Source of the DNA: Ilumatobacteraceae bacterium | GTDB taxonomy: Bacteria; Actinomycetota; Acidimicrobiia; Acidimicrobiales; Ilumatobacteraceae | Assembly: GCA_025463305.1 (NCBI GenBank) | Contig: JAOBWK010000035.1 | Span: forward strand, 46,584-110,583 | Length of the DNA: 64,000 nt | Reading direction: 5' to 3' | Shown: positions 1 to 64,000 of the stretch, in pieces | How the letters are laid out: each line of letters begins with the position of its first letter | Position numbering within the stretch: the first letter of the stretch is position 1 | Translations under genes and position numbers: made by a program | Notes under the pieces: model-generated | The model's database searches: none | What the model was told of the DNA's origin: nothing | What the model saw: only the letters and a program-made list of their open reading frames with translations

Positions 1-2861
1 CCGGCCTCGTCGCCGAGCAGCAGGTGGGCGAGGTCATCGGCGAGGTCCGCCTCCAGGCCTCGTGGGACGACGGCAAGATCGTCGTCTGGGCGGCCGGTCC
101 CGGCACCGCGGCGGCCTCCAACGACGAGCTCGCCGATCGGCTGCAGGCCATCGGCGGCCCGATGCTCGGCTGGATGATCCACCCGAGCGTGCTGCTGCCA
201 TCGGGCGTGCGCGCCGACGCGTCGGCCATTCCGGTCAAGGAGGCGCTGGGCTGGCTCATCGCCGTCGCCGGTGGCCTCGGTCGCACCGGTGTCGGGCAGA
301 GCGTGGTGTGGCTCGGCCGGGTCGCGCTCGAAGGCGTCCGCCTCGTCGCCCAGGGCGCGGTCGTGCCGGCGCTGCGGTTCGACAAGCGGGCCCAGGGTCG
401 CGTCGTCGACGCCGCCGTGCGCTGGATCCCGGCGCTCGTCGACGATGCCCGGCTGAAGCCGCTCACCGCATCGATGCCGGGCCCGGTGGCCACGATGTCG
501 ACGGCCGACGCGCGCACGATCACGCTGTCCGTCCTCGGCGCTGTCGTCGAGGCCATCGTCAGCGAGGCCGCGACGCGGCTGGAGCTGCCGGCGCCGCCGC
601 CCACCATCAACAACTCGGTGCAGCTGGCCGAGGCGTTCACCACCCGGCTCAACGGCTCGCCGTTCGTGGCCCCGACGGTTCCCGCCAGCGACCTCGCTCG
701 GCGGATCAGCGGATGGTCGGGCTCGGTCACGTCGTTCTCCCGCCCGCAGCTCATCGTCCAGCTCGATCCACCGGACTCGGGCAACGCCTGGCACCTGTCG
801 GTCCTCGGGCCCGGTGCGAAGGGCAAGCCGCTGCCGATCGAGGTCGCGCTCGGCGACAGCCGCGACACCAAGCAGCTGGCCGACGAGCTCGCCCGGCTGG
901 AGCGTGCGTTCCCGATCCTGCGCCGCGCCGGCGAGCTGCGTCGCGGCCAGGTGGTGCTCAGCCAGTCAGAGGCGTGGGAGCTGATGACCATCACCGGCGC
1001 ACAGCTCACGGCGGCCGGGTTCGAGGTGCGCGTGCCGGCGCTGTCGCGTCGCAAGCCGACACCGTCGCTGCGCCTCTTCGCCGACATCACGGGCGACTCC
1101 GTGGTCGGTGCGCACCAGCTCGCCAACGTCCACTGGTCGGTGCTGTTCGACGACGTCGAGCTGACGGCTGCCGAGATCACCCGCCTCGCCACCGAGGCCC
1201 GCCCGCTGGTGCGCTCGCACGGCAAGTGGGTCGAGCTCGATCGCGTCGACCTCAAGGAAGCCGCTGCGGCGCTCGCCGAACGGGCCGGCACCAAGCAGCT
1301 CACCGGCGCCGAGATCCTCCGTCAGGGCCTCGGGCTCGAGGGCTCACCGCTCGCCGGTGGCATCACCATCGAGGGCAGCGGTTGGGCCACCGAGCTGTTC
1401 CAGCGGGCCAGGGAAGTGTCCACCGAGCCCGTCACCCGGCCCGACGGGTTCAACGGCGAGCTGCGCAGCTACCAGGCCCAGGCGTTGGCCTGGCTCGGGT
1501 TCCTCGACGCTGCCGAGCTCGGCGGCTGCCTGGCCCTCGACATGGGCCTCGGCAAGACGCCCACCGTGCTCGCCCACCTCGCCCGCACCCCCGGCAACGG
1601 TCCGGTGCTCGTGGTCGCGCCGCCCGCCGTCGTCGGCAACTGGGCGCGTGAGGCCGCACGGTTCGCGCCGAGCCTGAAGGTGCTCGTGCACCACGGCGCA
1701 TCACGCGCCGAGAACGCGCAGCTCGATGCAGCCATCGCCCGCCACGACGTGGTGATCACCACGTACGGCACGGCCGTGCGCGACATCGACGAGCTGTCCA
1801 AGCAGCACTGGCACCGGCTGGTGCTCGACGAGGCGCAGGCCATCAAGAACCCGGCCAACGAATCCGCGCAGCAGCTTCGCCGCATCGATGCACGGAGCAA
1901 GATCGCGCTCACCGGCACGCCGGTCGAGAACGGCCTCGGCGACCTGTGGTCGATCCTCGACTTCACCAACCCCGGCCTCGTCGGCACCCGCCCGGCGTTC
2001 ATCTCGCAGATGTCGGGCGAGGGCGAGGCCGCGCTGCGTGCCCTCAACGGCATCCTCGTCTTCCGCCGCACCAAGACCGAGCCCGAGGTCGCGGCCGAGC
2101 TGCCCGACAAGATCGACGAGCTCGATCACTGCTCGATGACGCCGGAGCAGATCGGCCTCTACCAGGCCGTGCTCGACGGCCTCGTCGCCAACGCGGCCAA
2201 CGCCGACGCCGAGCCGAAGCAGGGCGCGATCCTCGCGGCCATCACTGCGCTGAAGCAGATCTGCAACCACCCTGCGGCCTACGCCGACGACGGCGGCTCG
2301 TTGTCCGGTCGGTCCGGCAAGCTGTCGCGCCTCGAGGAGATCATCGAGCAGGTCTTCGCGGCCGGCGAGCGGATCCTGATCTTCACCCACTTCGCATCGT
2401 GGGGCCGCCGGCTGGCGAAGCACCTCAGCGAGGTGTTCGGACAGCGGATCGAGTGCTACGACGGCAGCCTCGCCCGCGGCGCACGCGATCACCTCGTCAC
2501 CGACTTCCAGGAGGGCACCGGCCCCGGCGCGCTCGTGCTGTCGTTGAAGGCGGGCGGCACCGGCCTCAACCTCACCTCGGCGAGCCACGTCGTGCTCTAC
2601 GACCGCTGGTGGAACCCGGCCGTCGAGGACCAGGCCCGTGACCGCGCCTGGCGCATCGGCCAGACCAAGACCGTCGTCTCTCACCGTCTCGTGTGCCCCG
2701 GCACCGTCGACGAGCGGGTCGAGGAGGTCGTCAACGGCAAGCGCCACATCGCCGACCTCGTCCTGCCGAAGAGCAGCTCGCTGTCCGACCTCAACGCCCA
2801 GCAGCTGCGCATCGCGCTCGGCCTGCGCAACGAGGACCTGCTCACCGAGGAGCACGTGTGA
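1..2861 (+). CDS. SNF2-family DEAD/DEAH helicase, 5'-truncated by window edge
   Basis: ATP-dependent Swi2/Snf2 DNA translocase of the bacterial type. The frame is open from position 3, so the true start lies upstream; the first in-frame GTG is at 24. Counting from 24 there are about 945 residues. The N-terminal half matches the SNF2-associated region that precedes the motor in bacterial homologues. The motor starts near residue 485 with Walker A DMGLGKT (about 506-512), DEAQ box (602-605) and motif VI RAWRIGQ (874-880), so both RecA lobes look intact. Such proteins remodel protein-DNA or RNA polymerase complexes; the partner here is unknown. The stop overlaps the next gene by 4 bp, implying coupled translation. 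Confidence 0.93.
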   Translation, partial: GLVAEQQVGEVIGEVRLQASWDDGKIVVWAAGPGTAAASNDELADRLQAIGGPMLGWMIHPSVLLPSGVRADASAIPVKEALGWLIAVAGGLGRTGVGQSVVWLGRVALEGVRLVAQGAVVPALRFDKRAQGRVVDAAVRWIPALVDDARLKPLTASMPGPVATMSTADARTITLSVLGAVVEAIVSEAATRLELPAPPPTINNSVQLAEAFTTRLNGSPFVAPTVPASDLARRISGWSGSVTSFSRPQLIVQLDPPDSGNAWHLSVLGPGAKGKPLPIEVALGDSRDTKQLADELARLERAFPILRRAGELRRGQVVLSQSEAWELMTITGAQLTAAGFEVRVPALSRRKPTPSLRLFADITGDSVVGAHQLANVHWSVLFDDVELTAAEITRLATEARPLVRSHGKWVELDRVDLKEAAAALAERAGTKQLTGAEILRQGLGLEGSPLAGGITIEGSGWATELFQRAREVSTEPVTRPDGFNGELRSYQAQALAWLGFLDAAELGGCLALDMGLGKTPTVLAHLARTPGNGPVLVVAPPAVVGNWAREAARFAPSLKVLVHHGASRAENAQLDAAIARHDVVITTYGTAVRDIDELSKQHWHRLVLDEAQAIKNPANESAQQLRRIDARSKIALTGTPVENGLGDLWSILDFTNPGLVGTRPAFISQMSGEGEAALRALNGILVFRRTKTEPEVAAELPDKIDELDHCSMTPEQIGLYQAVLDGLVANAANADAEPKQGAILAAITALKQICNHPAAYADDGGSLSGRSGKLSRLEEIIEQVFAAGERILIFTHFASWGRRLAKHLSEVFGQRIECYDGSLARGARDHLVTDFQEGTGPGALVLSLKAGGTGLNLTSASHVVLYDRWWNPAVEDQARDRAWRIGQTKTVVSHRLVCPGTVDERVEEVVNGKRHIADLVLPKSSSLSDLNAQQLRIALGLRNEDLLTEEHV

Positions 2862-3160
2862 ACCAGCCGCGCCGCAACAACAACCAGCAGCAGAACCGGC
2901 GCCCGGTGCGTCCCGCCGCGCTGCCAAAGCCCACCGATCTCTGGCGGCCCGTGCCGCAGCTGCCCGACGTGGAGCTCATCGTCGCGGCCCAGGATCCGGC
3001 TGTGCTGCTCCGCTCGCTGGGTGACCCGCCGCTGATGAACAAGAGCACCGTCGCCGGCCACTACATCGCCACCGTGATCGAGCGCTCGGCCGCGCTGGCC
3101 AGCGCACTGGCGGCCAGCGCCGACCTGCTCGCCCTGCCGGACCACGCCGACCCGGACTGA
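2858..3160 (+). CDS. Small hypothetical protein coupled to the SNF2 helicase
   Basis: A 100-residue protein starting at GTG 2858 inside the GTGTGA at the end of the helicase gene (4-bp overlap), the usual arrangement for translational coupling. The N-terminus is rich in Asn, Gln, Arg and Pro (NNNQQQNRRPVRP), probably disordered and possibly nucleic-acid binding. The rest, beginning DLWRPVPQLPDVE, is predicted helical. I do not recognise a family. Coupling suggests an accessory to the helicase; that is inference. A longer in-frame extension back to 2693 runs inside the helicase gene and was rejected. Confidence 0.7.
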   Translation: MNQPRRNNNQQQNRRPVRPAALPKPTDLWRPVPQLPDVELIVAAQDPAVLLRSLGDPPLMNKSTVAGHYIATVIERSAALASALAASADLLALPDHADPD

Positions 3161-3175
3161 CCCTGCTGGGTCGGT

Positions 3176-4594
3176 CTAGGGCTGGGCGAGAACGGCGTCG
3201 TTGCGCGGCTTCGGCGCGGTCACGAGCGCCGCGAGGGCCAGCACCAGGACGAGGATGATGCCGATGGTGGTGACCGGGTTCGGCTTCAGGTCGCTGCCGA
3301 GCGAGAAGAAGCCCGGGGGCGTCGGCATGTCGCCGAGCGTGGCGATCGACGACAGCCACTGCCAGACCCAGATCGACGACGCACCGAGCGCGAGCCCGAC
3401 GCCCCAGCGGTTGCTGCGCAGGAACCCGACGACACCACCGATCGCGACGGCGGCGAGCAGCCCGAGCCGGCCGAACACGATCGCGTGGGTGCCGAGGCTG
3501 GTGTCGAAGTTGTCGCCGAACGAATGGCCGGTGCCGGGGATCAGCTGACCGATCGCGGTGATCACCGCGGCGAGCGCGCCGGCCACGCTGATGACGAGGT
3601 TCAGGCCGGGTCGGCCGTCGTTGCCGGACTGCACGATCGACACGATGAGCGCGATCACGCCGACGACCGCGGCGCCGAGGATGACGTACAGGCCGATGTC
3701 CTGCTTGGCCCGGTAGAACGTGCCGCCGGCACCGGCGGCGACCGCGGCGAAGGCGCTGTCCTCGCCCACCTTGGACTGGAAGTCAACGATGCCCCAGATC
3801 GTGACGGCGACGGGGATGACGGTCAGCGCGGCGCCCGCCGCGAGCCCGGCCGCGATGCGCTTGCCCATCGTCGCCAGCAAGCCGCCGGCGACGAGGCACA
3901 CGGCGGCGAAAACGAATCCGATCAGCACGTTGGTGCCGAGCGGGATGAAGTCGTTGACCTTGTACTTGCCGACCTCGGGGATGGGCGCGTCGGTCTCGAT
4001 GGTGAGCACCGGGAAGAAGCAGCCGATGACGAGTGCGACGCCGGCCAGTCCGGCCAGCGCGGCGAGCACCGACGAGCCGCGTCCGGGGATGTTGAGGACG
4101 TCGACGATTGGCGGCGCGTGGTACGGCGTCGCCTCCGTTCGGGGGCCGGCCTGCACCGGTGCCTGGTTGCCGGTCAGCAGATCGGCCTGGCGGGGCTGGG
4201 CCTCCCAGCCGCCGGTCCACGTGGCCGCGCCGTCGAACAGCTCGGGCTTGTCGCTCGGCGCGGCGAACGGGGACTGGAGCGCGACGGTCTGCTCGACGAT
4301 GGCGAACCCGTCGGGCGGTGGTGCGAGCGAGGCGAATGGTGCGAGTGGTGCGGCGACCGTGGGCGGAGCGGCAGCCTTCGGCGCCGGGGTCGGCTCGATC
4401 GCCACGGTGGGCGGCGCCACGGGCTTGGCGGGTTCAGGTGGCTTGGTGGGTTCGTGCGGCGTGGCCGGTTCGGGCTCGGCCGGCAGCGGCCCAGCGGGCG
4501 GCAGGGGCAGCGTCAGCGAGGTCACGTTCGCGCCGCACTGGATGCAGAACTTCTGACCGGACTCGATCCCCGCGCCGCACGTTGGACAGTTCAT
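3176..4594 (-). CDS. Zinc-ribbon multispanning membrane protein
   Basis: 472 residues. The N-terminus has a zinc ribbon with two CxxC pairs (C3, C6, C17, C20), followed by a long Pro/Ala/Thr/Glu-rich linker to about residue 230, then about eight hydrophobic segments that should span the membrane. This layout (cytoplasmic zinc ribbon, disordered linker, membrane bundle) is common in uncharacterised actinobacterial proteins. No catalytic motif is visible. The frame extends 78 codons further upstream, but that stretch is antisense to gluQ; ATG 4594 begins at the zinc ribbon and has TAGGCT 8 nt upstream. Function unknown. Confidence 0.8.
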   Translation of the reverse strand: MNCPTCGAGIESGQKFCIQCGANVTSLTLPLPPAGPLPAEPEPATPHEPTKPPEPAKPVAPPTVAIEPTPAPKAAAPPTVAAPLAPFASLAPPPDGFAIVEQTVALQSPFAAPSDKPELFDGAATWTGGWEAQPRQADLLTGNQAPVQAGPRTEATPYHAPPIVDVLNIPGRGSSVLAALAGLAGVALVIGCFFPVLTIETDAPIPEVGKYKVNDFIPLGTNVLIGFVFAAVCLVAGGLLATMGKRIAAGLAAGAALTVIPVAVTIWGIVDFQSKVGEDSAFAAVAAGAGGTFYRAKQDIGLYVILGAAVVGVIALIVSIVQSGNDGRPGLNLVISVAGALAAVITAIGQLIPGTGHSFGDNFDTSLGTHAIVFGRLGLLAAVAIGGVVGFLRSNRWGVGLALGASSIWVWQWLSSIATLGDMPTPPGFFSLGSDLKPNPVTTIGIILVLVLALAALVTAPKPRNDAVLAQP

Positions 4595-4602
4595 CCCTGG
4601 GC

Positions 4603-4608
4603 AGCCTA
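4603..4608 (-). promoter_or_regulatory. -10 box of zinc-ribbon gene
   Basis: TAGGCT on the minus strand, 8 nt before ATG 4594 with no Shine-Dalgarno between, fits a leaderless or near-leaderless promoter. It sits back to back with the gluQ -10 box in a 34-bp divergent spacer. Confidence 0.45.
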
Positions 4609-4616
4609 TTCGGCGG

Positions 4617-4622
4617 CACAAT
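4617..4622 (+). promoter_or_regulatory. -10 box of gluQ (leaderless type)
   Basis: CACAAT followed by exactly 6 nt and GTG 4629. No Shine-Dalgarno fits between, so the mRNA probably starts at the start codon. Confidence 0.5.
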
Positions 4623-4628
4623 GATCCG

Positions 4629-5552
4629 GTGAGCAGCGACGTCGGCCGATTCGCACCGTCGCCCACCGGTGACCTGCACCTCGGCAACCTGCGCACCGCG
4701 CTCGTCGGATGGCTCGCGGCACGCTCCGTCGGCGGAGATTTCGTCGTGCGGATGGAGGACCTCGACCGGGTCACGTCGTCGCGCGCGCACGAGGATGCCC
4801 AGCTCGCGGCACTCCACTCGCTCGGCATCGATCACGACGGTGAGGTGGTGCGCCAGAGCGACCGGTTCGCGTCGTACGACGCGGCGATCGACGCACTGAC
4901 CGCCGCGGATCGCACCTACGACTGCTTCTGCACCCGGCGCGAGATCCGCGACGCGATCAGCGCGCCGCACGACGACCACCTCGCCTACCCGGGCACGTGC
5001 CGCGAGCTCACGCCCGCTCGGCGCGGCGATCTGCTCGAGGCGGGCCGGCGGCCGGCGACGCGCCTGCGCGCCGATGCCCAGCTGGTCGGCTTCGACGATC
5101 TGCTCGGCGGACATGTGGTCGGCGGCGTCGACGACGTGGTGCTGCGCCGCAACGACGGCGTGCCGGCGTACAACCTCGCCGTCGTGGTCGACGACGCGGC
5201 CCAGGGCGTGACTCAGGTGGTGCGCGGCGACGACCTGGTGTCGTCGACCCCGAGCCAGGTGCTGCTGCAGCAACTGCTCGGCATCGCCACGCCCACGTAC
5301 CTCCACGTCCCACTGGTGGTGGGTGCCGACGGCGTCCGTCTGGCCAAGCGCCACGGGGCGGTCACGATGCCCGAGCTCGCCGGGCGCGGCGTCTCACCGC
5401 ACGACGTGCTGGCGCTGCTCGCCACCAGCCTGGGCCTCGCGGCCGTCGGTGAGGTGGTCACGGCCAGCGGGCTCGTCGACCGGTTCGATCCCGCACGGAT
5501 CCCGAGGCAACCGTGGATGATCCCCGCGGACCTGCAACGATCGACCCCGTGA
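4629..5552 (+). CDS. gluQ: Glutamyl-Q tRNA(Asp) synthetase
   Basis: A 307-residue paralogue of the catalytic half of glutamyl-tRNA synthetase that attaches glutamate to queuosine-34 of tRNA(Asp). Seen: the class I nucleotide site APSPTGDLHLGN at 9-20 (HIGH motif as HLGN), a zinc site C99-x-C101 with Y120-x3-C124, and a KMSKS-equivalent LAKRHGAV near residue 240. The anticodon-binding domain of true GltX is missing, and the length is normal for GluQ (about 300). Start GTG 4629 follows a CACAAT -10 box by 6 nt. The stop overlaps the downstream 2OG oxygenase by 4 bp. Confidence 0.92.
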   Translation: MSSDVGRFAPSPTGDLHLGNLRTALVGWLAARSVGGDFVVRMEDLDRVTSSRAHEDAQLAALHSLGIDHDGEVVRQSDRFASYDAAIDALTAADRTYDCFCTRREIRDAISAPHDDHLAYPGTCRELTPARRGDLLEAGRRPATRLRADAQLVGFDDLLGGHVVGGVDDVVLRRNDGVPAYNLAVVVDDAAQGVTQVVRGDDLVSSTPSQVLLQQLLGIATPTYLHVPLVVGADGVRLAKRHGAVTMPELAGRGVSPHDVLALLATSLGLAAVGEVVTASGLVDRFDPARIPRQPWMIPADLQRSTP

Positions 5553-6139
5553 GCGATCCCGACGACCTGCAGCGCGTGCTCGGCTACCTCGATGCGGCCG
5601 ACGACACCGAGCCGATCCACGCGGTCGGCGATCAGCTGTACGCGACGTCGTTCTGGACGCCAGCGTTCTGCGCGGCCATCGTCCGCGCCGCCGAGGCGAT
5701 CGGTGCCTTCGAGCCCCAGCCCGACGATCCCGTGCCGGGCCACGAGGTGTCCCTCGCCCTGATCAGTCCTCGTCTGTTCGAGCAGGTCCAGAACGACATC
5801 GGGATGCGCCTCTGGCCGCAGCTGCAGGAGGCGTGGCCGTACATCGACTACCACGGCCTGCGCGATGTCTTCGTCATCCGTTACGCGCTCGGCGAGCAGG
5901 AGAGCCTGCGGATCCACCACGACGTCGCCCAGGTGTCGGCGTCGATCAAGCTCAACGACGACTACGAGGGCGGTGAGCTGGAGTTCCAGCTGCAGGGCTA
6001 CGACAACAGCGGGCTCGCAGTGGGCACGTTGCTGGCCTGGCCGTCGCTGGTGACGCATCCGCACCAGACCAACCAGCTCCGCTCCGGGGTGAAGTACGCG
6101 CTCACGATCTGGTGCGAACTGCCGACATACGTGGAGTGA
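5549..6139 (+). CDS. 2OG-Fe(II) dioxygenase family protein
   Basis: About 196 residues from GTG 5549, which overlaps the gluQ stop as GTGA. The iron site of the prolyl-4-hydroxylase-like double-stranded beta helix is present: H123-x-D125, a distal His at 170 or 172 and K182 as the probable 2-oxoglutarate anchor in SGVKYALTIW. The strand YEGGELEFQ between them is typical. The substrate cannot be read from sequence; relatives hydroxylate proteins or small molecules. Coupling to gluQ hints at a translation-related role but does not prove one. ATG 5513 is an alternative start, less likely because it lies well inside gluQ. Confidence 0.82.
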   Translation: MSDPDDLQRVLGYLDAADDTEPIHAVGDQLYATSFWTPAFCAAIVRAAEAIGAFEPQPDDPVPGHEVSLALISPRLFEQVQNDIGMRLWPQLQEAWPYIDYHGLRDVFVIRYALGEQESLRIHHDVAQVSASIKLNDDYEGGELEFQLQGYDNSGLAVGTLLAWPSLVTHPHQTNQLRSGVKYALTIWCELPTYVE

Positions 6140-6161
6140 CCCCGCGCCGTTCCGCGAGCTG

Positions 6162-6184
6162 TTCGTGACGGCCGCGTTCACGAA
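6162..6184. terminator. Hairpin after the 2OG oxygenase gene
   Basis: A 7-bp stem TTCGTGA/TCACGAA with a 9-nt loop, 22 nt after the stop. No U tract follows on the plus strand, so it may act as a weak terminator or have another role. Confidence 0.3.
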
Positions 6185-6357
6185 AAGTCACCCAATCGTT
6201 GTCACTTCGACGCCGGGGGTGCACCCACCCCTCGAGGACCTCGGGGGTAGGGTCGTCATGCGGAAACACCCCCTCTCCTTCGTGTCGTCTCGAATGCAGC
6301 GGACACGTCTCGACAGACAGAAGATTCGAAGATCGGCATGAAGTCATCGGTGAAAAC

Positions 6358-7410
6358 ATGGGCATGACCTGGTCCACACGGCAGCGGAACCGGCGGCTCA
6401 ACCGGTGCGGACTGGCAGCGGCGGGCATCCTCGTCGGCGGCCTGGCGTTCAGCGGTTGGCCGGTCGGCGCGGCTGCTGCGGCGGCTCCGGATCGCGTGTC
6501 CGTCACGCTCGCCCCGTCCGACGTGCAACCGGCCATCTCGCGCGTCACGGTGCCGATGCGCACCGGTGCCGCCACGGTGCTCCCGGCCACGACGCCGGTC
6601 ACCACGCCGACGCCGGTCACCGATCCGGCCGCCACCGCGGCGCCGGCCACCGATGCAGCCACCACGGCGCCGGCCACCGATCCGGCCACGACGGTGCCGG
6701 CCGCCGATCCGGCCACGGCGGCCCCGGCCGACCCGCTGCCGCCGATCCCGTCGAACATCGAAGTCGTCGGTGCGTCGTCGGTGCCGGTCCCGGCGGTGGG
6801 CAAGGGCGGCGGCTCGGGCACCAAGATCGTGCAGTTGCGCCTGCTCCAGCTCGGGTTCTGGAACGCCGGCGCGAGCGGCAAGTACGACAACACCACCCAG
6901 CAGGCCGTGATGGCCTTCCAGAAGTACCTCAACCTGCCAGCATCGGGCAAGGTCGACGCCAACACCGCGACCTGGCTGACGGCGCTCGACACCAAGGCCC
7001 ACGGCCTCACCGACACCGGCACGTTGATGGAGGTCGACAAGGGCCACCAGCTGCTGTTCGCCGTCGTCGACGGCAAGACGAACTGGACGTTCAACACCTC
7101 GACCGCCACTGGCAAGACGTACCACGAGGTCGACAAGAACACCCCCGGGCAGTTCCAGGACGGCGTGTCCATCACGCCCGACGGCTTGTGGAAGACCAAC
7201 CGTGAGCGCCCCGTGGGCTGGTGGGAGGGCGACCTCGGCCAGATCTACCGGCCGAAGTACTTCCACGGTGGCGTCGCGATCCACGGTTCGAACAGCATCC
7301 CCAACTACCCGGCGTCGCACGGCTGCGTGCGCCTCTCGGTGCAGGCGATGGACTGGATCTGGGCGAACAACGTCATGCCGCTCGGCATCACCGTCTGGGT
7401 GCACGAGTAG
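6358..7410 (+). CDS. Secreted L,D-transpeptidase with peptidoglycan-binding domain
   Basis: About 350 residues. The start is ATG 6358, giving a basic N-terminus and a hydrophobic signal segment ending near AAAAAAPD; an upstream frame extension to 6199 lacks signal-peptide character. A Thr/Ala/Pro-rich linker with 27-nt repeats follows, then a PG_binding_1 fold (from GTKIVQLRLLQLGFWNAG) and a YkuD catalytic domain with HGG...IHG and the active-site motif SHGCVRL. Enzymes of this family form 3-3 cross-links in peptidoglycan outside the cell. The linker probably lets the catalytic domain reach through the wall. The preceding 218 bp are non-coding. Confidence 0.92.
   Translation: MGMTWSTRQRNRRLNRCGLAAAGILVGGLAFSGWPVGAAAAAAPDRVSVTLAPSDVQPAISRVTVPMRTGAATVLPATTPVTTPTPVTDPAATAAPATDAATTAPATDPATTVPAADPATAAPADPLPPIPSNIEVVGASSVPVPAVGKGGGSGTKIVQLRLLQLGFWNAGASGKYDNTTQQAVMAFQKYLNLPASGKVDANTATWLTALDTKAHGLTDTGTLMEVDKGHQLLFAVVDGKTNWTFNTSTATGKTYHEVDKNTPGQFQDGVSITPDGLWKTNRERPVGWWEGDLGQIYRPKYFHGGVAIHGSNSIPNYPASHGCVRLSVQAMDWIWANNVMPLGITVWVHE
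6616..6726 (+). repeat. 27-bp tandem repeats encoding ATDPATT-type linker
   Basis: Four imperfect units (one of 30 bp at 6616-6645, then 27 bp at 6646, 6673 and 6700) encode (A/V)TD(P/A)A(A/T)T-x-(A/V)P in the L,D-transpeptidase linker. Such in-frame repeats can change copy number and so linker length. Confidence 0.75.
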
Positions 7411-7452
7411 CCGCTCGCCGATCTCGGCCCGGTGCGCGCACCGGCCCGCTGT

Positions 7453-7458
7453 CAGACT
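7453..7458 (+). promoter_or_regulatory. -10 box of lacZ (leaderless type)
   Basis: CAGACT, exactly 6 nt before GTG 7465. This supports GTG 7465 over ATG 7534 as the start. Confidence 0.45.
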
Positions 7459-7464
7459 CGCGAC

Positions 7465-11275
<3,811 letters not shown>

Positions 11276-11353
11276 CGTCCCGGCAGGTGCGTCACCCGTC
11301 AATCACTCCCGCCCCCCGGCGACGGCGCGTCATCGAGCGCGCCGGGCGGGCTT

Positions 11354-11731
11354 GTGACGGGCATGATCGCACGTCCCGTTCCCCACGCCGTCGCCGACGC
11401 GTCGCGGTTGCTCGGCGTCGACACCGATGCATCCGTGGCCGCGGTGCGCACGGCGTACCGCCAGCTGCTCGTCGCCTGCCATCCCGATCACAACCCGGCT
11501 TCGATGCATGACGTCGGCGCAGCGCGGGTCCGCCAGATCTGCATTGCCCGCGACATCGTCGAGGCCCATCGCAACGGCGTGTCGACCGATCTCCTCGGCA
11601 CCCTGCTCGATCGGGTCACCGCCGAGATCGCGACGCTGCTGGCGCGCCGTGCCCGTGACCGGCGGCCCGATGTGCGCTTCGCGACGCAGGTGGTGGCCGC
11701 CCGCGGCAGCCGAATCGACATCGCGGCGTGA
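11354..11731 (+). CDS. Small J-domain (DnaJ-like) protein
   Basis: 125 residues from GTG 11354 (122 if ATG 11363 is used). The first 60 residues form a J domain: ASRLLGVDTDASVAAVRTAY, then the diagnostic HPD in ACHPDHNP, which stimulates Hsp70 ATPase activity. The rest is a short basic tail with no G/F or zinc-finger region, so this is a type III J protein. The client is unknown. It converges with alkB with no spacing: the two stop codons are adjacent. Confidence 0.75.
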   Translation: MTGMIARPVPHAVADASRLLGVDTDASVAAVRTAYRQLLVACHPDHNPASMHDVGAARVRQICIARDIVEAHRNGVSTDLLGTLLDRVTAEIATLLARRARDRRPDVRFATQVVAARGSRIDIAA

Positions 11732-12427
11732 TCAGGGCCGACGGATGCGGGTCCCCGGGCGCTGCGGTCGATCGCTGAACTGGCGTCCGTCGTAGTAGCT
11801 CGGCGCGGTGTCGGGCCGGCCACGCTTGCTCGTCCAACGCCACGTCAGCGAGATGCGCGGGTTCGGTGTCACCGCCCGCGGGACGCCATGGAGCCAGTCG
11901 CGCTGGCTCGCCCCGCCCATCACCAGGAGATCGCCCTCGCCGGGCATCAGCACGACGTCGCCGGGCTCGTCGCCGGCGGGCACCTTGTCGACCACATCGG
12001 CCAGCGGGCGCCGCTCGCGGAACACGAACGGCCGGCGCTGGCCGAGCACCACGATCGCGACCAACGTGTCGTCGAGCCAGCGCATGGTGCGATCGCTGTG
12101 CAGCCCCTGGAAGTCGTCACCATCGCGGTAGAGCAGCGCGCCGATGCCGGTGAAGCCGACCCGGTACGTCGACTGCAGGTGCAGGTCGGTCTGGCGTAGC
12201 AGCACGTTCGCGTCGGCGCGCAGCCCCGCACCGAGCCGCTTCTCCGGCACGTAGTCGTTGTACCGCAGCACCTCGCCCTGCAGCCACGTCGTCGACGAAT
12301 GGAGGTCGGCGAACTCGGTGTCGGCCTCGCGCACGAAGCCCTCGACGAGGTCCACCCACGATCCGGGGCCGAGCTCGATCCGCCGGGTCGCGGCCCGACG
12401 ATCGATCGCGAGATCAGCAGGGTCCAT
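11732..12427 (-). CDS. alkB: AlkB-family 2OG-Fe(II) DNA/RNA repair dioxygenase
   Basis: 231 residues. AlkB enzymes oxidatively remove alkyl groups such as 1-methyladenine and 3-methylcytosine from nucleic acid. The fold motifs are visible: H110-x-D112 in LHSDRTMRWLDD, distal H180 in DWLHGVPR and the 2OG-binding Arg of RISLTWRW near 191. The nucleotide-lid segment LRYNDYVPEKRLGAG is present. The start ATG 12427 lies 6 nt from TAGGCT, a leaderless-type promoter. It is more like the AlkB homologues with the ALKBH2/3 arrangement than E. coli AlkB; exact substrate preference is not readable. Confidence 0.88.
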   Translation of the reverse strand: MDPADLAIDRRAATRRIELGPGSWVDLVEGFVREADTEFADLHSSTTWLQGEVLRYNDYVPEKRLGAGLRADANVLLRQTDLHLQSTYRVGFTGIGALLYRDGDDFQGLHSDRTMRWLDDTLVAIVVLGQRRPFVFRERRPLADVVDKVPAGDEPGDVVLMPGEGDLLVMGGASQRDWLHGVPRAVTPNPRISLTWRWTSKRGRPDTAPSYYDGRQFSDRPQRPGTRIRRP

Positions 12428-12433
12428 CGCGCG

Positions 12434-12439
12434 AGCCTA
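12434..12439 (-). promoter_or_regulatory. -10 box of alkB (leaderless type)
   Basis: TAGGCT on the minus strand followed by exactly 6 nt and ATG 12427. No Shine-Dalgarno is present. Confidence 0.5.
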
Positions 12440-12476
12440 GGCAGACGGGTCGGTGTGGACGCTCAGTGCGGACCTG

Positions 12477-12702
12477 TCAGTGGGGAAAGGCCGCCGAGCC
12501 GTCGTAGGGCTTGTCCTCGACGATCACCAGCCAGTTGCCGGAGTTGTCGCGCAACACCGCCTCGACACCGTAGGGACGGTCCGACGGCGGCTGCACGAAG
12601 AACACGCCCTTCGCCGACGTCGATGTAGAAGCGCTTGGCCTCGTCCTGGTCGGTGACCCAGACGGTGAAGAGGGAGAGGTTCGTGATCATGCGATCGACC
12701 AT
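12477..12702 (-). pseudogene. VOC/glyoxalase-family gene with internal deletion
   Basis: The 5' part encodes MITNLSLFTVWVTDQDEAKR-FYIDV and then runs out of frame. In another frame the C-terminal part resumes as KGVFFVQPPSDRPYGVEAVL and ends with the family motif DNSGNWLVIVEDKPYDG before a stop at 12477. Intact relatives are about 130 residues; here the two ends are joined near 12618 with the middle (some 60 codons) missing, leaving about 70 codons in total. This is a real-looking internal deletion rather than a single-base error. It lies 14-26 bp after the AraC gene, the usual partner of this VOC type, so the pair has lost its second member. Confidence 0.8.
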
Positions 12703-12715
12703 AAGCCGATGGGCC

Positions 12716-13159
12716 TCAGCGCTGCTTCTCCGTTCTTGCGGAACCGCGCCGGTCGCTGAGGCCGTGCATCAGCACGAAGCAGCCGGGGATGTGGGGCGCA
12801 CCGATCGTGGCGAACTCGGACTGGTACGCGGAGGGGGTCACCCCGACCAGCTGGCGGAACTTGGAGCTGAACGAGCCGAGGCTCGTGTAACCCACCACCA
12901 TGCACACCTCGGTGACCGTGAGGTTGGTGGCGCGGAGGAGGTCCTGGGCGCGCTCGATGCGGCGCTCGGCGAGGTACACGGCCGGCGTCTTGCCGTAGGT
13001 GGCCGCGAAGCAGCGCAGGAAGTGGAACCGCGACACGCCGGCGGCGCCGGCCATGGCGTCGAGGTCGAGCGGCTCGGCGTAGTGACGGTCGACGAGGTCA
13101 CGCGCTCGGCGCAGGTGCGGGAGCAACGCCTCGGGCACCCGGAGCGCGACGTCGGTCAT
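12716..13159 (-). CDS. AraC-family transcriptional regulator
   Basis: 147 residues consisting almost only of the AraC double helix-turn-helix: first helix pair at YAEPLDLDAMAGAAGVSRFH and second at LTVTEVCMVVGYTSLGSFSS, followed by FRQLVGVTPSAYQSEF. There is no separate sensory domain at the N-terminus. The C-terminal 30 residues (ATIGAPHIPGCFVLMHG) are a tail common to regulators paired with VOC proteins. Start ATG 13159, 7 nt after the NamH-like stop, means co-transcription. The downstream VOC gene is broken, so this regulator may control only itself or distant targets. Confidence 0.87.
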   Translation of the reverse strand: MTDVALRVPEALLPHLRRARDLVDRHYAEPLDLDAMAGAAGVSRFHFLRCFAATYGKTPAVYLAERRIERAQDLLRATNLTVTEVCMVVGYTSLGSFSSKFRQLVGVTPSAYQSEFATIGAPHIPGCFVLMHGLSDRRGSARTEKQR

Positions 13160-13166
13160 CCGCCGC

Positions 13167-14735
13167 TCACCCGTCGGCGCGGCGGATGCGCAGCTTGCGA
13201 TCGTCGGCGGTGAGGCAACGACCGGTCTCGAGATCGAACCGCCATCCGTGCAACGTGCACACCAGCACCTCGCCATCGATCTCGCCGAACACCGAGAGGT
13301 CGGCCTGGCGATGCGGACAGGCCCGCTCCATCACGTACTCGCCGATGCGGATCTCCTCGTGCGCGTCCGGTGGATCCAGCTTGCGGCGCGCCTCGCTCTC
13401 GGCGCGGCGCATCCGTTCCACCGAGAGGCTCTTGAAGAAGTTGTAGACGTACTCGTTGAACGAGCCCGCCCGCCAGGCCCGGAACCGGCAGGACAGGAAC
13501 AGGGCGTTGCTCCAGTCGACCGCACGCTCGGCCACGACGGTCTCGACCAACGTGCGTGGGATGTCGAAGCGGAACGAGTGCGCCTCGTCGTCGATCGCGT
13601 CCGACGCGGCACGGCGCACGATGCCGGCCGGGAAGTCGATGATCAGCTCGATGTCGCCGATGCGCATCAGGCAGTTGGCGCCCACCGCAGCGCGCAGGGT
13701 GGGCGCCATCGCGAGCAGCGGCTCCCACCACGCCTTGATCACCTCGAACAGGTTTGCCGTCGGCCGGTGCCACGAGGCGTGCTCGGCCTCGATCCACGGC
13801 ATCCAGTCGGCCTGGTAGCGGGCGAGGTACGCGCCCTTGTCGGCGAAGATCGCCGCGACCTCGGCATCGTCGATCGGGTGAGTGACGTCGCCGGTGGCTG
13901 CGTCGATGGCGGTGCCCGGGATGGCCAGCACACCGCGTCGCGACGACGCGGCGAGGCGCTCGATGAACTCGGGCTGGTCGGCGAAGATGGTCAGCTCGTC
14001 GCCGGTGATGCGGTTGAGGTGGAACAGCTCTGGGTCGAGGAAGCACGGGGGCCCGGCGCTCGGCACGACGGCCTTCGCATCGAGCGCTTCGACGTACTTC
14101 ATCGCACGAGTGAACTGGCTGTCGACCTTCGCGTCGACCAGCTCGCGCATCCGCTCGGGCGTCTCGTCGTAGACCATCGGGTACCAGATCGCGCCGCTGT
14201 ACTGCAGCCAGTGGAGATCGACGGGGCCATGGCTGCGGAGCGCGCCGAGGTCCGATGTGCGACAGTCGTTCTGGTTGACGAGCCGGGTCGTGCCGTCGCT
14301 GACGACCAGCGCCGAATCGCCCCCGGGCCCATCGGTGATCGAGGTCTCGACGTGGATCGCGATCTCCAGTCCATCGCCGGGATCGCCCGCGAGCACCATC
14401 GACTCGCCGTCGACCGTGCGTGTGAAGTTGGTGAAGCCGAGCCCGCGGAGGCGGCGCTCCAGCTCGCGCGTCGGGTACCCGGGCACCAGCACGTCGATGT
14501 CGCGACGGAGGTGCTCGCGCAGCCAGACCTCGTCGAGGTGATCACTGTGCAGGTGCGAGATGTAGAGGTGATCAGCTCGCTCGACGCGCGCCAGCAGGTC
14601 TGCCGGCAACCGGTCGTTGCGCGGGAAGACGAACCAGCTGCCGAAGAAGACGGGTGTGAACCAGGGATCGCAGACGATGGACCCGTGGTCGGTCTCGATC
14701 AGGATGCCGGCATGGCCCAGCGAGGTTGCCAGCAC
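13167..14735 (-). CDS. Rieske/metallo-beta-lactamase-fold hydroxylase, NamH-like
   Basis: 522 residues fusing an N-terminal metallo-beta-lactamase fold (metal ligands H61-L-H63-S-D65-H66) to a C-terminal Rieske 2Fe-2S domain with C-P-H and C-T-L-H ligands in ERACPHRQAD and VCTLHGWRFD. The order, length and internal motifs (SGAIWYPMVYDETPERM, PSAGPPCFLDPELF) match mycobacterial UDP-MurNAc hydroxylase NamH and the related CMP-Neu5Ac hydroxylases. NamH converts N-acetyl- to N-glycolylmuramic acid precursors in the cytoplasm. Start GTG 14735. It lies between a DUF2510 protein and an AraC regulator on the same strand. The function is by homology. Confidence 0.78.
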   Translation of the reverse strand: MLATSLGHAGILIETDHGSIVCDPWFTPVFFGSWFVFPRNDRLPADLLARVERADHLYISHLHSDHLDEVWLREHLRRDIDVLVPGYPTRELERRLRGLGFTNFTRTVDGESMVLAGDPGDGLEIAIHVETSITDGPGGDSALVVSDGTTRLVNQNDCRTSDLGALRSHGPVDLHWLQYSGAIWYPMVYDETPERMRELVDAKVDSQFTRAMKYVEALDAKAVVPSAGPPCFLDPELFHLNRITGDELTIFADQPEFIERLAASSRRGVLAIPGTAIDAATGDVTHPIDDAEVAAIFADKGAYLARYQADWMPWIEAEHASWHRPTANLFEVIKAWWEPLLAMAPTLRAAVGANCLMRIGDIELIIDFPAGIVRRAASDAIDDEAHSFRFDIPRTLVETVVAERAVDWSNALFLSCRFRAWRAGSFNEYVYNFFKSLSVERMRRAESEARRKLDPPDAHEEIRIGEYVMERACPHRQADLSVFGEIDGEVLVCTLHGWRFDLETGRCLTADDRKLRIRRADG

Positions 14736-14750
14736 GGTGCCTGCCGAGGC

Positions 14751-15356
14751 TCAGGCGACAGGGGCGTCGGTGTACTGCTGTCCGGCGCGCGACACGTGCT
14801 CGGTCCAGGTGGTGCCGTCCCAGTAGCGCAAGTCGAAGCGACCGGCCGGATCGGCGTACCAACCGGCGGGCACCGACGGCGTCGCCGCGGCGGCGGGTGC
14901 CGGCGTGTACGCGGCGGCGGGCTGTGCTGCAACGGGCTGGGCAGCGGCGGTGGTCTGCGCGCTGCTGTAGTCGCCGATGCCGGCGATGACGGTGGCGGGC
15001 GCCGATGAACGCGGCGCGGGCTCGACGACGGGTGCCGGGGCGGGATCGGGTGCGACGGCCCAACCGGCGGGCTCGGACGCGGCGGGCTCCGGCGTCATCG
15101 ACTGCAGGACGGGCTCGGGCGTGGTCTCGACGGCGGCTGCCTCGACCGGGGCGGCCGCGACGGGCGCCATGTCTGCCATCGGCGCGCTCGCGGCGGCGTC
15201 GGATGCGGACGCCTCACGGCTCAAGAACGCGGTGACATCGCCACCGGTCGGGACGATGGCGACGACGGTCCATCCGTCGGCTGCCTTCTCGGTCAACTTC
15301 GTGGCGAGGCTCGCCGGGTCATAGGACGATGCGCTGACGGTGACGAACTCGTTCAT
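14751..15356 (-). CDS. DUF2510-domain protein with Ala/Pro-rich linker
   Basis: 201 residues. The N-terminal 50 residues (FVTVSASSYDPASLATKLTE) form a small alpha/beta module; the middle is a low-complexity Ala/Pro/Glu linker; the C-terminus is a DUF2510 module, PAGWYADPAGRFDLRYWDG followed by TTWTEHV. DUF2510 is a short Trp/Tyr motif found near membrane or envelope domains in actinobacteria, with no known activity. There is no signal peptide. The stop is 15 bp before the NamH-like gene. TACAGT lies 7 nt upstream of the start and could be the -10 box for this operon. Confidence 0.75.
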   Translation of the reverse strand: MNEFVTVSASSYDPASLATKLTEKAADGWTVVAIVPTGGDVTAFLSREASASDAAASAPMADMAPVAAAPVEAAAVETTPEPVLQSMTPEPAASEPAGWAVAPDPAPAPVVEPAPRSSAPATVIAGIGDYSSAQTTAAAQPVAAQPAAAYTPAPAAAATPSVPAGWYADPAGRFDLRYWDGTTWTEHVSRAGQQYTDAPVA

Positions 15357-15517
15357 GCGTCAGACTGTAGTCAGACCAGCAGGTTGCGTATACCCGGTCC
15401 ACGAAAATGTCGATGGTCTTGACACTGCCTGCGCGCGGTCGCCGTCGAACCGCGCGCCGCGCGGATTTCGAGCCGACGAGTGCGTTGCAACCCCGCGTTT
15501 TGCGTGAGCATTCTCGC

Positions 15518-15541
15518 GTGCGAGCGCGATTTGGCTCGCAC
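15518..15541 (-). terminator. Hairpin downstream of ABC exporter operon
   Basis: A perfect 8-bp stem GTGCGAGC/GCTCGCAC with an 8-nt loop, 37 nt past the ABC ATPase stop on the minus strand. There is no U tract. The surrounding 15357-15577 has no gene. Confidence 0.4.
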
Positions 15542-15577
15542 AAACGTCCGCGGTGGCGAGCGGCCGAGCCGAAGCGA

Positions 15578-16450
15578 TCAGCCGGGCATCACCAGTTCGG
15601 CGACATCGGCGGCGTTGGGTTCGCCGTCGTGGACGAGCTCGCCGTCGCGGAGGGCGATCAGGCGGGTGACCTTGTCGACGTAGGTGAGCTCGTGGGTGGC
15701 GACGATGAGCGTGGCGCCGTCGTCCTCGGCCTGATCGAGCAGCTCAAGCAGTGCGGTCTTGCCGGAGGAGTCGAGGCCGACGAACGGCTCGTCGACGAGC
15801 AGCACCTCGAACGGGCGCACGAACGCGAGGGCGATGGCCGCCTTCTGGCGCAGGCCGCGGCTGAACGTGTTCGGCAGATCGTCGGCGCGGTCGTAGAGGC
15901 CGAGGTGGCCGAGGAGGTCGGCCGCGACCTGATCCCACTCCTCGACACCGTGCAGTCGAGCGACGTACTCGAGGTGCTCCCAGAGCGAGAGGTCGTCGTA
16001 GAACGACGGCGTGTCGGACAGGTAGGCGAGCGCGGCGCGTGCCTCGGGCGTGCCCGACGCATGGCCCATCACGTGCACCGTGCCGCCACTGGGGTCGAGC
16101 AGCCCGGCGGCCATCCGGATGAACGTGGTCTTGCCGCTGCCGTTGTGGCCGACGACGGCGACGCGCTGGCCGATCGGAACGCCGATGGTGAGCGGCGCGA
16201 GCGCGGGGCGATCGCCGTAGTCCTTGGTGAGCTCGTTGGCGGCGAGCGCGCCGCCGGTGACGCGCTTGGGCGCTGCCGCCTGGCGACTCGCGGCGGCTGC
16301 CGGCGAGTCGGTCTGGCGCGTCGTGGAGCCGGCGACGGACTTGCCGCCACTCTTGCCGCCGCTGGTGCCGCGCGCCTCGGTGACGGATGCCGGCTTCGGA
16401 TGGCGGCTGGCCGGCTTCGGATGCCGGCTGCTGCTCTGGCTGGGACTCAC
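15578..16450 (-). CDS. ABC transporter ATP-binding protein
   Basis: 290 residues from GTG 16450, which overlaps the permease stop by 4 bp and has an AGGAG Shine-Dalgarno. About 65 residues of Ser/Pro/Lys/Ala-rich sequence with an HPKPAS duplication precede the ATPase. Motifs: Walker A GHNGSGKTT, signature FSRGLRQK (variant of LSGGQ, as in many exporter ATPases), Walker B LLVDEPFVGLD and switch VATHEL. It should energise the membrane protein encoded just upstream. The frame stays open far into the permease gene, but that is shadow sequence. Confidence 0.88.
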   Translation of the reverse strand: MSPSQSSSRHPKPASRHPKPASVTEARGTSGGKSGGKSVAGSTTRQTDSPAAAASRQAAAPKRVTGGALAANELTKDYGDRPALAPLTIGVPIGQRVAVVGHNGSGKTTFIRMAAGLLDPSGGTVHVMGHASGTPEARAALAYLSDTPSFYDDLSLWEHLEYVARLHGVEEWDQVAADLLGHLGLYDRADDLPNTFSRGLRQKAAIALAFVRPFEVLLVDEPFVGLDSSGKTALLELLDQAEDDGATLIVATHELTYVDKVTRLIALRDGELVHDGEPNAADVAELVMPG

Positions 16451-18150
16451 GAACTGCTCCTCGTCTGCGCACGCTGGGCCTTTTGCTGGGCGGTGACGTC
16501 CTTGCCCTCGGCCATGATGCCCTTGAACTTCGACTTCCAATCGTCGCGCTTGCGCACCCACTGGGCCGTGAACGCGACCAGCAGCAACATCGCCACACCG
16601 ATGCGGATCGCGGCCTGCACGGTGGACTGCCCGTGGTTGTACGACGCCCGCACCACGAGCACGCCCGTGCTGCCGATGACCGAGACGATGAGCGGCAGCA
16701 GCGTGCGCAGGATGGTGGTGAGGCCGCTCATCTCCGGCGGCAGCATCGTCTGCTCGGCCGAGCGGCTGGTGAGGTCGGGCGCGTCCTTGACGATGCTGAC
16801 CGCGGCGCCGCAGGCACCCATCCACACGGTCGGCAGAGCGAGGATCGCGGCGACGACGACCGCGCCGGTCCGGTGGTCGAGCACGGCGACGGTGGCGACA
16901 CCGACGCCGGCGAACGGGATGAGCGCGATGGACGGCACCATCAGGTGCTGCACGAGCAGGTCGCCGCGCTTGTGCGGCAGCGACGCCATCCGGTCGGGTT
17001 GATCGATCTCCTGCGACAGCGGCTCGAGGGCCTCCATGCCGAGCAGGAACAGCAGCCCTCCGCTGAGCAGGAACAGCGCGGTGGTGCCCTTGAACGCAGC
17101 CACCTGGCACGCCGCCGCGCCGACGGCGAGCAGCGTCATCCGCAGCACACGCGAGAGCGGGAAGCGGAACAGGCTGTGCCAACCACGGCGCCAGACGACG
17201 GACGAGCCACCGGTGCGGCGCATCCGGATCCACGGGCGACTGCGGGTGTTCTCCTGGCCGAGCTGGCGGCGGAGGAGGACGACGGTGCGGAGGTCCTGCA
17301 TCGTGACGGCGAAGCGCAGCTGGGCCACGAGGCCGCTGCGCCGGGCGAGGGCGTCGAGCGAGGTGCGCCGCAGCAGGCTCAACCCGATCACGATCAGCGC
17401 GACGCTGACGATCGGGGCGACGACGTCGATGCCGCGCTGGCGCATGCCCGACAGGGCGAGGCTGCCGTAGGTGTTGCCCGGCCCGGCGATGTGCTTGACG
17501 ATGGAGACGGTCTGCCAGGCGAGCAGCACGGCGCCGACGCCCGAGGCACCCCAGCGCGGGAAGGAGAACGCATGGGCGACCAGCGCAGCCCCCACGAACA
17601 GCAGCGCGAGGCTGAGCCCGAACGCCGCGCCGGCGAACACCCACGACGAGTCGCTGCCGGGCAGGCGGTGTCCGGCGAGCTGGCCGGCGAGGGCGCCGAC
17701 GAGCGTGCCCATCGAGGCGCTCGACCGGGCCCGCTGGAACGCGGGACGGAGCAGGGCCTTGCGCCGATCGACCGGCGAGAGCAGCACGTGGCGGACGTCG
17801 GCGTCCTCGATCGCGATCGGGCCGCCGCGAGCGCCGCTGCGCAGGCCGGCCGCCAGGGCGACGACGGCCAACAGACCGAGGGCGGCCGGACCGTAGTGGT
17901 AGATGTCGGTGATGGACTTCGGCGCGACCTTGGAGTCCTTGATGAAGCTCGACGCCCACAGCGCCGTGCCACCGAACAGGATCGCGACGAGGTAGACGCG
18001 GTACGCGGCCTCGAACCAGTCGAGCTCCTGCAGCCGGTTCTTGCGGCGGGCCTTGCGCAGATCGATGAGCGCGTCCTGCCCGATGTCGACGGGCAGGGGA
18101 TGTGAGTCGGGCTCCGAATCGAGGTCGGGGTCGGTGACGGCTGCATCCAT
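16447..18150 (-). CDS. ABC exporter membrane subunit (putative)
   Basis: 567 residues with about 12 hydrophobic segments grouped into N- and C-terminal halves separated by a cytoplasmic stretch around residues 280-330. There is a charged N-terminus and a basic C-terminal tail (KRDDWKSKFKGIMAEGKD). No known catalytic motif is present. Its 4-bp overlap with an ABC ATPase gene and the lack of a binding protein make it the probable permease of a two-gene exporter; relatives are annotated only as ABC-2-like or hypothetical. Substrate unknown. It begins 13 bp after the sulfurtransferase stop. Confidence 0.72.
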   Translation of the reverse strand: MDAAVTDPDLDSEPDSHPLPVDIGQDALIDLRKARRKNRLQELDWFEAAYRVYLVAILFGGTALWASSFIKDSKVAPKSITDIYHYGPAALGLLAVVALAAGLRSGARGGPIAIEDADVRHVLLSPVDRRKALLRPAFQRARSSASMGTLVGALAGQLAGHRLPGSDSSWVFAGAAFGLSLALLFVGAALVAHAFSFPRWGASGVGAVLLAWQTVSIVKHIAGPGNTYGSLALSGMRQRGIDVVAPIVSVALIVIGLSLLRRTSLDALARRSGLVAQLRFAVTMQDLRTVVLLRRQLGQENTRSRPWIRMRRTGGSSVVWRRGWHSLFRFPLSRVLRMTLLAVGAAACQVAAFKGTTALFLLSGGLLFLLGMEALEPLSQEIDQPDRMASLPHKRGDLLVQHLMVPSIALIPFAGVGVATVAVLDHRTGAVVVAAILALPTVWMGACGAAVSIVKDAPDLTSRSAEQTMLPPEMSGLTTILRTLLPLIVSVIGSTGVLVVRASYNHGQSTVQAAIRIGVAMLLLVAFTAQWVRKRDDWKSKFKGIMAEGKDVTAQQKAQRAQTRSSS

Positions 18151-18163
18151 AGCGGTCGCGACG

Positions 18164-19006
18164 CTACCGCCCAGGGCCCAGTTCCACCTCGCGGTCGGGG
18201 TCCGCTGACCAGCCGCTGAAGCTCGCCACGTACAGCCGCGCGGGCGGCAGCCCGGCCTGCTCCATGGCGAGGATGTTCATGCAGGCCGACACCCCGCTGC
18301 CGCAGTAGGTGACGACGCTGTCGCTGGTGCTCACCCCCAACGCGTTGAAGCGCTCGCGCAGCTCGGCCGCGCTGCGCAGCCGGCCGGTGTCCGGATCGAG
18401 GTTGGCCGACCACGGCGCGCTCTGTGCTCCGGGCACGTGGCCGGGCCGCGGATCGATCTGGGTGACCTCACCGGTGAAGCGCTCGAACGGGCGGGCGTCG
18501 AGCACCAGGCCGTGATCGGACTGCGCGATGGCGAGCGTCTCGTCGGCGTCGGCGAGGCGATCGAGCGGCCACTCGCACGGCGTGAAGTCGAGCTGCTCGG
18601 GCACCACGCCGGGCCCGGTCATCAGCTCGCCGTGCCAGAGGCCGATGCCGCCGTCGAGCAGCGATGCGTTGCGGCCGAGCATCCGCAGCATCACGACCAG
18701 CCGACCGGCCGTCATCCCGCCGGTGTCGTCGTAGGCGATGACGGTGGAGTCGTCGCCGATGCCGAGGCTGCTCATCGCCGCCGCGAAGGCGGCCGGCTCG
18801 GGCAACGGATGGCGGCCGGCGTCGGGCGCGAGCACCGACGTCGACAGGTCGATGGGCAGGTCGACGAACACCGCGCCCGGCAGGTGGCCGGCCTCGTACG
18901 CCGCTCGGGCGTCTCGGCCGTCGAGGTACCAGCGGACGTCGGCGAGGACCGCGTCGGGATGCTCGGCGAGATCGTCGATGGACACGATGGGGGGCATGGT
19001 CGTCAT
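18164..19006 (-). CDS. Thiosulfate/3-mercaptopyruvate sulfurtransferase
   Basis: 280 residues with two rhodanese domains. The first is catalytically inert (no Cys), containing LADVRWYLDGRDARAAYEAG and the CH2A-like GHLPGAVFVDL. The second has the active loop TYCGSGVSACMN, where the Cys carries the persulfide. CGSG-type loops are seen in 3-mercaptopyruvate sulfurtransferases, while CRxG favours thiosulfate, so mercaptopyruvate is the better guess. Start ATG 19006 (alternative ATG 18997). It is transcribed divergently from cydA across a 126-bp spacer holding two inverted repeats. Confidence 0.88.
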   Translation of the reverse strand: MTTMPPIVSIDDLAEHPDAVLADVRWYLDGRDARAAYEAGHLPGAVFVDLPIDLSTSVLAPDAGRHPLPEPAAFAAAMSSLGIGDDSTVIAYDDTGGMTAGRLVVMLRMLGRNASLLDGGIGLWHGELMTGPGVVPEQLDFTPCEWPLDRLADADETLAIAQSDHGLVLDARPFERFTGEVTQIDPRPGHVPGAQSAPWSANLDPDTGRLRSAAELRERFNALGVSTSDSVVTYCGSGVSACMNILAMEQAGLPPARLYVASFSGWSADPDREVELGPGR

Positions 19007-19049
19007 GGGTGGCTCGTGTGCTCTCTTCGGCTCATGGCGCGCGTCACGT

Positions 19050-19081
19050 CGTAGGGCGACCACGGTATCGGTCCCCCTACG
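19050..19081. promoter_or_regulatory. Inverted repeat CGTAGGG-N18-CCCTACG
   Basis: Perfect 7-bp arms at 19050-19056 and 19075-19081 in the divergent spacer between the sulfurtransferase gene and cydA. Possible operator; regulator unknown. Confidence 0.35.
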
Positions 19082-19091
19082 CTCGGGGACG

Positions 19092-19105
19092 ACCGACCCG
19101 TCGGT
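19092..19105. promoter_or_regulatory. 14-bp palindrome upstream of cydA
   Basis: ACCGAC-CC-GTCGGT, perfect, 28 bp before cydA ATG. Candidate operator for oxygen- or redox-responsive control of cydAB. It does not match the Rex consensus. Confidence 0.4.
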
Positions 19106-19132
19106 TGTTCCGCCCACGAAAGGGTGTGTCGC

Positions 19133-20506
19133 ATGCTCGCAGTGAGCGCCAGCCAGTTCCTGGCCGCCCGTGACCAGATGGCGCTGTCGCTCGGGTTCCA
19201 CATCGTGCTCTCGTGCTTCGGGGTGGCATTCCCGACGCTGATCTACATCGTCCACCGCCGCGGTCTGCGCGGCGACGCCGATGCGCTGCTGCTCGCCAAG
19301 CGGTGGTCGAAGGTGGCAGCCGTGCTGTTCGCCGTTGGCGCGGTGTCGGGGACGGTGCTGAGCTTCGAGATGGGCCTGCTCTGGCCGGGCCTGATGTCGC
19401 GCTTCGGCGACGTCGTCGGCCTGCCGTTCGCGCTCGAGGGCATCGCGTTCTTCGTCGAGGCCATCTTCCTCGGCATCTACCTCTACGGCTGGGACCGCCT
19501 GCCGCCCAAGGTGCACATCCGCACGCTGCTGCCGATGATGCTCGCGGGTGTCGTCGGCACGTTCTGCGTCGTGTCCGTCAACGCCTGGATGAACTCGCCG
19601 TCGGGGTTCCGGATCGATGCCGCCGGCAAGGTGGTCGATGTCCAGCCGCTGACCGCGATGTTCAACAACGCGGTGTGGCTCGAGTTCCTGCACATGTTCG
19701 TCGGCGCCTACATGGTGGTCGGGTTCCTGGCCGCCGCTGTCTACGCGAGCGGGATGCTCAAGGGGCGACGCGACCGCCTGCACCGGGTCGGGTTCGCAGT
19801 CGCGTTCGGTGTCGCCACGATCGGTGCGTGCGTGCAGCCGTTGATCGGCCACGTCGCCGGCATGCGCCTGGCCGAGCACCAGCCGGAGAAGCTCGCTGCG
19901 ATGGAGCTCGCCACCACCACCGAGCACAACGCGCCGCTGACGATCGGTGGCATCCTCATCGACGGCAAGACCTACGCCGCGATCAAGATCCCCGGCCTGT
20001 CCTCGCTGCTGTCGCGCGGCTGGTTCGACCGACCGGTGCCGGGCCTCGACCGGGTGCCCGTCGCCGACCAGCCGCCCGCGAACGTGGTGCACAACTCGTT
20101 CCAGATCATGGTGGGCATCGGAACGGCGCTCGTGCTGTTCGCGCTGTGGTTCTGGTGGCGCCGTCGCCGTGGGCACGATCCGCTGACGAGCCGGCGGTTC
20201 CTGCGCCTCGCACTCGTCGCCGGGCCGCTCGCGGTCGTCGCGCTCGAAGCCGGATGGACCACCACCGAGGTCGGCCGGCAGCCGTGGATCGTGCAGGACG
20301 TGCTGCGCGTGAAGGACGCCGTCACGCCGAACGGCGGGATCTGGATCAGCTTCGCGGTGATCTTCGTCGTCTACGCCGGCCTCGCCACCATCACCTACCG
20401 CGTGATCCGCTCGATGAGCCGGCGCTGGCGCGACAACGGCGACATCGACCTGCCCACGCCGTACGGCCCGCCGGCCGACGAGGTTCGCGAACCGGTGCCG
20501 ACGTGA
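19133..20506 (+). CDS. cydA: Cytochrome bd oxidase subunit I
   Basis: 457 residues. CydA binds haems b558, b595 and d and reduces O2 with quinol at low oxygen tension. Seen: His in LGFHIV near residue 24, the second haem region FALEGIAFFVEAIFLG, MNSPSGF, and GRQPWIVQDVLRVKDAVT near the C-terminus. The Q loop is short, as in the actinobacterial/Bacillus type. Nine membrane segments are evident. ATG 19133 has a GAAAGGG Shine-Dalgarno; GTG 19124 would add three residues. The stop overlaps cydB by 4 bp. cydCD are not in this window. Confidence 0.95.
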   Translation: MLAVSASQFLAARDQMALSLGFHIVLSCFGVAFPTLIYIVHRRGLRGDADALLLAKRWSKVAAVLFAVGAVSGTVLSFEMGLLWPGLMSRFGDVVGLPFALEGIAFFVEAIFLGIYLYGWDRLPPKVHIRTLLPMMLAGVVGTFCVVSVNAWMNSPSGFRIDAAGKVVDVQPLTAMFNNAVWLEFLHMFVGAYMVVGFLAAAVYASGMLKGRRDRLHRVGFAVAFGVATIGACVQPLIGHVAGMRLAEHQPEKLAAMELATTTEHNAPLTIGGILIDGKTYAAIKIPGLSSLLSRGWFDRPVPGLDRVPVADQPPANVVHNSFQIMVGIGTALVLFALWFWWRRRRGHDPLTSRRFLRLALVAGPLAVVALEAGWTTTEVGRQPWIVQDVLRVKDAVTPNGGIWISFAVIFVVYAGLATITYRVIRSMSRRWRDNGDIDLPTPYGPPADEVREPVPT

Positions 20507-21636
20507 GCCTCGCAGCCACCTGCGCGGCGCTGATGTTCCTCGGCGTGGTCGCGTACGCGATCTTCGCCGGGGCCGACTTCGGCAGTGGCGTGTGGGACCT
20601 GCTCGCGGGCGACGCCGAGCGCGGCGCGCGGCTGCGGCACCAGGTCGACAAGAGCATCGGACCGGTGTGGGAGGCCAACCACGTCTGGCTGATCTACGTG
20701 CTCGTGTTCATGTGGACGGCGTTCCCGACGGCGTTCGCGGCGATGATCACCACCCTGTTCGTCCCGTGGCTGTTCGTCGCGTTGGGCATCGTGCTGCGCG
20801 GCGCCGGCTTCGCGTTCCGCAAGTTCGCCGAGACGCTCGGCCAGGCCCGGTTCTACGGCGCCGCGTTCGCGGCCTCGTCATTGATCACCCCGTTCTTCCT
20901 CGGGATGATCGCCGGTGCCATCGCCAGCGGTCGGGTGTCGCTGCTCGACCCGAGCCGTCGCGTCGGCCTGGTCGACAGCTGGACCGGCCCCACGTCGTGG
21001 GTCGGCGGCGTGCTGGCCGTGTGCACCTGCTCGTTCCTCGCGGCGACGTTCCTCGCGGCCGACGCCTGGCGCGCCGGCGACGCCGACCTCGCCCGCTACT
21101 GCGGACGTCGGGCCCTGATCTCGGGCATCGTGTCCGGCGCCATCGCGATGGTGGCGATCCTGCCGATCGAGTCCGACGCGACGACGCTCGCCGCCGGCCT
21201 GCAGGGCAAGGCCGCACCGTTCGTGATCATCTCCGCCGTCGCCGGTGCGCTCGCGCTGTGGCGGCTGCACACCGGACGCTACGCACGCGCTCGGATCGGC
21301 GCCGTCATCGCGGTCGCGGCCGTGGTCATCGGCTGGGGCGTCGCCCAGTACCCCGACGTGCTCGTCGACCACGCCACCATCACCGCGGTGGCCGGGGCAC
21401 GACCGACGTTGATCGGTCTGCTGATCGTGTTCGCCATCGCTGCGGTCACCGCGGTGCCGGCGATGGTGTGGCTGTTCGTGTTGGTCGACCGAGGATCTCT
21501 GGCCGCCGGTTGGTCGATCAGCGGTTCGTCGATCAGTGGTTCACAGGCCGGCGGCAGCCACGTTGCCGCCGCCGGCCTGGTGGATCACTTCGAGAAGAGC
21601 GAGCTCGACGGGCGGTCGTCGCGCGGCGTCCAGTAG
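20503..21636 (+). CDS. cydB: Cytochrome bd oxidase subunit II, with C-terminal extension
   Basis: 377 residues from GTG 20503. CydB is the structural partner of CydA. Family features include the N-terminal YAIFAGADFGSGVWDLL, GPVWEANHVWLI and RGAGFAFRKF, plus eight to nine membrane segments. The conserved fold ends near WLFVLVDRGSL (about 21500). The remaining 45 residues (Ser/Gly-rich, then VDHFEKSELDGRSSRG) are not family sequence: they are encoded by an inverted repeat at 21544-21579 and then by DNA antisense to the next gene. The original stop appears lost and the frame reads into the convergent neighbour by 52 bp. Confidence 0.93.
   Translation: MSLAATCAALMFLGVVAYAIFAGADFGSGVWDLLAGDAERGARLRHQVDKSIGPVWEANHVWLIYVLVFMWTAFPTAFAAMITTLFVPWLFVALGIVLRGAGFAFRKFAETLGQARFYGAAFAASSLITPFFLGMIAGAIASGRVSLLDPSRRVGLVDSWTGPTSWVGGVLAVCTCSFLAATFLAADAWRAGDADLARYCGRRALISGIVSGAIAMVAILPIESDATTLAAGLQGKAAPFVIISAVAGALALWRLHTGRYARARIGAVIAVAAVVIGWGVAQYPDVLVDHATITAVAGARPTLIGLLIVFAIAAVTAVPAMVWLFVLVDRGSLAAGWSISGSSISGSQAGGSHVAAAGLVDHFEKSELDGRSSRGVQ
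21544..21579. terminator. 12-bp hairpin between cydB and the convergent gene
   Basis: Perfect stem CAGGCCGGCGGC/GCCGCCGGCCTG with a 12-nt loop. It sits just past the stop of the minus-strand gene (21585) and where cydB would normally end, so it likely terminates both. It is currently translated as part of the CydB tail. Confidence 0.6.
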
Positions 21637-21899
21637 ACGTTCTTGGCCGTGTAGCGCCATCCGCAACGGATCGCCACCACGATGCCCCAGATCGGCACGA
21701 GGGCGAACAGGATGTCGCGCTTGCGGTAGCCGACCTTGGAGTACGAGATCGCCTGCCAGACGATGCCGACGATGACGTACGACAGCAGGCCCATGGCCAG
21801 GCCGACGAAGAAGAAGCGGAGGAAGTGCTTGAAGCCGCCATCCTCCACCTGGGTGGCGGGTGGGGCGTAGGCCCCGGTCATCGGGTTGGTCGTGGACAT
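21585..21899 (-). CDS. Small membrane protein
   Basis: 104 residues. A short polar N-terminus (MSTTNPMTGAYAPPATQVED) is followed by one clear membrane segment (FFVGLAMGLLSYVIVGIVWQ), a basic loop with KVGYRKRD, and a second segment (ILFALVPIWGIVVAIRCGW), ending in a polar tail with RYTAKNVYW. A Shine-Dalgarno-like GGAGG lies a few bases before the ATG. I do not recognise a family. Its last 52 bp overlap the cydB extension on the opposite strand. Confidence 0.7.
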   Translation of the reverse strand: MSTTNPMTGAYAPPATQVEDGGFKHFLRFFFVGLAMGLLSYVIVGIVWQAISYSKVGYRKRDILFALVPIWGIVVAIRCGWRYTAKNVYWTPRDDRPSSSLFSK

Positions 21900-22014
21900 G
21901 TCGAGCCTCCGCTGCTCTCACTGGATGACGCCATCGGTTGGCGCATGCGGTGATATCGGCGTGATTCTGAACCACTCAACGACAAATGTCACGTATGAAT
22001 CATGAATTTCCGGG

Positions 22015-23355
22015 TCATTGAGTGTCGGATGTCCATCCGAGTGCCTCGGCGGCCGACAGCACGGCGCGCAGCGGCCAGCCCAGCGCCTTGGCCGCCGCCA
22101 CGGCATCGTCGTTCTCCACCTTCACCCGACCGGCCGCGAGCTTGATCCGGATCGGATGGCCGTCGAGGTCGATCACGGTCTCGCGACGCTGCTGCGGCCA
22201 GCGCTCGAGCGTCGTGCCGCGCACGCCCAGCGACCCGGATTCGGCGATCAGCACTGCGGCCACGGTCGTCGCCGCGGCAGGGTCGCACAGGGCGTGCACC
22301 GTGTACGCCGGGCGGCCCTTCTTCATCACGATCGGCGTCGCCCACGCATCGTGCGCGCCGGCGTCGAGCAGCGCAGCGATCGTGTGCGCGATGACCTCAC
22401 CGGTGGTGTCGTCGACATTCACCTCGAGCAGCCGCACCGGTTGCCCGGCGCCTGGCGTGGCCGAGGGCGCTGTGACCTCGCCGATGATCACCTGGACGAC
22501 GTTCGGGCGGCCGGGCGTGTCGGCCGTGCCGGCGCCGTAGCCGACGCTGCCGACGTGCATCGCCGGCAGCGGCCCGAACTCCGCGGCGAGCGCGGTCATC
22601 AGCGCCACCCCGGTGGGCGTCGCGATCTCCTTGCGGGTGTCGATGCCGAAGGCGGGCGCGTTGCGACGGGCGAGCAACCCAGCCACGGCCGGCGCCGGCG
22701 TCGGCAGCTCGCCGTGCGCCGCGTGGACCGTGCCGCGGCTCACCGCGATCGGGCTGCAGACGATGCGGTCGATGCCGAGCACCTCCAGCGCCGCGCACGA
22801 GCCGACGATGTCGACGATCGCGTCGACCGAGCCGACCTCGTGGAACTCGACGTCGAGCGGGGGCATCCGGTGCATCTCGCCCTCGATCTCGGCGAGCGCG
22901 TCGAAGGTGGCCAGCGAACGCTCGCGCACCCGCGGCGGGAGCTCGGCGGCGAGCAGGATCTCGCGGATCACCCGGTACGGCCGATGCCCGTGCTCGTGGG
23001 TGTGCCCGTGCCCGTGCTCGTGCGGAGCGTGCTCGTGGCCGTACGGATACCCGTGGTCCTGCTCCTGCGGGTGGTCGTGGTCATGCGGGTGGTCGTGGTC
23101 GTGATCGTGATCGTGGGCGTGGTCGTCCTGGGCGTGTGGTTCGCCGTCGACCACCACGAGGGCGTGCGTCGCCGCGACGCCACAGCGGATGACCGGCTCG
23201 AACATCAGCGCGTAGCCGTCGATGTGCAGCTCGGCGATGATCGCCGCGACCGCGTCCGGGTCGGCGCCGGCATCGACCAGCGCGCCGAGCGTCATGTCGC
23301 CCGCGGTGCCGGCGAAGCAGTGGAACCAGGCGGTTCTCATCGGGACGGGCTTCAT
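22015..23355 (-). CDS. larC: Nickel-pincer cofactor nickel insertase LarC, His-rich
   Basis: 446 residues, uninterrupted. LarC inserts nickel into the pyridinium-bisthiocarboxylate mononucleotide cofactor of LarA-type racemases. Seen: the N-terminal FHCFAGTAGDMTLGALVDAG, the middle region DVEFHEVGSVDAIVDIVG, and the C-terminal LLEVNVDDTTGE and GHDAW-like segments including MKKGRPAYTVHAL. Residues 74-124 contain about 20 His in HD/HG repeats, probably a nickel store. ATG 23355 overlaps the larB stop by 4 bp. LarE (sulfur insertion) and LarA are absent from the window. Confidence 0.92.
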   Translation of the reverse strand: MKPVPMRTAWFHCFAGTAGDMTLGALVDAGADPDAVAAIIAELHIDGYALMFEPVIRCGVAATHALVVVDGEPHAQDDHAHDHDHDHDHPHDHDHPQEQDHGYPYGHEHAPHEHGHGHTHEHGHRPYRVIREILLAAELPPRVRERSLATFDALAEIEGEMHRMPPLDVEFHEVGSVDAIVDIVGSCAALEVLGIDRIVCSPIAVSRGTVHAAHGELPTPAPAVAGLLARRNAPAFGIDTRKEIATPTGVALMTALAAEFGPLPAMHVGSVGYGAGTADTPGRPNVVQVIIGEVTAPSATPGAGQPVRLLEVNVDDTTGEVIAHTIAALLDAGAHDAWATPIVMKKGRPAYTVHALCDPAAATTVAAVLIAESGSLGVRGTTLERWPQQRRETVIDLDGHPIRIKLAAGRVKVENDDAVAAAKALGWPLRAVLSAAEALGWTSDTQ

Positions 23356-24089
23356 TGCATCATCCGTGCGATCGCGCAGGCGGCGCCGAAGCCGTTGTCG
23401 ATGCCGACGACCGTGATGCCGCTCGCGCACGAGGCGTGCATCGCGAGCAGCGCGGTGACGCCGTCGAGTCCGCTGCCGTAGCCGACGCTGGTGGGCACGG
23501 CCACGATCGGCGACCGGCTGAGGCCGCCGATGACGCTGGCGAGCGCACCCTCCATCCCGGCGACGACGATGATCGCGTCGGCAGCGGTGATGTCGTCGAG
23601 GCGGGCGAGCAGGCGGTGGATGCCGGCGACGCCGACGTCGGCGATGTGGTTGGCCACGAACCCGTGCGCGCCGAGCGTGATGAGGCACTCGTCGACCACC
23701 GGTTGGTCCGCGGTGCCGGCGGAGACGACGAGCACGTTCGAGAACCGCCAGGCGTGAGGGCGCCGCCACAGCAGCGAGGTGCCGACGCGCTCGGGCTCGC
23801 CGTGGGCGAGCGTCACGGCCTGGTCCTGCTCGACCGAGGCGCGGGTGACGAGCACCGGATCGCTGCCGACCGACAGCAGCTCGCCGACGATGCGCACCAC
23901 CTGCTCGGGCGACTTGCCGGGTCCGTACACCGCCTCGGGCATCCCCTGGCGCAGCGAGCGGTGGTGATCGACCAGCGCGTCACCGACGTCGGCGAACGGC
24001 AGCCGGCGCAGCGTGGCCACCGCTTCGTCGGGGCTGAGCGAACCGGTGCGCACCGCGTCGAGCATCTGGCGGATGTCGGCCTCGTTCAC
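23352..24089 (-). CDS. larB: Pyridinium-3,5-biscarboxylate mononucleotide synthase LarB
   Basis: 245 residues from GTG 24089. LarB carboxylates nicotinate adenine dinucleotide and releases AMP in nickel-pincer cofactor synthesis. The C-terminal AIR-carboxylase (PurE-like) fold is clear in VVSAGTADQPVVDE, VVAGMEGALASVIGGL and VPTSVGYGSGLDG. The N-terminal NEADIRQMLDAVRTGSLSPD aligns with LarB starts. ATG 24098 would add three residues, but TAGCAT 7 nt upstream of GTG 24089 fits the leaderless pattern of this genome. It overlaps larC and diverges from pheA. Confidence 0.9.
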   Translation of the reverse strand: MNEADIRQMLDAVRTGSLSPDEAVATLRRLPFADVGDALVDHHRSLRQGMPEAVYGPGKSPEQVVRIVGELLSVGSDPVLVTRASVEQDQAVTLAHGEPERVGTSLLWRRPHAWRFSNVLVVSAGTADQPVVDECLITLGAHGFVANHIADVGVAGIHRLLARLDDITAADAIIVVAGMEGALASVIGGLSRSPIVAVPTSVGYGSGLDGVTALLAMHASCASGITVVGIDNGFGAACAIARMMQ

Positions 24090-24096
24090 GGCGAGC

Positions 24097-24102
24097 ATGC
24101 TA
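24097..24102 (-). promoter_or_regulatory. -10 box of larBC (leaderless type)
   Basis: TAGCAT on the minus strand, 7 nt from GTG 24089. It overlaps the alternative ATG 24098, which would therefore be upstream of the transcript start. Confidence 0.4.
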
Positions 24103-24141
24103 CGGGCACGAATTGCCGAGGGACCCATGTGCGCCGCGCCG

Positions 24142-24147
24142 TAGCCT
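24142..24147 (+). promoter_or_regulatory. -10 box of pheA (leaderless type)
   Basis: TAGCCT with exactly 6 nt to ATG 24154 and no Shine-Dalgarno. No good -35 is visible at 16-19 bp. Confidence 0.5.
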
Positions 24148-24153
24148 GTCCGC

Positions 24154-25083
24154 ATGGCGACTCTGCGCATCGGCTTCTTCGGGCCGTTCGGCACGTTCAC
24201 CGAGCAGGCGCTGCTCACTCAGGCCGATCTCGCAGCCGGTGCACTGGTCGCGTTCCGCACCGTCCCCGACGTGCTCGACGCTGTCGCCGCCGACGAGGTC
24301 GACCTCGGGTTCGTGCCGATCGAGAACTCGATCGAGGGCACCGTCAACTTCACCCAGGACGCGTTGGCCTTCGATCACGACCTGCTGATCCAGCGCGAGG
24401 TCGTGCTCGACATCGAGCACTGCCTGCTCGCCGCGACCGGCACCGAGCTCGACGACGTCAAGGTCGTCATGTCGATCCCGGTCGCCATCGCGCAGTGTCA
24501 TCAGTACCTGCGCAACCGCCTGCCGAACGTGGAGTTCCAGGCGGCGAACAGCACCGCCGAGGCGGCGCGGATCCTCGCCGAGCACCCGCAGCCCGGTGTC
24601 GCGGTCATCGCACCACGGGTCGCAGCCGGGCTCTACGGGCTCGAGGTGATCGCCGCCGGCGTCGCCGACAACGACTCGAACCAGACCCGCTTCGTGCTCG
24701 TCGGCAAGCACACCATCCCGGCGCCCACGGGGCACGACCGCACCGCGCTCGTCGTCTACCAGCGCGCCGACGAGCCGGGCAGCCTGATCAGCATCCTCCA
24801 GGAGTTCGCGGCCCGGCGGATCAACCTCAGCAACCTGCTCAGCCGGCCGACCAAGCGCGGCGGCCTCGGCGACTACTGCTTCATCCTCTACGCCGACGGC
24901 CACATCGCCGACGAGCTGTTGGCCGATGTGCTCCGCTCGCTGCACGCGAAGCAGGGCCTGGTGAAGTTCCTCGGCTCGTACCCGGCGACCGGCGAGCACG
25001 CCCACACCGCCCGCGAGCACGCCGACACCCGATGGCGCGAGGCCGACGACTGGGTGGAGTCCCTCCGCGCCAGCATCGGCTGA
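24154..25083 (+). CDS. pheA: Prephenate dehydratase
   Basis: 309 residues. Converts prephenate to phenylpyruvate for phenylalanine synthesis. The catalytic PDT domain (about 1-185) has FGPFGTFTEQAL, VPIENSIEGTV and the catalytic TRF motif in DNDSNQTRFVLVG. A C-terminal ACT domain (about 200-275) with ADEPGSLISILQEFA and NLLSRPTK (ESRP-like) is the phenylalanine feedback site. It has no chorismate mutase domain, as usual in actinobacteria. The last 30 residues are His/Glu/Arg-rich. It stands alone with its own leaderless-type promoter. Confidence 0.95.
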   Translation: MATLRIGFFGPFGTFTEQALLTQADLAAGALVAFRTVPDVLDAVAADEVDLGFVPIENSIEGTVNFTQDALAFDHDLLIQREVVLDIEHCLLAATGTELDDVKVVMSIPVAIAQCHQYLRNRLPNVEFQAANSTAEAARILAEHPQPGVAVIAPRVAAGLYGLEVIAAGVADNDSNQTRFVLVGKHTIPAPTGHDRTALVVYQRADEPGSLISILQEFAARRINLSNLLSRPTKRGGLGDYCFILYADGHIADELLADVLRSLHAKQGLVKFLGSYPATGEHAHTAREHADTRWREADDWVESLRASIG

Positions 25084-25119
25084 GGTCGACGGTCGGCTCT
25101 CGCCGATCCACCCACGCTT

Positions 25120-25151
25120 CTCACCGCCCTCTTACGCTCGTGTTCCAGACT
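25120..25151 (+). promoter_or_regulatory. Response-regulator direct repeat and -10 box
   Basis: CTCACC-N5-CTTACG (25120-25136) then 9 nt and CAGACT (25146-25151). Hexamers repeated at 11-bp intervals over the -35 region are typical OmpR-family activator sites, so the gene is probably autoregulated. A very similar site occurs at 31781. Confidence 0.5.
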
Positions 25152-25176
25152 TGCGTGACGACACGGTGAGGCGGAC

Positions 25177-25869
25177 ATGGGCAACGGATATCGAATCGTG
25201 GTGGCGGAGGACGAACGCGCCGTGCGTGAGTCGCTGACGCGCGCCCTCACCCTCGAGGGGTACGCCGTCACCGCGGTGTCCGACGGAGCCCAGGCGTTGG
25301 AGTCGCTGCGCGCCGAGCCGGCCGATGTGGTGGTGCTCGACGTGATGATGCCGGTGGTCGACGGGCTCACCGCCTGCCGGGTGCTGCGCAGCGAGAAGAA
25401 CCGGGTGCCGATCCTGATGGTGACGGCCCGCACCGAGACCTCGGACCGGGTGGCCGGTCTCGACGCCGGCGCCGACGACTACCTGCCGAAGCCGTTCGCG
25501 CTCGACGAGCTGCTGGCTCGGCTGCGCGCGCTGCTGCGCCGGTCGCAGCCCGAGGACGCGTCGGAGCCGTCGAGCCTGAGCGTCGGCGACCTCCGGCTCG
25601 ATTCGGCGGCGCGCCGGGTGTGGGTCGGCAGCGACGAGATCGACCTCTCCAAGACCGAGTTCGACCTGCTCGAGCTGCTGGTGCGCAACAGCGGGATCGT
25701 GCTCGACCAGACGACCATCTACGAGCGGATCTGGGGTTACGACTTCGGCCCGGACTCGAAGAACCTCGCCGTCTACATCGGCTACCTCCGCCGCAAGATC
25801 GACACCGACGGTCGACCGCCGCTGATCCACACGGTGCGCGGCGTGGGCTACACCGTCCGCAGCAAGTGA
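25177..25869 (+). CDS. OmpR-family response regulator (MprA-like)
   Basis: 230 residues. Receiver domain at 5-118 with acidic pocket E11/D12, phospho-acceptor D55 in VVVLDVMMP, T in VTART and the KPF lysine; a winged-helix DNA-binding domain spans about 135-228 with LSKTEFDLLELLVRN and VRGVGYTVR. It pairs with the histidine kinase encoded 37 bp downstream. ATG 25177 has a GAGGCGG Shine-Dalgarno. The pair resembles MprAB and related envelope-stress systems. A direct-repeat site in its own promoter recurs upstream of the secreted protein at 31902, suggesting a small regulon. Confidence 0.93.
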   Translation: MGNGYRIVVAEDERAVRESLTRALTLEGYAVTAVSDGAQALESLRAEPADVVVLDVMMPVVDGLTACRVLRSEKNRVPILMVTARTETSDRVAGLDAGADDYLPKPFALDELLARLRALLRRSQPEDASEPSSLSVGDLRLDSAARRVWVGSDEIDLSKTEFDLLELLVRNSGIVLDQTTIYERIWGYDFGPDSKNLAVYIGYLRRKIDTDGRPPLIHTVRGVGYTVRSK

Positions 25870-25906
25870 AGGCGAGCTCGAGCGCCGGGTGCAGGGGAGC
25901 CATCCC

Positions 25907-27331
25907 GTGAGCCTGCGCGCCAAGCTCGCCCTCGTCCTCGCGTCGCTCGCCGCGCTCGCGGCGATGAGCGTCGGCTGGCTGAGCTACGACGCGACCTCGG
26001 ACCGGATGCTGTCCGAGATCGACAACACCCTGCGCGGCGCGAACGACGCGCGAGGCAACCGGATCCCCGGCGAGAGCCAGTTCCCCGGTGTCGGCGCCGC
26101 CGGCGCGGGTGGTGGCGCCGGTGCGCCGATCACACCCAACCCGAGCCCGACGCCCACCGCGACCACGGTCTCGACCTCCGCCACACCGGGCGACACGGTG
26201 CGCCCGTTCGGGATCGAGCAGTTCGTCACCCAGGTGCTCGATCGCAACGGCAACCGGCTGCGCGGCACGCTCGACGTGCACTTCACGCCGAACGCCGACG
26301 AGCTGCAGATCGCGATGGCTGGCAAGGGCGACGTGCTCCGCACGGTGACGGCGTCCGACGGTCACCAGTACCGGGTGTACAGCCGCGCCAACAGCGCGGT
26401 CACGTTCCAGATCGGTCGGGACCTGTCGGAGATGCAGCGCGTGCTCAGCGATCTGCGCACGCGCATCCTGCTCGTCGGCGGCGTGGCCGTCGGCTTCGCG
26501 GCGATCGCCGGATGGGTGTTCGCCCGCGGTCTCACCAAGTCCTTGCGCAAGCTCACCGACGCCGCTGCCGAGGTGTCGACCACCGGTCGGCTCGACATCG
26601 ACGTCACCGCCAACGGGCGCGACGAGGTCGGCCGGCTGGGGTCGGCGTTCTCGTCGATGCTCGGCGCGCTCTCGCGGTCGCGCGAGGAGCAGCAGCGGCT
26701 GGTGCAGGACGCCGGTCACGAGCTGCGCACCCCGCTGACGAGCCTGCGCACCAACGTCGACGTGCTCCGCCGGCACGCCGATCTGCCCGGCGACATGCGC
26801 ACGCGCGTGCTCGACGATCTCGACACCGAGGTGTCCGAGCTGTCCGCGCTGGTCGAAGAGGTCGTCGCGGTGGGGTCCGGCCGCAGCTCGGACGAGCAGG
26901 CCCGGGTCATGCCGCTCGCCGACGCGATCAACGCCGCCGCAGGTCGGGTCGGGCGGCGGACGGGGCGGCTGATCCACGTCGATGCCGACGACGCCGTCGT
27001 GGTCGCCCAGCGCTCACTGCTGGAGCGAGCGATCACCAACCTGCTCGACAACGCGGCGAAGTTCGACCACACCGACCTACCGATCGAGATCACCGCCCAG
27101 CACGGGCGCGTCGCGGTCCGCGACCACGGACCGGGCATCGCCGATGCCGATCTCAGCCACGTCTTCGACCGCTTCTTCCGGGCCGTCGGAGCTCGCTCGC
27201 TGCCCGGATCGGGACTCGGTCTGTCGATCGTGACCGAGGTCGCCGGCGCGCACGGCGGCTCGACGTTCGCGACGAACGCACCGGACGGCGGCGCCGTCGT
27301 GGGCTTCGAGCTCCCGGTTGCGGCCGGCTGA
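25907..27331 (+). CDS. Sensor histidine kinase (MprB-like)
   Basis: 474 residues from GTG 25907 (Shine-Dalgarno AGGGGAG). TM1 is at 8-28; the external segment of about 150 residues contains a Gly/Pro/Thr-rich stretch; TM2 lies near 187-207; HAMP follows to about 260. HisKA carries the phospho-acceptor in DAGHELRTPLTSLRTN; the HATPase domain shows N-box ITNLLDNAAKF, DHGPGI, FRAVG and GSGLGLSIV. It should phosphorylate the upstream regulator in response to an envelope signal. The 6-residue extension to 25889 lacks a ribosome site. Confidence 0.93.
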   Translation: MSLRAKLALVLASLAALAAMSVGWLSYDATSDRMLSEIDNTLRGANDARGNRIPGESQFPGVGAAGAGGGAGAPITPNPSPTPTATTVSTSATPGDTVRPFGIEQFVTQVLDRNGNRLRGTLDVHFTPNADELQIAMAGKGDVLRTVTASDGHQYRVYSRANSAVTFQIGRDLSEMQRVLSDLRTRILLVGGVAVGFAAIAGWVFARGLTKSLRKLTDAAAEVSTTGRLDIDVTANGRDEVGRLGSAFSSMLGALSRSREEQQRLVQDAGHELRTPLTSLRTNVDVLRRHADLPGDMRTRVLDDLDTEVSELSALVEEVVAVGSGRSSDEQARVMPLADAINAAAGRVGRRTGRLIHVDADDAVVVAQRSLLERAITNLLDNAAKFDHTDLPIEITAQHGRVAVRDHGPGIADADLSHVFDRFFRAVGARSLPGSGLGLSIVTEVAGAHGGSTFATNAPDGGAVVGFELPVAAG

Positions 27332-27339
27332 TTCGCTCC

Positions 27340-27345
27340 TACACT
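27340..27345 (+). promoter_or_regulatory. -10 box of the CFA-synthase-like gene
   Basis: TACACT, 8 nt before ATG 27354, just after the kinase stop. The gene may have its own near-leaderless transcript besides readthrough from the two-component operon. Confidence 0.4.
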
Positions 27346-27353
27346 CGGCCGAG

Positions 27354-28622
27354 ATGGCCTCCGCGAGCGACACGCTTCGTCCGCTGATCACCGAGTTGCT
27401 CGGCGACGATCTCACCGTCACCTTCCGGTTCTGGGACGGCTCGGAACTGCAACCCAGGGGGCCATCGGTCGCCACCATCGACATGACGTCGCCCGACGCG
27501 CTGCGGCGCGTGGTCTGGATGCCGAACGAGCTCGGCCTCGGCCGGGCATACGTGGCCGGCGACCTCGACCTCGTCGGCAACATCTTCGACGCGATCATCG
27601 CGTTCCGCGACGCGAAGCCACAGTCCACCTCGGGAGCGATCCGCTCGCTGCCGGCGGCGGTCTCTGCGGCTCGGCAACTGGGCGTGCTCGGCAAGCCGCT
27701 GCCACCCCCGTCCGAGGAGGCGCACGTCGGCGGTCTGCGGCACTCGACGCGCCGCGACTCGAAGGCGATCAGCCACCACTACGACGTCGGCAACGACTTC
27801 TACCGACTGGTCCTCGGCCCGACCATGACGTACTCGTGCGCCCGCTACGCCGAGGAGTGCTTCACCCTCGAGCAGGCTCAGGCGGCCAAGCACGAGCTGA
27901 TCTGCCGCAAGCTCGGGCTGCACGACCGTCCGGGTCAGCGGCTGCTCGACGTCGGCTGTGGCTGGGGTTCGATGGCCATCCACGCGGCCACCGAGCACGG
28001 CGCCCAGGTGGTCGGCATCACGATCAGCGCTGAGCAGGCCGAGCTCGCCCGCCGGCGCGTGGAGGAGGCCGGCGTGGCGCACCTCGTCGACATCCGCCTG
28101 CAGGACTACCGCGACCTCCCCGGCGAGCACTTCGACGCGGTGTCGTCGGTGGGGATGTCCGAGCACGTCGGCCACGAGCACACCGAGCGCTACTTCGAGA
28201 TCCTGCGTGGCGTGCTCGGTCCGCACGGTCGGCTGCTCAACCACGCGATCTCCAGCGTCGGCGGCTCACGGTTGAGCCGGCACTCGTTCGCGGGACGCTA
28301 TGTGTTCCCCGACGGCGAGCTGGTCGACGTCGGCGAGGTCGTGCTGGCGATGGAGCGCGCCGGGTTCGAGGTGCGCGACGTCGAGTCCCTGCGCGAGCAC
28401 TACGCCACCACGCTGCGCGCCTGGGTCGCCAACCTCGAAGCCGACTGGGACCGTGCCGTCGAGCTGGTCGGTCTCGCCCGCGCCAAGATCTGGCGGTTGT
28501 ACATGGCCGGCTCCGCAGTGGGCTTCGAGGACGGCGGCATCGCCATCCATCAGGCCCTCGGCGTGGTGCGATCCCCGGACGGATCGAGCGGCATGCCGCG
28601 TCACCGCCGCGACTGGAACTAG
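27354..28622 (+). CDS. Cyclopropane-fatty-acyl-phospholipid synthase family methyltransferase
   Basis: 422 residues. The family transfers a methylene or methyl group from S-adenosylmethionine to unsaturated acyl chains of phospholipids. Seen: the N-terminal lipid-binding region (WMPNELGLGRAYVAGDLDL), then ISHHYDVGNDFYRLVLGPTM, the SAM motif LLDVGCGWGSMAIHAA, and GMSEHVGHEHTERYFE carrying the catalytic acidic/bicarbonate region, with RVYFPDGEL-like FPDGELVDVGE. Which modification it makes (cyclopropane or 10-methyl) cannot be told. The TAG stop overlaps the TAG of the convergent lipoprotein gene in the palindrome CTAG. Confidence 0.9.
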   Translation: MASASDTLRPLITELLGDDLTVTFRFWDGSELQPRGPSVATIDMTSPDALRRVVWMPNELGLGRAYVAGDLDLVGNIFDAIIAFRDAKPQSTSGAIRSLPAAVSAARQLGVLGKPLPPPSEEAHVGGLRHSTRRDSKAISHHYDVGNDFYRLVLGPTMTYSCARYAEECFTLEQAQAAKHELICRKLGLHDRPGQRLLDVGCGWGSMAIHAATEHGAQVVGITISAEQAELARRRVEEAGVAHLVDIRLQDYRDLPGEHFDAVSSVGMSEHVGHEHTERYFEILRGVLGPHGRLLNHAISSVGGSRLSRHSFAGRYVFPDGELVDVGEVVLAMERAGFEVRDVESLREHYATTLRAWVANLEADWDRAVELVGLARAKIWRLYMAGSAVGFEDGGIAIHQALGVVRSPDGSSGMPRHRRDWN

Positions 28623-29638
28623 CCGGTCGCCACCGTCGTGTCAGCGGTCGCAGCCGCCGGCGGATGGGCCAGCGCGTACGCATCGGCTGCGGCGAGACCG
28701 GCCTTCGCGGCTTCGGCCCGAGCGGTGCTGTCGCCCGTGCCGAACGTCGGGCTGAGCCCGATGATCTGCGCGGTCGTCGCCCCGGTGGCATTGACGAGCA
28801 CCTGATCGGCGTTGAGCACGGCAGGGTCCGCAGCGTTGCCGGTGATCAGCAGGCTGGAGAGGTAGCCGTTGGTGCCGGAGGTGACGAGCGAGCACAGCGC
28901 GGCGAGTGGGGTGTCGGTGCTGCCGGGGAACGCGGTCGGGCTCTGCGCGGCGATGGCGGTGGACAGGCCGTTGGCGATCGTCGAGAGGTAGCTGCTGTCC
29001 TGCACGGCGGCGTTGACCACGCCGGGGATGCTGCCCGCCTCGTCGGCGTCGATCATCGCGTACATGTGCGCGATGTGGGTCTGGAGGAGGGTCTCGACCG
29101 CCGCGGCCGGCAGCCCGCCCGCCGTCGCGGTGGAGAAGAACGTGCCGGAGTCGTGGGCGTAGTCGGCGAGCGCCTTCTTCGCATCGGCCGCCGCGGCCGT
29201 GTCGTGCTGGCCGACGGCCACCGCGTAGTTGACGAGGAACTGGGTGTGCTGGGCCCACTGCTGGTTGAACGCGCGGGCGGCGACGGGGCCGTACGCGACG
29301 CCCACCGTGGCGGTGAGGTCGGCGGTGTTCTGGGTGAGCTGGTCGATCCAGACCTGCACGTCGTTGCGGTCGACGCGCGCGGCGCGCATCACCTCGACGA
29401 GCGTCAGGCCGTGCCACGCCAGCTGCTCGTCGAGCAGGTTGCGCAGCTGCTCGGCGGTGACGACCGCGCCGCGGTTGGGATCGACCTCGGCGATGCCCTG
29501 CGCTGGATCGCTGTTCAGGTCGTAGACGTTGGGCACCACGAACGGTGCGGTCTTGGCGGCGTCGCCGCTGCAGGCCGCCATCGTCGCGACCATCGCGATC
29601 GCGAGTGAGCCGGTGAGGAGCTTGTGCTTCATCATCAT
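28619..29638 (-). CDS. Putative lipoprotein of unknown function
   Basis: 339 residues. A typical lipoprotein signal, MMMKHKLLTGSLAIAMVATM followed by AAC-S, places Cys at the lipobox, so the protein is probably anchored outside the membrane. The mature part is mostly helical and Ala-rich with LLDEQLAWHGLTLVEVMRAA and a later DTPLAALCSLVTSGTNGYLS; no family is recognised. Three Met codons start the frame (29638, 29635, 29632). It lies 2 bp downstream of the GGDEF-EAL gene, so it is co-transcribed and may act as its periplasmic partner. That is inference. Confidence 0.75.
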   Translation of the reverse strand: MMMKHKLLTGSLAIAMVATMAACSGDAAKTAPFVVPNVYDLNSDPAQGIAEVDPNRGAVVTAEQLRNLLDEQLAWHGLTLVEVMRAARVDRNDVQVWIDQLTQNTADLTATVGVAYGPVAARAFNQQWAQHTQFLVNYAVAVGQHDTAAAADAKKALADYAHDSGTFFSTATAGGLPAAAVETLLQTHIAHMYAMIDADEAGSIPGVVNAAVQDSSYLSTIANGLSTAIAAQSPTAFPGSTDTPLAALCSLVTSGTNGYLSSLLITGNAADPAVLNADQVLVNATGATTAQIIGLSPTFGTGDSTARAEAAKAGLAAADAYALAHPPAAATADTTVATG

Positions 29639-29640
29639 CG

Positions 29641-31662
29641 TCAGCCGACCAGTTCGCTCGTGCGGGTGGCGGCGTACCACCGGCTGATCCAGCCGGCGAG
29701 CTGATCGGCCGGCATCGGCCTGGCGATCAGGTAGCCCTGGGCGTCGTCGCAGCCGAGGCGGTGCAGCTCGGCGAGCGTGGCCTCGTCCTCGACGCCCTCG
29801 GCGACCACCTTCAGCTCGAGCTGGCGGGCGAGGTCGATGGTGCAGCGCACGACAGCGGCGGCACGGCGATCGGTGAGGAGGTCGAACACGAACGACTGGT
29901 CGATCTTGAGCACGTCGATGGGCAGCGTGGTGAGGTAGCCGATCGAGGCGTACCCGGTGCCGAAGTCGTCGACCGAGAGCGTGATGCCCATGTGGCGCAG
30001 CTGCACCAGCGCCTCGTTGGCGCGCTGGTGATCGTCGAGCAGCGCGCTCTCGGTGAGCTCGAGCTCGAGCGCCGAGGCCGGCAGGTTGTGGCGGGCCAGC
30101 GCGGCGCGCACGTTTTCGACCAGGCTGACGTCGCCGAGCGTGCGGGCCGAGAGGTTCACCGCGACCGCGAGGTCGATGCCGTCGGCCCGCCACTCGGCGC
30201 ACTGCGCCAGCGACAGGTCGAGCACGTGCCAGGTGAGCGGCCCGATCAGCTCGGTGTTCTCGATCAACGGCAGGAAGTCGTTCGGCGGCACCGTGCCGCG
30301 CTCGGGGTGGTACCAGCGCACCAGCGCCTCGACGCTGCGGATCTCGCACGACGCGATGTGCAGCTTGGGCTGGTAGACCATCGCGATCTGACCCGACTGC
30401 ATCGCGCCGCGCAGCTCGACCGCGAGGCCGAGCCGCTCCGGGCTGTAGTGGTCGAACTCGGCCGAGTACATGCGGCGGGTGGTGCCGCTGCGCTTGGCGA
30501 CGTACATCGCCACGTCGGCGTGCTGGAGCAGGGTGCTGCAGTCGGCGCCGTCGAACGGCGACACGGCGAGCCCGACGCTGCCGCGCACGCCCACCTGGAT
30601 GCCCTGCACCTCGACCGGCTCCTCGAGCAGGTGCTCGATCCGGTCGCACAGCAGCAGCGCGTCGTGACCGTCGCCGACCTCGGTGCTGACCACCACGAAC
30701 TCGTCGCCGCCGAGACGAGCGACGATTGCGGTGTCGATCGAGCCGAGCCGCTTCGCCACGGCCATCAGCACCTCGTCGCCGCTCTGGTGGCCGAGGGTGT
30801 CGTTGATCTCCTTGAACCGGTCGAGGTCGAACAGCGCGAGCGCGACGTGACCGCCACCCTGGCGGCGCTCCTCGAGCAGGTCCTCGACAGTGGCCTCCAG
30901 CAGTCGCCGGTTGGCGAGGCCGGTGAGCGCGTCGTGGGTGGCCTGGAACTCGTTGTCGCGGGCCGAGTGGCGCAGCCGGCGGGAGGCGCCGGCGACGAGG
31001 CGGAACAGCACGAGGTAGAGCACGAGCAGTCCGACCCCGAGCGCGAAGTACATCTGCCGGGTGTCGGCGGTGATCGAGGCCGCGATCGGGGCGTAGGGCA
31101 GGTAGATCTCGAACGCACCGATGACGGTGCCCTTCGGGTCGCTGGTGAACGCACCGCTGGCGTCGATCCGCAGTGGAACGTAGACCGAGAGCAGCTTGCC
31201 GAAGGGGCGCTCCTCCAGCTCCTCTGCCGACTTCAGGTTGCTGACTTCGGACACCGTCTTGCCGGCGAACGCCTCGTCGAGCGAGTCCTCACCCGCGAAC
31301 CAGCGGTCGAGCAGCTTGGGGTTGTCGCTGTAGACGATCCAGTGCTCGAGGTTCCAGATCTTCAGGCGGACGATGCCGTTCGCGGAGATGCTGGAGTGCA
31401 GCGCCTTGTCGAGCGTCGCCACCGTGTCGGTCGACAACGGCTGGAAGTCCTGCTGGAGGTCACTCGGCTGGAGCAGGGGCTGGATGCCCGCCGTGGCGAT
31501 GATCTGGGCGCTGTGGACCGCATCGCGCAAGGCGCGCGTGCGGGCGTTGTCCTGGAGGCGGTTGCCGAGCACGACGCCGACGGCGGCCAGGGAGACGAAG
31601 CTGAGCAGGCCGAACTGAACGAGGAGGCTCGGTCGGCGCAGACGCCATCGCTTCTTGGGCAT
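29641..31662 (-). CDS. Membrane GGDEF-EAL cyclic-di-GMP protein
   Basis: 673 residues. TM1 at about 14-32, an external sensor region of about 170 residues, TM2 at about 208-228, then GGDEF and EAL domains. The cyclase motif RLGGDEF is intact, but no RxxD inhibitory site sits at the usual distance. The EAL domain keeps the phosphodiesterase set: EALVRW, VNLS, ELTES, DDFGTGYAS, KIDQSF, AEGVED and QGYL. Both activities are therefore possible. The extracytoplasmic region and the coupled lipoprotein suggest control by an envelope signal. Confidence 0.93.
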   Translation of the reverse strand: MPKKRWRLRRPSLLVQFGLLSFVSLAAVGVVLGNRLQDNARTRALRDAVHSAQIIATAGIQPLLQPSDLQQDFQPLSTDTVATLDKALHSSISANGIVRLKIWNLEHWIVYSDNPKLLDRWFAGEDSLDEAFAGKTVSEVSNLKSAEELEERPFGKLLSVYVPLRIDASGAFTSDPKGTVIGAFEIYLPYAPIAASITADTRQMYFALGVGLLVLYLVLFRLVAGASRRLRHSARDNEFQATHDALTGLANRRLLEATVEDLLEERRQGGGHVALALFDLDRFKEINDTLGHQSGDEVLMAVAKRLGSIDTAIVARLGGDEFVVVSTEVGDGHDALLLCDRIEHLLEEPVEVQGIQVGVRGSVGLAVSPFDGADCSTLLQHADVAMYVAKRSGTTRRMYSAEFDHYSPERLGLAVELRGAMQSGQIAMVYQPKLHIASCEIRSVEALVRWYHPERGTVPPNDFLPLIENTELIGPLTWHVLDLSLAQCAEWRADGIDLAVAVNLSARTLGDVSLVENVRAALARHNLPASALELELTESALLDDHQRANEALVQLRHMGITLSVDDFGTGYASIGYLTTLPIDVLKIDQSFVFDLLTDRRAAAVVRCTIDLARQLELKVVAEGVEDEATLAELHRLGCDDAQGYLIARPMPADQLAGWISRWYAATRTSELVG

Positions 31663-31780
31663 GATCCATTCATCGGCGCGGTTCGGCGGACCCTGAGTGA
31701 ATTCACGGGAACCGTCCGACCAGCTCAGGACACATGAAGCAGAGTTCGATCATCGTGGCGTCGGATCGGCGTGATCGGTC

Positions 31781-31813
31781 CTTACCGAACTCTTACCCGA
31801 GTGCCGGTTGACT
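31781..31813. promoter_or_regulatory. Second response-regulator-type direct repeat
   Basis: CTTACC-N5-CTTACC (31781-31797), 10 nt before TTGACT (31808-31813), a possible -10. It matches the site at 25120 in 14 of 18 positions and in spacing. It lies in the 239-bp divergent spacer between the GGDEF-EAL gene and the secreted protein gene. Confidence 0.45.
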
Positions 31814-31901
31814 CTCACGTTCGCGCCCCACCCTGAGGCCTTCGGCTTGGCAGGAGCTCATCGTCGCAACCGCGGCGAACCCATCACAGGGAGTCTGAAC
31901 G

Positions 31902-32729
31902 ATGAAACGACAGAAGAAGTTCGCCGTCGCCGGCATCAGCGGAGCGATGCTGATCGGAGCCGGTGCTGGTGTGGTCCTCAACCTCCCGGCCGGAGCCGGC
32001 GCGTCGAAGCCGAGCGCCGACTCGGTGGCCACCGCGTCCACCGACAGCACGCCTGGCACGACCGCGACCACCACACCCCCGACCGGCACAGCCGGCACCC
32101 CGAGCAGCACCCCTGACGCGACCCATCCGGGCCGTGGCGGACGACGTGGTGGCGGGCTGGGCGGCGATTTCCTGAAGCAGCAGCTCGATGCGCTGGTCAA
32201 GGCCGGCACCATCACCCAGGCCCAGGAGGACGCCATCGTCGCCGGGATCGAGGCGGGTCGTCCGGCTGCCCCGTCGACCGACGGCTCCACGACGCCCAGC
32301 ACCACGCCGGGCACGACCTCCGGCTCGACGCCCGCCGGCTCGGGCAACGGTCACCCCGGCCGTGGCGGCTGGGGCGGCCCTGGTGACGGCAAGGGCCCGG
32401 GCGGCATGGGGGGCTTCGGCGGACCCGGCTTCGGCGGCCGCGGTGGGCTCGGCATCGGACTCGGTGTGGGCGAAGACGCAGCAGCCACTGCACTCGGCAT
32501 CACCACCGATGAGCTGAAGACCGACCTGAAGTCCGGCACGACCATCGCCGACGTCGCCAAGGACAAGGGCGTCGACGTGCAGACCGTGATCGACGCGATC
32601 GTCGCGGCCGAGACCAAGGAGCTGACCAGCGTGGTCACCGATGCGGTGAACGGCGTCAAGCCGACCCCACCGTCGACCACGACACCCGCCAGCACCCCGG
32701 ACACCACGACGCCGACCACCACCGGTTGA
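31902..32729 (+). CDS. Secreted Gly/Thr/Pro-rich protein
   Basis: 275 residues with a signal peptide (KRQKKFAVAGISGAMLIGAG). The mature protein alternates Thr/Pro/Ser-rich linkers with two folded pieces: LKQQLDALVKAGTITQAQED near 87-110, and EDAAATALGITTDELKTDLK with SGTTIADVAKDKGVDVQTVI near 193-240; a Gly-rich stretch (GGWGGPGDGKGPGGMGGFGG) separates them. The second piece matches short helical modules seen in actinobacterial secreted proteins of unknown function. A Shine-Dalgarno AGGGAG precedes ATG. The upstream direct repeat suggests control by the MprAB-like system. Followed by a strong terminator. Confidence 0.75.
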   Translation: MKRQKKFAVAGISGAMLIGAGAGVVLNLPAGAGASKPSADSVATASTDSTPGTTATTTPPTGTAGTPSSTPDATHPGRGGRRGGGLGGDFLKQQLDALVKAGTITQAQEDAIVAGIEAGRPAAPSTDGSTTPSTTPGTTSGSTPAGSGNGHPGRGGWGGPGDGKGPGGMGGFGGPGFGGRGGLGIGLGVGEDAAATALGITTDELKTDLKSGTTIADVAKDKGVDVQTVIDAIVAAETKELTSVVTDAVNGVKPTPPSTTTPASTPDTTTPTTTG

Positions 32730-32759
32730 GCACGACCCGCTGAGGTTCAACCCCCTGAA

Positions 32760-32790
32760 CGGGCCCGGGCACCGATGGTGCCCGGGCCCG
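32760..32790 (+). terminator. Strong 14-bp terminator hairpin
   Basis: Perfect stem CGGGCCCGGGCACC/GGTGCCCGGGCCCG with a GAT loop, 31 nt after the secreted protein stop. No U tract, as is common in high-GC actinobacteria. Confidence 0.75.
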
Positions 32791-32920
32791 TCCGCGTCGG
32801 TGGGCACGGCCGTCGCTGCGAATGCGGTGGCCACCGATCATCCGCCCGGGGCGTCGGCGCCGAACTCTCAACCACGAGCACGAGCGCGCCGGCGCTCGGC
32901 GATTGGGGTACAACGTGCCG

Positions 32921-33919
32921 ATGAGCCTCCAGGACAGCACCGCGCAACGGAGATCCGTCACCGTGCCGGGTGTCTTCGCGCTCGCCGCGCTGCTCACGCT
33001 CACGATCCCGCTCTGGGTCCCGGCCACGATCGTCGTCGACGGCGTCCGGCTGCGGTTCCGCCTCCCGACGGCGCGGCTGCTCGCGTTCGGCGTGTGCTGG
33101 TCGTGGCTCGAGGTCGCCGGTGTGACCGGCGCGTTCGGGCTGTGGCTCACCGGCCGCCGCCGCAACGCCGCGGCGCACTACGAGCTGCAGCGCTGGTGGG
33201 CGGCGCACCTGCTCAGCTCGCTCGAGCGCACGTGCGGGATCCACGTCGAGGCCGATCACGTCGACGCGCTGCAGCCAGGGCCGGCCATCCTCTTCGTCCG
33301 CCATGCCAGCCTCGCCGACTCGCTCGTCTCCGCGCACGTGGTCGTCAACCTCGCCCACCTGCAACCGCGGTTCGTGCTCAAGCGCGAGCTGCTGATGGAT
33401 CCGTGCCTCGACATCGTCGGCCAGCGCGTGCCGAACCACTTCCTCGACCGCGGCACCAACGACTCGGCGCCCGAGCTGGCGGCCGTGCGCGCGCTCGTCA
33501 GCGATCTCGGTCCCGACGATGTCGGCATCATCTTCCCGGAGGGCACGCGGGCCAACCCGCGCAAGCGAACCGCAGCGCTCGCCAAGATCGCCGAGCGCGA
33601 TCCGGCCCGCGCCGAGCGGCTCGCCGGGCTGCAGCACCTGCTGCCGCCCCGGCCGAGCGGTGCCCACGCGATGGTGTGCGGCGCTCCGCGCGCCGACGTC
33701 GTCTTCGCATGGCACATCGGCTTCGAGGGGCTGGACAGCTTCAGCGGCATCCTCCGCAGCCTGAACCGCCGCCTCGGACCGATCCGGTTCGTCGCCCGGC
33801 GGGTTGCCGCGGCAGATGTGCCGCACGATGACGCGTTCGGGCCGTGGCTCGACGAACAATGGTTGCGGATGGATGCCGAGGTCGGTGCTGCACTGGCCGA
33901 CCGGACCAGGGAGAGGTAG
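32921..33919 (+). CDS. 1-acyl-glycerol-3-phosphate acyltransferase-like (PlsC family)
   Basis: 332 residues. Two N-terminal hydrophobic segments (FALAALLTLTIPLWVPAT; LLAFGVCWSWLEVAGVTGAF) anchor it. The acyltransferase signature is H-x4-D in RHASLADS, with FPEGTRANPRKR as the substrate-binding motif. It should acylate a lysophospholipid or related acceptor. The start is ATG 32921, preceded by TACAAC and exactly 6 nt, a weaker form of the leaderless pattern; the frame stays open back to 32822 but that extension is basic and unlike the family. The DUF1295 gene follows after 3 bp. Confidence 0.85.
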   Translation: MSLQDSTAQRRSVTVPGVFALAALLTLTIPLWVPATIVVDGVRLRFRLPTARLLAFGVCWSWLEVAGVTGAFGLWLTGRRRNAAAHYELQRWWAAHLLSSLERTCGIHVEADHVDALQPGPAILFVRHASLADSLVSAHVVVNLAHLQPRFVLKRELLMDPCLDIVGQRVPNHFLDRGTNDSAPELAAVRALVSDLGPDDVGIIFPEGTRANPRKRTAALAKIAERDPARAERLAGLQHLLPPRPSGAHAMVCGAPRADVVFAWHIGFEGLDSFSGILRSLNRRLGPIRFVARRVAAADVPHDDAFGPWLDEQWLRMDAEVGAALADRTRER

Positions 33920-33922
33920 CAC

Positions 33923-34714
33923 ATGGGGCACGCAATGCTCGTCGCCGCGATCGCCATCGTGGCCCTGATGTTGGTCACGTGGATCGTCAGCCTGGTGCTG
34001 AAGAACGCATCCATCGTCGACATCGTCTGGGGGCTCGGCTTCGTCGTCGTCGCCTGGGCGGTGCGGCTCAGCACGGACCAGGGCGACTCGGCGCGGCAGT
34101 GGCTGCTGGTGGCGATGACGTCGGTGTGGGGCCTGCGCCTGGCCATCCACCTCTACGTCCGCAACCACGGCAACGGCGAGGACTACCGGTATCGGGCGAT
34201 GCGACGGCACTACGGCGACAAGTTCGGGCTGATCAGCCTCGGCACCGTGTTCGGCCTGCAGGGCGCGTTCATGTTCATCGTCTCGCTGCCGGTGCAGCTC
34301 GGCCAGGCCGACCCCACCCCGAAGATCGGCGTGATCGCGATCATCGGTGTCGTCGTGTGGCTGGTGGGCATGTTCTTCGAAACGGTCGGCGATCTGCAGC
34401 TGACAGCGTTCAAGAAGGATCCGGCCAACAAGGGCAAGGTGATGAACGTCGGACTGTGGCGCTACACCCGTCATCCGAACTACTTCGGCGACGCGTGCGT
34501 GTGGTGGGGCATCGCCCTCGTCGCCGCCGAGACCGGCGCCGGCGCGTGGGGCCTGATCGGTGCGGCCCTGATGACGTTCCTGATCCGTCGCGTCTCGGGC
34601 GTCACGATGCTCGAGAAGACCATCGGCCGGCGCCGCGAGGGCTACGACGAGTACATCACCACCACCAGCCCGTTCCTGCCGCGGCCGCCGAAGAAGCTCG
34701 CGCCGACGAACTGA
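33923..34714 (+). CDS. DUF1295 (steroid 5-alpha-reductase-like) membrane protein
   Basis: 263 residues with six to seven membrane segments and the family motif GLWRYTRHPNYFGDACVWWG. DUF1295 proteins belong to the steroid-5-alpha-reductase/isoprenylcysteine methyltransferase superfamily and reduce or methylate lipid substrates; no specific reaction is established for this branch. The start has an AGAGGT Shine-Dalgarno 7 nt upstream, and the gene is tightly linked to the acyltransferase, suggesting a common role in lipid metabolism. Confidence 0.87.
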   Translation: MGHAMLVAAIAIVALMLVTWIVSLVLKNASIVDIVWGLGFVVVAWAVRLSTDQGDSARQWLLVAMTSVWGLRLAIHLYVRNHGNGEDYRYRAMRRHYGDKFGLISLGTVFGLQGAFMFIVSLPVQLGQADPTPKIGVIAIIGVVVWLVGMFFETVGDLQLTAFKKDPANKGKVMNVGLWRYTRHPNYFGDACVWWGIALVAAETGAGAWGLIGAALMTFLIRRVSGVTMLEKTIGRRREGYDEYITTTSPFLPRPPKKLAPTN

Positions 34715-34750
34715 TCGCCAGGGCGGGGCTGACCACCGGGTCGACCCGGG

Positions 34751-36409
34751 TCAGCACGCCCCGAAGTCGGTGACGGCCCACGTGACGGGCTCGCTCCCGG
34801 GATCGGTGCGGGTGACGAAGCCGACGCCGACCGAGTGCCACATCGTGCTCTTGATGTTGGCGAAGTGCGGCGCCGAGGCGAACCACAGATCGAGGATCGT
34901 CTGCACCGACGTGCCCGTCGCGTCGGCGATGTTCTCGCCGGACGAGCAGCCGAGCGCGGCGTTGCGTTCGGCGTCGGTGGAGTGGACGAGCCCGTTGCCA
35001 GCGGTGGCGAGGCGCATCGCGTACGCGCATGCGAAGTCCTGTGCGCTTGCCGAGGTCACCAACGGCGCGACGTGGGCGGCTGCACGCTTCGCGTTGAACT
35101 GGTCGAGCGGCGCCGAGCCGCCGTTGCTGCAGGTGGTGTACGTGGTGACTGGCGTCGGCGGGGGAGCGTTGCCGGGCGCCGGTTGCGTGGCGTTGGCCGT
35201 CGGTCCGGAGAACCAGCCCTGGAGGTCGACGAGGACGTGTGACTGCGACTGGCTGAACACGCCGAGGCCGCGGTTGGAGACCTGCGTGATCGCGAAGTTC
35301 GCCACCACGTCGCCACCGCCGGTCGGGTTGACCGTGGAGGTGGACGGCAGCGGGGTGCCGGCCGCGTACGAGGTGATGTAGCCGGGATCGCCGTCGACCG
35401 AGGTGAGGTTGTAGGCCATCGAGCCGCCGTGCGAGGTGCCGAGCTCGAGCCCGCCGCCGGGATACAGCGGCACGCCGCTGCCGAGCGAACTGGTGTCGCG
35501 GGTGTCGAGCAAACGGCTCGGCTGCACGGGGGTGAACAGCCCGTCGGTGCCGGAGGCGGCCGACGGTCCGGTGAAGTAGCCGAGCAGATCGACGATGACG
35601 TGGCCGCCGCCGCTCGAGTAGAGCGCGAGGCCACCTGGCGACACGGGCAGGATCCCCGCGGCGGCACGGGTCTGGCCGGAGCCGTCGAGGTCGAGGGTCG
35701 ATGCGTCGGGCAGCGGGCTGCCGACGGGGAACGCGGTGACGAAGCCCGGCCCGGTGGCGTCGGTGACGGTGATGTTCACCGACATCGCCGAGGCGTCGGT
35801 CGGCACGCCGGCCGGGATCGGCACGTCGACGGTGCCGCCCGGCGGGACCTTGCCCGACGACCGCGAATCGAACAGGCGCGTCGGCGGCTGGGGCACGAAG
35901 CGGCCCGACTTCGCCGAGGTGGCCGGCACGAAGGCGCCGACCACATCCACCACGACCTGGGCCGGCACCGAGGTGTACACGTCGAAGCCGCCGTTGGCGT
36001 CGAGCGGCACGATCGCACCGTTCGCGCGCACCTGATGGACGCCGAAGTTGATGTTCGACACCCCCGGGCGCGCCTGGTCGCCCGGCCAGGCGGTGAGGTA
36101 CCCGCCGGCGCTCGGCTGGACGGCGGTGAGGGTGAGCGCGAGGGCCGAGGCGCCGGCCGGGATGCCGCACAGGCCGCGGGTCGGGACGTTGAGCGTGAGC
36201 GGATCGATCGCGACGGCACCGAACGCGCGCCGGGTGTCGACCAGACGGCACGGCTGCAGCGCGACATACGCGGTGGTGGGTGGCTGCGGCGCGGCGCCGG
36301 CCGTGCCGGAACCGACGATGGCCGTCGCGGCCGCGGAGATCGCGAGGGCCGTGGCGAGCAGCGCCGTGGTGCCGACGCGTCCGAGGAGGCTGGTGATCGT
36401 GCGCTTCAT
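34751..36409 (-). CDS. Secreted protein with three DTR-type repeats and a CAP domain
   Basis: 552 residues. A signal peptide (ALLATALAISAAATAIVGSG) is followed by three repeats of about 120 residues, each opening with P-x-R-L-(V/F/L)-D-(T/S)-R (PCRLVDTR, PTRLFDSR, PSRLLDTR) and closing with a beta pattern such as VIVDLLGYFTG. After a Pro linker, the C-terminal 120 residues form a CAP/SCP domain with LDQFNAKRAAAHVAPL, GLVHSTDAERN and a GENIA motif. The repeats look like cell-surface beta modules; the CAP domain has no assured enzymatic role. It is coupled (ATGA) to the upstream L,D-transpeptidase gene. Confidence 0.85.
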   Translation of the reverse strand: MKRTITSLLGRVGTTALLATALAISAAATAIVGSGTAGAAPQPPTTAYVALQPCRLVDTRRAFGAVAIDPLTLNVPTRGLCGIPAGASALALTLTAVQPSAGGYLTAWPGDQARPGVSNINFGVHQVRANGAIVPLDANGGFDVYTSVPAQVVVDVVGAFVPATSAKSGRFVPQPPTRLFDSRSSGKVPPGGTVDVPIPAGVPTDASAMSVNITVTDATGPGFVTAFPVGSPLPDASTLDLDGSGQTRAAAGILPVSPGGLALYSSGGGHVIVDLLGYFTGPSAASGTDGLFTPVQPSRLLDTRDTSSLGSGVPLYPGGGLELGTSHGGSMAYNLTSVDGDPGYITSYAAGTPLPSTSTVNPTGGGDVVANFAITQVSNRGLGVFSQSQSHVLVDLQGWFSGPTANATQPAPGNAPPPTPVTTYTTCSNGGSAPLDQFNAKRAAAHVAPLVTSASAQDFACAYAMRLATAGNGLVHSTDAERNAALGCSSGENIADATGTSVQTILDLWFASAPHFANIKSTMWHSVGVGFVTRTDPGSEPVTWAVTDFGAC

Positions 36410-37335
36410 CGCACCGCCAGGGCGTCGCGCGGTGCCACCGCCAACAGATCGGCACGGGTACCGATCGCGAACCGAGGCCCGAGAGCCGGATCGATCGTGC
36501 GGACGGCCTCGACCAGCTGGTCGTGGCCGATGGACACGCAGCCCGACGTCGGCTTGGGATCGCCGTTGGCGCCGTAGGTGGTGCGGTGCAGGAAGATCGC
36601 CGCCGCGTACGCCGTCTCGCCCGGAGCGTCACCGCTCACGTGTGGCTCCGTGTTCGCGCCGATGAGCACCGCATGTTCATAGGCCTGGACGTTGAGGGCC
36701 AGCAGCTCGTCGTCGCCCGTGCATCCCTTGGAATCGACCCGCCAGTGGCCGTAACCAGGGGTGTTCGGGTTGGCGCCGTAGCAGTCGCCGGGCTGGATCC
36801 GGCGGTACGGACCGAGCGCACCGGGGTCCGCGCTGTTGCCGAAGAACGTGATCGGGCCCTGCGGCGTGCTCACCACGCCGAGCGGGAACACGCCAGACGG
36901 CGTCGTGTCGTCGCCGCTGCGGCGCTGCAGCAGCGGCCGTACGCCCTGCCGACCGACCTCGGCCGGGGTGCCGGCCAGCGTGCAGTGCCAGTGTCCGGAC
37001 TGCACCGTGGCGATCGCGAGCGTGCCGGTGGTGTTGCCCGCGGCGGGCACCATCACCATGATCCACTGCCCGACGAGGCGGTTGCTGGCGATGAGGTGCT
37101 GCAGCACCTCGACGTCGCAGCCGTTGAGCGCGGCTGCATCGACCACCGGCGTCGCCGAGTCGGGGCCGGGCGACGCGGCCCCGAGCGGCACCGCCTGCGC
37201 GCTCGCCGTCGCGGCGGCGCTGAGCGCTGCGACGGCGGACGTGACGGCGGATCGGGCGGCGGCCAGGCCGGCCTGCCCCCACAGCACCGAGATCGCCAAC
37301 GTCAGTCCGCCCAGGAATCGGACCCGGGACGACAT
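36406..37335 (-). CDS. L,D-transpeptidase (YkuD family), secreted
   Basis: 309 residues from ATG 37335 (GTG 37344 would add three). A signal segment (FLGGLTLAISVLWGQAGLAA) precedes an Ala/Ser-rich stretch. The YkuD domain includes TPSGVFPLG, a His region FLHRTTYGANGD and the nucleophile motif SGCVSIG, where the usual Arg after GCV is Ser. There is no peptidoglycan-binding domain, unlike the protein at 6358. It probably modifies wall cross-links or attaches proteins to the wall; coupling with a repeat/CAP surface protein makes the second idea attractive but unproven. Confidence 0.87.
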   Translation of the reverse strand: MSSRVRFLGGLTLAISVLWGQAGLAAARSAVTSAVAALSAAATASAQAVPLGAASPGPDSATPVVDAAALNGCDVEVLQHLIASNRLVGQWIMVMVPAAGNTTGTLAIATVQSGHWHCTLAGTPAEVGRQGVRPLLQRRSGDDTTPSGVFPLGVVSTPQGPITFFGNSADPGALGPYRRIQPGDCYGANPNTPGYGHWRVDSKGCTGDDELLALNVQAYEHAVLIGANTEPHVSGDAPGETAYAAAIFLHRTTYGANGDPKPTSGCVSIGHDQLVEAVRTIDPALGPRFAIGTRADLLAVAPRDALAVR

Positions 37336-37416
37336 GCCAACCACGCTAACCGTCGGGTCGCGAACCGTGCCCGCGCCGATCCGTGTCCCGATCCGTGGGG
37401 TGGCCCGGATGCGCGC

Positions 37417-37422
37417 CAGAAT
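37417..37422 (+). promoter_or_regulatory. -10 box of epoxide-hydrolase-like gene (leaderless type)
   Basis: CAGAAT, exactly 6 nt before ATG 37429. Confidence 0.45.
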
Positions 37423-37428
37423 CGGCGG

Positions 37429-37814
37429 ATGACACCAGCTCAGACCGTCGACGAGTTCATCCGCCGAGTCGTCTCGTCCGATCTCGACGGGGCGTGCGAA
37501 CTGGTCAGCGACGTCCTCAATACGACAACGTCCCGGTCGGCAAGAACCACGGCCCCGAGGGTCTGCGCACCTTCTTGCAGATGATGATGGGCGGCTTCGA
37601 GCAGGTCGAGTTCGTGATCCTCCGCCAGACCGTCGCCGGCGACATCGTCATGAACGAACGGGTCGATCGCTTCCGCGTCGGTGAGCAGTGGCTCGACCTC
37701 CCGGTCGCCGGCGTGTTCGAGATCGACGAGGCCGGCAAGATCGTGCTCTGGCGCGACTACTTCGACATGGCGATGTTCACCAGCGAGCTGGCCAAGCTCG
37801 CGCCTCCCGCCTGA
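37429..37814 (+). pseudogene. Limonene-epoxide hydrolase/SnoaL-like gene, single-base frameshift
   Basis: Frame one gives MTPAQTVDEFIRRVVSSDLD-GACELVSDVL from ATG 37429. Frame two continues as YDNVPVGKNHGPEGLRTFLQ and ends LPVAGVFEIDEAGKIVLWRD-YF to 37814. Adding one G at about 37518 (CTC-GAA-TAC for CTCAATAC) restores LEYDNVP and a 128-residue protein. YDNVP, NERVDRF and VLWRDYF are the core of the limonene-1,2-epoxide hydrolase family, including its Asp-Arg-Asp residues. As written the product is truncated. Either a recent mutation or a sequence error. Confidence 0.82.
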
Positions 37815-37896
37815 CGACACGTCGAGCCGGGCGAGACGACGGCCGTGACCGGTCATCGCCGACGCGGCGGGCCGTTTTGCCGTAGACCATGACGGC

Positions 37897-39333
37897 ATGA
37901 AGCGCCGTACGAAGATCGTCGCCACCATCGGACCCGCGAGCGAGGCGCCGGAGGTGCTCGAGGCACTCCTGCGCGCCGGGGTCGACGTCGTGCGGCTCAA
38001 CCTCAGCCACGGCCCGCTCGACGAGCACGTGCAGCGGCTGCGCATCGTGCGCGCCGCGGCGATGACGGTCGGGCGGCCGATCGCGGTGCTGGCCGATCTG
38101 CCCGGTCCGAAGATCCGCGCCGGTCGCTTCCCCGAGGGCGGCGTGCGGTTGGAGGCCGGCAGCATCATCAGCCTCTGCCCCGGCACCGACGACAGCCAGG
38201 GCGAGCGCTGCACGGTGGACTACCCGTCGCTGCTGCTCGACGTGCAGGCCGGTGACCGGATCGTCATCGGCGACGGCGGCATCACGCTGCGGGTCACCTC
38301 GCACCACGACGATCGGCTCACGGCGCGCGTCGAGACGGGTGGTCTCGCGCAGGGTCGGCCGGGTGTGCACCTGCCCAGCGAGCGGCTCCGCCTGGAAGCG
38401 CCCACCGACGACGACCTCGTGCTCGCCGCGGCGATGGCGGCGGAGGGTGTCGAGTTCCTCGGGGTCTCGTTCGTGCGGTCCGCGGCCGATCTCGCCAAGG
38501 TGCGCGAGGCGGTCATCCCGCACAAGACCCGCCTGATCGCCAAGATCGAGACCATCCCCGCGATCGCCAACCTCGCCGAGATCATCGCGGTCAGCGACGC
38601 GGTGATGGTGGCCCGCGGCGATCTCGGCATCGAGCTGCCGCTCGAGGACGTGCCGCACCTGCAGAAGAAGATCATCCGCGCGTGCGTCGAGGCCGGCGTA
38701 CCGGTCATCACCGCGACGCAGATGCTGGAGAGCATGATCACCGCGCCCGCGCCGACCCGCGCCGAGGTCAGCGATGTGGCCAACTCCGTGTTCGACGGCA
38801 CCGACGCGGTGATGCTCTCGGCGGAGACTGCGGTCGGGCACGATCCCGTGCTGGTGGTCGAGACGATGGCGCGCATCGCCGAACGGGCGGAGTCCGAGGC
38901 CAACTACGCGCAGTGGGCCAACCGTCTCGGCCGTGTCCAGCGCACGCAGTGGACCGACTCCAGCGACCGGATCACGATGGCCATCACCCATGCGTGCGCG
39001 CAGGCGGCGGCCGATGCCGACGTCGACGCGATCCTGTGCTGCACCCGCTCCGGGCGCACGGTCGATGCGATGGCCCGGTTCCGTCCGGTCGCCCCGCTGA
39101 TCGGGCTCAGCCCCGATCCGGCCACGGTCCGCTCGATGTCGCTCACGTGGGGCGTCACCCCGATCCAGGTCGACACCTACTCGTCGACGGACGAGCTGGT
39201 GTGGTTCGCGATCGAGTCCGCGGTGCGCCAGGGCCTGATCGACACCGGCGACGTCGTCGCCGTGCTGGCCGGCGCACCCGACCGCGCGAGCGGTGCGGCC
39301 ACCGACGTGCTGCGGCTGGTCCGCGTCGAGTGA
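37897..39333 (+). CDS. pyk: Pyruvate kinase
   Basis: 478 residues, full length. Makes pyruvate and ATP from phosphoenolpyruvate. Seen: RRTKIVATIGPAS, the substrate Arg in VDVVRLNLSHG, LADLPGPKIRAG, catalytic Lys in RLIAKIETIPAI, metal site in MVARGDLGIELPLEDV, TATQMLESM and SDVANSVFDGTDAVMLSAET. The C-terminal allosteric domain contains CCTRSGRTVDAMARFRP. It probably has its own promoter (TAGACC 8 nt before ATG). Not obviously linked to neighbours. Confidence 0.97.
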   Translation: MKRRTKIVATIGPASEAPEVLEALLRAGVDVVRLNLSHGPLDEHVQRLRIVRAAAMTVGRPIAVLADLPGPKIRAGRFPEGGVRLEAGSIISLCPGTDDSQGERCTVDYPSLLLDVQAGDRIVIGDGGITLRVTSHHDDRLTARVETGGLAQGRPGVHLPSERLRLEAPTDDDLVLAAAMAAEGVEFLGVSFVRSAADLAKVREAVIPHKTRLIAKIETIPAIANLAEIIAVSDAVMVARGDLGIELPLEDVPHLQKKIIRACVEAGVPVITATQMLESMITAPAPTRAEVSDVANSVFDGTDAVMLSAETAVGHDPVLVVETMARIAERAESEANYAQWANRLGRVQRTQWTDSSDRITMAITHACAQAAADADVDAILCCTRSGRTVDAMARFRPVAPLIGLSPDPATVRSMSLTWGVTPIQVDTYSSTDELVWFAIESAVRQGLIDTGDVVAVLAGAPDRASGAATDVLRLVRVE

Positions 39334-39389
39334 CGTGCCCCGCGCCGGCCATTGCACCAGGCGTTCACAGGGCCGAAACACGGGGCTCC

Positions 39390-39395
39390 TAGGAT
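39390..39395 (+). promoter_or_regulatory. -10 box of ureA (leaderless type)
   Basis: TAGGAT with exactly 6 nt to ATG 39402; no Shine-Dalgarno. Drives the urease operon. Confidence 0.5.
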
Positions 39396-39401
39396 CGCCG
39401 C

Positions 39402-39704
39402 ATGCAGCTGTCCCCGCACGAACAGGAGCGGCTGCTGGTCCACGTCGCGGCGCAGGTCGCGCTGGCGCGGCAGGCCCGCGGGCTCCAGCTGAACTACCCG
39501 GAGGCGGTCGCGATCCTCACCTCGTGGGTGTACGAGGCGGCGCGTGACGGACGCACCGTCGTCGATCTGATGGACGCCGGCACGCGCGTGCTCACCCGGG
39601 CCGACGTGATGGACGGCATCCCCGAACTGGTCGACGAGGTGCAGATCGAGGCGACCTTCCCCGACGGCACGAAGCTGGTCACCCTGCACCAGCCCATCCG
39701 ATGA
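39402..39704 (+). CDS. ureA: Urease gamma subunit
   Basis: 100 residues, the normal length. Structural subunit of urease, which hydrolyses urea to ammonia and carbamate. Begins [20 protein letters not shown] and contains [21 protein letters not shown] and [19 protein letters not shown], all family landmarks. First gene of ureABCFGD, read from a leaderless-type promoter. Confidence 0.97.
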
Positions 39705-39743
39705 GTTGCGGCCGATGAGCCCCGTGTCGAAGCGTTGCGTCCG

Positions 39744-40082
39744 ATGATCCCGGGCGAGATCAGCGGACCCGAGGGCACGCTCGTGCTCAACGCCGGCGCG
39801 ATCGCGGTGGAGATCACCGTGATGAACGCCGCTGACCGGCCGATCCAGGTCGGCTCGCACTACCACTTCGCCGAGTCCAACCCGGGACTGCAGTTCGACC
39901 GCGGTGCGGCATACGGCCGGCGGCTCGACATCCCCGCCGGCACCTCGGTGCGCTTCGAACCCGGCATCGGGCGCACGGTGGCGCTGATCCCGCTGGGTGG
40001 GGCGCGCATCGTCGCCGGGCTGCGCAACCAGGTCGCCGGACCCTTGGACCGACCAGCATCCGCCGAATCGGGAGCGAGCTGA
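39744..40082 (+). CDS. ureB: Urease beta subunit
   Basis: 112 residues from ATG 39744 (TTG 39735 would add three). Contains the typical opening [21 protein letters not shown] and [20 protein letters not shown]. It assembles with UreA and UreC. Its TGA overlaps the ureC ATG by 1 bp (TGATG), so translation is coupled. Confidence 0.96.
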
Positions 40083-41806
40083 TGGTCGAGATCGATCGCG
40101 CCCGCTACCGCCGTCTGTACGGCCCCACCGCCGGCGACCGGGTGCGCCTCGCCGACACCAACCTCGTGATCGAGGTCGAGCGCGACTTGTGCTTCGGCGG
40201 TGAGGAGGCCGTGTTCGGCGGCGGCAAGGTGATCCGCGAGTCGATGGGCCAGTCGACGCGCACGCGCGCCGGCACCGCGACCGAGCCGGGCACGCCCGAC
40301 CTCGTGATCACCGGCGTGGTGATCCTCGACCACTGGGGCATCATCAAGGCCGACATCGGCGTGCGCGACGGCCGCATCGTCGGCATCGGCAAGGCCGGCA
40401 ACCCGGACACGATGGACGGCGTGGACCCGGCGCTCGTCATCGGGCCGTCGACCGAGATCATGTCCGGCAACGGCAAGATCATCACCGCCGGCGCGATCGA
40501 CTGCCACGTGCACCTGATCTGCCCGGAGATCCTCACCGAGGCGCTCGCCTCCGGCATCACCACCGTCGTCGGCGGTGGCACCGGCCCGGCCGACGGTACG
40601 AAGGCCACCACCGTCACCTCCGGTTCGTGGTACCTGGAGCGGATGCACCGCGCCCTCGACGGCTGGCCGATCAACTTCTTGCTCCTCGGCAAGGGCAACA
40701 CGGTGTCGCAGGAGGGGATGTGGGAGCAGTTGCGCGGCGGCGCCGGCGGCTTCAAGCTGCACGAGGACTGGGGCACCACGCCGGCGGTCATCGACGCCTG
40801 CCTCACCGTCGCCGATCAGTCGGGCGTGCAGGTGGCCATCCACACCGACACGTTGAACGAAGCCGGCTTCGTCGAATCGACGATGGCGGCGATCGCCGGA
40901 CGGGCGATCCACACGTACCACACCGAGGGCGCGGGTGGCGGCCACGCGCCCGACATCATCACCGTCGCGTCGTTCGCCAACGTGCTCCCGTCGTCGACCA
41001 ACCCGACCCGTCCGCACACCGTCAACACGCTCGCCGAGCACCTCGACATGCTGATGGTCTGCCACCACCTCAACGCCTCGGTGCCGGAGGACCTCGCCTT
41101 CGCCGAGAGCCGCATCCGTCCGTCGACGATCGCGGCCGAGGACGTGCTCCACGACATGGGTGCGATCTCGATCATCGGCAGCGATGCCCAGGCGATGGGC
41201 CGCGTCGGCGAGGTGATCATGCGCACCTGGCAGACCGCGCACGTGATGAAGGCCCGACGCGGCGCGCTCGAGGGCGACGGCGAGGCCGACAACCTGCGCG
41301 CTCGCCGTTACGTCGCCAAGTACACGATCTGCCCTGCCGTGACGCACGGGCTGCAGGCCGAGGTCGGCTCGATCGAGATCGGCAAGCTCGCCGACCTCGT
41401 GCTCTGGGACCCGCGGTTCTTCGGCGTCCGTGCCCACGCCGTGATCAAGGGCGGGATGATCGCGTTCGCCCAGATGGGCGATGCGAACGCGTCGATACCC
41501 ACCCCCCAGCCGGTGTTCCCGCGACCGATGTTCGGCGCGAGTCCCCGGGTGGCGGCGATGTCGAGCGTGTCGTTCGTGTCGCAGACCGCGCTCGACGACG
41601 GCCTCGCCGAGCGGCTCGGGCTCGTCCGCGAGCTCGTTGCGGTGTCGAGCACGCGATCGCTGACCAAGGCCGACCTGCCGCAGAACGACGCACTGCCGCA
41701 CATCACCGTCGACGCCGACTCCTTCACCGTGCGCATCGACGGCGACGTCATCGACGAGCAACCCGCCACCGAGCTGCCGCTCGCCCAGCGCTACTTCCTG
41801 TTCTGA
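40082..41806 (+). CDS. ureC: Urease alpha (catalytic) subunit
   Basis: 574 residues. Holds the dinickel centre: HVH in [12 protein letters not shown], carbamylated Lys in [13 protein letters not shown], the active-site flap with MVCHHLN, and the metal Asp in [10 protein letters not shown]. All are intact, so the enzyme should be active once nickel is loaded by UreDFG. Not fused to UreA/B. Confidence 0.98.
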
Positions 41807-41810
41807 GCCG

Positions 41811-42494
41811 ATGATGCCGAACGCCGCCCTGCTCCTGCTCGCCGATGGTCGCTTTCCGTCCGGTGGCCACGCCCACTCCGGTGGCGCTGAACCGTCGGTC
41901 GGCGTCGGCGACATCACCGACCTGGCCACGCTGCGCGAGTTCGTCGTCGGCCGGCTGGCGACATCCGGTCTGGTCGATGCGGCGTTCACCGCTGCGGTGT
42001 GCGCGCGGTGTCGTGGTGCCGGCGACATCGAGTGGCGAGCGTTCGAGGCCGAGTACCTCGCCCGCACCGGCTCGCCACGGCTGCGTGCCGCGAGCCGCAC
42101 GCTCGGGCGCCAGCTGCTGCGCGGCGGACGTCGTGCGTTCGCGTCGTCGCGCTACGACGAAGCCATCGCCGCGCTCGGCGGGTCGATCCCGCAGCCGATC
42201 GTGATGGGCATCGTCGCCGCGGCCGCGGGCTGCACCCCGGACGAGGCCGCGCTCTGCGAGCTCCACCACCTCGTCGGCTCGCTCAGCACCGCCGCCGTGC
42301 GACTGCTCGGCCTCGATCCGTTCGAGATCGCCGCGTTCGCTGCACGCCTCGCCCCGGAGCTGGAGCGCTTCGCGGCCGATGCCGCGGCCACCAGCCACCT
42401 CGACCCCGCCGACCTGCCGGCCGAGGTCGCGCTCCTCAACGACGTGCTCGCCGAGCACCACGGAACCTGGGAGGTGAGGCTCTTTGCCTCCTGA
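41811..42494 (+). CDS. ureF: Urease accessory protein UreF
   Basis: 227 residues. With UreD it gates nickel delivery from UreG to apo-urease. Features: [19 protein letters not shown] at the N-terminus and an all-helical body, with the tail [20 protein letters not shown]. The start is ATG 41811 (or 41814), 4 bp after ureC. It overlaps ureG by 11 bp. Confidence 0.93.
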
Positions 42495-43206
42495 TCACTC
42501 GCCCAACACGACCGCGCTCGGCGGCCACACCCATTCGCACGATCACGACCACATGCATGACGAGACGCCGGCGGATCCGCACGGCCGGCCACTGCGGATC
42601 GGCATCGGTGGCCCCGTCGGCAGCGGCAAGACGGCGCTCGTCGCCGCGCTCTGCCGGCTCCTCGCCGAGCGGGTGTCGATGGTGGTCGTCACCAACGACA
42701 TCTTCACCACCGAAGATGCCGAGGCGCTGCGCCGGATGGCGGTGCTGTCCGACGACCGCATCGTGCCCGTCGAGACCGGGGCATGTCCGCACACCGCGAT
42801 CCGCGACGACATCTCCGCCAACCTCGACGCGCTCGAGCAGCTCGAGGCATCGCATTCCGACGTGGAGCTGAGCCTGCTCGAGAGCGGCGGCGACAACCTC
42901 ACCGCGATCTTCTCCCGTGCGCTCGTCGATGAGCAGATCTTCGTCATCGACGTCGCGGGCGGCGACAAGGTGCCGCGCAAGGGCGGCCCTGGCGTCACCA
43001 CCGCCGACCTCCTCGTGATCAACAAGACCGACCTCGCCCCGCTCGTCCACGCCGACCTCGGGGTGATGGACCGCGATGCCAGGGCCCGCCGTGGCGACCT
43101 GCCGATCGCGTTCACCTCCCTGGTCGACCCGGAGGGTGCCCGCGCCGTCGCCGACTGGGTCCTCGGCTGCCTCGACGCCTGGCACGTCCGCCAGCACCAG
43201 CACTGA
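42484..43206 (+). CDS. ureG: Urease accessory GTPase UreG
   Basis: 240 residues if TTG 42484 is the start. A His-rich leader ([15 protein letters not shown]) precedes the GTPase: P-loop [17 protein letters not shown], nickel-binding CPH in [25 protein letters not shown] and NKTDLAPL. It couples GTP hydrolysis to nickel delivery. No ureE lies in the operon, so the His-rich leader may serve as the nickel buffer. The start inside ureF (11-bp overlap) includes the His stretch and is preferred over ATG near 42553. Confidence 0.94.
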
Positions 43207-43223
43207 CGGATCGCCGACGCCTC

Positions 43224-43991
43224 GTGGATGCCACCGCTCGCCTCGTCGTCGCCCGTGACGCGCGCGGCCGAACGGTGCCCACGCACCTGCGCGCCGAGGC
43301 GCCGCTGCTGATCCGCGTCACCGACGAGGACCGCGGCGCCGGCCTGCGGGTCCACCTCGTCGGCGGTGCGGCCGGCCCACTCGCGGGTGACCGCCTGCAG
43401 CTCTCGGTCGATGTCGGTGATCACGCCGATCTCACGGTGCGTTCCGTGGCGGCCTCGCTCGCCCAGCCCGGACGTTCCGGCGCGGCGGGATCGACAGCGT
43501 CGGTGACGGCAACGGTGGCCGCGGACGGTGCGCTCGATTGGTGGCCGGAACCGATCGTGTCGGTGGTCGGCAGCGACCACACCCAGACGACGACGGTCAC
43601 CGTGGCCGCCGGTTCCGGCGATGTCCGCTGGGTCGACGAGATCGTGCTCGGCCGCCACGATCAGCGATCGGGCCGCCTGACGGTTCACCAGCGCTTCGTC
43701 GTCGCCGGCGTTCCCGTCCTGCGCCACACGATGACCATCGACCCCTCGACCGCCGGCATCGGCCGCATCGGCCGGCACCGCGTCGTGGTGACAGGGGTCA
43801 TGGTCGGCGGTGATGCGACCCTCGTGGACGCCGCCTCGATGTCCACGGTCGGCTCCGGCGTTCGCGCCGCGCGGTACTCGATCGCCCCAGCGTGCACGGC
43901 ATGGATCGCGCTCGCCGACGACCTCGACCTCGCCCGTGCGGCACTCGGTGAGCTCGGTCTGCGGCGTGACCGGACGGCGGTGGCGGTGTGA
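43224..43991 (+). CDS. ureD: Urease accessory protein UreD
   Basis: 255 residues from GTG 43224. UreD (UreH) is the scaffold through which nickel passes to UreC. Shows the weakly conserved beta-rich family pattern: AEAPLLIRVT, GGAAGPLAGDRLQLSVDVGD and the central WVDEIVLGRHDQRSG. Last gene of the urease operon; its end is followed at once by the palindromic promoter of the ABC importer. Confidence 0.88.
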   Translation: MDATARLVVARDARGRTVPTHLRAEAPLLIRVTDEDRGAGLRVHLVGGAAGPLAGDRLQLSVDVGDHADLTVRSVAASLAQPGRSGAAGSTASVTATVAADGALDWWPEPIVSVVGSDHTQTTTVTVAAGSGDVRWVDEIVLGRHDQRSGRLTVHQRFVVAGVPVLRHTMTIDPSTAGIGRIGRHRVVVTGVMVGGDATLVDAASMSTVGSGVRAARYSIAPACTAWIALADDLDLARAALGELGLRRDRTAVAV

Positions 43992-44010
43992 GTTTTAAAT
44001 TGACACTCAC
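43988..44010. promoter_or_regulatory. Inverted repeat GTGAGT-N11-ACTCAC over the -35 region
   Basis: Perfect 6-bp arms around an A/T-rich centre, an unusual composition here. It overlaps the last ureD codons and the TTGACA -35 box. Likely operator. Confidence 0.5.
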
Positions 44011-44029
44011 AGACCCGCTGGGTGAGAAT
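44000..44029 (+). promoter_or_regulatory. Sigma-70-type promoter of the ABC importer operon
   Basis: Perfect -35 TTGACA (44000-44005), 18-bp spacer, -10 GAGAAT (44024-44029). One of few promoters here with a consensus -35. Confidence 0.6.
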
Positions 44030-44043
44030 GGTTCGATAGAACC
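44030..44043. promoter_or_regulatory. Palindrome GGTTC-GATA-GAACC at the transcription start
   Basis: Perfect 5-bp arms, located where transcription should begin (about 44036). A repressor site is the simplest reading. Confidence 0.5.
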
Positions 44044-44069
44044 GAACGATCGAGCCCGTTGGGGAAGGG

Positions 44070-44920
<851 letters not shown>

Positions 44921-44924
<4 letters not shown>

Positions 44925-45784
44925 GCGTGCCCATCAGTCGGGTCGACGTGTTCAACCCGGGTACCAAGGCCACCGCCGGCGACCTGCTGGCTGCCGAGCG
45001 CCAGTCGGGTCGCACCCGCTTCGCCAAGACGATGCGCTTCCTGGCGCCGCTCATCGGCCTCGCCGTCTTCTTCCTCGTCTGGCAGTTCGGTGTCGCGATC
45101 TTCGACATCAAGAAGTTCGTGCTGCCGCGGCCGTCGGACATCCTCTCCACCCTGAACGGCAACAAATCGTTCTACGTGCGCAACGCCCGGACCACCGTGT
45201 GGGAGGCGTTCCTCGGCGCGTTCATCGCGTTCGTCATCGCCATGATCGTCGCCACCTTCATGGCCCACTCTCGGTTCATCGAGCGCGCCGTCACGCCGCT
45301 CGCGCTCCTCGTGCAGGTCACCCCGATCGTCGCCTACGCACCCGCCATCGTCGTCTGGCAGGGCTTCGGGCTCCACTCCATCGTCGTGGTCACGTCGTTG
45401 GTGTGCTTCGTGCCGTTCCTGGTCAACGGTGTCACAGGCCTGCGCTCCGTCGATCCGAACCTGATCGAGCTCGCTCGCTCCGTCGACGCCAGCCGGCGCG
45501 AGGTGTTCTTCCGCCTCCGCCTCCCGTCTGCGCTGCCGAACCTGTTCTCCGCGGCGCGCATCGCCGTCGGTCTCGCGCTGATCGGCGCGGTGCTGGGCGA
45601 GTTCTACGCCGGCAGCACCCGCGGTCTCGGCTACGCGATCAAGGTCGCCCAGAACCGCTCGACGCTGCGCGGGCAGCTGTGGGGCTGCATCTACGTCCTC
45701 GGCTTCATCGGCGCCGCGGCCACGCTCATCGTCAACTCCGTCGAGCGTTTTGCGCTCCGCTGGCACAGCAGCCAGCGCACCTGA
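44921..45784 (+). CDS. ABC importer permease
   Basis: 287 residues with six membrane segments and the BPD_transp_1 EAA loop (ELARSVDASRREVFFRLRLP) that docks on the ATPase. The periplasmic motif KFVLPRPSDIL is typical of nitrate/sulfonate/pyrimidine permeases. It overlaps the ATPase gene by 4 bp. The substrate is set by the binding protein encoded next. Confidence 0.92.
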
Positions 45785-45828
45785 TCTCCCGAATACCCCA
45801 CCCCCACCAGCAATCCAGAAGGAGCAAC

Positions 45829-47157
45829 ATGATCAGCGTGAACAAGCGGGTCAAGACGAGCGCGATCCTCGTCAGCCTTGCCATCGCCGCAACGGCGTGC
45901 AGCAGCGACAGCAAGTCGACGGCGACGACGACGGCGGTCACCAGTGCACCGGCGAGCAGCACCGTCGACACCACGGCCAGCAGTGAGACGACGCCCACCA
46001 GCGGCAGCACTGCGACGAGCGGCAGCACCGCGACGAGCGGCACCACCGCGACGAGCGACACCACCGCCACCAGTGAGACGACGGCGACGAGCGACACCAC
46101 GGCGACCAGCACCGCCACCAGCACCGGTGGCAGCACTGCCGACGGCGTCACGACGGCGGGCATCTCCGATGCAGAGTGCACTGCGAACAAGGCGGCCGGG
46201 AAGATCACGTACAGCAGCAGCTTCGACTTCTCGGCGTCGGCGTCGATCGTCGATGTCGTGGTCGCCAAGGCGAAGGGCTACTTCGACAAGATGTGCCTCG
46301 ACGTCACGCTGGTGCCGGGCTTCTCCACCACCAACTACCCGCTGGTGGCCGCCGGCACGGCGCAGTTCTCATCGGCCGGCAACTACAGCGAGATCCTCAA
46401 CAACACCGGTGACGGCGCCGACTTCGTGGCCCTCGTCGACTACGGCAAGGCTCCGATCGAGGAGCTGCTCACCCCGGCGACCGGGGCGACCACGCTGGCC
46501 GACCTGAAGGGCAAGACCATCGGTGTGAAGGGCGACATCCCGCCGTCGATCGTGGCGATGCTCGCCAAGGCCGGCCTGAAGCGCGGCACCGACTACAAGG
46601 AGCTCCTGCTCGACGGCTTCGATCCGGTGGCCCAGCTCGCCAGCGGCATCGATGCGCTGCCGGTGTACAAGTCGAACGAGCCGAACCAGCTCGACACCGC
46701 TGGCGTGAAGTACAACGCCTTCGATCCGGTGACGGATGACATCCCGGGGAGCTTCGGCCTCCTCTACACGTCGAAGTCCTACGCCGCCGCCAACCCGACC
46801 GTGGTCACCGACTTCACCCGCGCCGCGTTGCGCGGCATGGAGGACGCCATCGCGGATCCCGACGCCGCTGTCGCCGCATCACTGGCCGCCCTCGACGCCG
46901 ACGGCAACCAGAACTACCTCACGAAGGCTGGTGAGACGTTCCGCTGGAACGCCGAGATCAAGGTGATCAAGGCCAGCACGCCGTCCGGCGAGCCGATCGG
47001 GCTCATCGATCCGAAGGTGTTCGCCGACGAGTACGCGGCGTATGTCGCCGCCGGCGTGTGGCCCAACGGCGCACCGAAGGACGGAAACGACTACGACGAG
47101 GCCGTCGCCAAGTCGGTGTACGACTCGAGCGGCAAGGTGATCTGGCCGGCCAGCTGA
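45829..47157 (+). CDS. NMT1-family substrate-binding lipoprotein
   Basis: 442 residues with a lipobox ending ATAC-SSD, a Thr/Ser-rich linker of about 85 residues (seven 6-residue repeats) and an NMT1/THI5-like fold: VVVAKAKGYFDKMCLDVTLV, AAGTAQFSSAGNYSEIL, KGKTIGVKGDIPPSI. Binding proteins of this fold take pyrimidines, riboflavin precursors, sulfonates or other small organics. A good Shine-Dalgarno (AGAAGGAG) precedes ATG. No thiamine genes are near, so a catabolic substrate for the downstream genes is more likely than vitamin salvage (inference). Confidence 0.9.
   Translation: MISVNKRVKTSAILVSLAIAATACSSDSKSTATTTAVTSAPASSTVDTTASSETTPTSGSTATSGSTATSGTTATSDTTATSETTATSDTTATSTATSTGGSTADGVTTAGISDAECTANKAAGKITYSSSFDFSASASIVDVVVAKAKGYFDKMCLDVTLVPGFSTTNYPLVAAGTAQFSSAGNYSEILNNTGDGADFVALVDYGKAPIEELLTPATGATTLADLKGKTIGVKGDIPPSIVAMLAKAGLKRGTDYKELLLDGFDPVAQLASGIDALPVYKSNEPNQLDTAGVKYNAFDPVTDDIPGSFGLLYTSKSYAAANPTVVTDFTRAALRGMEDAIADPDAAVAASLAALDADGNQNYLTKAGETFRWNAEIKVIKASTPSGEPIGLIDPKVFADEYAAYVAAGVWPNGAPKDGNDYDEAVAKSVYDSSGKVIWPAS
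45982..46107 (+). repeat. 18-bp tandem repeats (S-x-x-T-x-T linker)
   Basis: Seven in-frame 18-bp units encode SETTPT, SGSTAT (twice), SGTTAT, SDTTAT, SETTAT and SDTTAT. They form the flexible linker between the lipid anchor and the binding domain; copy number may vary between strains. Confidence 0.8.
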
Positions 47158-47182
47158 GCCGACCAGTCGATCCACCTCGAAC

Positions 47183-48217
47183 ATGAAGGCATACGTCCAG
47201 CACGGTTTCGGGGGCGACCTCGCCCTCGAAACCGTGCCCGACCCGTCGCCCGCAGCAGGCGAGCTGGTGGTGCAGGTCCACGCCTGCGCGCTCAACCGGC
47301 TCGACCTGCTGCAGCAGGCGGCACCCCTGGTGCGCGGATTCGCGCTGCCCCACATCGCCGGCATGGACGTGGCCGGCGTGGTGGTGGCCCGCACCGCCGA
47401 TCTGCCCGACGATGTCGGTCCCCCCATCGGTGCCCGCGTGCTGATCGATCCGGTCAGCACGTGCGGCGTCTGCGTGCGCTGCCGATCCGGCCAGGCCCCG
47501 TACTGCGAGGACCTGCGCACGGTCGGCTCCACCCGACCCGGCGGCTACGCCGAGCTCGTGGCCGCACCCGCCGACCGCACGTTCGCGCTGCCGGACACGA
47601 TGTCGTTCGTCGACGCCGCCACCCTGCCCGTCGCGGCGATGACGGCCTTCCACGCGCTCGAGGCCGGCCAACACGTGCCGGGCGAGGTCGTGCTCGTCAA
47701 CGGCGCCGCGTCCGGCGTGTCGTGCGCGCTGCTGACGCTCCTCCTCGCCGACGGATCCACGGTGATCACCACCACCGGCGGGCCCGACAAGGTGGCCCGC
47801 GCCGAGGCCGCCGGCTACCACCACGCGATCGACTACCGCAGCGAGGACGTGGCCGCCGCGGTGGCGGCGATCACCGGCGGACGTGGCGTCGACCTCGTGG
47901 TCGACCACGTCGGCCCGGCGTTGTTCCGCGAGTCCATCGCCTCGCTCGCGATCGGCGGGCGGATGGTGTTCTGCGGCACCACCACCGGCACCGAGGCCAC
48001 GCTCTCGCTCACCGACGTCTACCACTGGGGTCGCTCGCTGATCGGCGCCGGTGGCTACGAAGCCGCCGACTTCCCGCTGATGCTCGACGCGATGGCGCGA
48101 GCGGGACGCCCGCCCGTCATCGACAGCGTCTGGTCGTTCGACCAGGTCCCGGCCGCCCTCCAGGCGATGCGCGGCGGCGCCTTCTTCGGCAAGATCGTCG
48201 TCGACGTCGCCGGCTGA
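47183..48217 (+). CDS. Zinc-type medium-chain dehydrogenase/reductase
   Basis: 344 residues. A GroES-like half followed by a Rossmann half. The structural zinc site is present as four Cys in CGVCVRCRSGQAPYC; the cofactor loop is NGAASGVSCALL with VTTTGGPDK-like TTTGGPDKVARAEAAG. NADP(H)-dependent oxidation of an alcohol or reduction of a quinone/enone is expected; substrate unknown. It begins 25 bp after the binding-protein stop, so it may belong to the importer operon. Confidence 0.88.
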   Translation: MKAYVQHGFGGDLALETVPDPSPAAGELVVQVHACALNRLDLLQQAAPLVRGFALPHIAGMDVAGVVVARTADLPDDVGPPIGARVLIDPVSTCGVCVRCRSGQAPYCEDLRTVGSTRPGGYAELVAAPADRTFALPDTMSFVDAATLPVAAMTAFHALEAGQHVPGEVVLVNGAASGVSCALLTLLLADGSTVITTTGGPDKVARAEAAGYHHAIDYRSEDVAAAVAAITGGRGVDLVVDHVGPALFRESIASLAIGGRMVFCGTTTGTEATLSLTDVYHWGRSLIGAGGYEAADFPLMLDAMARAGRPPVIDSVWSFDQVPAALQAMRGGAFFGKIVVDVAG

Positions 48218-48341
48218 CGCTTGCCCTGAACGGCGGAACCCCTGCCATGAAGGGGCGATGCTCGCTCCTGTCATGGCTGCGACGGCCAGCCTCACCCGCG
48301 CAAATCGCGCACGGGTGCGCGAGTTGGGCGACCTGCCCGCA

Positions 48342-48367
48342 CGTTCCGCGCCCGCGCGTGCGGAACG
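48342..48367. terminator. Hairpin CGTTCCGC/GCGGAACG
   Basis: Perfect 8-bp stem with a 10-nt loop, 125 nt after the dehydrogenase stop. No U tract; possible terminator for the importer operon. Confidence 0.35.
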
Positions 48368-48503
48368 CGCCAGATGCATCCGACACGCAGACGGACTGAC
48401 CTGACCGTGGCCGCCGGAGCCATCACGAACGCGAGCGTCGCTCCGCAGTGCAGGGGTTGCGCGACGTTCAAGGGGACGAAACAGCTCGTTCACACGGTCC
48501 CCG

Positions 48504-48509
48504 TACCGT
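48504..48509 (+). promoter_or_regulatory. -10 box of acetamidase operon
   Basis: TACCGT, 7 nt before ATG 48517, leaderless type. Confidence 0.45.
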
Positions 48510-48516
48510 GCAGCGC

Positions 48517-49590
48517 ATGGCCCTCGACATCACCGCCGGCGTTGCGCCTCGCTCGGCCGGAACACACTATCGACTGGTCGCCACACCCGACACCGTGTTC
48601 TGGGGTTACCTCGACCGGGACGAACCGCCGCGGCTGACGGTGCGCAGCGGGGACACGATCGAGGTCGAGGCGATCACCCACCACGCCGGCGACGCGCCGG
48701 ACCTGCTGATGGACGATGGCATCCGGGCGATCTGGGCGGGCATCACCGAGGGGGTACGCGGGCCGGGGGTGCACATCATGACCGGGCCGATCGCGGTCGA
48801 GGGCGCCGAGGTCGGCGACACGTTGGTGGTGCGCATCCTCGACATGCACCCCCGGCTGCCGCACGGCTCGAACTGCGCGGCGAACTGGGGCCTGCTCTAC
48901 GACACGTTCGGCAAGGAGCGGATCACCATCTACGGGCTCGACGAGATCGGCCCGGACTTCTGCGCCCATGCCCATCCGGAGTTCGCCTTCGACTTCACGG
49001 CCCGCGCGCTCTACGACACCCCCGGGGTCATCAGCGAGCCGGATCCGGCCGCCCGCCAACCGTTCAGCCGGCCGGTCACCGTGCCGGTGCGACCGCACTT
49101 CGGCGTGATGGGCGTCGCTCCGGCCGAGTCCGGCAAGCTGTCGTCGATCCCGCCGGGCGTGTTCGGTGGCAACGTCGACAACTGGCGGGTCGGGCCGGGC
49201 GCGACGATGTGCTACCCGGTGTTCGTTCCCGGTGGGAACCTCTACGTGGGTGATCCGCACTTCGCGCAGGGCGACGGCGAGATCTGCGGCACGGCCATCG
49301 AGGCATCGCTCACCGCGACGATCCAGGTGTCGGTGCTGAAGGGCCTCGGCAACACCTCGCCGCTGCTCGAGACCGACACTCACTGGTACACCCACGGCTT
49401 CGGTGACGACCTCGACGAGGCGATGCGGATGGCGGCCGAGCAGATGCTGTGGCTGATGCAGACCCACCTCGGGCTGAGCGCCGACGACGCGTACTCGCTG
49501 TCGTCGGTGGCGATGGACCTCGGCGTGACCCAGGTGGTCGATGCCCGCCTCGGCTGCCACGCCGGCATCGCCAGAGGGATCTTCGGATGA
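48517..49590 (+). CDS. Acetamidase/formamidase family amidohydrolase
   Basis: 357 residues, FmdA/AmdA family, which hydrolyse formamide, acetamide or related short amides to acid and ammonia. Seen: AITHHAGDAPDLLMDDG, GPGVHIMTGPIAVEGAEVGD, NCAANWG, IPPGVFGGNVDN and the C-terminal VAMDLGVTQVVDARLGCHAG. Start ATG 48517 rather than the longer frame. The stop overlaps the Rieske oxygenase start (ATGA), so the amide is probably an intermediate in the same pathway. Confidence 0.9.
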   Translation: MALDITAGVAPRSAGTHYRLVATPDTVFWGYLDRDEPPRLTVRSGDTIEVEAITHHAGDAPDLLMDDGIRAIWAGITEGVRGPGVHIMTGPIAVEGAEVGDTLVVRILDMHPRLPHGSNCAANWGLLYDTFGKERITIYGLDEIGPDFCAHAHPEFAFDFTARALYDTPGVISEPDPAARQPFSRPVTVPVRPHFGVMGVAPAESGKLSSIPPGVFGGNVDNWRVGPGATMCYPVFVPGGNLYVGDPHFAQGDGEICGTAIEASLTATIQVSVLKGLGNTSPLLETDTHWYTHGFGDDLDEAMRMAAEQMLWLMQTHLGLSADDAYSLSSVAMDLGVTQVVDARLGCHAGIARGIFG

Positions 49591-50765
49591 GCATCCTCAC
49601 CGACGAGCTGCTGACGTCGTTCGACGGCTCGGTGCGCGACGTGTCGACGGCGATCACGATGCCACCGGCGATCTACACCGAGCCCGAGTTCCTCGCCTTC
49701 GAACGCGACGCGCTGTTCGCCCACGAGTGGCTCTGCGTCGGCCGGGCGAGCCGGATCCCGAACGTCGGCGACCACTTCACGGCCACGGTCAACAACGAGC
49801 AGATCATCGTCTCCCGCGCGAAGGACGAAACGATCCACGCGTTCTCGGCGATCTGCCAGCACCGCGGCATGCAGGTGGTGGAGGGCGACGGCAACTGCAG
49901 CAAGTTCACGTGCCCGTACCACCTCTGGAGCTACGACCTCACCGGTCGCCTGCTCGGCGCGCCGGCGATGGAGCGCACCGTCGGGTTCGAGCGCAAGGAC
50001 TTCCCGCTGCCGGCCCTGAAGGTCGAGCTGTGGCAGGGGTTCGTGTTCGTGCACTTCGATCCCGATGCGGCACCGCTGGCGCCGACGCTGGAGTCGTACG
50101 CGCCGTACCTCGCCAACTACGACCTCGAGACGGCGGTGTGCCCGGGCACGTTCACGCTCACCGACCTCCCGTGGAACTGGAAGGTGATGTTCGAGAACTT
50201 CAACGACGGCTACCACGCGAACAAGCTGCACCACACGATCCAGGACTTCTGCCCGAGCGAGCTCGCCGCGTTCCCGGTGCCGTACAGCGAGTCGTCGAAC
50301 GTGATGTTCCGCACCAACGGCTACACCCACATCGACGGGGGGTTCAACGCCACCACCAAGGCGCTGATGCCGATCTTCCCCAAGCTCACCGAGGAGGAGC
50401 GCTGGCGGTCGACGTTCGCGCTGATGCCGCCGTCGCTGTGCTTCGGGACCGCGCCGGATCAGGCGTTCTTCTTCATCGTCCGCCCGAAGACGGCCGACAC
50501 GATCGACGTCGAGATCGGCTACCTGTTCGATCCGTCGGCCCTCGAGCACCCGATGTTCGATCACCTGTTCTCGATCAGCGACGCCGGCGTGCAGGTGTTC
50601 GTCGCCCAGGACCAGGACGCCACCACGAAGGTGCAGCGCGGCATGCACAGCCGGTTCGCCGCTCGCGGTCGCTACTCCTGGCAGGAGGAGACGCACGTCC
50701 AGTTCAACCGCTGGCTGGTGGACCGGTACCGACGACATTGGCCGGTGTGCAAGAGTTCCGTGTGA
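49587..50765 (+). CDS. Rieske ring-hydroxylating oxygenase, alpha subunit
   Basis: 392 residues. N-terminal Rieske domain with CQHRGM and CPYHLWSY ligands; the catalytic domain has the mononuclear iron motif ENFNDGYHANKLHH with the bridging Asp. Such enzymes hydroxylate aromatic rings or demethylate methylamines using electrons from a reductase not encoded here. It is coupled on both sides, to the acetamidase gene and to the RraA-like gene. The substrate cannot be read from sequence. Confidence 0.9.
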   Translation: MSILTDELLTSFDGSVRDVSTAITMPPAIYTEPEFLAFERDALFAHEWLCVGRASRIPNVGDHFTATVNNEQIIVSRAKDETIHAFSAICQHRGMQVVEGDGNCSKFTCPYHLWSYDLTGRLLGAPAMERTVGFERKDFPLPALKVELWQGFVFVHFDPDAAPLAPTLESYAPYLANYDLETAVCPGTFTLTDLPWNWKVMFENFNDGYHANKLHHTIQDFCPSELAAFPVPYSESSNVMFRTNGYTHIDGGFNATTKALMPIFPKLTEEERWRSTFALMPPSLCFGTAPDQAFFFIVRPKTADTIDVEIGYLFDPSALEHPMFDHLFSISDAGVQVFVAQDQDATTKVQRGMHSRFAARGRYSWQEETHVQFNRWLVDRYRRHWPVCKSSV

Positions 50766-51409
50766 CCCGCCAGCTGATCGCCCCGGTTTCCGCCGTCGCC
50801 GATGTCCTCCAGCTGTGGGAGCTCGACGGCTGGCTGACGCCGCCGCTGTCGCCCGTGGTGCCGGCCAGGCAGACGGTCATCGGCAAGGTCGTCACGATCA
50901 CGATCGTCTCGTCACCCACCGGTCCCGGCCTCGGCCCGGTGTACTCGATGCTCTCTCGTGACCTGTCCGGGCGCTTCGTCGTGCTCGGTGGCGGGATGAG
51001 CGTCGCCGGTGCGGTGTGGGGCGGGATCATGTCGACGGCTGCGCACCTCAACGACGCGACGGGCGTGCTCGTCGACGGCATCGCCCGCGACGTGCCGGAG
51101 ATGACGGCGGTCGGCCTGCCGGTGTACGCCACCGAATCGTGCGTCGTCGGCCCGAACGGCACCGCGCACGTGGTGGAGGTCGGCGGCGCGGTGGCCATCG
51201 GTGGCGTCATCATCGATCCCCAGGACTCGATCGTCGCCGATTCGTCGGGCTGCGTGCGGATCCCCTACGACCACCTCGACGACGTGCTCGCCGCGGCGGA
51301 ACTGTACGCCGACGCCGAACAGCGCGTGTTGCAGGCGCTGCGCGACGGCGAGTCGCTGACCAGCGCCCACGCGATCAGGAAGGCGGTCGTCGAGCAGCTT
51401 CGTCGCTGA
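50762..51409 (+). CDS. RraA/HMG-aldolase-like protein
   Basis: 215 residues from GTG 50762 (GTGA overlap with the oxygenase stop). The RraA fold is shared by 4-hydroxy-4-methyl-2-oxoglutarate aldolase/oxaloacetate decarboxylase and by the RNase E inhibitor RraA. The catalytic-type motif GVLVDGIARDVPEM (Arg and Asp present) and the closing IDPQDSIVADSSGCVRIP suggest a functional class II lyase rather than a regulator. In this operon it could cleave a ring-opened keto acid (inference). GTG 50747 is a possible alternative start. Confidence 0.83.
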   Translation: MTRQLIAPVSAVADVLQLWELDGWLTPPLSPVVPARQTVIGKVVTITIVSSPTGPGLGPVYSMLSRDLSGRFVVLGGGMSVAGAVWGGIMSTAAHLNDATGVLVDGIARDVPEMTAVGLPVYATESCVVGPNGTAHVVEVGGAVAIGGVIIDPQDSIVADSSGCVRIPYDHLDDVLAAAELYADAEQRVLQALRDGESLTSAHAIRKAVVEQLRR

Positions 51410-51412
51410 GCC

Positions 51413-51457
51413 ACGCCGCGCTCCGCGAGAATTCCGGAGAAATCCGTGGCGCGGCGT
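51413..51457. terminator. Nested hairpin after the RraA-like gene
   Basis: Outer stem ACGCCGCGC/GCGCGGCGT (9 bp) encloses an inner CTCCG/CGGAG stem, 4 nt after the stop. Good candidate terminator separating this operon from the DGPF/ECF pair. Confidence 0.5.
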
Positions 51458-51534
51458 CGATCGGCGGGAACCGCGTTCGTTGTGTTGGTGAGGATCGGCA
51501 ACGGGCCGACCCGCAGAAGCACCAGGAGAACCCC

Positions 51535-51888
51535 ATGGCCCAGTACCTGCTTTCCGTCCACGGCAATGAAGAGCTCTACGCGGCGGTCACGCCCGAGCGC
51601 CAGCAGCAGATGTTCACCGACGTCTCCGCGTTCAACGACGACATCACGGCCGCCGGCGCGTTCGTGTTCGCCGGCGGCCTCGAGCTGGCCAACACGGCGA
51701 CGGTGGTCGACGCCAGCTCGGGCGAGACGATCCTGACCGACGGGCCGTACCTGGAGACCAAGGAGCACATCGGCGGCTTCTGGGTCATCGACGTGCCCGA
51801 CCTCGACGCCGCGCTGGCATGGGCCGCGAAGGGCTCCGCCGCCTGCCAGGGCAAGGTCGAGGTCCGCCCGTTCCAGTCGAACGGGTGA
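51535..51888 (+). CDS. DGPF (YCII-related) domain protein
   Basis: 117 residues. The YCII-related fold is recognised by [13 protein letters not shown], the DGPF-type motif [20 protein letters not shown] and the closing VEVRPFQ. These small proteins are almost always encoded next to ECF42 sigma factors; their role is unclear. ATG 51535 has a CAGGAG Shine-Dalgarno. The stop overlaps the sigma factor start by 4 bp. Confidence 0.88.
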
Positions 51889-53091
51889 CCGACTCAGCGC
51901 AGCTCGGCGCCATCTTCCGCCAGGAGTCCGGGCGGTGCGTGGCGACCCTGGTCCGCATCTTCGGCGACATCGACATCGCCGAGGAAGCGGTCCAGGACGC
52001 CTTCATCGCCGCGACCGAGAAGTGGCCCTCGACCGGTGTTCCCCCGAACCCCGGCGCGTGGATCACGACGACCGCGAAGAACCGGGCGATCGACCGACTG
52101 CGCCGTGAGGCATCACGCGATGACCGCCACGCCCGAGCAGCGCTCCTCCACGAGCGCGACGAACCTCCCGAACCGGTCGGTCCCGTGAAGGACGACCGCC
52201 TCCGCCTGATCTTCACGTGCTGCCATCCGGCGCTCGCCACCAACGCCCAGATCGCGCTCACCCTGCGCCTGCTGGGTGGGCTCGAGACCGGCGAGATCGC
52301 GCGGGCGTTCCTCGTGCCCGAGGCGACGATGGCCCAGCGCATCGTGCGCGCCAAGCACAAGATCCGTGCCAACCACATCGCCTATCGCGTGCCGGACGAT
52401 CACGAGCTGCCCTCGCGGCTGCGTGCCGTGCTCACCGTCGTGTACCTCGTGTTCAACGAGGGCTACACGGCGACGGTGGGCGACCGCCTGGTGCGCGACG
52501 ACCTCTGCGTCGAGGCCATCCGCCTCGCCCGCCTGCTGGTGGAGCTGATGCCCGACGAGCCCGAGGCGGTCGGGCTCCTCGCCCTGCTGCTGTTGACCGC
52601 ATCGCGACGTCCGGCGCGCACCGCCGCGGATGGATCGATCGTGCTCCTCCAGGACCAGGACCGTTCGCTCTGGGACGGGGCGATGATCGCCGAAGGGCAG
52701 GACCTGGTGCGCGCGTGCATCCGCCGCGACCGACCCGGTCCGTTCCAGATCCAGGCGGCCATCAACGCCGTGCACAGCCACGCACCGACCACCGCCGCCA
52801 CGGACTGGGCCCAGATCCTGACGCTCTACGACCACCTGGCCGGGTTGACGCCGTCGGCCGTCGTGCTGCTCAACCGAGCGGTTGCGCTCGCCGAGGTCGA
52901 CGGCGCCGATGTGGCGCTGGCTGCCATCGCCGACCTCCCGCTCGACTCGTACCACCTGTACCACGCGACCCGTGGCGATCTCCTCGCCCGCGTCGGCCGC
53001 GACGCCGAGGCCGCGACAGCGTTCGAGCGCGCCGCGGCGCTCACCGACAACGACACCGAGCGAGCGTTCCTGCTCGGCCGCCGGGACGCGC

Positions 53092-53114
<23 letters not shown>
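51885..53114 (+). CDS. ECF42-type sigma factor with C-terminal helical-repeat domain
   Basis: 409 residues from GTG 51885. Sigma2 region at 10-75 ([40 protein letters not shown]) and sigma4 at about 110-165 ([20 protein letters not shown]) are followed by a 230-residue DUF6596/TPR-like extension with [12 protein letters not shown] and a helical tail. Fusion of this extension and the adjacent DGPF gene define group ECF42, which lacks an anti-sigma factor and is thought to be controlled by its own extension. Targets unknown; the DGPF gene is the usual one. Confidence 0.9.
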
Positions 53115-54071
<957 letters not shown>

Positions 54072-54072
<1 letters not shown>

Positions 54073-54464
54073 CAGACCAGTCCTGCCTGCTGTTGGAAGA
54101 CGAGGCTGTCCCAGTAGTCGGTGCGCTTCGCGATCAGCACCCCGTCGACGCGGAAGTGCATGACGCCGCGCACGGCGATGTCGCGGTCGTTGACGTGGGT
54201 GTGCAGGGTGTACGCCGCGTAGACGTTGTCGCCCGACGCGCCGATGTCCTCGACCTCGTAGCGCAGGCCCGGCATCGAGGCCAGGAAGCCGGGGACCCGG
54301 CGTGCGTACTCGGCCTTGCCCTCGCACCCCGAGCCGAGCGCCGCCGTGTGCTCGTTGACGAAATCGTCGGTGACCAGCGCGGTGACTGCGTCGGGATCGC
54401 CCGTTGCGAACGCAGCGAGGTACGCCGCGCAGACCTCGGACGGCGTCGCCGGCGCTGGGCTCAA
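54072..54464 (-). CDS. SnoaL-like polyketide-cyclase-fold protein
   Basis: 130 residues starting at TTG 54464 within the VOC stop (TTGA). NTF2-like fold with SEVCAAYLAAFATGDPDAVT, an acidic pocket region and DGVLIAKRTDYWDSL. SnoaL-like proteins catalyse aldol, hydrolysis or isomerisation steps, or only bind ligands. Sandwiched between VOC and AKR genes, so probably a pathway enzyme. Start codon uncertain. Confidence 0.8.
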
Positions 54465-54955
54465 CCCCAGACCTCCTGGGCCTTCGCGTAGACGCCCTGG
54501 TTGTGGGAGAACTCGATCATGTTGCCATCGGGGTCCTTCAGCGCGCAGATGTAGCCGATGGGCGCCGGCATGTCGGTGGGTGCCCAGGCCAGGCAGCCTT
54601 CGGCCTCACCCCGGCGGGCGATGTCCTCGACCTGCTCGCGGCTGGTGACCTCGAGACCGATGTGCGCGAACGGCGCCATCACCGGCTGCGGGCCCTTGTC
54701 GTGGTCGCGGTCGAAGCTGACGAGCACGAGGATGAACGGCTTGTCGCCCTGATCCGGATGGCCCATCCAGGCACCCTGGCCGTCGGCGTCCTTGCGGCGA
54801 TCGAGCAGCTCCAGCGGGGTGAACCGCTCGTACCAGCTGATGGTCGTGTCGATGTCGACGCACGGCAGCGCGATGTGCGTCCACCGCATCGTGGTGGGTC
54901 CGGTCGAGTACGCGGCTGCGGGTGCGTCGACGGCGCCGGGGAGCTGATCGTTCAT
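54461..54955 (-). CDS. VOC-family (glyoxalase/dioxygenase superfamily) protein
   Basis: 164 residues with paired beta-alpha-beta-beta-beta modules: RWTHIALPCVDIDTTISWYE, the metal His and later AHIGLEVTSREQVEDIA, ending with CALKDPDGNMIEFSHNQG, where Glu is the last metal ligand. Members isomerise, cleave rings or open epoxides on a metal. Transcribed first in the VOC-SnoaL-AKR run. Substrate unknown. Confidence 0.87.
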   Translation of the reverse strand: MNDQLPGAVDAPAAAYSTGPTTMRWTHIALPCVDIDTTISWYERFTPLELLDRRKDADGQGAWMGHPDQGDKPFILVLVSFDRDHDKGPQPVMAPFAHIGLEVTSREQVEDIARRGEAEGCLAWAPTDMPAPIGYICALKDPDGNMIEFSHNQGVYAKAQEVWG

Positions 54956-55016
54956 GGTTCACGCCTTCCTTGCATGACTCGACGCTAGACGATCATCGGC
55001 CGGGAACGACCGTGGT

Positions 55017-56384
55017 TCAGCCTCGTTGAGCGAGGAAGAAGTCACGTCGCGCCGTGGCCTCGGCGCGCAGCCCGTCGACGTCGACCGAGGTGCAGCGACC
55101 GTCGCTCACGACGTGGCGCCCGGCCACCAGCACGTCGCTGACGCTGCGCCCATCGGACGCCCAGATCAGCTGCAGCACGGGGTCGCTGCTCATCGGCACC
55201 CACTGCGGGCCGCTGGTGTCGTGGACCACGATGTCGGCCTGCTTGCCGACCTCGAGCGAGCCGATCGCGGCGTCCTTGCCGGTGGCCTCGGCGCCGCGGA
55301 CGGTGGCCAGTTCCAGCCCATGGTGGGCCGTGATCGAGAACGCGTCCATCGCCCGGTCGCGCTCCAAGCCGACGAACAGCGCGGCGGCACGGAGGATGTC
55401 GACCGCATCACCGGCGTTCTCCGCGTCGCAGCCCAGCGCGAGCCGGCCACCGCGGCGGAACAGGTCGCCGTGGCGGCCCGCGACGGTGACGCCCTGGGCG
55501 AGGCGCAGGTACGCCCACGGGCAGGCCGCGATCGCGGTCTCGGTGCGCAGGACGATGTCGACCTCGGCGTTGTCGAGGTGCACGCCGTGGGCCACCAGCA
55601 CGTGCCGCCCGAGCACGCCGAGATCGTCGAGGTGCACGAACGGTCGGCGGCCGGTGCGGTTCAGCGAGCTCACCGCGTCGCCGGCGTGCGGCGACATGTG
55701 GAACGTGATGCCGACGCCACGGTCGCGTGCCAGTGCTGAGGCGCGCGTGACGAGGTCGTCGCTCATCAGATCGTGGCCGACGAGCGTGACCCATGCCTCG
55801 ACCAGCCCACCGGCGGGCAGCACGTCGAGCATCGCCGTCTGTCGGGCCAGCACCTCGTCGGCGGGTGCCGCGAACGGGGCGTCGTCGATGTCCCAGCCCC
55901 ACTGGCCGAGCATCGCCCGCATGCCGGCGCGCCGCAGCGCCGTGGCGACGCGGTCGGGGTGGCCGACGGTGCCGGCCTCGACGGTGCAGGTGACGCCGTT
56001 CGACAGCGCCTCGGCGGCAGCGAGCGACGCCGACAGCTCGTCGTCGTCGCCCGTGTGCGCGCTGTGCACGGGCACCGCCCAGCCGTAGATCGCGTCCTGG
56101 GAATCGATCGCGTCGGGGATGCACGAGTGCACCAGCCGGTCGCCGGTGACGTGCTGGTGGGCGTTCACGTAGCCGGGCGTGACGAGCGAATCGGCACGGC
56201 CGACGATGGTCGTCGCCGGCCCGGTCGGTGCGACATCCGCGTACGCGCCGACCGCCGTGATGACGCCGCCCGCCACGACCACGGCGCCGTCGCTGATGAC
56301 GTCGCGAGCGGCGTTCATCGTGACGATCGTGCCGCGGACGATGGTGGTGGCGGGGGCAACGCTCGGGGTCTTCACCTTCGGCAT
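55017..56384 (-). CDS. TRZ/ATZ-type amidohydrolase (deaminase/hydrolase)
   Basis: 455 residues. Metal ligands of the amidohydrolase fold are all present: H-x-H in VNAHQHVTG, His in GITFHMSPHAGD, His in VAHGVHLDNAE and Asp in LALGCDAENAGDAVD. The family includes deaminases and chlorohydrolases acting on purines, pyrimidines and triazines, as well as imidazolone hydrolases. Starts 20 bp from the divergent Rieske gene, so regulation is probably shared. A nitrogen heterocycle as substrate is the likely role. Confidence 0.88.
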   Translation of the reverse strand: MPKVKTPSVAPATTIVRGTIVTMNAARDVISDGAVVVAGGVITAVGAYADVAPTGPATTIVGRADSLVTPGYVNAHQHVTGDRLVHSCIPDAIDSQDAIYGWAVPVHSAHTGDDDELSASLAAAEALSNGVTCTVEAGTVGHPDRVATALRRAGMRAMLGQWGWDIDDAPFAAPADEVLARQTAMLDVLPAGGLVEAWVTLVGHDLMSDDLVTRASALARDRGVGITFHMSPHAGDAVSSLNRTGRRPFVHLDDLGVLGRHVLVAHGVHLDNAEVDIVLRTETAIAACPWAYLRLAQGVTVAGRHGDLFRRGGRLALGCDAENAGDAVDILRAAALFVGLERDRAMDAFSITAHHGLELATVRGAEATGKDAAIGSLEVGKQADIVVHDTSGPQWVPMSSDPVLQLIWASDGRSVSDVLVAGRHVVSDGRCTSVDVDGLRAEATARRDFFLAQRG

Positions 56385-56390
56385 GATCGT

Positions 56391-56396
56391 TAGGCT
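56391..56396 (+). promoter_or_regulatory. -10 box of second Rieske oxygenase gene
   Basis: TAGGCT, 8 nt before ATG 56405, in a 20-bp divergent junction; the promoter must extend into the amidohydrolase coding region. Confidence 0.5.
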
Positions 56397-56404
56397 GCCA
56401 GACG

Positions 56405-57430
56405 ATGAACGAGATCCTCTGCGGGAACAGCGCTTTCGAGGGTGCGTGGTACGCCGTGGCGCGCAGTGTCGAGGTCGGCGCGACGCCGTCGCGGATCACC
56501 TTGCTGTCGCGCGACGTGGTGCTCTACCGCAGCGCGAGCGGTGCAGTCGTGGCCGCGCCCGATCGCTGCCCGCACCGCGAGGCGCCGCTGTCCAAGGGCA
56601 CGGTGCAGGCCGGATGCCTGGTCTGCCCGTACCACGGCTGGACGTTCGGCGACGACGGCCGCTGCGTCGACGTGCCGTCGGCGAACGATGGCGTGCCCCC
56701 GCCGCCCCGTGCCCACCTGCACACGTACCACGCCACCGAGCGGTACGGGCTGGTGTGGGTCTGCCTGGCCGACGAGCCGGCGGCGCCCATCCCGAACATC
56801 GCCCAGGAGCACGACCACACGTTCCGACGGATCAACACCGAGGTCGAGATCTGGCGCACCTCGGCCACCCGGATGGTCGACAACTTCCTCGACATCACCC
56901 ACTTCCCGTACGTGCACGTGGGCACGTTCGGGCGGGCGCAGGACACCAAGGCCCCGAAGATCGAGCTGGTCGCGCTCGACGACGACTGGTTCGGCTACGA
57001 GTACGAGGTCCTCGCCAACAACAGCGATCTCGGCACGCTCGCCAGCGGCCAGTCGAGCGGCGTCGTGGAGCGGGCGATGGCGACGGGCTTCAACCTGCCG
57101 TTCAGCGTGCGCAGCGACATCCACTACGGCACCGGTCTGTCGCACACCATCCTGCTGCTCAGCACGCCCATCGACGACGTCACGTCGTACTTCACCTTCG
57201 TGATCTGGCGCAACGACGACTTCTCCGTCTCCGCCGAAGAGGTCATCCGCTTCGACCTCGCGATCGGTGCCGAGGACAAGCGGATGCTGGAGATGCTCGA
57301 CGGCGTGCTGCCGCTCGACCAGACCACGCTCGTCAGCGTGCAGGCCGACAAGTGCTCGGTCGAGTGGCGGCGCCGGTTGATCGAGTGGATGAGCCGCCCG
57401 CCGGCGGTCTCGCTCGAACGCGCGGGCTGA
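56405..57430 (+). CDS. Rieske oxygenase, vanillate-demethylase/KshA-like
   Basis: 341 residues. Rieske ligands in RCPHREAPLSKG and CPYHGWTF; mononuclear iron ligands in DNFLDITHFPYVH. It lacks the beta-subunit interface of true dioxygenases and resembles single-subunit oxygenases that demethylate or hydroxylate. No reductase gene is nearby. Transcribed divergently from the amidohydrolase and convergent, with adjacent stops, with the HAL-like gene. Confidence 0.9.
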   Translation: MNEILCGNSAFEGAWYAVARSVEVGATPSRITLLSRDVVLYRSASGAVVAAPDRCPHREAPLSKGTVQAGCLVCPYHGWTFGDDGRCVDVPSANDGVPPPPRAHLHTYHATERYGLVWVCLADEPAAPIPNIAQEHDHTFRRINTEVEIWRTSATRMVDNFLDITHFPYVHVGTFGRAQDTKAPKIELVALDDDWFGYEYEVLANNSDLGTLASGQSSGVVERAMATGFNLPFSVRSDIHYGTGLSHTILLLSTPIDDVTSYFTFVIWRNDDFSVSAEEVIRFDLAIGAEDKRMLEMLDGVLPLDQTTLVSVQADKCSVEWRRRLIEWMSRPPAVSLERAG

Positions 57431-58945
57431 CTACAGCGCCGCGATGAGGGCGTCGAGGTCCGGGCCGTAGGAACGGTCGCCGGTGTAGCGCGACACGACC
57501 GCGCGCACGCGGTCGTGCAACACGGCGACGTCGTGGCCGACGGCTTCGCCACGCTCGTCGATCGCCGCGGCGGCGACGAACACCTCGTGGGCGAGCAGCG
57601 CGTGGCACAGGCGCATCGCGTCGCCCAGCCGTTCGAGCGCCGGGAACACCATCGACATCGCGTCCTCCTGGCCGAACGAGCTGTCGGCCTGCATCACGCT
57701 GACCGGCGCGGCCAGCATCCGCAGCGACGCGCCGTACGCGACGGCAGCCTTGTGCACGGTGATCAGCCCGGCGTCGAGACCCGGCTCGGCGGCGAGCTGC
57801 CGGGTGAGCCCCGTCGCCCGCTCGTCGAGCAGGCGGTAGAGCCGCTTCTCGGCCAGGTTGCCGAGGTGCACGATGGCCAGCGTGGCGGCTTCGACGCGAG
57901 CCGCCAACGCGGCACCGTGGAAGTTGCCGCCGCTGACCAGCTCACCGAACGGCTCCACCGTGCCGTCGTCCGGGGCGGTGAAGAACGCCGGGTTGTCGCC
58001 GTTCGCGCGGAGGTCGTCGAGCGCGGTGGCACGCAACCGCTGCACGGCTTCGAGCGCGACGGCGTGCACCTGCGGCGTGATCCGGTACGACACCGGCGCC
58101 TGGCGCGGTTGGCGGGTCACGGCTGATCCGGCGGTGTGGCGACGCAACGCAGCGCAGACGACGGCGACGTGCGGATCGGGGTTGAGGCCGGCCGCGCGCT
58201 CGCTGTACGGCTGCAGCGGCGCGGCCATCGCCTCGATGCTCGCCGCGGCGACGAGGTCGGCCGTGGCGAGCAGACCGACCGCGCGACGCGACAGGTGCCA
58301 GGCGAGCGCCGGGCCGACGCCCGTGCCGCTGATCAGCGACAAGCCCTCCTTCGACTGCGGCGCGTACGGGGCGAGGCCCTGCGCGGCGTGCCACGCCGCG
58401 CCCGACTCCGTCGTGCCGTCGGGCATGTGCACGAAGCCGTCGCCGATCAACGGCTGCACGGCATGCGACAGCGGGATGATCTCGCCCGCCATCCCGAACC
58501 CGTGCCCGGGCACGGCCGGCTGGATGCCGCGGTTGAGGCGCTCGACGATGATGGCGCACAGCTCGGCCGACACACCCGAGTGCCCGTCGAGGAACTGCAC
58601 CAACTTCGCCAGCAGCGCACCGCGTCCGACGCCGACGTCGAGCAACGGCCCAGAGCCGGAGGCCCGGCCGAGCAGCGTGTGCCGGGGAAGCGCGGCGCGC
58701 TGCTCCGTCGTGAGGTCGAGCGTCGACATCGCGCCGAGGCCCGTCGTCACGCCGTAGCAGATGACACCGGTGTCGATCAGCGCCAGGAACGCCCGCCGCG
58801 TCGCCGCCAGCCGGGCGACGGCGCCGTGAGCGAGCGCGACGTGCGCTCCGCCGTAGACGATGGCCTCGTACGCATCGGCGGTGAGGTCCCTGGCCGTCTC
58901 GAGGATGATCGGCGGATCGGTGATGATGGGATCGTGAGCAGTCAG
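57431..58945 (-). CDS. HAL/PAL-fold lyase lacking the MIO triad
   Basis: About 504 residues, normal for histidine/phenylalanine ammonia-lyases. Family signs: Y64 in YGVTTGLGAMST, QSKEGLSLISGT near 197-208, R288, SGGNFHG at 338-344 and GQED at 425-428. The MIO precursor Ala-Ser-Gly is replaced: FG-MAG-EIIPLSH, with M152-A153-G154, so the serine that cyclises is missing. The usual NGT is SGT and the YSLR tyrosine is V285. MIO cannot form, so direct ammonia elimination by the classic route is unlikely; a substrate with a better leaving group, such as a trimethylammonium amino acid, is plausible. No ATG/GTG/TTG fits the start; CTG 58945 follows CATACT by 6 nt. Confidence 0.85.
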   Translation of the reverse strand: MTAHDPIITDPPIILETARDLTADAYEAIVYGGAHVALAHGAVARLAATRRAFLALIDTGVICYGVTTGLGAMSTLDLTTEQRAALPRHTLLGRASGSGPLLDVGVGRGALLAKLVQFLDGHSGVSAELCAIIVERLNRGIQPAVPGHGFGMAGEIIPLSHAVQPLIGDGFVHMPDGTTESGAAWHAAQGLAPYAPQSKEGLSLISGTGVGPALAWHLSRRAVGLLATADLVAAASIEAMAAPLQPYSERAAGLNPDPHVAVVCAALRRHTAGSAVTRQPRQAPVSYRITPQVHAVALEAVQRLRATALDDLRANGDNPAFFTAPDDGTVEPFGELVSGGNFHGAALAARVEAATLAIVHLGNLAEKRLYRLLDERATGLTRQLAAEPGLDAGLITVHKAAVAYGASLRMLAAPVSVMQADSSFGQEDAMSMVFPALERLGDAMRLCHALLAHEVFVAAAAIDERGEAVGHDVAVLHDRVRAVVSRYTGDRSYGPDLDALIAAL

Positions 58946-58951
58946 GAGCCC

Positions 58952-58957
58952 AGTATG
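58952..58957 (-). promoter_or_regulatory. -10 box of the HAL-like gene
   Basis: CATACT on the minus strand, exactly 6 nt before CTG 58945. It overlaps the ATG of the divergent cyclodeaminase-like gene (58955), so the two genes cannot easily be transcribed independently. Confidence 0.35.
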
Positions 58958-59968
58958 ACCGAAGCGCCCGCACCGATCTCGTTGACGTACCTCAACGCGG
59001 CTGCCGTCGCTGCGTGTGCGCTCACCGACGACGAGATCCTCGACGCGATCACCACGTCGCTCGCCGCGCAGGGCAACGGCCGCACGGTGATCGAGCCTCG
59101 GGTGCACCTGATCCCCGGCGGTGGCGTGCAGGGCCACTTCAACGTGCTGCGCGGTGTGGTGCATCCCCTCGGCCTGGCGGGGGTGAAGGTCGTCGGCGAC
59201 TTCGTCGACAACTACACCCGCGGGCTGCCGTCGGAGATGGCGCTGCTCGACCTGTTCGATCCCGGCACCGGGATGCCGATCGCGATCCTCAACGCGACCG
59301 CGATCACCGACATGCGCACCGGTGCGGTGACCGCCATCGGCGCCCGCCACCTGGCGAGGCCGGGGTCGAAGGTGCTCGGCCACATCGGCGCTCGCGGCAC
59401 GGCGTACTGGAACGTCCGCCTGCTCGACCACCTCTTCGACTTCGACGAGATCCGTGTGCATTCGCGTCGGCCGGAGAGCCGAAGCGCGTTCGCCGCTCGG
59501 CTCACCGCCGACCTCGGCAAGCCGATCGTGGTCACCGACGACTGGGAGTCGTGCGTGCGCGGCGCCGACATCGTGGTCGAGGCATCGCGCCTGCCCGAGC
59601 CGACGCCGATGCTGCGCACCGAGTGGATCCAGCCCGGCGCGCTCGTGATCCCGTACGGCACGATGAGCGCCGTCGAGCTGAGCCTCACCGACGTCATGGA
59701 CAAGGTCGTGGTCGACGACTGGGGCCAGTGCCGCAAGGGCCTGCCGTTCGGCGCGCTGCGCGCCCACGTCGACTCCGATCGGCTGACCGAGGACAACCTC
59801 CACGCCGAGCTCGGCCAGATCGTTGCCGGCCTCCGCCCCGGCCGCGAGTCCGACGACGAGACGATCCTCCTCTGGCACCGCGGTCTGAGCCTCAGCGACA
59901 TCGCCCTCGGCCACGCCCTGCTCGCCAAGGCGGCGCAGATCGGTGTCGGCCAGCAGCTGGAGTTCTGA
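58955..59968 (+). CDS. Ornithine cyclodeaminase/mu-crystallin family protein
   Basis: 337 residues from ATG 58955 with an AGGAG Shine-Dalgarno. Rossmann fold with GHIGARGTAYWNVRLL in place of the GxGxQA loop and a substrate region LPSEMALLDLFDPGTGMPIA. Family members are imine reductases, cyclodeaminases or ketimine reductases that use NAD(P). It starts 9 bp from the HAL-like gene on the opposite strand. A role in reducing or removing nitrogen from the lyase product or precursor is inferred. Confidence 0.88.
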   Translation: MTEAPAPISLTYLNAAAVAACALTDDEILDAITTSLAAQGNGRTVIEPRVHLIPGGGVQGHFNVLRGVVHPLGLAGVKVVGDFVDNYTRGLPSEMALLDLFDPGTGMPIAILNATAITDMRTGAVTAIGARHLARPGSKVLGHIGARGTAYWNVRLLDHLFDFDEIRVHSRRPESRSAFAARLTADLGKPIVVTDDWESCVRGADIVVEASRLPEPTPMLRTEWIQPGALVIPYGTMSAVELSLTDVMDKVVVDDWGQCRKGLPFGALRAHVDSDRLTEDNLHAELGQIVAGLRPGRESDDETILLWHRGLSLSDIALGHALLAKAAQIGVGQQLEF

Positions 59969-59982
59969 GCACCGCCGCGGGC

Positions 59983-60894
59983 TCAGATGAAGTGCGCGGC
60001 CACCTCGTCGCGGAAGCGCTCGATGGCCTCGCGGCGCTGGGCCGCTGAGGCGCCGAGGTTGAAGTCGGGCAGTGCGAGCTCGTCGACACCCCCATCGGCG
60101 TACGCGCCGACGAGGTCGACGATCTCCGCGCTCGACCCGATGAGGGATCGGCCGGCAGGCGCCGCGGCCCGCACCTTGTCGGCCGTCGCCGCGTCGTCGG
60201 CGAAGAACAGCAGCGCCTGCGCGGAACGGCGGATGGCCGCGAAGTCGGCGTCGACCGCAGCGCACGCGGTCTCGAACTCGGCGGTCTTCGCGGCCACCGT
60301 GGTGGGATCGCCCCACGTGTTCCACTCGGTGGCGTAGCGGGCCGTCGCGCGCATCATCCGCTGACCGCTCGTGCCGACGAGGATCGGCAGCGGGCTCTGC
60401 ACCGGCTTGGGCTCGAACGGCGCGTCGGTGAGCGTGTACCACTGCCCGGCGAAGCTCGCCCGAGCATCGTCGAGCAGATGGCGGATCACCTGCAGCGCCT
60501 CGATGAAGTGCGTCACCCGCTCGGCCGGCGCGGGCAGCCGGAAGCCGTAGCCGGCGTGCTCGTTGACCTGCCAACCGGCGCCGAGGCCGAGCACGACGCG
60601 TCCGCCGCTGATCTGGTCGACGGTGGCGGCGCGCTTGGCGAGCACGACCGGATGGTGGATGGTCACCGGCGACACCATCGACGTCAGACGCAGGCGGGGC
60701 ACGGCAGCCGCGACGGCGGCGAGCACGCTCCAGCACTCGAGCGCGTCACCGTCGCCGGGTGTGTCGTCGGCCGTCTGCGACATGAAGTGGTCTGCGTACC
60801 AGAGGCTGTGCCAGCCCGTGGCCTCGGCGTAGGTGGCGAGGTCGAGCATCTCCGACCACGGGCGCGAGTTCGATGTCCAGAGCGAGAACTTCAT
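59983..60894 (-). CDS. LLM-class flavin/F420-dependent oxidoreductase
   Basis: 303 residues of the luciferase-like TIM barrel: FSLWTSNSRPWSEMLDLATY, WYADHFM, ISGGRVVLGLGAGWQVNEH and PILVGTSGQRMMRATARY. Actinobacterial members of this subfamily commonly use F420, others FMN. Start ATG 60894 follows TAGGTT by 6 nt. Convergent with the cyclodeaminase-like gene. Likely a dehydrogenation, reduction or mono-oxygenation step; which one is open. Confidence 0.9.
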   Translation of the reverse strand: MKFSLWTSNSRPWSEMLDLATYAEATGWHSLWYADHFMSQTADDTPGDGDALECWSVLAAVAAAVPRLRLTSMVSPVTIHHPVVLAKRAATVDQISGGRVVLGLGAGWQVNEHAGYGFRLPAPAERVTHFIEALQVIRHLLDDARASFAGQWYTLTDAPFEPKPVQSPLPILVGTSGQRMMRATARYATEWNTWGDPTTVAAKTAEFETACAAVDADFAAIRRSAQALLFFADDAATADKVRAAAPAGRSLIGSSAEIVDLVGAYADGGVDELALPDFNLGASAAQRREAIERFRDEVAAHFI

Positions 60895-60900
60895 CCGGCC

Positions 60901-60906
60901 AACCTA
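60901..60906 (-). promoter_or_regulatory. -10 box of LLM gene (leaderless type)
   Basis: TAGGTT on the minus strand, exactly 6 nt before ATG 60894. Confidence 0.5.
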
Positions 60907-60921
60907 ACGCTGCCGGTCTGG

Positions 60922-60927
60922 AAGGCT
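60922..60927 (+). promoter_or_regulatory. -10-like box of MBL hydrolase gene
   Basis: AAGGCT, exactly 6 nt before ATG 60934; weaker match, back to back with the LLM promoter in a 39-bp spacer. Confidence 0.3.
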
Positions 60928-60933
60928 CGGGCG

Positions 60934-61719
60934 ATGCATGTCGAGATCGATGCCCTCCCGCGGATCGACGGCTGGTTCGAGCGCCTCGCTGTCGACGACG
61001 GGATCACACTGCTGTGGGAGCCGCACGTCGTGCCGCTGATGCGCTGCAACATCTGGCACGTGCGCGGTCGCGATCGGTCGCTGGTGATCGACACCGGCAT
61101 GGGCCTGGTCAGCCTCGTCGACGCGGCGGCCGATCTGTTCGGCGGCGCGGTGAGCGCCGTGGCGACCCACGGCCACGACGACCACATCGGCAACCACCAC
61201 GAGTTCGCCGAGACGATCGTCCACCCGTTGGAGGCGGACCTGCTCCGCGACCCACCACTGCGCACGCTGGATCCCGTCGAGGCGTGGGGTGCCGATGCGT
61301 TGGACGACCTGCGGCGGATGGGCTACGCGATGGACGAGCCGTACTTCGTGTCGGCGTTGCCCGTCGGCTTCGTGGTCGAGACCTACCGTCAGCGCCCCGC
61401 ACGCGTCGGCCGCCTCGTCGATGAGGGCGACGTGATCGACATCGGCGACCGCCACTTCGAGGTGCTGCACCTGCCCGGCCACTCGCCCGGATCGATCGGG
61501 CTGTGGGAGTCGGTCACCGGCACGCTGTTCTCCGGCGACGCGATCTACGACGGCGCGCTGCTCGACGAGCTGCCCGAGTCCGACATCGCCGCCTACTGCC
61601 GCACGATGGAGCGACTGCTCGGGCTGCCCGTCACCGTCGTGCACGCCGGCCACGATCCGAGCTTCGGCCGGGCGCGGCTGCGCGAGCTGGCGCGGGCATA
61701 CCTCGATCGCCGTTCCTGA
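60934..61719 (+). CDS. Metallo-beta-lactamase-fold hydrolase
   Basis: 261 residues from ATG 60934. Metal motif H-x-H-x-D-H as THGHDDHIGNHHE, then HLPGHSPGSIGLWE and SGDAIYDGALLDEL, ending VVHAGHDPSFG. All binuclear-zinc ligands are there. Glyoxalase II-like and lactonase-like enzymes have this layout; ester, lactone or thioester hydrolysis is expected. The frame stays open upstream into the LLM gene but that part is antisense shadow. Confidence 0.9.
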   Translation: MHVEIDALPRIDGWFERLAVDDGITLLWEPHVVPLMRCNIWHVRGRDRSLVIDTGMGLVSLVDAAADLFGGAVSAVATHGHDDHIGNHHEFAETIVHPLEADLLRDPPLRTLDPVEAWGADALDDLRRMGYAMDEPYFVSALPVGFVVETYRQRPARVGRLVDEGDVIDIGDRHFEVLHLPGHSPGSIGLWESVTGTLFSGDAIYDGALLDELPESDIAAYCRTMERLLGLPVTVVHAGHDPSFGRARLRELARAYLDRRS

Positions 61720-61813
61720 GCGACCGCTGCGTTCGCATCGCGGGCGGGACGGAGTTAGAATTGGGTTCTGGTTCTTGGGGAAACCAACCACCGTTCCGAA
61801 AGGGGACCACGAC

Positions 61814-63007
61814 ATGTCACAGGTCGATTTCGAGTACTTCGATTGCGACAACCACTTCTACGAGGCGCTCGACGCCTTCACCCGCTACCTCGATCCGAAG
61901 ATCGGCAAGCGGGCGATGACGTGGGGCACCGTCGGCGGCAAGCAGCGCCTGCTCGTCGGCGAGAAGATCAACAAGTTCATCCCGAACCCGACGTTCGATC
62001 CGGTGTCCAAGCCGGGTGCGCTCGACGAGTACTTCCGTGGCCGCAACCCGAAGGGCGAGGACACCCGCGAGCTGTTCGGCGAGCTCGACCGGATGGCCGA
62101 TCATCCCGAGTACCGCGACCGCGACGCCCGTCTGAAGCTGATGGACGAGCAGGGCATGGCCGCGGCCATCTTCCTGCCCACCCTCGGCGTCGGCATGGAG
62201 CAGGCGCTCAAGCACGACCTGCCCGCGATGAAGGCCGCGTTCACGGCGTTCAACCGCTGGATGAACGAGGACTGGGGCTTCGCCTACCAGGAGCGGATCT
62301 TCGCCGCGCCGTACATGTCGCTGCTCGACGTCGACCACGCCGTGTCGGAGCTGGAGTACGCGCTCGACAACGATGCACGCTTCATCCTCGTGATGCCCGG
62401 ACCCCTCGTCACCTCACGCGGCGGCGCCTCGCCGTCGGACCACGAGCTCGATCCGTTCTGGGCACGGGTCAACGAGGCCGGCGTCACGGTGGTCGTCCAC
62501 GGTGGCGACAGCGCGTACAGCGCGTACAAGAAGGATTGGGGCGAGACGGGCCTCACCGAGGCGTTCCGTCAGAACCCGTTCGGCGCGCTGCTGTCGGCCA
62601 ACGTCACCCAGGACACCTTCGCCAACTTCCTCGCCCACGGCCTCTTCCACCGCTTCCCGAACCTGCGCATGGCCGCGGTCGAGACCGGTTCCGACTGGGT
62701 GTTCCACCTCCACGAGAAGCTGAAGAAGTCGTTCGGCCAGACGCCGCAGGCCTACCCCGAGGATCCTCGGGTCACGTTCAAGCGTCACGTGTGGATCTCG
62801 CCGTACTACGAGGACGAACTGGGCGCGCTCCGCGAGCTGCTCGGTGCCGACCGCGTCCTGATGGGCTCGGACTACCCCCACGCCGAGGGCCTCGCCGATC
62901 CGTCGTCGTACATCAAGGACCTCCGCAACTTCAACTACAGCGACGACGACAGTCTCAAGGTGATGCGCGACAACGGGTTCGCGCTGTCGAAGCGCCAGCC
63001 CGCGTGA
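61814..63007 (+). CDS. Amidohydrolase_2 family (ACMSD-like) protein
   Basis: 397 residues. TIM-barrel metal enzyme with the N-terminal FDCDNHFYEALDAF, internal VTVVVHGGDSAYSAY and the metal Asp in LMGSDYPHAEGLADPSSY. The family covers decarboxylases (ACMSD, gamma-resorcylate) and hydrolases. Members of this branch are frequent in actinobacterial degradation clusters. ATG 61814 has a GAAAGGGG ribosome site. It may decarboxylate or hydrolyse the late pathway product. Confidence 0.88.
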   Translation: MSQVDFEYFDCDNHFYEALDAFTRYLDPKIGKRAMTWGTVGGKQRLLVGEKINKFIPNPTFDPVSKPGALDEYFRGRNPKGEDTRELFGELDRMADHPEYRDRDARLKLMDEQGMAAAIFLPTLGVGMEQALKHDLPAMKAAFTAFNRWMNEDWGFAYQERIFAAPYMSLLDVDHAVSELEYALDNDARFILVMPGPLVTSRGGASPSDHELDPFWARVNEAGVTVVVHGGDSAYSAYKKDWGETGLTEAFRQNPFGALLSANVTQDTFANFLAHGLFHRFPNLRMAAVETGSDWVFHLHEKLKKSFGQTPQAYPEDPRVTFKRHVWISPYYEDELGALRELLGADRVLMGSDYPHAEGLADPSSYIKDLRNFNYSDDDSLKVMRDNGFALSKRQPA

Positions 63008-63030
63008 GCTTGTCCTGAGTCGGGCCTGAG

Positions 63031-63747
63031 TCAGCCGTCCACCCGCGCCGCGAGGGCGCGGGTGGCATCGGCCAGCGCGTCGAACAGCGCGATGAGCTGC
63101 GGCGTGCGCTCGGCCACTGTCGCCCGCTGATGTGCCACCGTGGCCTCGTCGCCGCGAGCGATGGGGCCGGTCAGCGCGCGTGGCCCGCCGAGCGTGGCCC
63201 AGTTGTCGACGGCAGCGCTCACCAGCGGCACCAGCAGCTGGCGGTCGGCCCCCGTGGTGGCGAGCAGCTGCGCTGCTGCGTCCTCGAGGGTGACGAGGAA
63301 GTTCGCGGCCATCGATGCTGCGGCGTGGTACGCGCCGCGATCGGCGTCGAGGATCTCGACCGGCCGCATGCCCAGCGCCTCGGCGATCTGCCGGGCGACC
63401 CCGAGGGCACTGGCGGAGCTGCCCGCGATCGCTGCTCCCGCGCCGGTGAACGTGGCGCCCTCGGCGGTGACGGTCATCAGCGGATGCATCGCGAACGACT
63501 CGCGGTCGCCGAGCACGTCGAGGCCGAGGGCTCCCGCGCAGTGACCGACGAGGGGACCGGCGACGACGGCGGCCACGGCCGCCGCGATCTGGCCGTCGGG
63601 CACGGCGAGCACGACGATGTCGAACCCCTCGCCGGTGAAGCCGCGCCCGAACGGCCCCTGCACGACCAGATCGCCGGAGATGTCGTCGGCGAGCGCGCTC
63701 GCCAGCGCGTTGCCGAGCCGACCGTTGCCGACGACCGCGAGCCTCAC
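63031..63747 (-). CDS. Rossmann/DUF2520 domain protein
   Basis: 238 residues from GTG 63747. N-terminal NAD(P)-binding motif VVGNGRLGNALASAL, then VVLAVPDGQIAAAV and HCAGALGLDVLGDRESFAMH, and a C-terminal helical DUF2520 domain. Related to ketopantoate reductase-like and pyrroline-carboxylate-reductase-like enzymes; reaction unknown. GTG overlaps the stop of the flavoprotein gene by 4 bp. Confidence 0.87.
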   Translation of the reverse strand: MRLAVVGNGRLGNALASALADDISGDLVVQGPFGRGFTGEGFDIVVLAVPDGQIAAAVAAVVAGPLVGHCAGALGLDVLGDRESFAMHPLMTVTAEGATFTGAGAAIAGSSASALGVARQIAEALGMRPVEILDADRGAYHAAASMAANFLVTLEDAAAQLLATTGADRQLLVPLVSAAVDNWATLGGPRALTGPIARGDEATVAHQRATVAERTPQLIALFDALADATRALAARVDG

Positions 63748-64000
63748 CCCAGGTCCATCGGGTTGCTGTCCGGGCCGGGATCCACGTCGTCCTCGGTGAG
63801 CAGCCGTGCGGCGCGGTCGTAGGTGAAGTAGTTCCAGGTCCAGTTGACGAGCACGTTGGCCCGGTTGCGGAAGCCCATCAGGTACACGATGTGCAGGCCG
63901 AGCCACGCCATCCAGCCGAGCGGGCCCGAGAGTCGCAGCCCGATCGGCAGTTCGGCGACCGCGTCGTGGCGGCCGATCGTGGCCATCGACCCTTTGTCGC
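63744..64000 (-). CDS. NDH-2-like NAD(P)H flavoprotein, C-terminal part
   Basis: Only the last 85 residues are inside the window; the frame is open to 64000. The ending DKGSMATIGRHDAVAELPIG with a membrane-anchoring helix (GWMAWLGLHIVYLMGF) and NWTWNYFTYDRAARLL is characteristic of type II NADH dehydrogenases of the respiratory chain. The N-terminal FAD/NAD domains lie beyond the edge, so the identification rests on this tail. Confidence 0.8.
   Translation of the reverse strand, partial: DKGSMATIGRHDAVAELPIGLRLSGPLGWMAWLGLHIVYLMGFRNRANVLVNWTWNYFTYDRAARLLTEDDVDPGPDSNPMDLG

Follow-up and report, generated by a model that had tools for sequence, protein, structure and literature searches.

In lyases of the histidine ammonia-lyase (HAL) fold, an Ala-Ser-Gly (ASG) triad forms the MIO cofactor, which lets ammonia leave from a substrate whose β proton is non-acidic. 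A quaternary amine is an easier leaving group than ammonia. Ergothionase is reported to lack MIO (PMC13405746), and the structures of the Treponema denticola ergothionase (PDB 6s7j/6s7q) have the PF00221 fold without the MIO triad, as does the lyase described here. A bacterial catabolic pathway for ergothioneine sulfonate has been published with Agrobacterium radiobacter as the organism (Yan, Huang and Zhang, ACS Catal 2022, 12:4825; PMC13405746, PMC9967237); by title and organism alone, it concerns the same kind of substrate as we propose for this lyase. Our literature searches found no paper on the MIO-less clades I and II introduced below, and none on an ornithine cyclodeaminase (OCD) partner of ergothionase.

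The lyase gene lies in a 64,000-nt stretch of Ilumatobacteraceae DNA, which we refer to as the window. It occupies 57431..58945 on the minus strand (504 codons), where the frame is open from 58945 down to a stop at 57431; the plus-strand reading of these coordinates contains a stop. PF00221 covers residues 21–481, nearly the full length, with 316 bits, and the hutH equivalog model TIGR01225 gives 286 bits, far below its curated cut-off of 539. The start is uncertain. Around the expected position, the frame has no ATG, GTG or TTG upstream of Met73, and it must be assumed that translation begins at a rare start codon, either the CTG at 58945 or a different one, or that there is an error, possibly of assembly, at this 5′ end. 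Eleven close homologues start 8 to 15 residues ahead of a conserved DLTADAYE-like stretch, with one or two exceptions. The public gene call (P0003, 432 aa) is without the N-terminal part that holds Tyr64. NG86 dN/dS was ~ 0.31 against the homologue in locus L001 and ~ 0.26 against that in L002, which indicates that the gene is under purifying selection.

A preliminary description of this DNA had reported Met-Ala-Gly in place of ASG, and this is what the minus-strand frame encodes at 58484..58492 (Met152-Ala153-Gly154). Alignment of the loop with HAL-type rows (GHG-FGMAGEIIP versus QQGSLGASGDLAP) revealed two further changes, a one-residue deletion before the triad and a replacement of Asp by Glu after it. 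As far as can be read from the sequence, the M-A-G loop offers no Ser from which MIO could form. The other residues named in that description are also as it had stated. The second catalytic Tyr is Val285 (PVSYR), and Tyr64, Arg288, NFHG and QED (Gln426-Glu427) are retained, so that the likeness to HutH extends to the fold, Tyr64 (HAL Tyr53), Arg288 (Arg283), Gln426-Glu427 and the NFH motif. Besides the missing ASG and the low score, the differences from HutH are His83 to Arg94 and Tyr280 to Val285; the HAL numbers Tyr53, His83, Tyr280 and Arg283 are those that we take to belong to the aligned positions. Aligned to HAL, Arg94 (codon 58664..58666, minus strand) and Lys399 (57749..57751, minus strand; both computed from the frame) are new residues at predicted pocket positions.

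We then examined these residues across related proteins. When 5.8 billion proteins were searched and the 7991 candidates with the largest number of shared words scored, 211 homologues were returned, and 120 of them are listed. ASG was present in three of these 120 (P0117, P0119 and P0122). The residue counts that follow refer to the 117 MIO-less rows among the matches listed, with the window lyase included and P0003, its public copy, excluded. Arg occupied the HAL His83 position in all 111 non-gap rows, Lys the 399 position and Gln the 383 position in 116 of 116 each, and Glu the 155 position in 112 of 114. At the Tyr280 position we found Val (92), Ile (20), Leu (4) and Ala (1). The Ser that the preliminary description had noted at the Asn position is real (Ser206, LISGT) but is not common to the family, as this position holds Asn in 51 rows, Ala in 29, Ser in 24 and another residue or a gap in the remainder; Arg94, Lys399 and Gln383 are the more constant features. 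Three simple residue criteria separate the MIO-less lyases from HAL: ASG is absent, the His83 position holds Arg and position 399 holds Lys. Many of the relatives listed bear the name histidine ammonia-lyase although the catalytic center of that enzyme is lost.

The MIO-less rows fall into clade I, to which the window lyase belongs (loop mostly GMAGEIIP; source names including Acidimicrobiales, Ilumatobacteraceae, Azospirillum, Lacibacterium and Rhizobiales), and clade II (loop mostly G-C/S/A/T-AGE; its few source names are Amycolatopsis and Sciscionella). Six clade I/II rows (P0012, P0105, P0113, P0114, P0116 and P0118) have an M/T/S-Ser-Gly triad and keep the other signature residues; a MIO-like ring is possible in these six because the middle residue is Ser rather than Ala. 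In the tree, the window clade was supported at 100/99, and clades I and II formed their own side at 100/100, outside an ergothionase group supported at 95/97. A wider union of the Lys-bearing rows was not rejected (AU p 0.318). The clade I profile had a single match at 1e-110 among 296 genomes of the class, in G001, and none in IMG/VR; in plasmids, tblastn searches with lyases of either clade found all best places at < 60% identity, and the rows inspected closely were canonical HAL or other MIO-less lineages. None of eight lyases scanned against NCBIfam scored above any cut-off, and an ergothionase model was absent from the matches.

Several further PF00221 proteins were seen along the way. 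One MIO-less lineage, in L011, L012, L013, L014, L016 and L018, has the triad deleted (GSxGY---L) and keeps Ser-His; it adjoins ABC transporter genes and hut-type genes in L013, L014 and L016. A Rhizobium tropici protein (L015:4956-6455) with a GQGGAGE loop and without Lys399 sits on a very long branch, and the translations around it look by eye like UbiD, LLM and acyl-CoA dehydrogenase frames. Another long-branch protein without ASG (GSVGV-SDL) is at L039:14724-16229. In L037, a second MIO-less protein (6688-8550; GSIGT-GDL, no Lys399) and a cysteine-dioxygenase-family gene (8554-9480) are next to the clade II lyase.

The preliminary description had also pointed to ergothionase. In favor of this likeness, the Treponema denticola enzyme has Lys at the Lys399-equivalent position, its loop is shortened to the same extent, and the Tyr280 position is non-Tyr in both (Leu in 6s7j, Val in the window lyase). 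Among solved folds, ergothionase ranked first by Z score (42.1, rmsd 2.0), narrowly ahead of the next (40.9, rmsd 2.9). It was located in the PDB set by a Rhizobium-type profile (A4), and queries with two other MIO-less proteins matched HALs first. Membership of the ergothionase clade found no support: clades I and II stand apart in the tree, identity to the Treponema enzyme is 24%, and the HAL His83 position, which is His in both HAL and Treponema ergothionase, is Arg in the window clade.

The window lyase travels together with an OCD/mu-crystallin family protein. This partner (PF02423, 337 aa) is encoded divergently at 58955..59968 on the plus strand, 9 bases from the lyase frame. The family includes ketimine and iminosuccinate reductases and is large: all 8000 scored candidates matched. 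The window OCD reached 174 bits against PF02423 (cut-off 24) and remained below the cut-off of every matched NCBIfam model (13 families). L001 and L002 likewise have a divergent OCD next to the lyase (85% and 77%, respectively), so that with the window it is found in three of three clade I loci; the L002 frame is broken in the assembly, since its match comes as two overlapping pieces. Our clade II sample consisted of 11 loci from 396 Actinomycetota genomes. Six of the fetched stretches contained an OCD homologue 57–64% identical (L025, L038, L039, L040, L043 and L044). In the other five, OCD did not adjoin the lyase; nine of the 11 genomes have it, and in those of L041, L045 and L046 it is on a different contig next to an OsmF-like binding protein, in two of the three together with a betaine-type ATPase and a hutI-like gene. 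With close OCD defined as E up to 1e-85 (weakest listed, 4e-114), the lyase was present in 12 of the 396 genomes, close OCD in 13 and both in 10 (hypergeometric p 8e-16, kinship ignored). The two lyase genomes without close OCD are G406 and G594. Of the three genomes counted for OCD only, G324 carries part of a lyase where a contig ends, next to the OCD region; in G445, OCD is directly followed by an ergothionase-type lyase, and in G480 the 14-kb stretch around OCD holds no lyase. Among the matches listed, six lyase/OCD row pairs share a longest-contig size (110583, the contig of the window, 3817, 6837, 7299, 20991 and 117751), which suggests that the members of each pair lie on the same contig.

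We next asked what surrounds clade II lyases. L040 and L043 have the same gene order: OCD, lyase, betaine-family ATPase, two permeases and an OsmF-like binding protein. Seven of the 11 loci carried a betaine-family ABC ATPase with 61% or more identity to that of L040; the proV model was above cut-off in two of five ATPases scanned (L040 and L039), and the OsmF model gave 102–120 bits, below its cut-off of 400, in four of four binding proteins. Genes for histidine utilization are nearby as well. HutU adjoins the lyase in L037, L044, L045 and L046 and hutF does so in L039; the surroundings of the L037 lyase also hold a hutI-like gene, a betaine-type ATPase, a YeiH-type match and a gene of the cysteine-dioxygenase family. 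TauE exporters are present in L040 and L043, and tblastn found no sulfite-type exporter in most of the 11 loci.

Plasmid relatives of the OCD extend the comparison across phyla. The window OCD matched 846 plasmid records by tblastn, 60 of which are listed, and we chose 13 loci (L059–L071) by rank and variety; several of these are near-copies from Rhizobium. A MIO-less PF00221 lyase was at most 9 kb from OCD in 11 of the 13. In L064 the lyase (L088) is ~ 9 kb from OCD, with hutU, hutG, hutH and hutI, and in the fetched L067 locus there was no MIO-less lyase near OCD. A glycine-betaine binding protein was matched in seven loci (L059, L061, L062, L063, L068, L070 and L071), and six (L059, L060, L064, L068, L070 and L071) have "sulfate exporter" genes of the YeiH type. 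In L069, a canonical hutU (967 bits, below both thiourocanate cut-offs) lies between OCD and the lyase.

Lyases of the ergothionase type adjoin OCD genes in Rhizobium, Sinorhizobium, Azospirillum, Polaromonas, Paraburkholderia, Paracoccus and Streptomyces. They are MIO-less, keep the Lys, mostly have Arg at the His83 position and often have betaine ABC genes nearby; they group with Treponema ergothionase at 95/97, and their loop is GSIGA-xDL whereas that of the window lyase is GMAGEI. The link between Arg94 and OCD is not strict: lyases that keep His at this position (L060, L069 and L088) are accompanied by an OCD too. The nearest relatives of the two window proteins conflict. For the OCD, the partners of ergothionase-type lyases are nearer (69–79% identity) than those of clade II (56–64%), whereas the lyase is closer to clade II (36–44%) than to the ergothionase type (25–30%; 25% for L069). 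Partner exchange or transfer between phyla may therefore have happened, and reading a substrate across clades is risky. The type of OCD partner adds to the ergothionase likeness. With the betaine and hut surroundings of OCD, the Arg94/Lys399 signature and the position of the clade apart from both HAL and ergothionase, it extends the preliminary description.

We interpret the window protein as a putative 1,2-elimination lyase of HAL fold that works without a cofactor. Our best reading, which we hold tentatively and at not quite an even chance, is that it splits trimethylamine off a histidine betaine, with ergothioneine sulfonate as the likeliest substrate, and that the OCD restores urocanate for the Hut pathway. 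Betaine import would be the entry step. The substrate would be ergothioneine sulfonate or another C2-oxidized ergothioneine; Arg288 would grip its carboxylate and Tyr64 would abstract the β proton, while Arg94 and Lys399 could hold and polarize the 2-substituted, probably sulfonated, imidazole ring. Being a good leaving group, trimethylamine would then exit without MIO. The OCD partner might deliver hydride to imidazole C2 in a ketimine-reductase-type step, expelling sulfite and yielding urocanate, and the sulfite would be exported. We favor the sulfonate because Arg replaces His, because exporters are present in some loci and because an ergothioneine sulfonate pathway has been published. This best reading is consistent with the loop, Lys and Leu/Val changes and the top fold by Z in common with Treponema ergothionase, with the OCD partnership, and with the betaine ABC, hut and exporter genes near relatives. 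Against it are the position of the clade outside the ergothionase group, Arg where ergothionase has His, the sparse context in the window, the two of 12 lyase genomes without close OCD, the five of 11 clade II stretches in which OCD does not adjoin the lyase, the OCDs that go with His-type lyases, and the rarity of exporters in clade II loci. The betaine-type substrate class proposed in the preliminary description draws its support from the neighbors of relatives (ATPase in seven of 11 loci, binding protein in seven of 13); in the window, tblastn matched no betaine binding protein, no exporter of the YeiH or TauE type and none of HutU, HutI and HutC.

Alternatively, the lyase may remove trimethylamine from a plain betaine, hercynine or ergothioneine, to give urocanate or thiourocanate directly, and the OCD would have another role in the same catabolic unit. 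A urocanate product would fit the canonical hutU and the thiourocanate hydratase scan, in which none of the 396 Actinomycetota genomes was above cut-off, and the betaine ABC transporters near relatives suit it equally. We nevertheless consider a plain betaine unlikely, though far from negligible: Arg94 replaces the imidazole-site His that HAL and Treponema ergothionase keep, and the tight OCD partnership and the exporters stay unexplained. It is less likely again that the substrate is some other acidic or aromatic betaine or onium compound and that the hut linkage is incidental. The pocket Arg and Lys would suit an anionic side chain, a homocysteine S-methyltransferase-family gene adjoins the lyase in L041 (every score below model cut-offs), and the window has two Rieske oxygenase genes. 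However, hut genes adjoin the lyase or its OCD partner in several separate loci, and all 12 lyase genomes matched a hutU-like model, compared with 127 of the full 396 (hypergeometric 8e-7, kinship not taken into account). A non-betaine substrate, aspartate-like or an N-substituted amino acid whose β proton is acidic enough without MIO, is improbable. Enzymes of the aspartase/fumarase fold do work without MIO, Arg is at the side-chain site and the window OCD has some matches to the iminosuccinate reductase model, albeit far below cut-off (92.6 of 500 bits); the betaine ABC and hut surroundings of relatives speak against it.

An inactive remnant or a regulatory protein on the lyase fold, which the lost triad and the uncertain start could suggest, is more improbable still, given dN/dS of ~ 0.3, the retained base Tyr, Arg288 and Glu427, and the invariant Arg94 and Lys399. 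The earlier view of a changed reaction rather than decay is supported by a conserved family with invariant residues of its own, by dN/dS < 1 and by the separate ASG-bearing HAL that each of the related genomes G001 and G002 carries. That the protein is a canonical HAL with a sequencing error at the triad is scarcely credible: "histidine ammonia-lyase" is the source name of many homologues among the matches listed, but the comparison with HutH by alignment and tree, which the preliminary description had proposed, finds 117 rows (window included) that lack ASG and the window clade separate, the hutH score is 286 against 539, and G001 and G002 have their own HAL.

Returning to the trimethylamine-lyase reading, a wider form of it, which we regard as possible but rather doubtful, is that clades I and II form another deep lineage of MIO-free trimethylamine-lyases, a second one, with Arg where HAL and Treponema ergothionase have His, and that they belong to an undescribed OCD-dependent actinobacterial and alphaproteobacterial route from oxidized histidine betaine to urocanate. 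In that route, elimination would come first and the C2 substituent would then be lost reductively, which would amount to aromatic desulfonation by a ketimine-reductase fold. The conserved partner and neighbors yield a concrete substrate hypothesis. If true, it would show where trimethylamine is released by environmental bacteria and where these recover sulfur and nitrogen from ergothioneine and the products of its oxidation, and it would add a cofactor-free C–N lyase on a scaffold in use for biocatalysis.

The window itself shows just the lyase/OCD pair plus an F420-type LLM oxidoreductase gene (59983..60894, minus strand). The latter has a 73% match over 56 aa at the L001 contig edge and is a possible, weakly supported third member; it had no match at E 1e-8 to the LLM pairs of L061–L063. 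We did not count the Rieske, amidohydrolase, VOC and other window genes as members, since they have no close match in L002 or L001, the exception being a 27% match in L002 for the amidohydrolase at 61814-63007. Absence from L001 is a weak test because this locus is only 6.8 kb. The two Rieske genes near the lyase/OCD pair are at 49584-50738 and 56405-57430; one is of the Ring_hydroxyl_A type, with glycine betaine monooxygenase as best NCBIfam match (134 bits, cut-off 670), and the other is of the VanA type. Further away, 40082-45784 holds genes for urease alpha and UreG, and after them those for the ATPase and permease of an ABC transporter; the ATPase at 44 kb (39%) adjoins the urease genes. 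The matches of this ABC transporter to SaoA/SaoP and taurine-type models are below their cut-offs.
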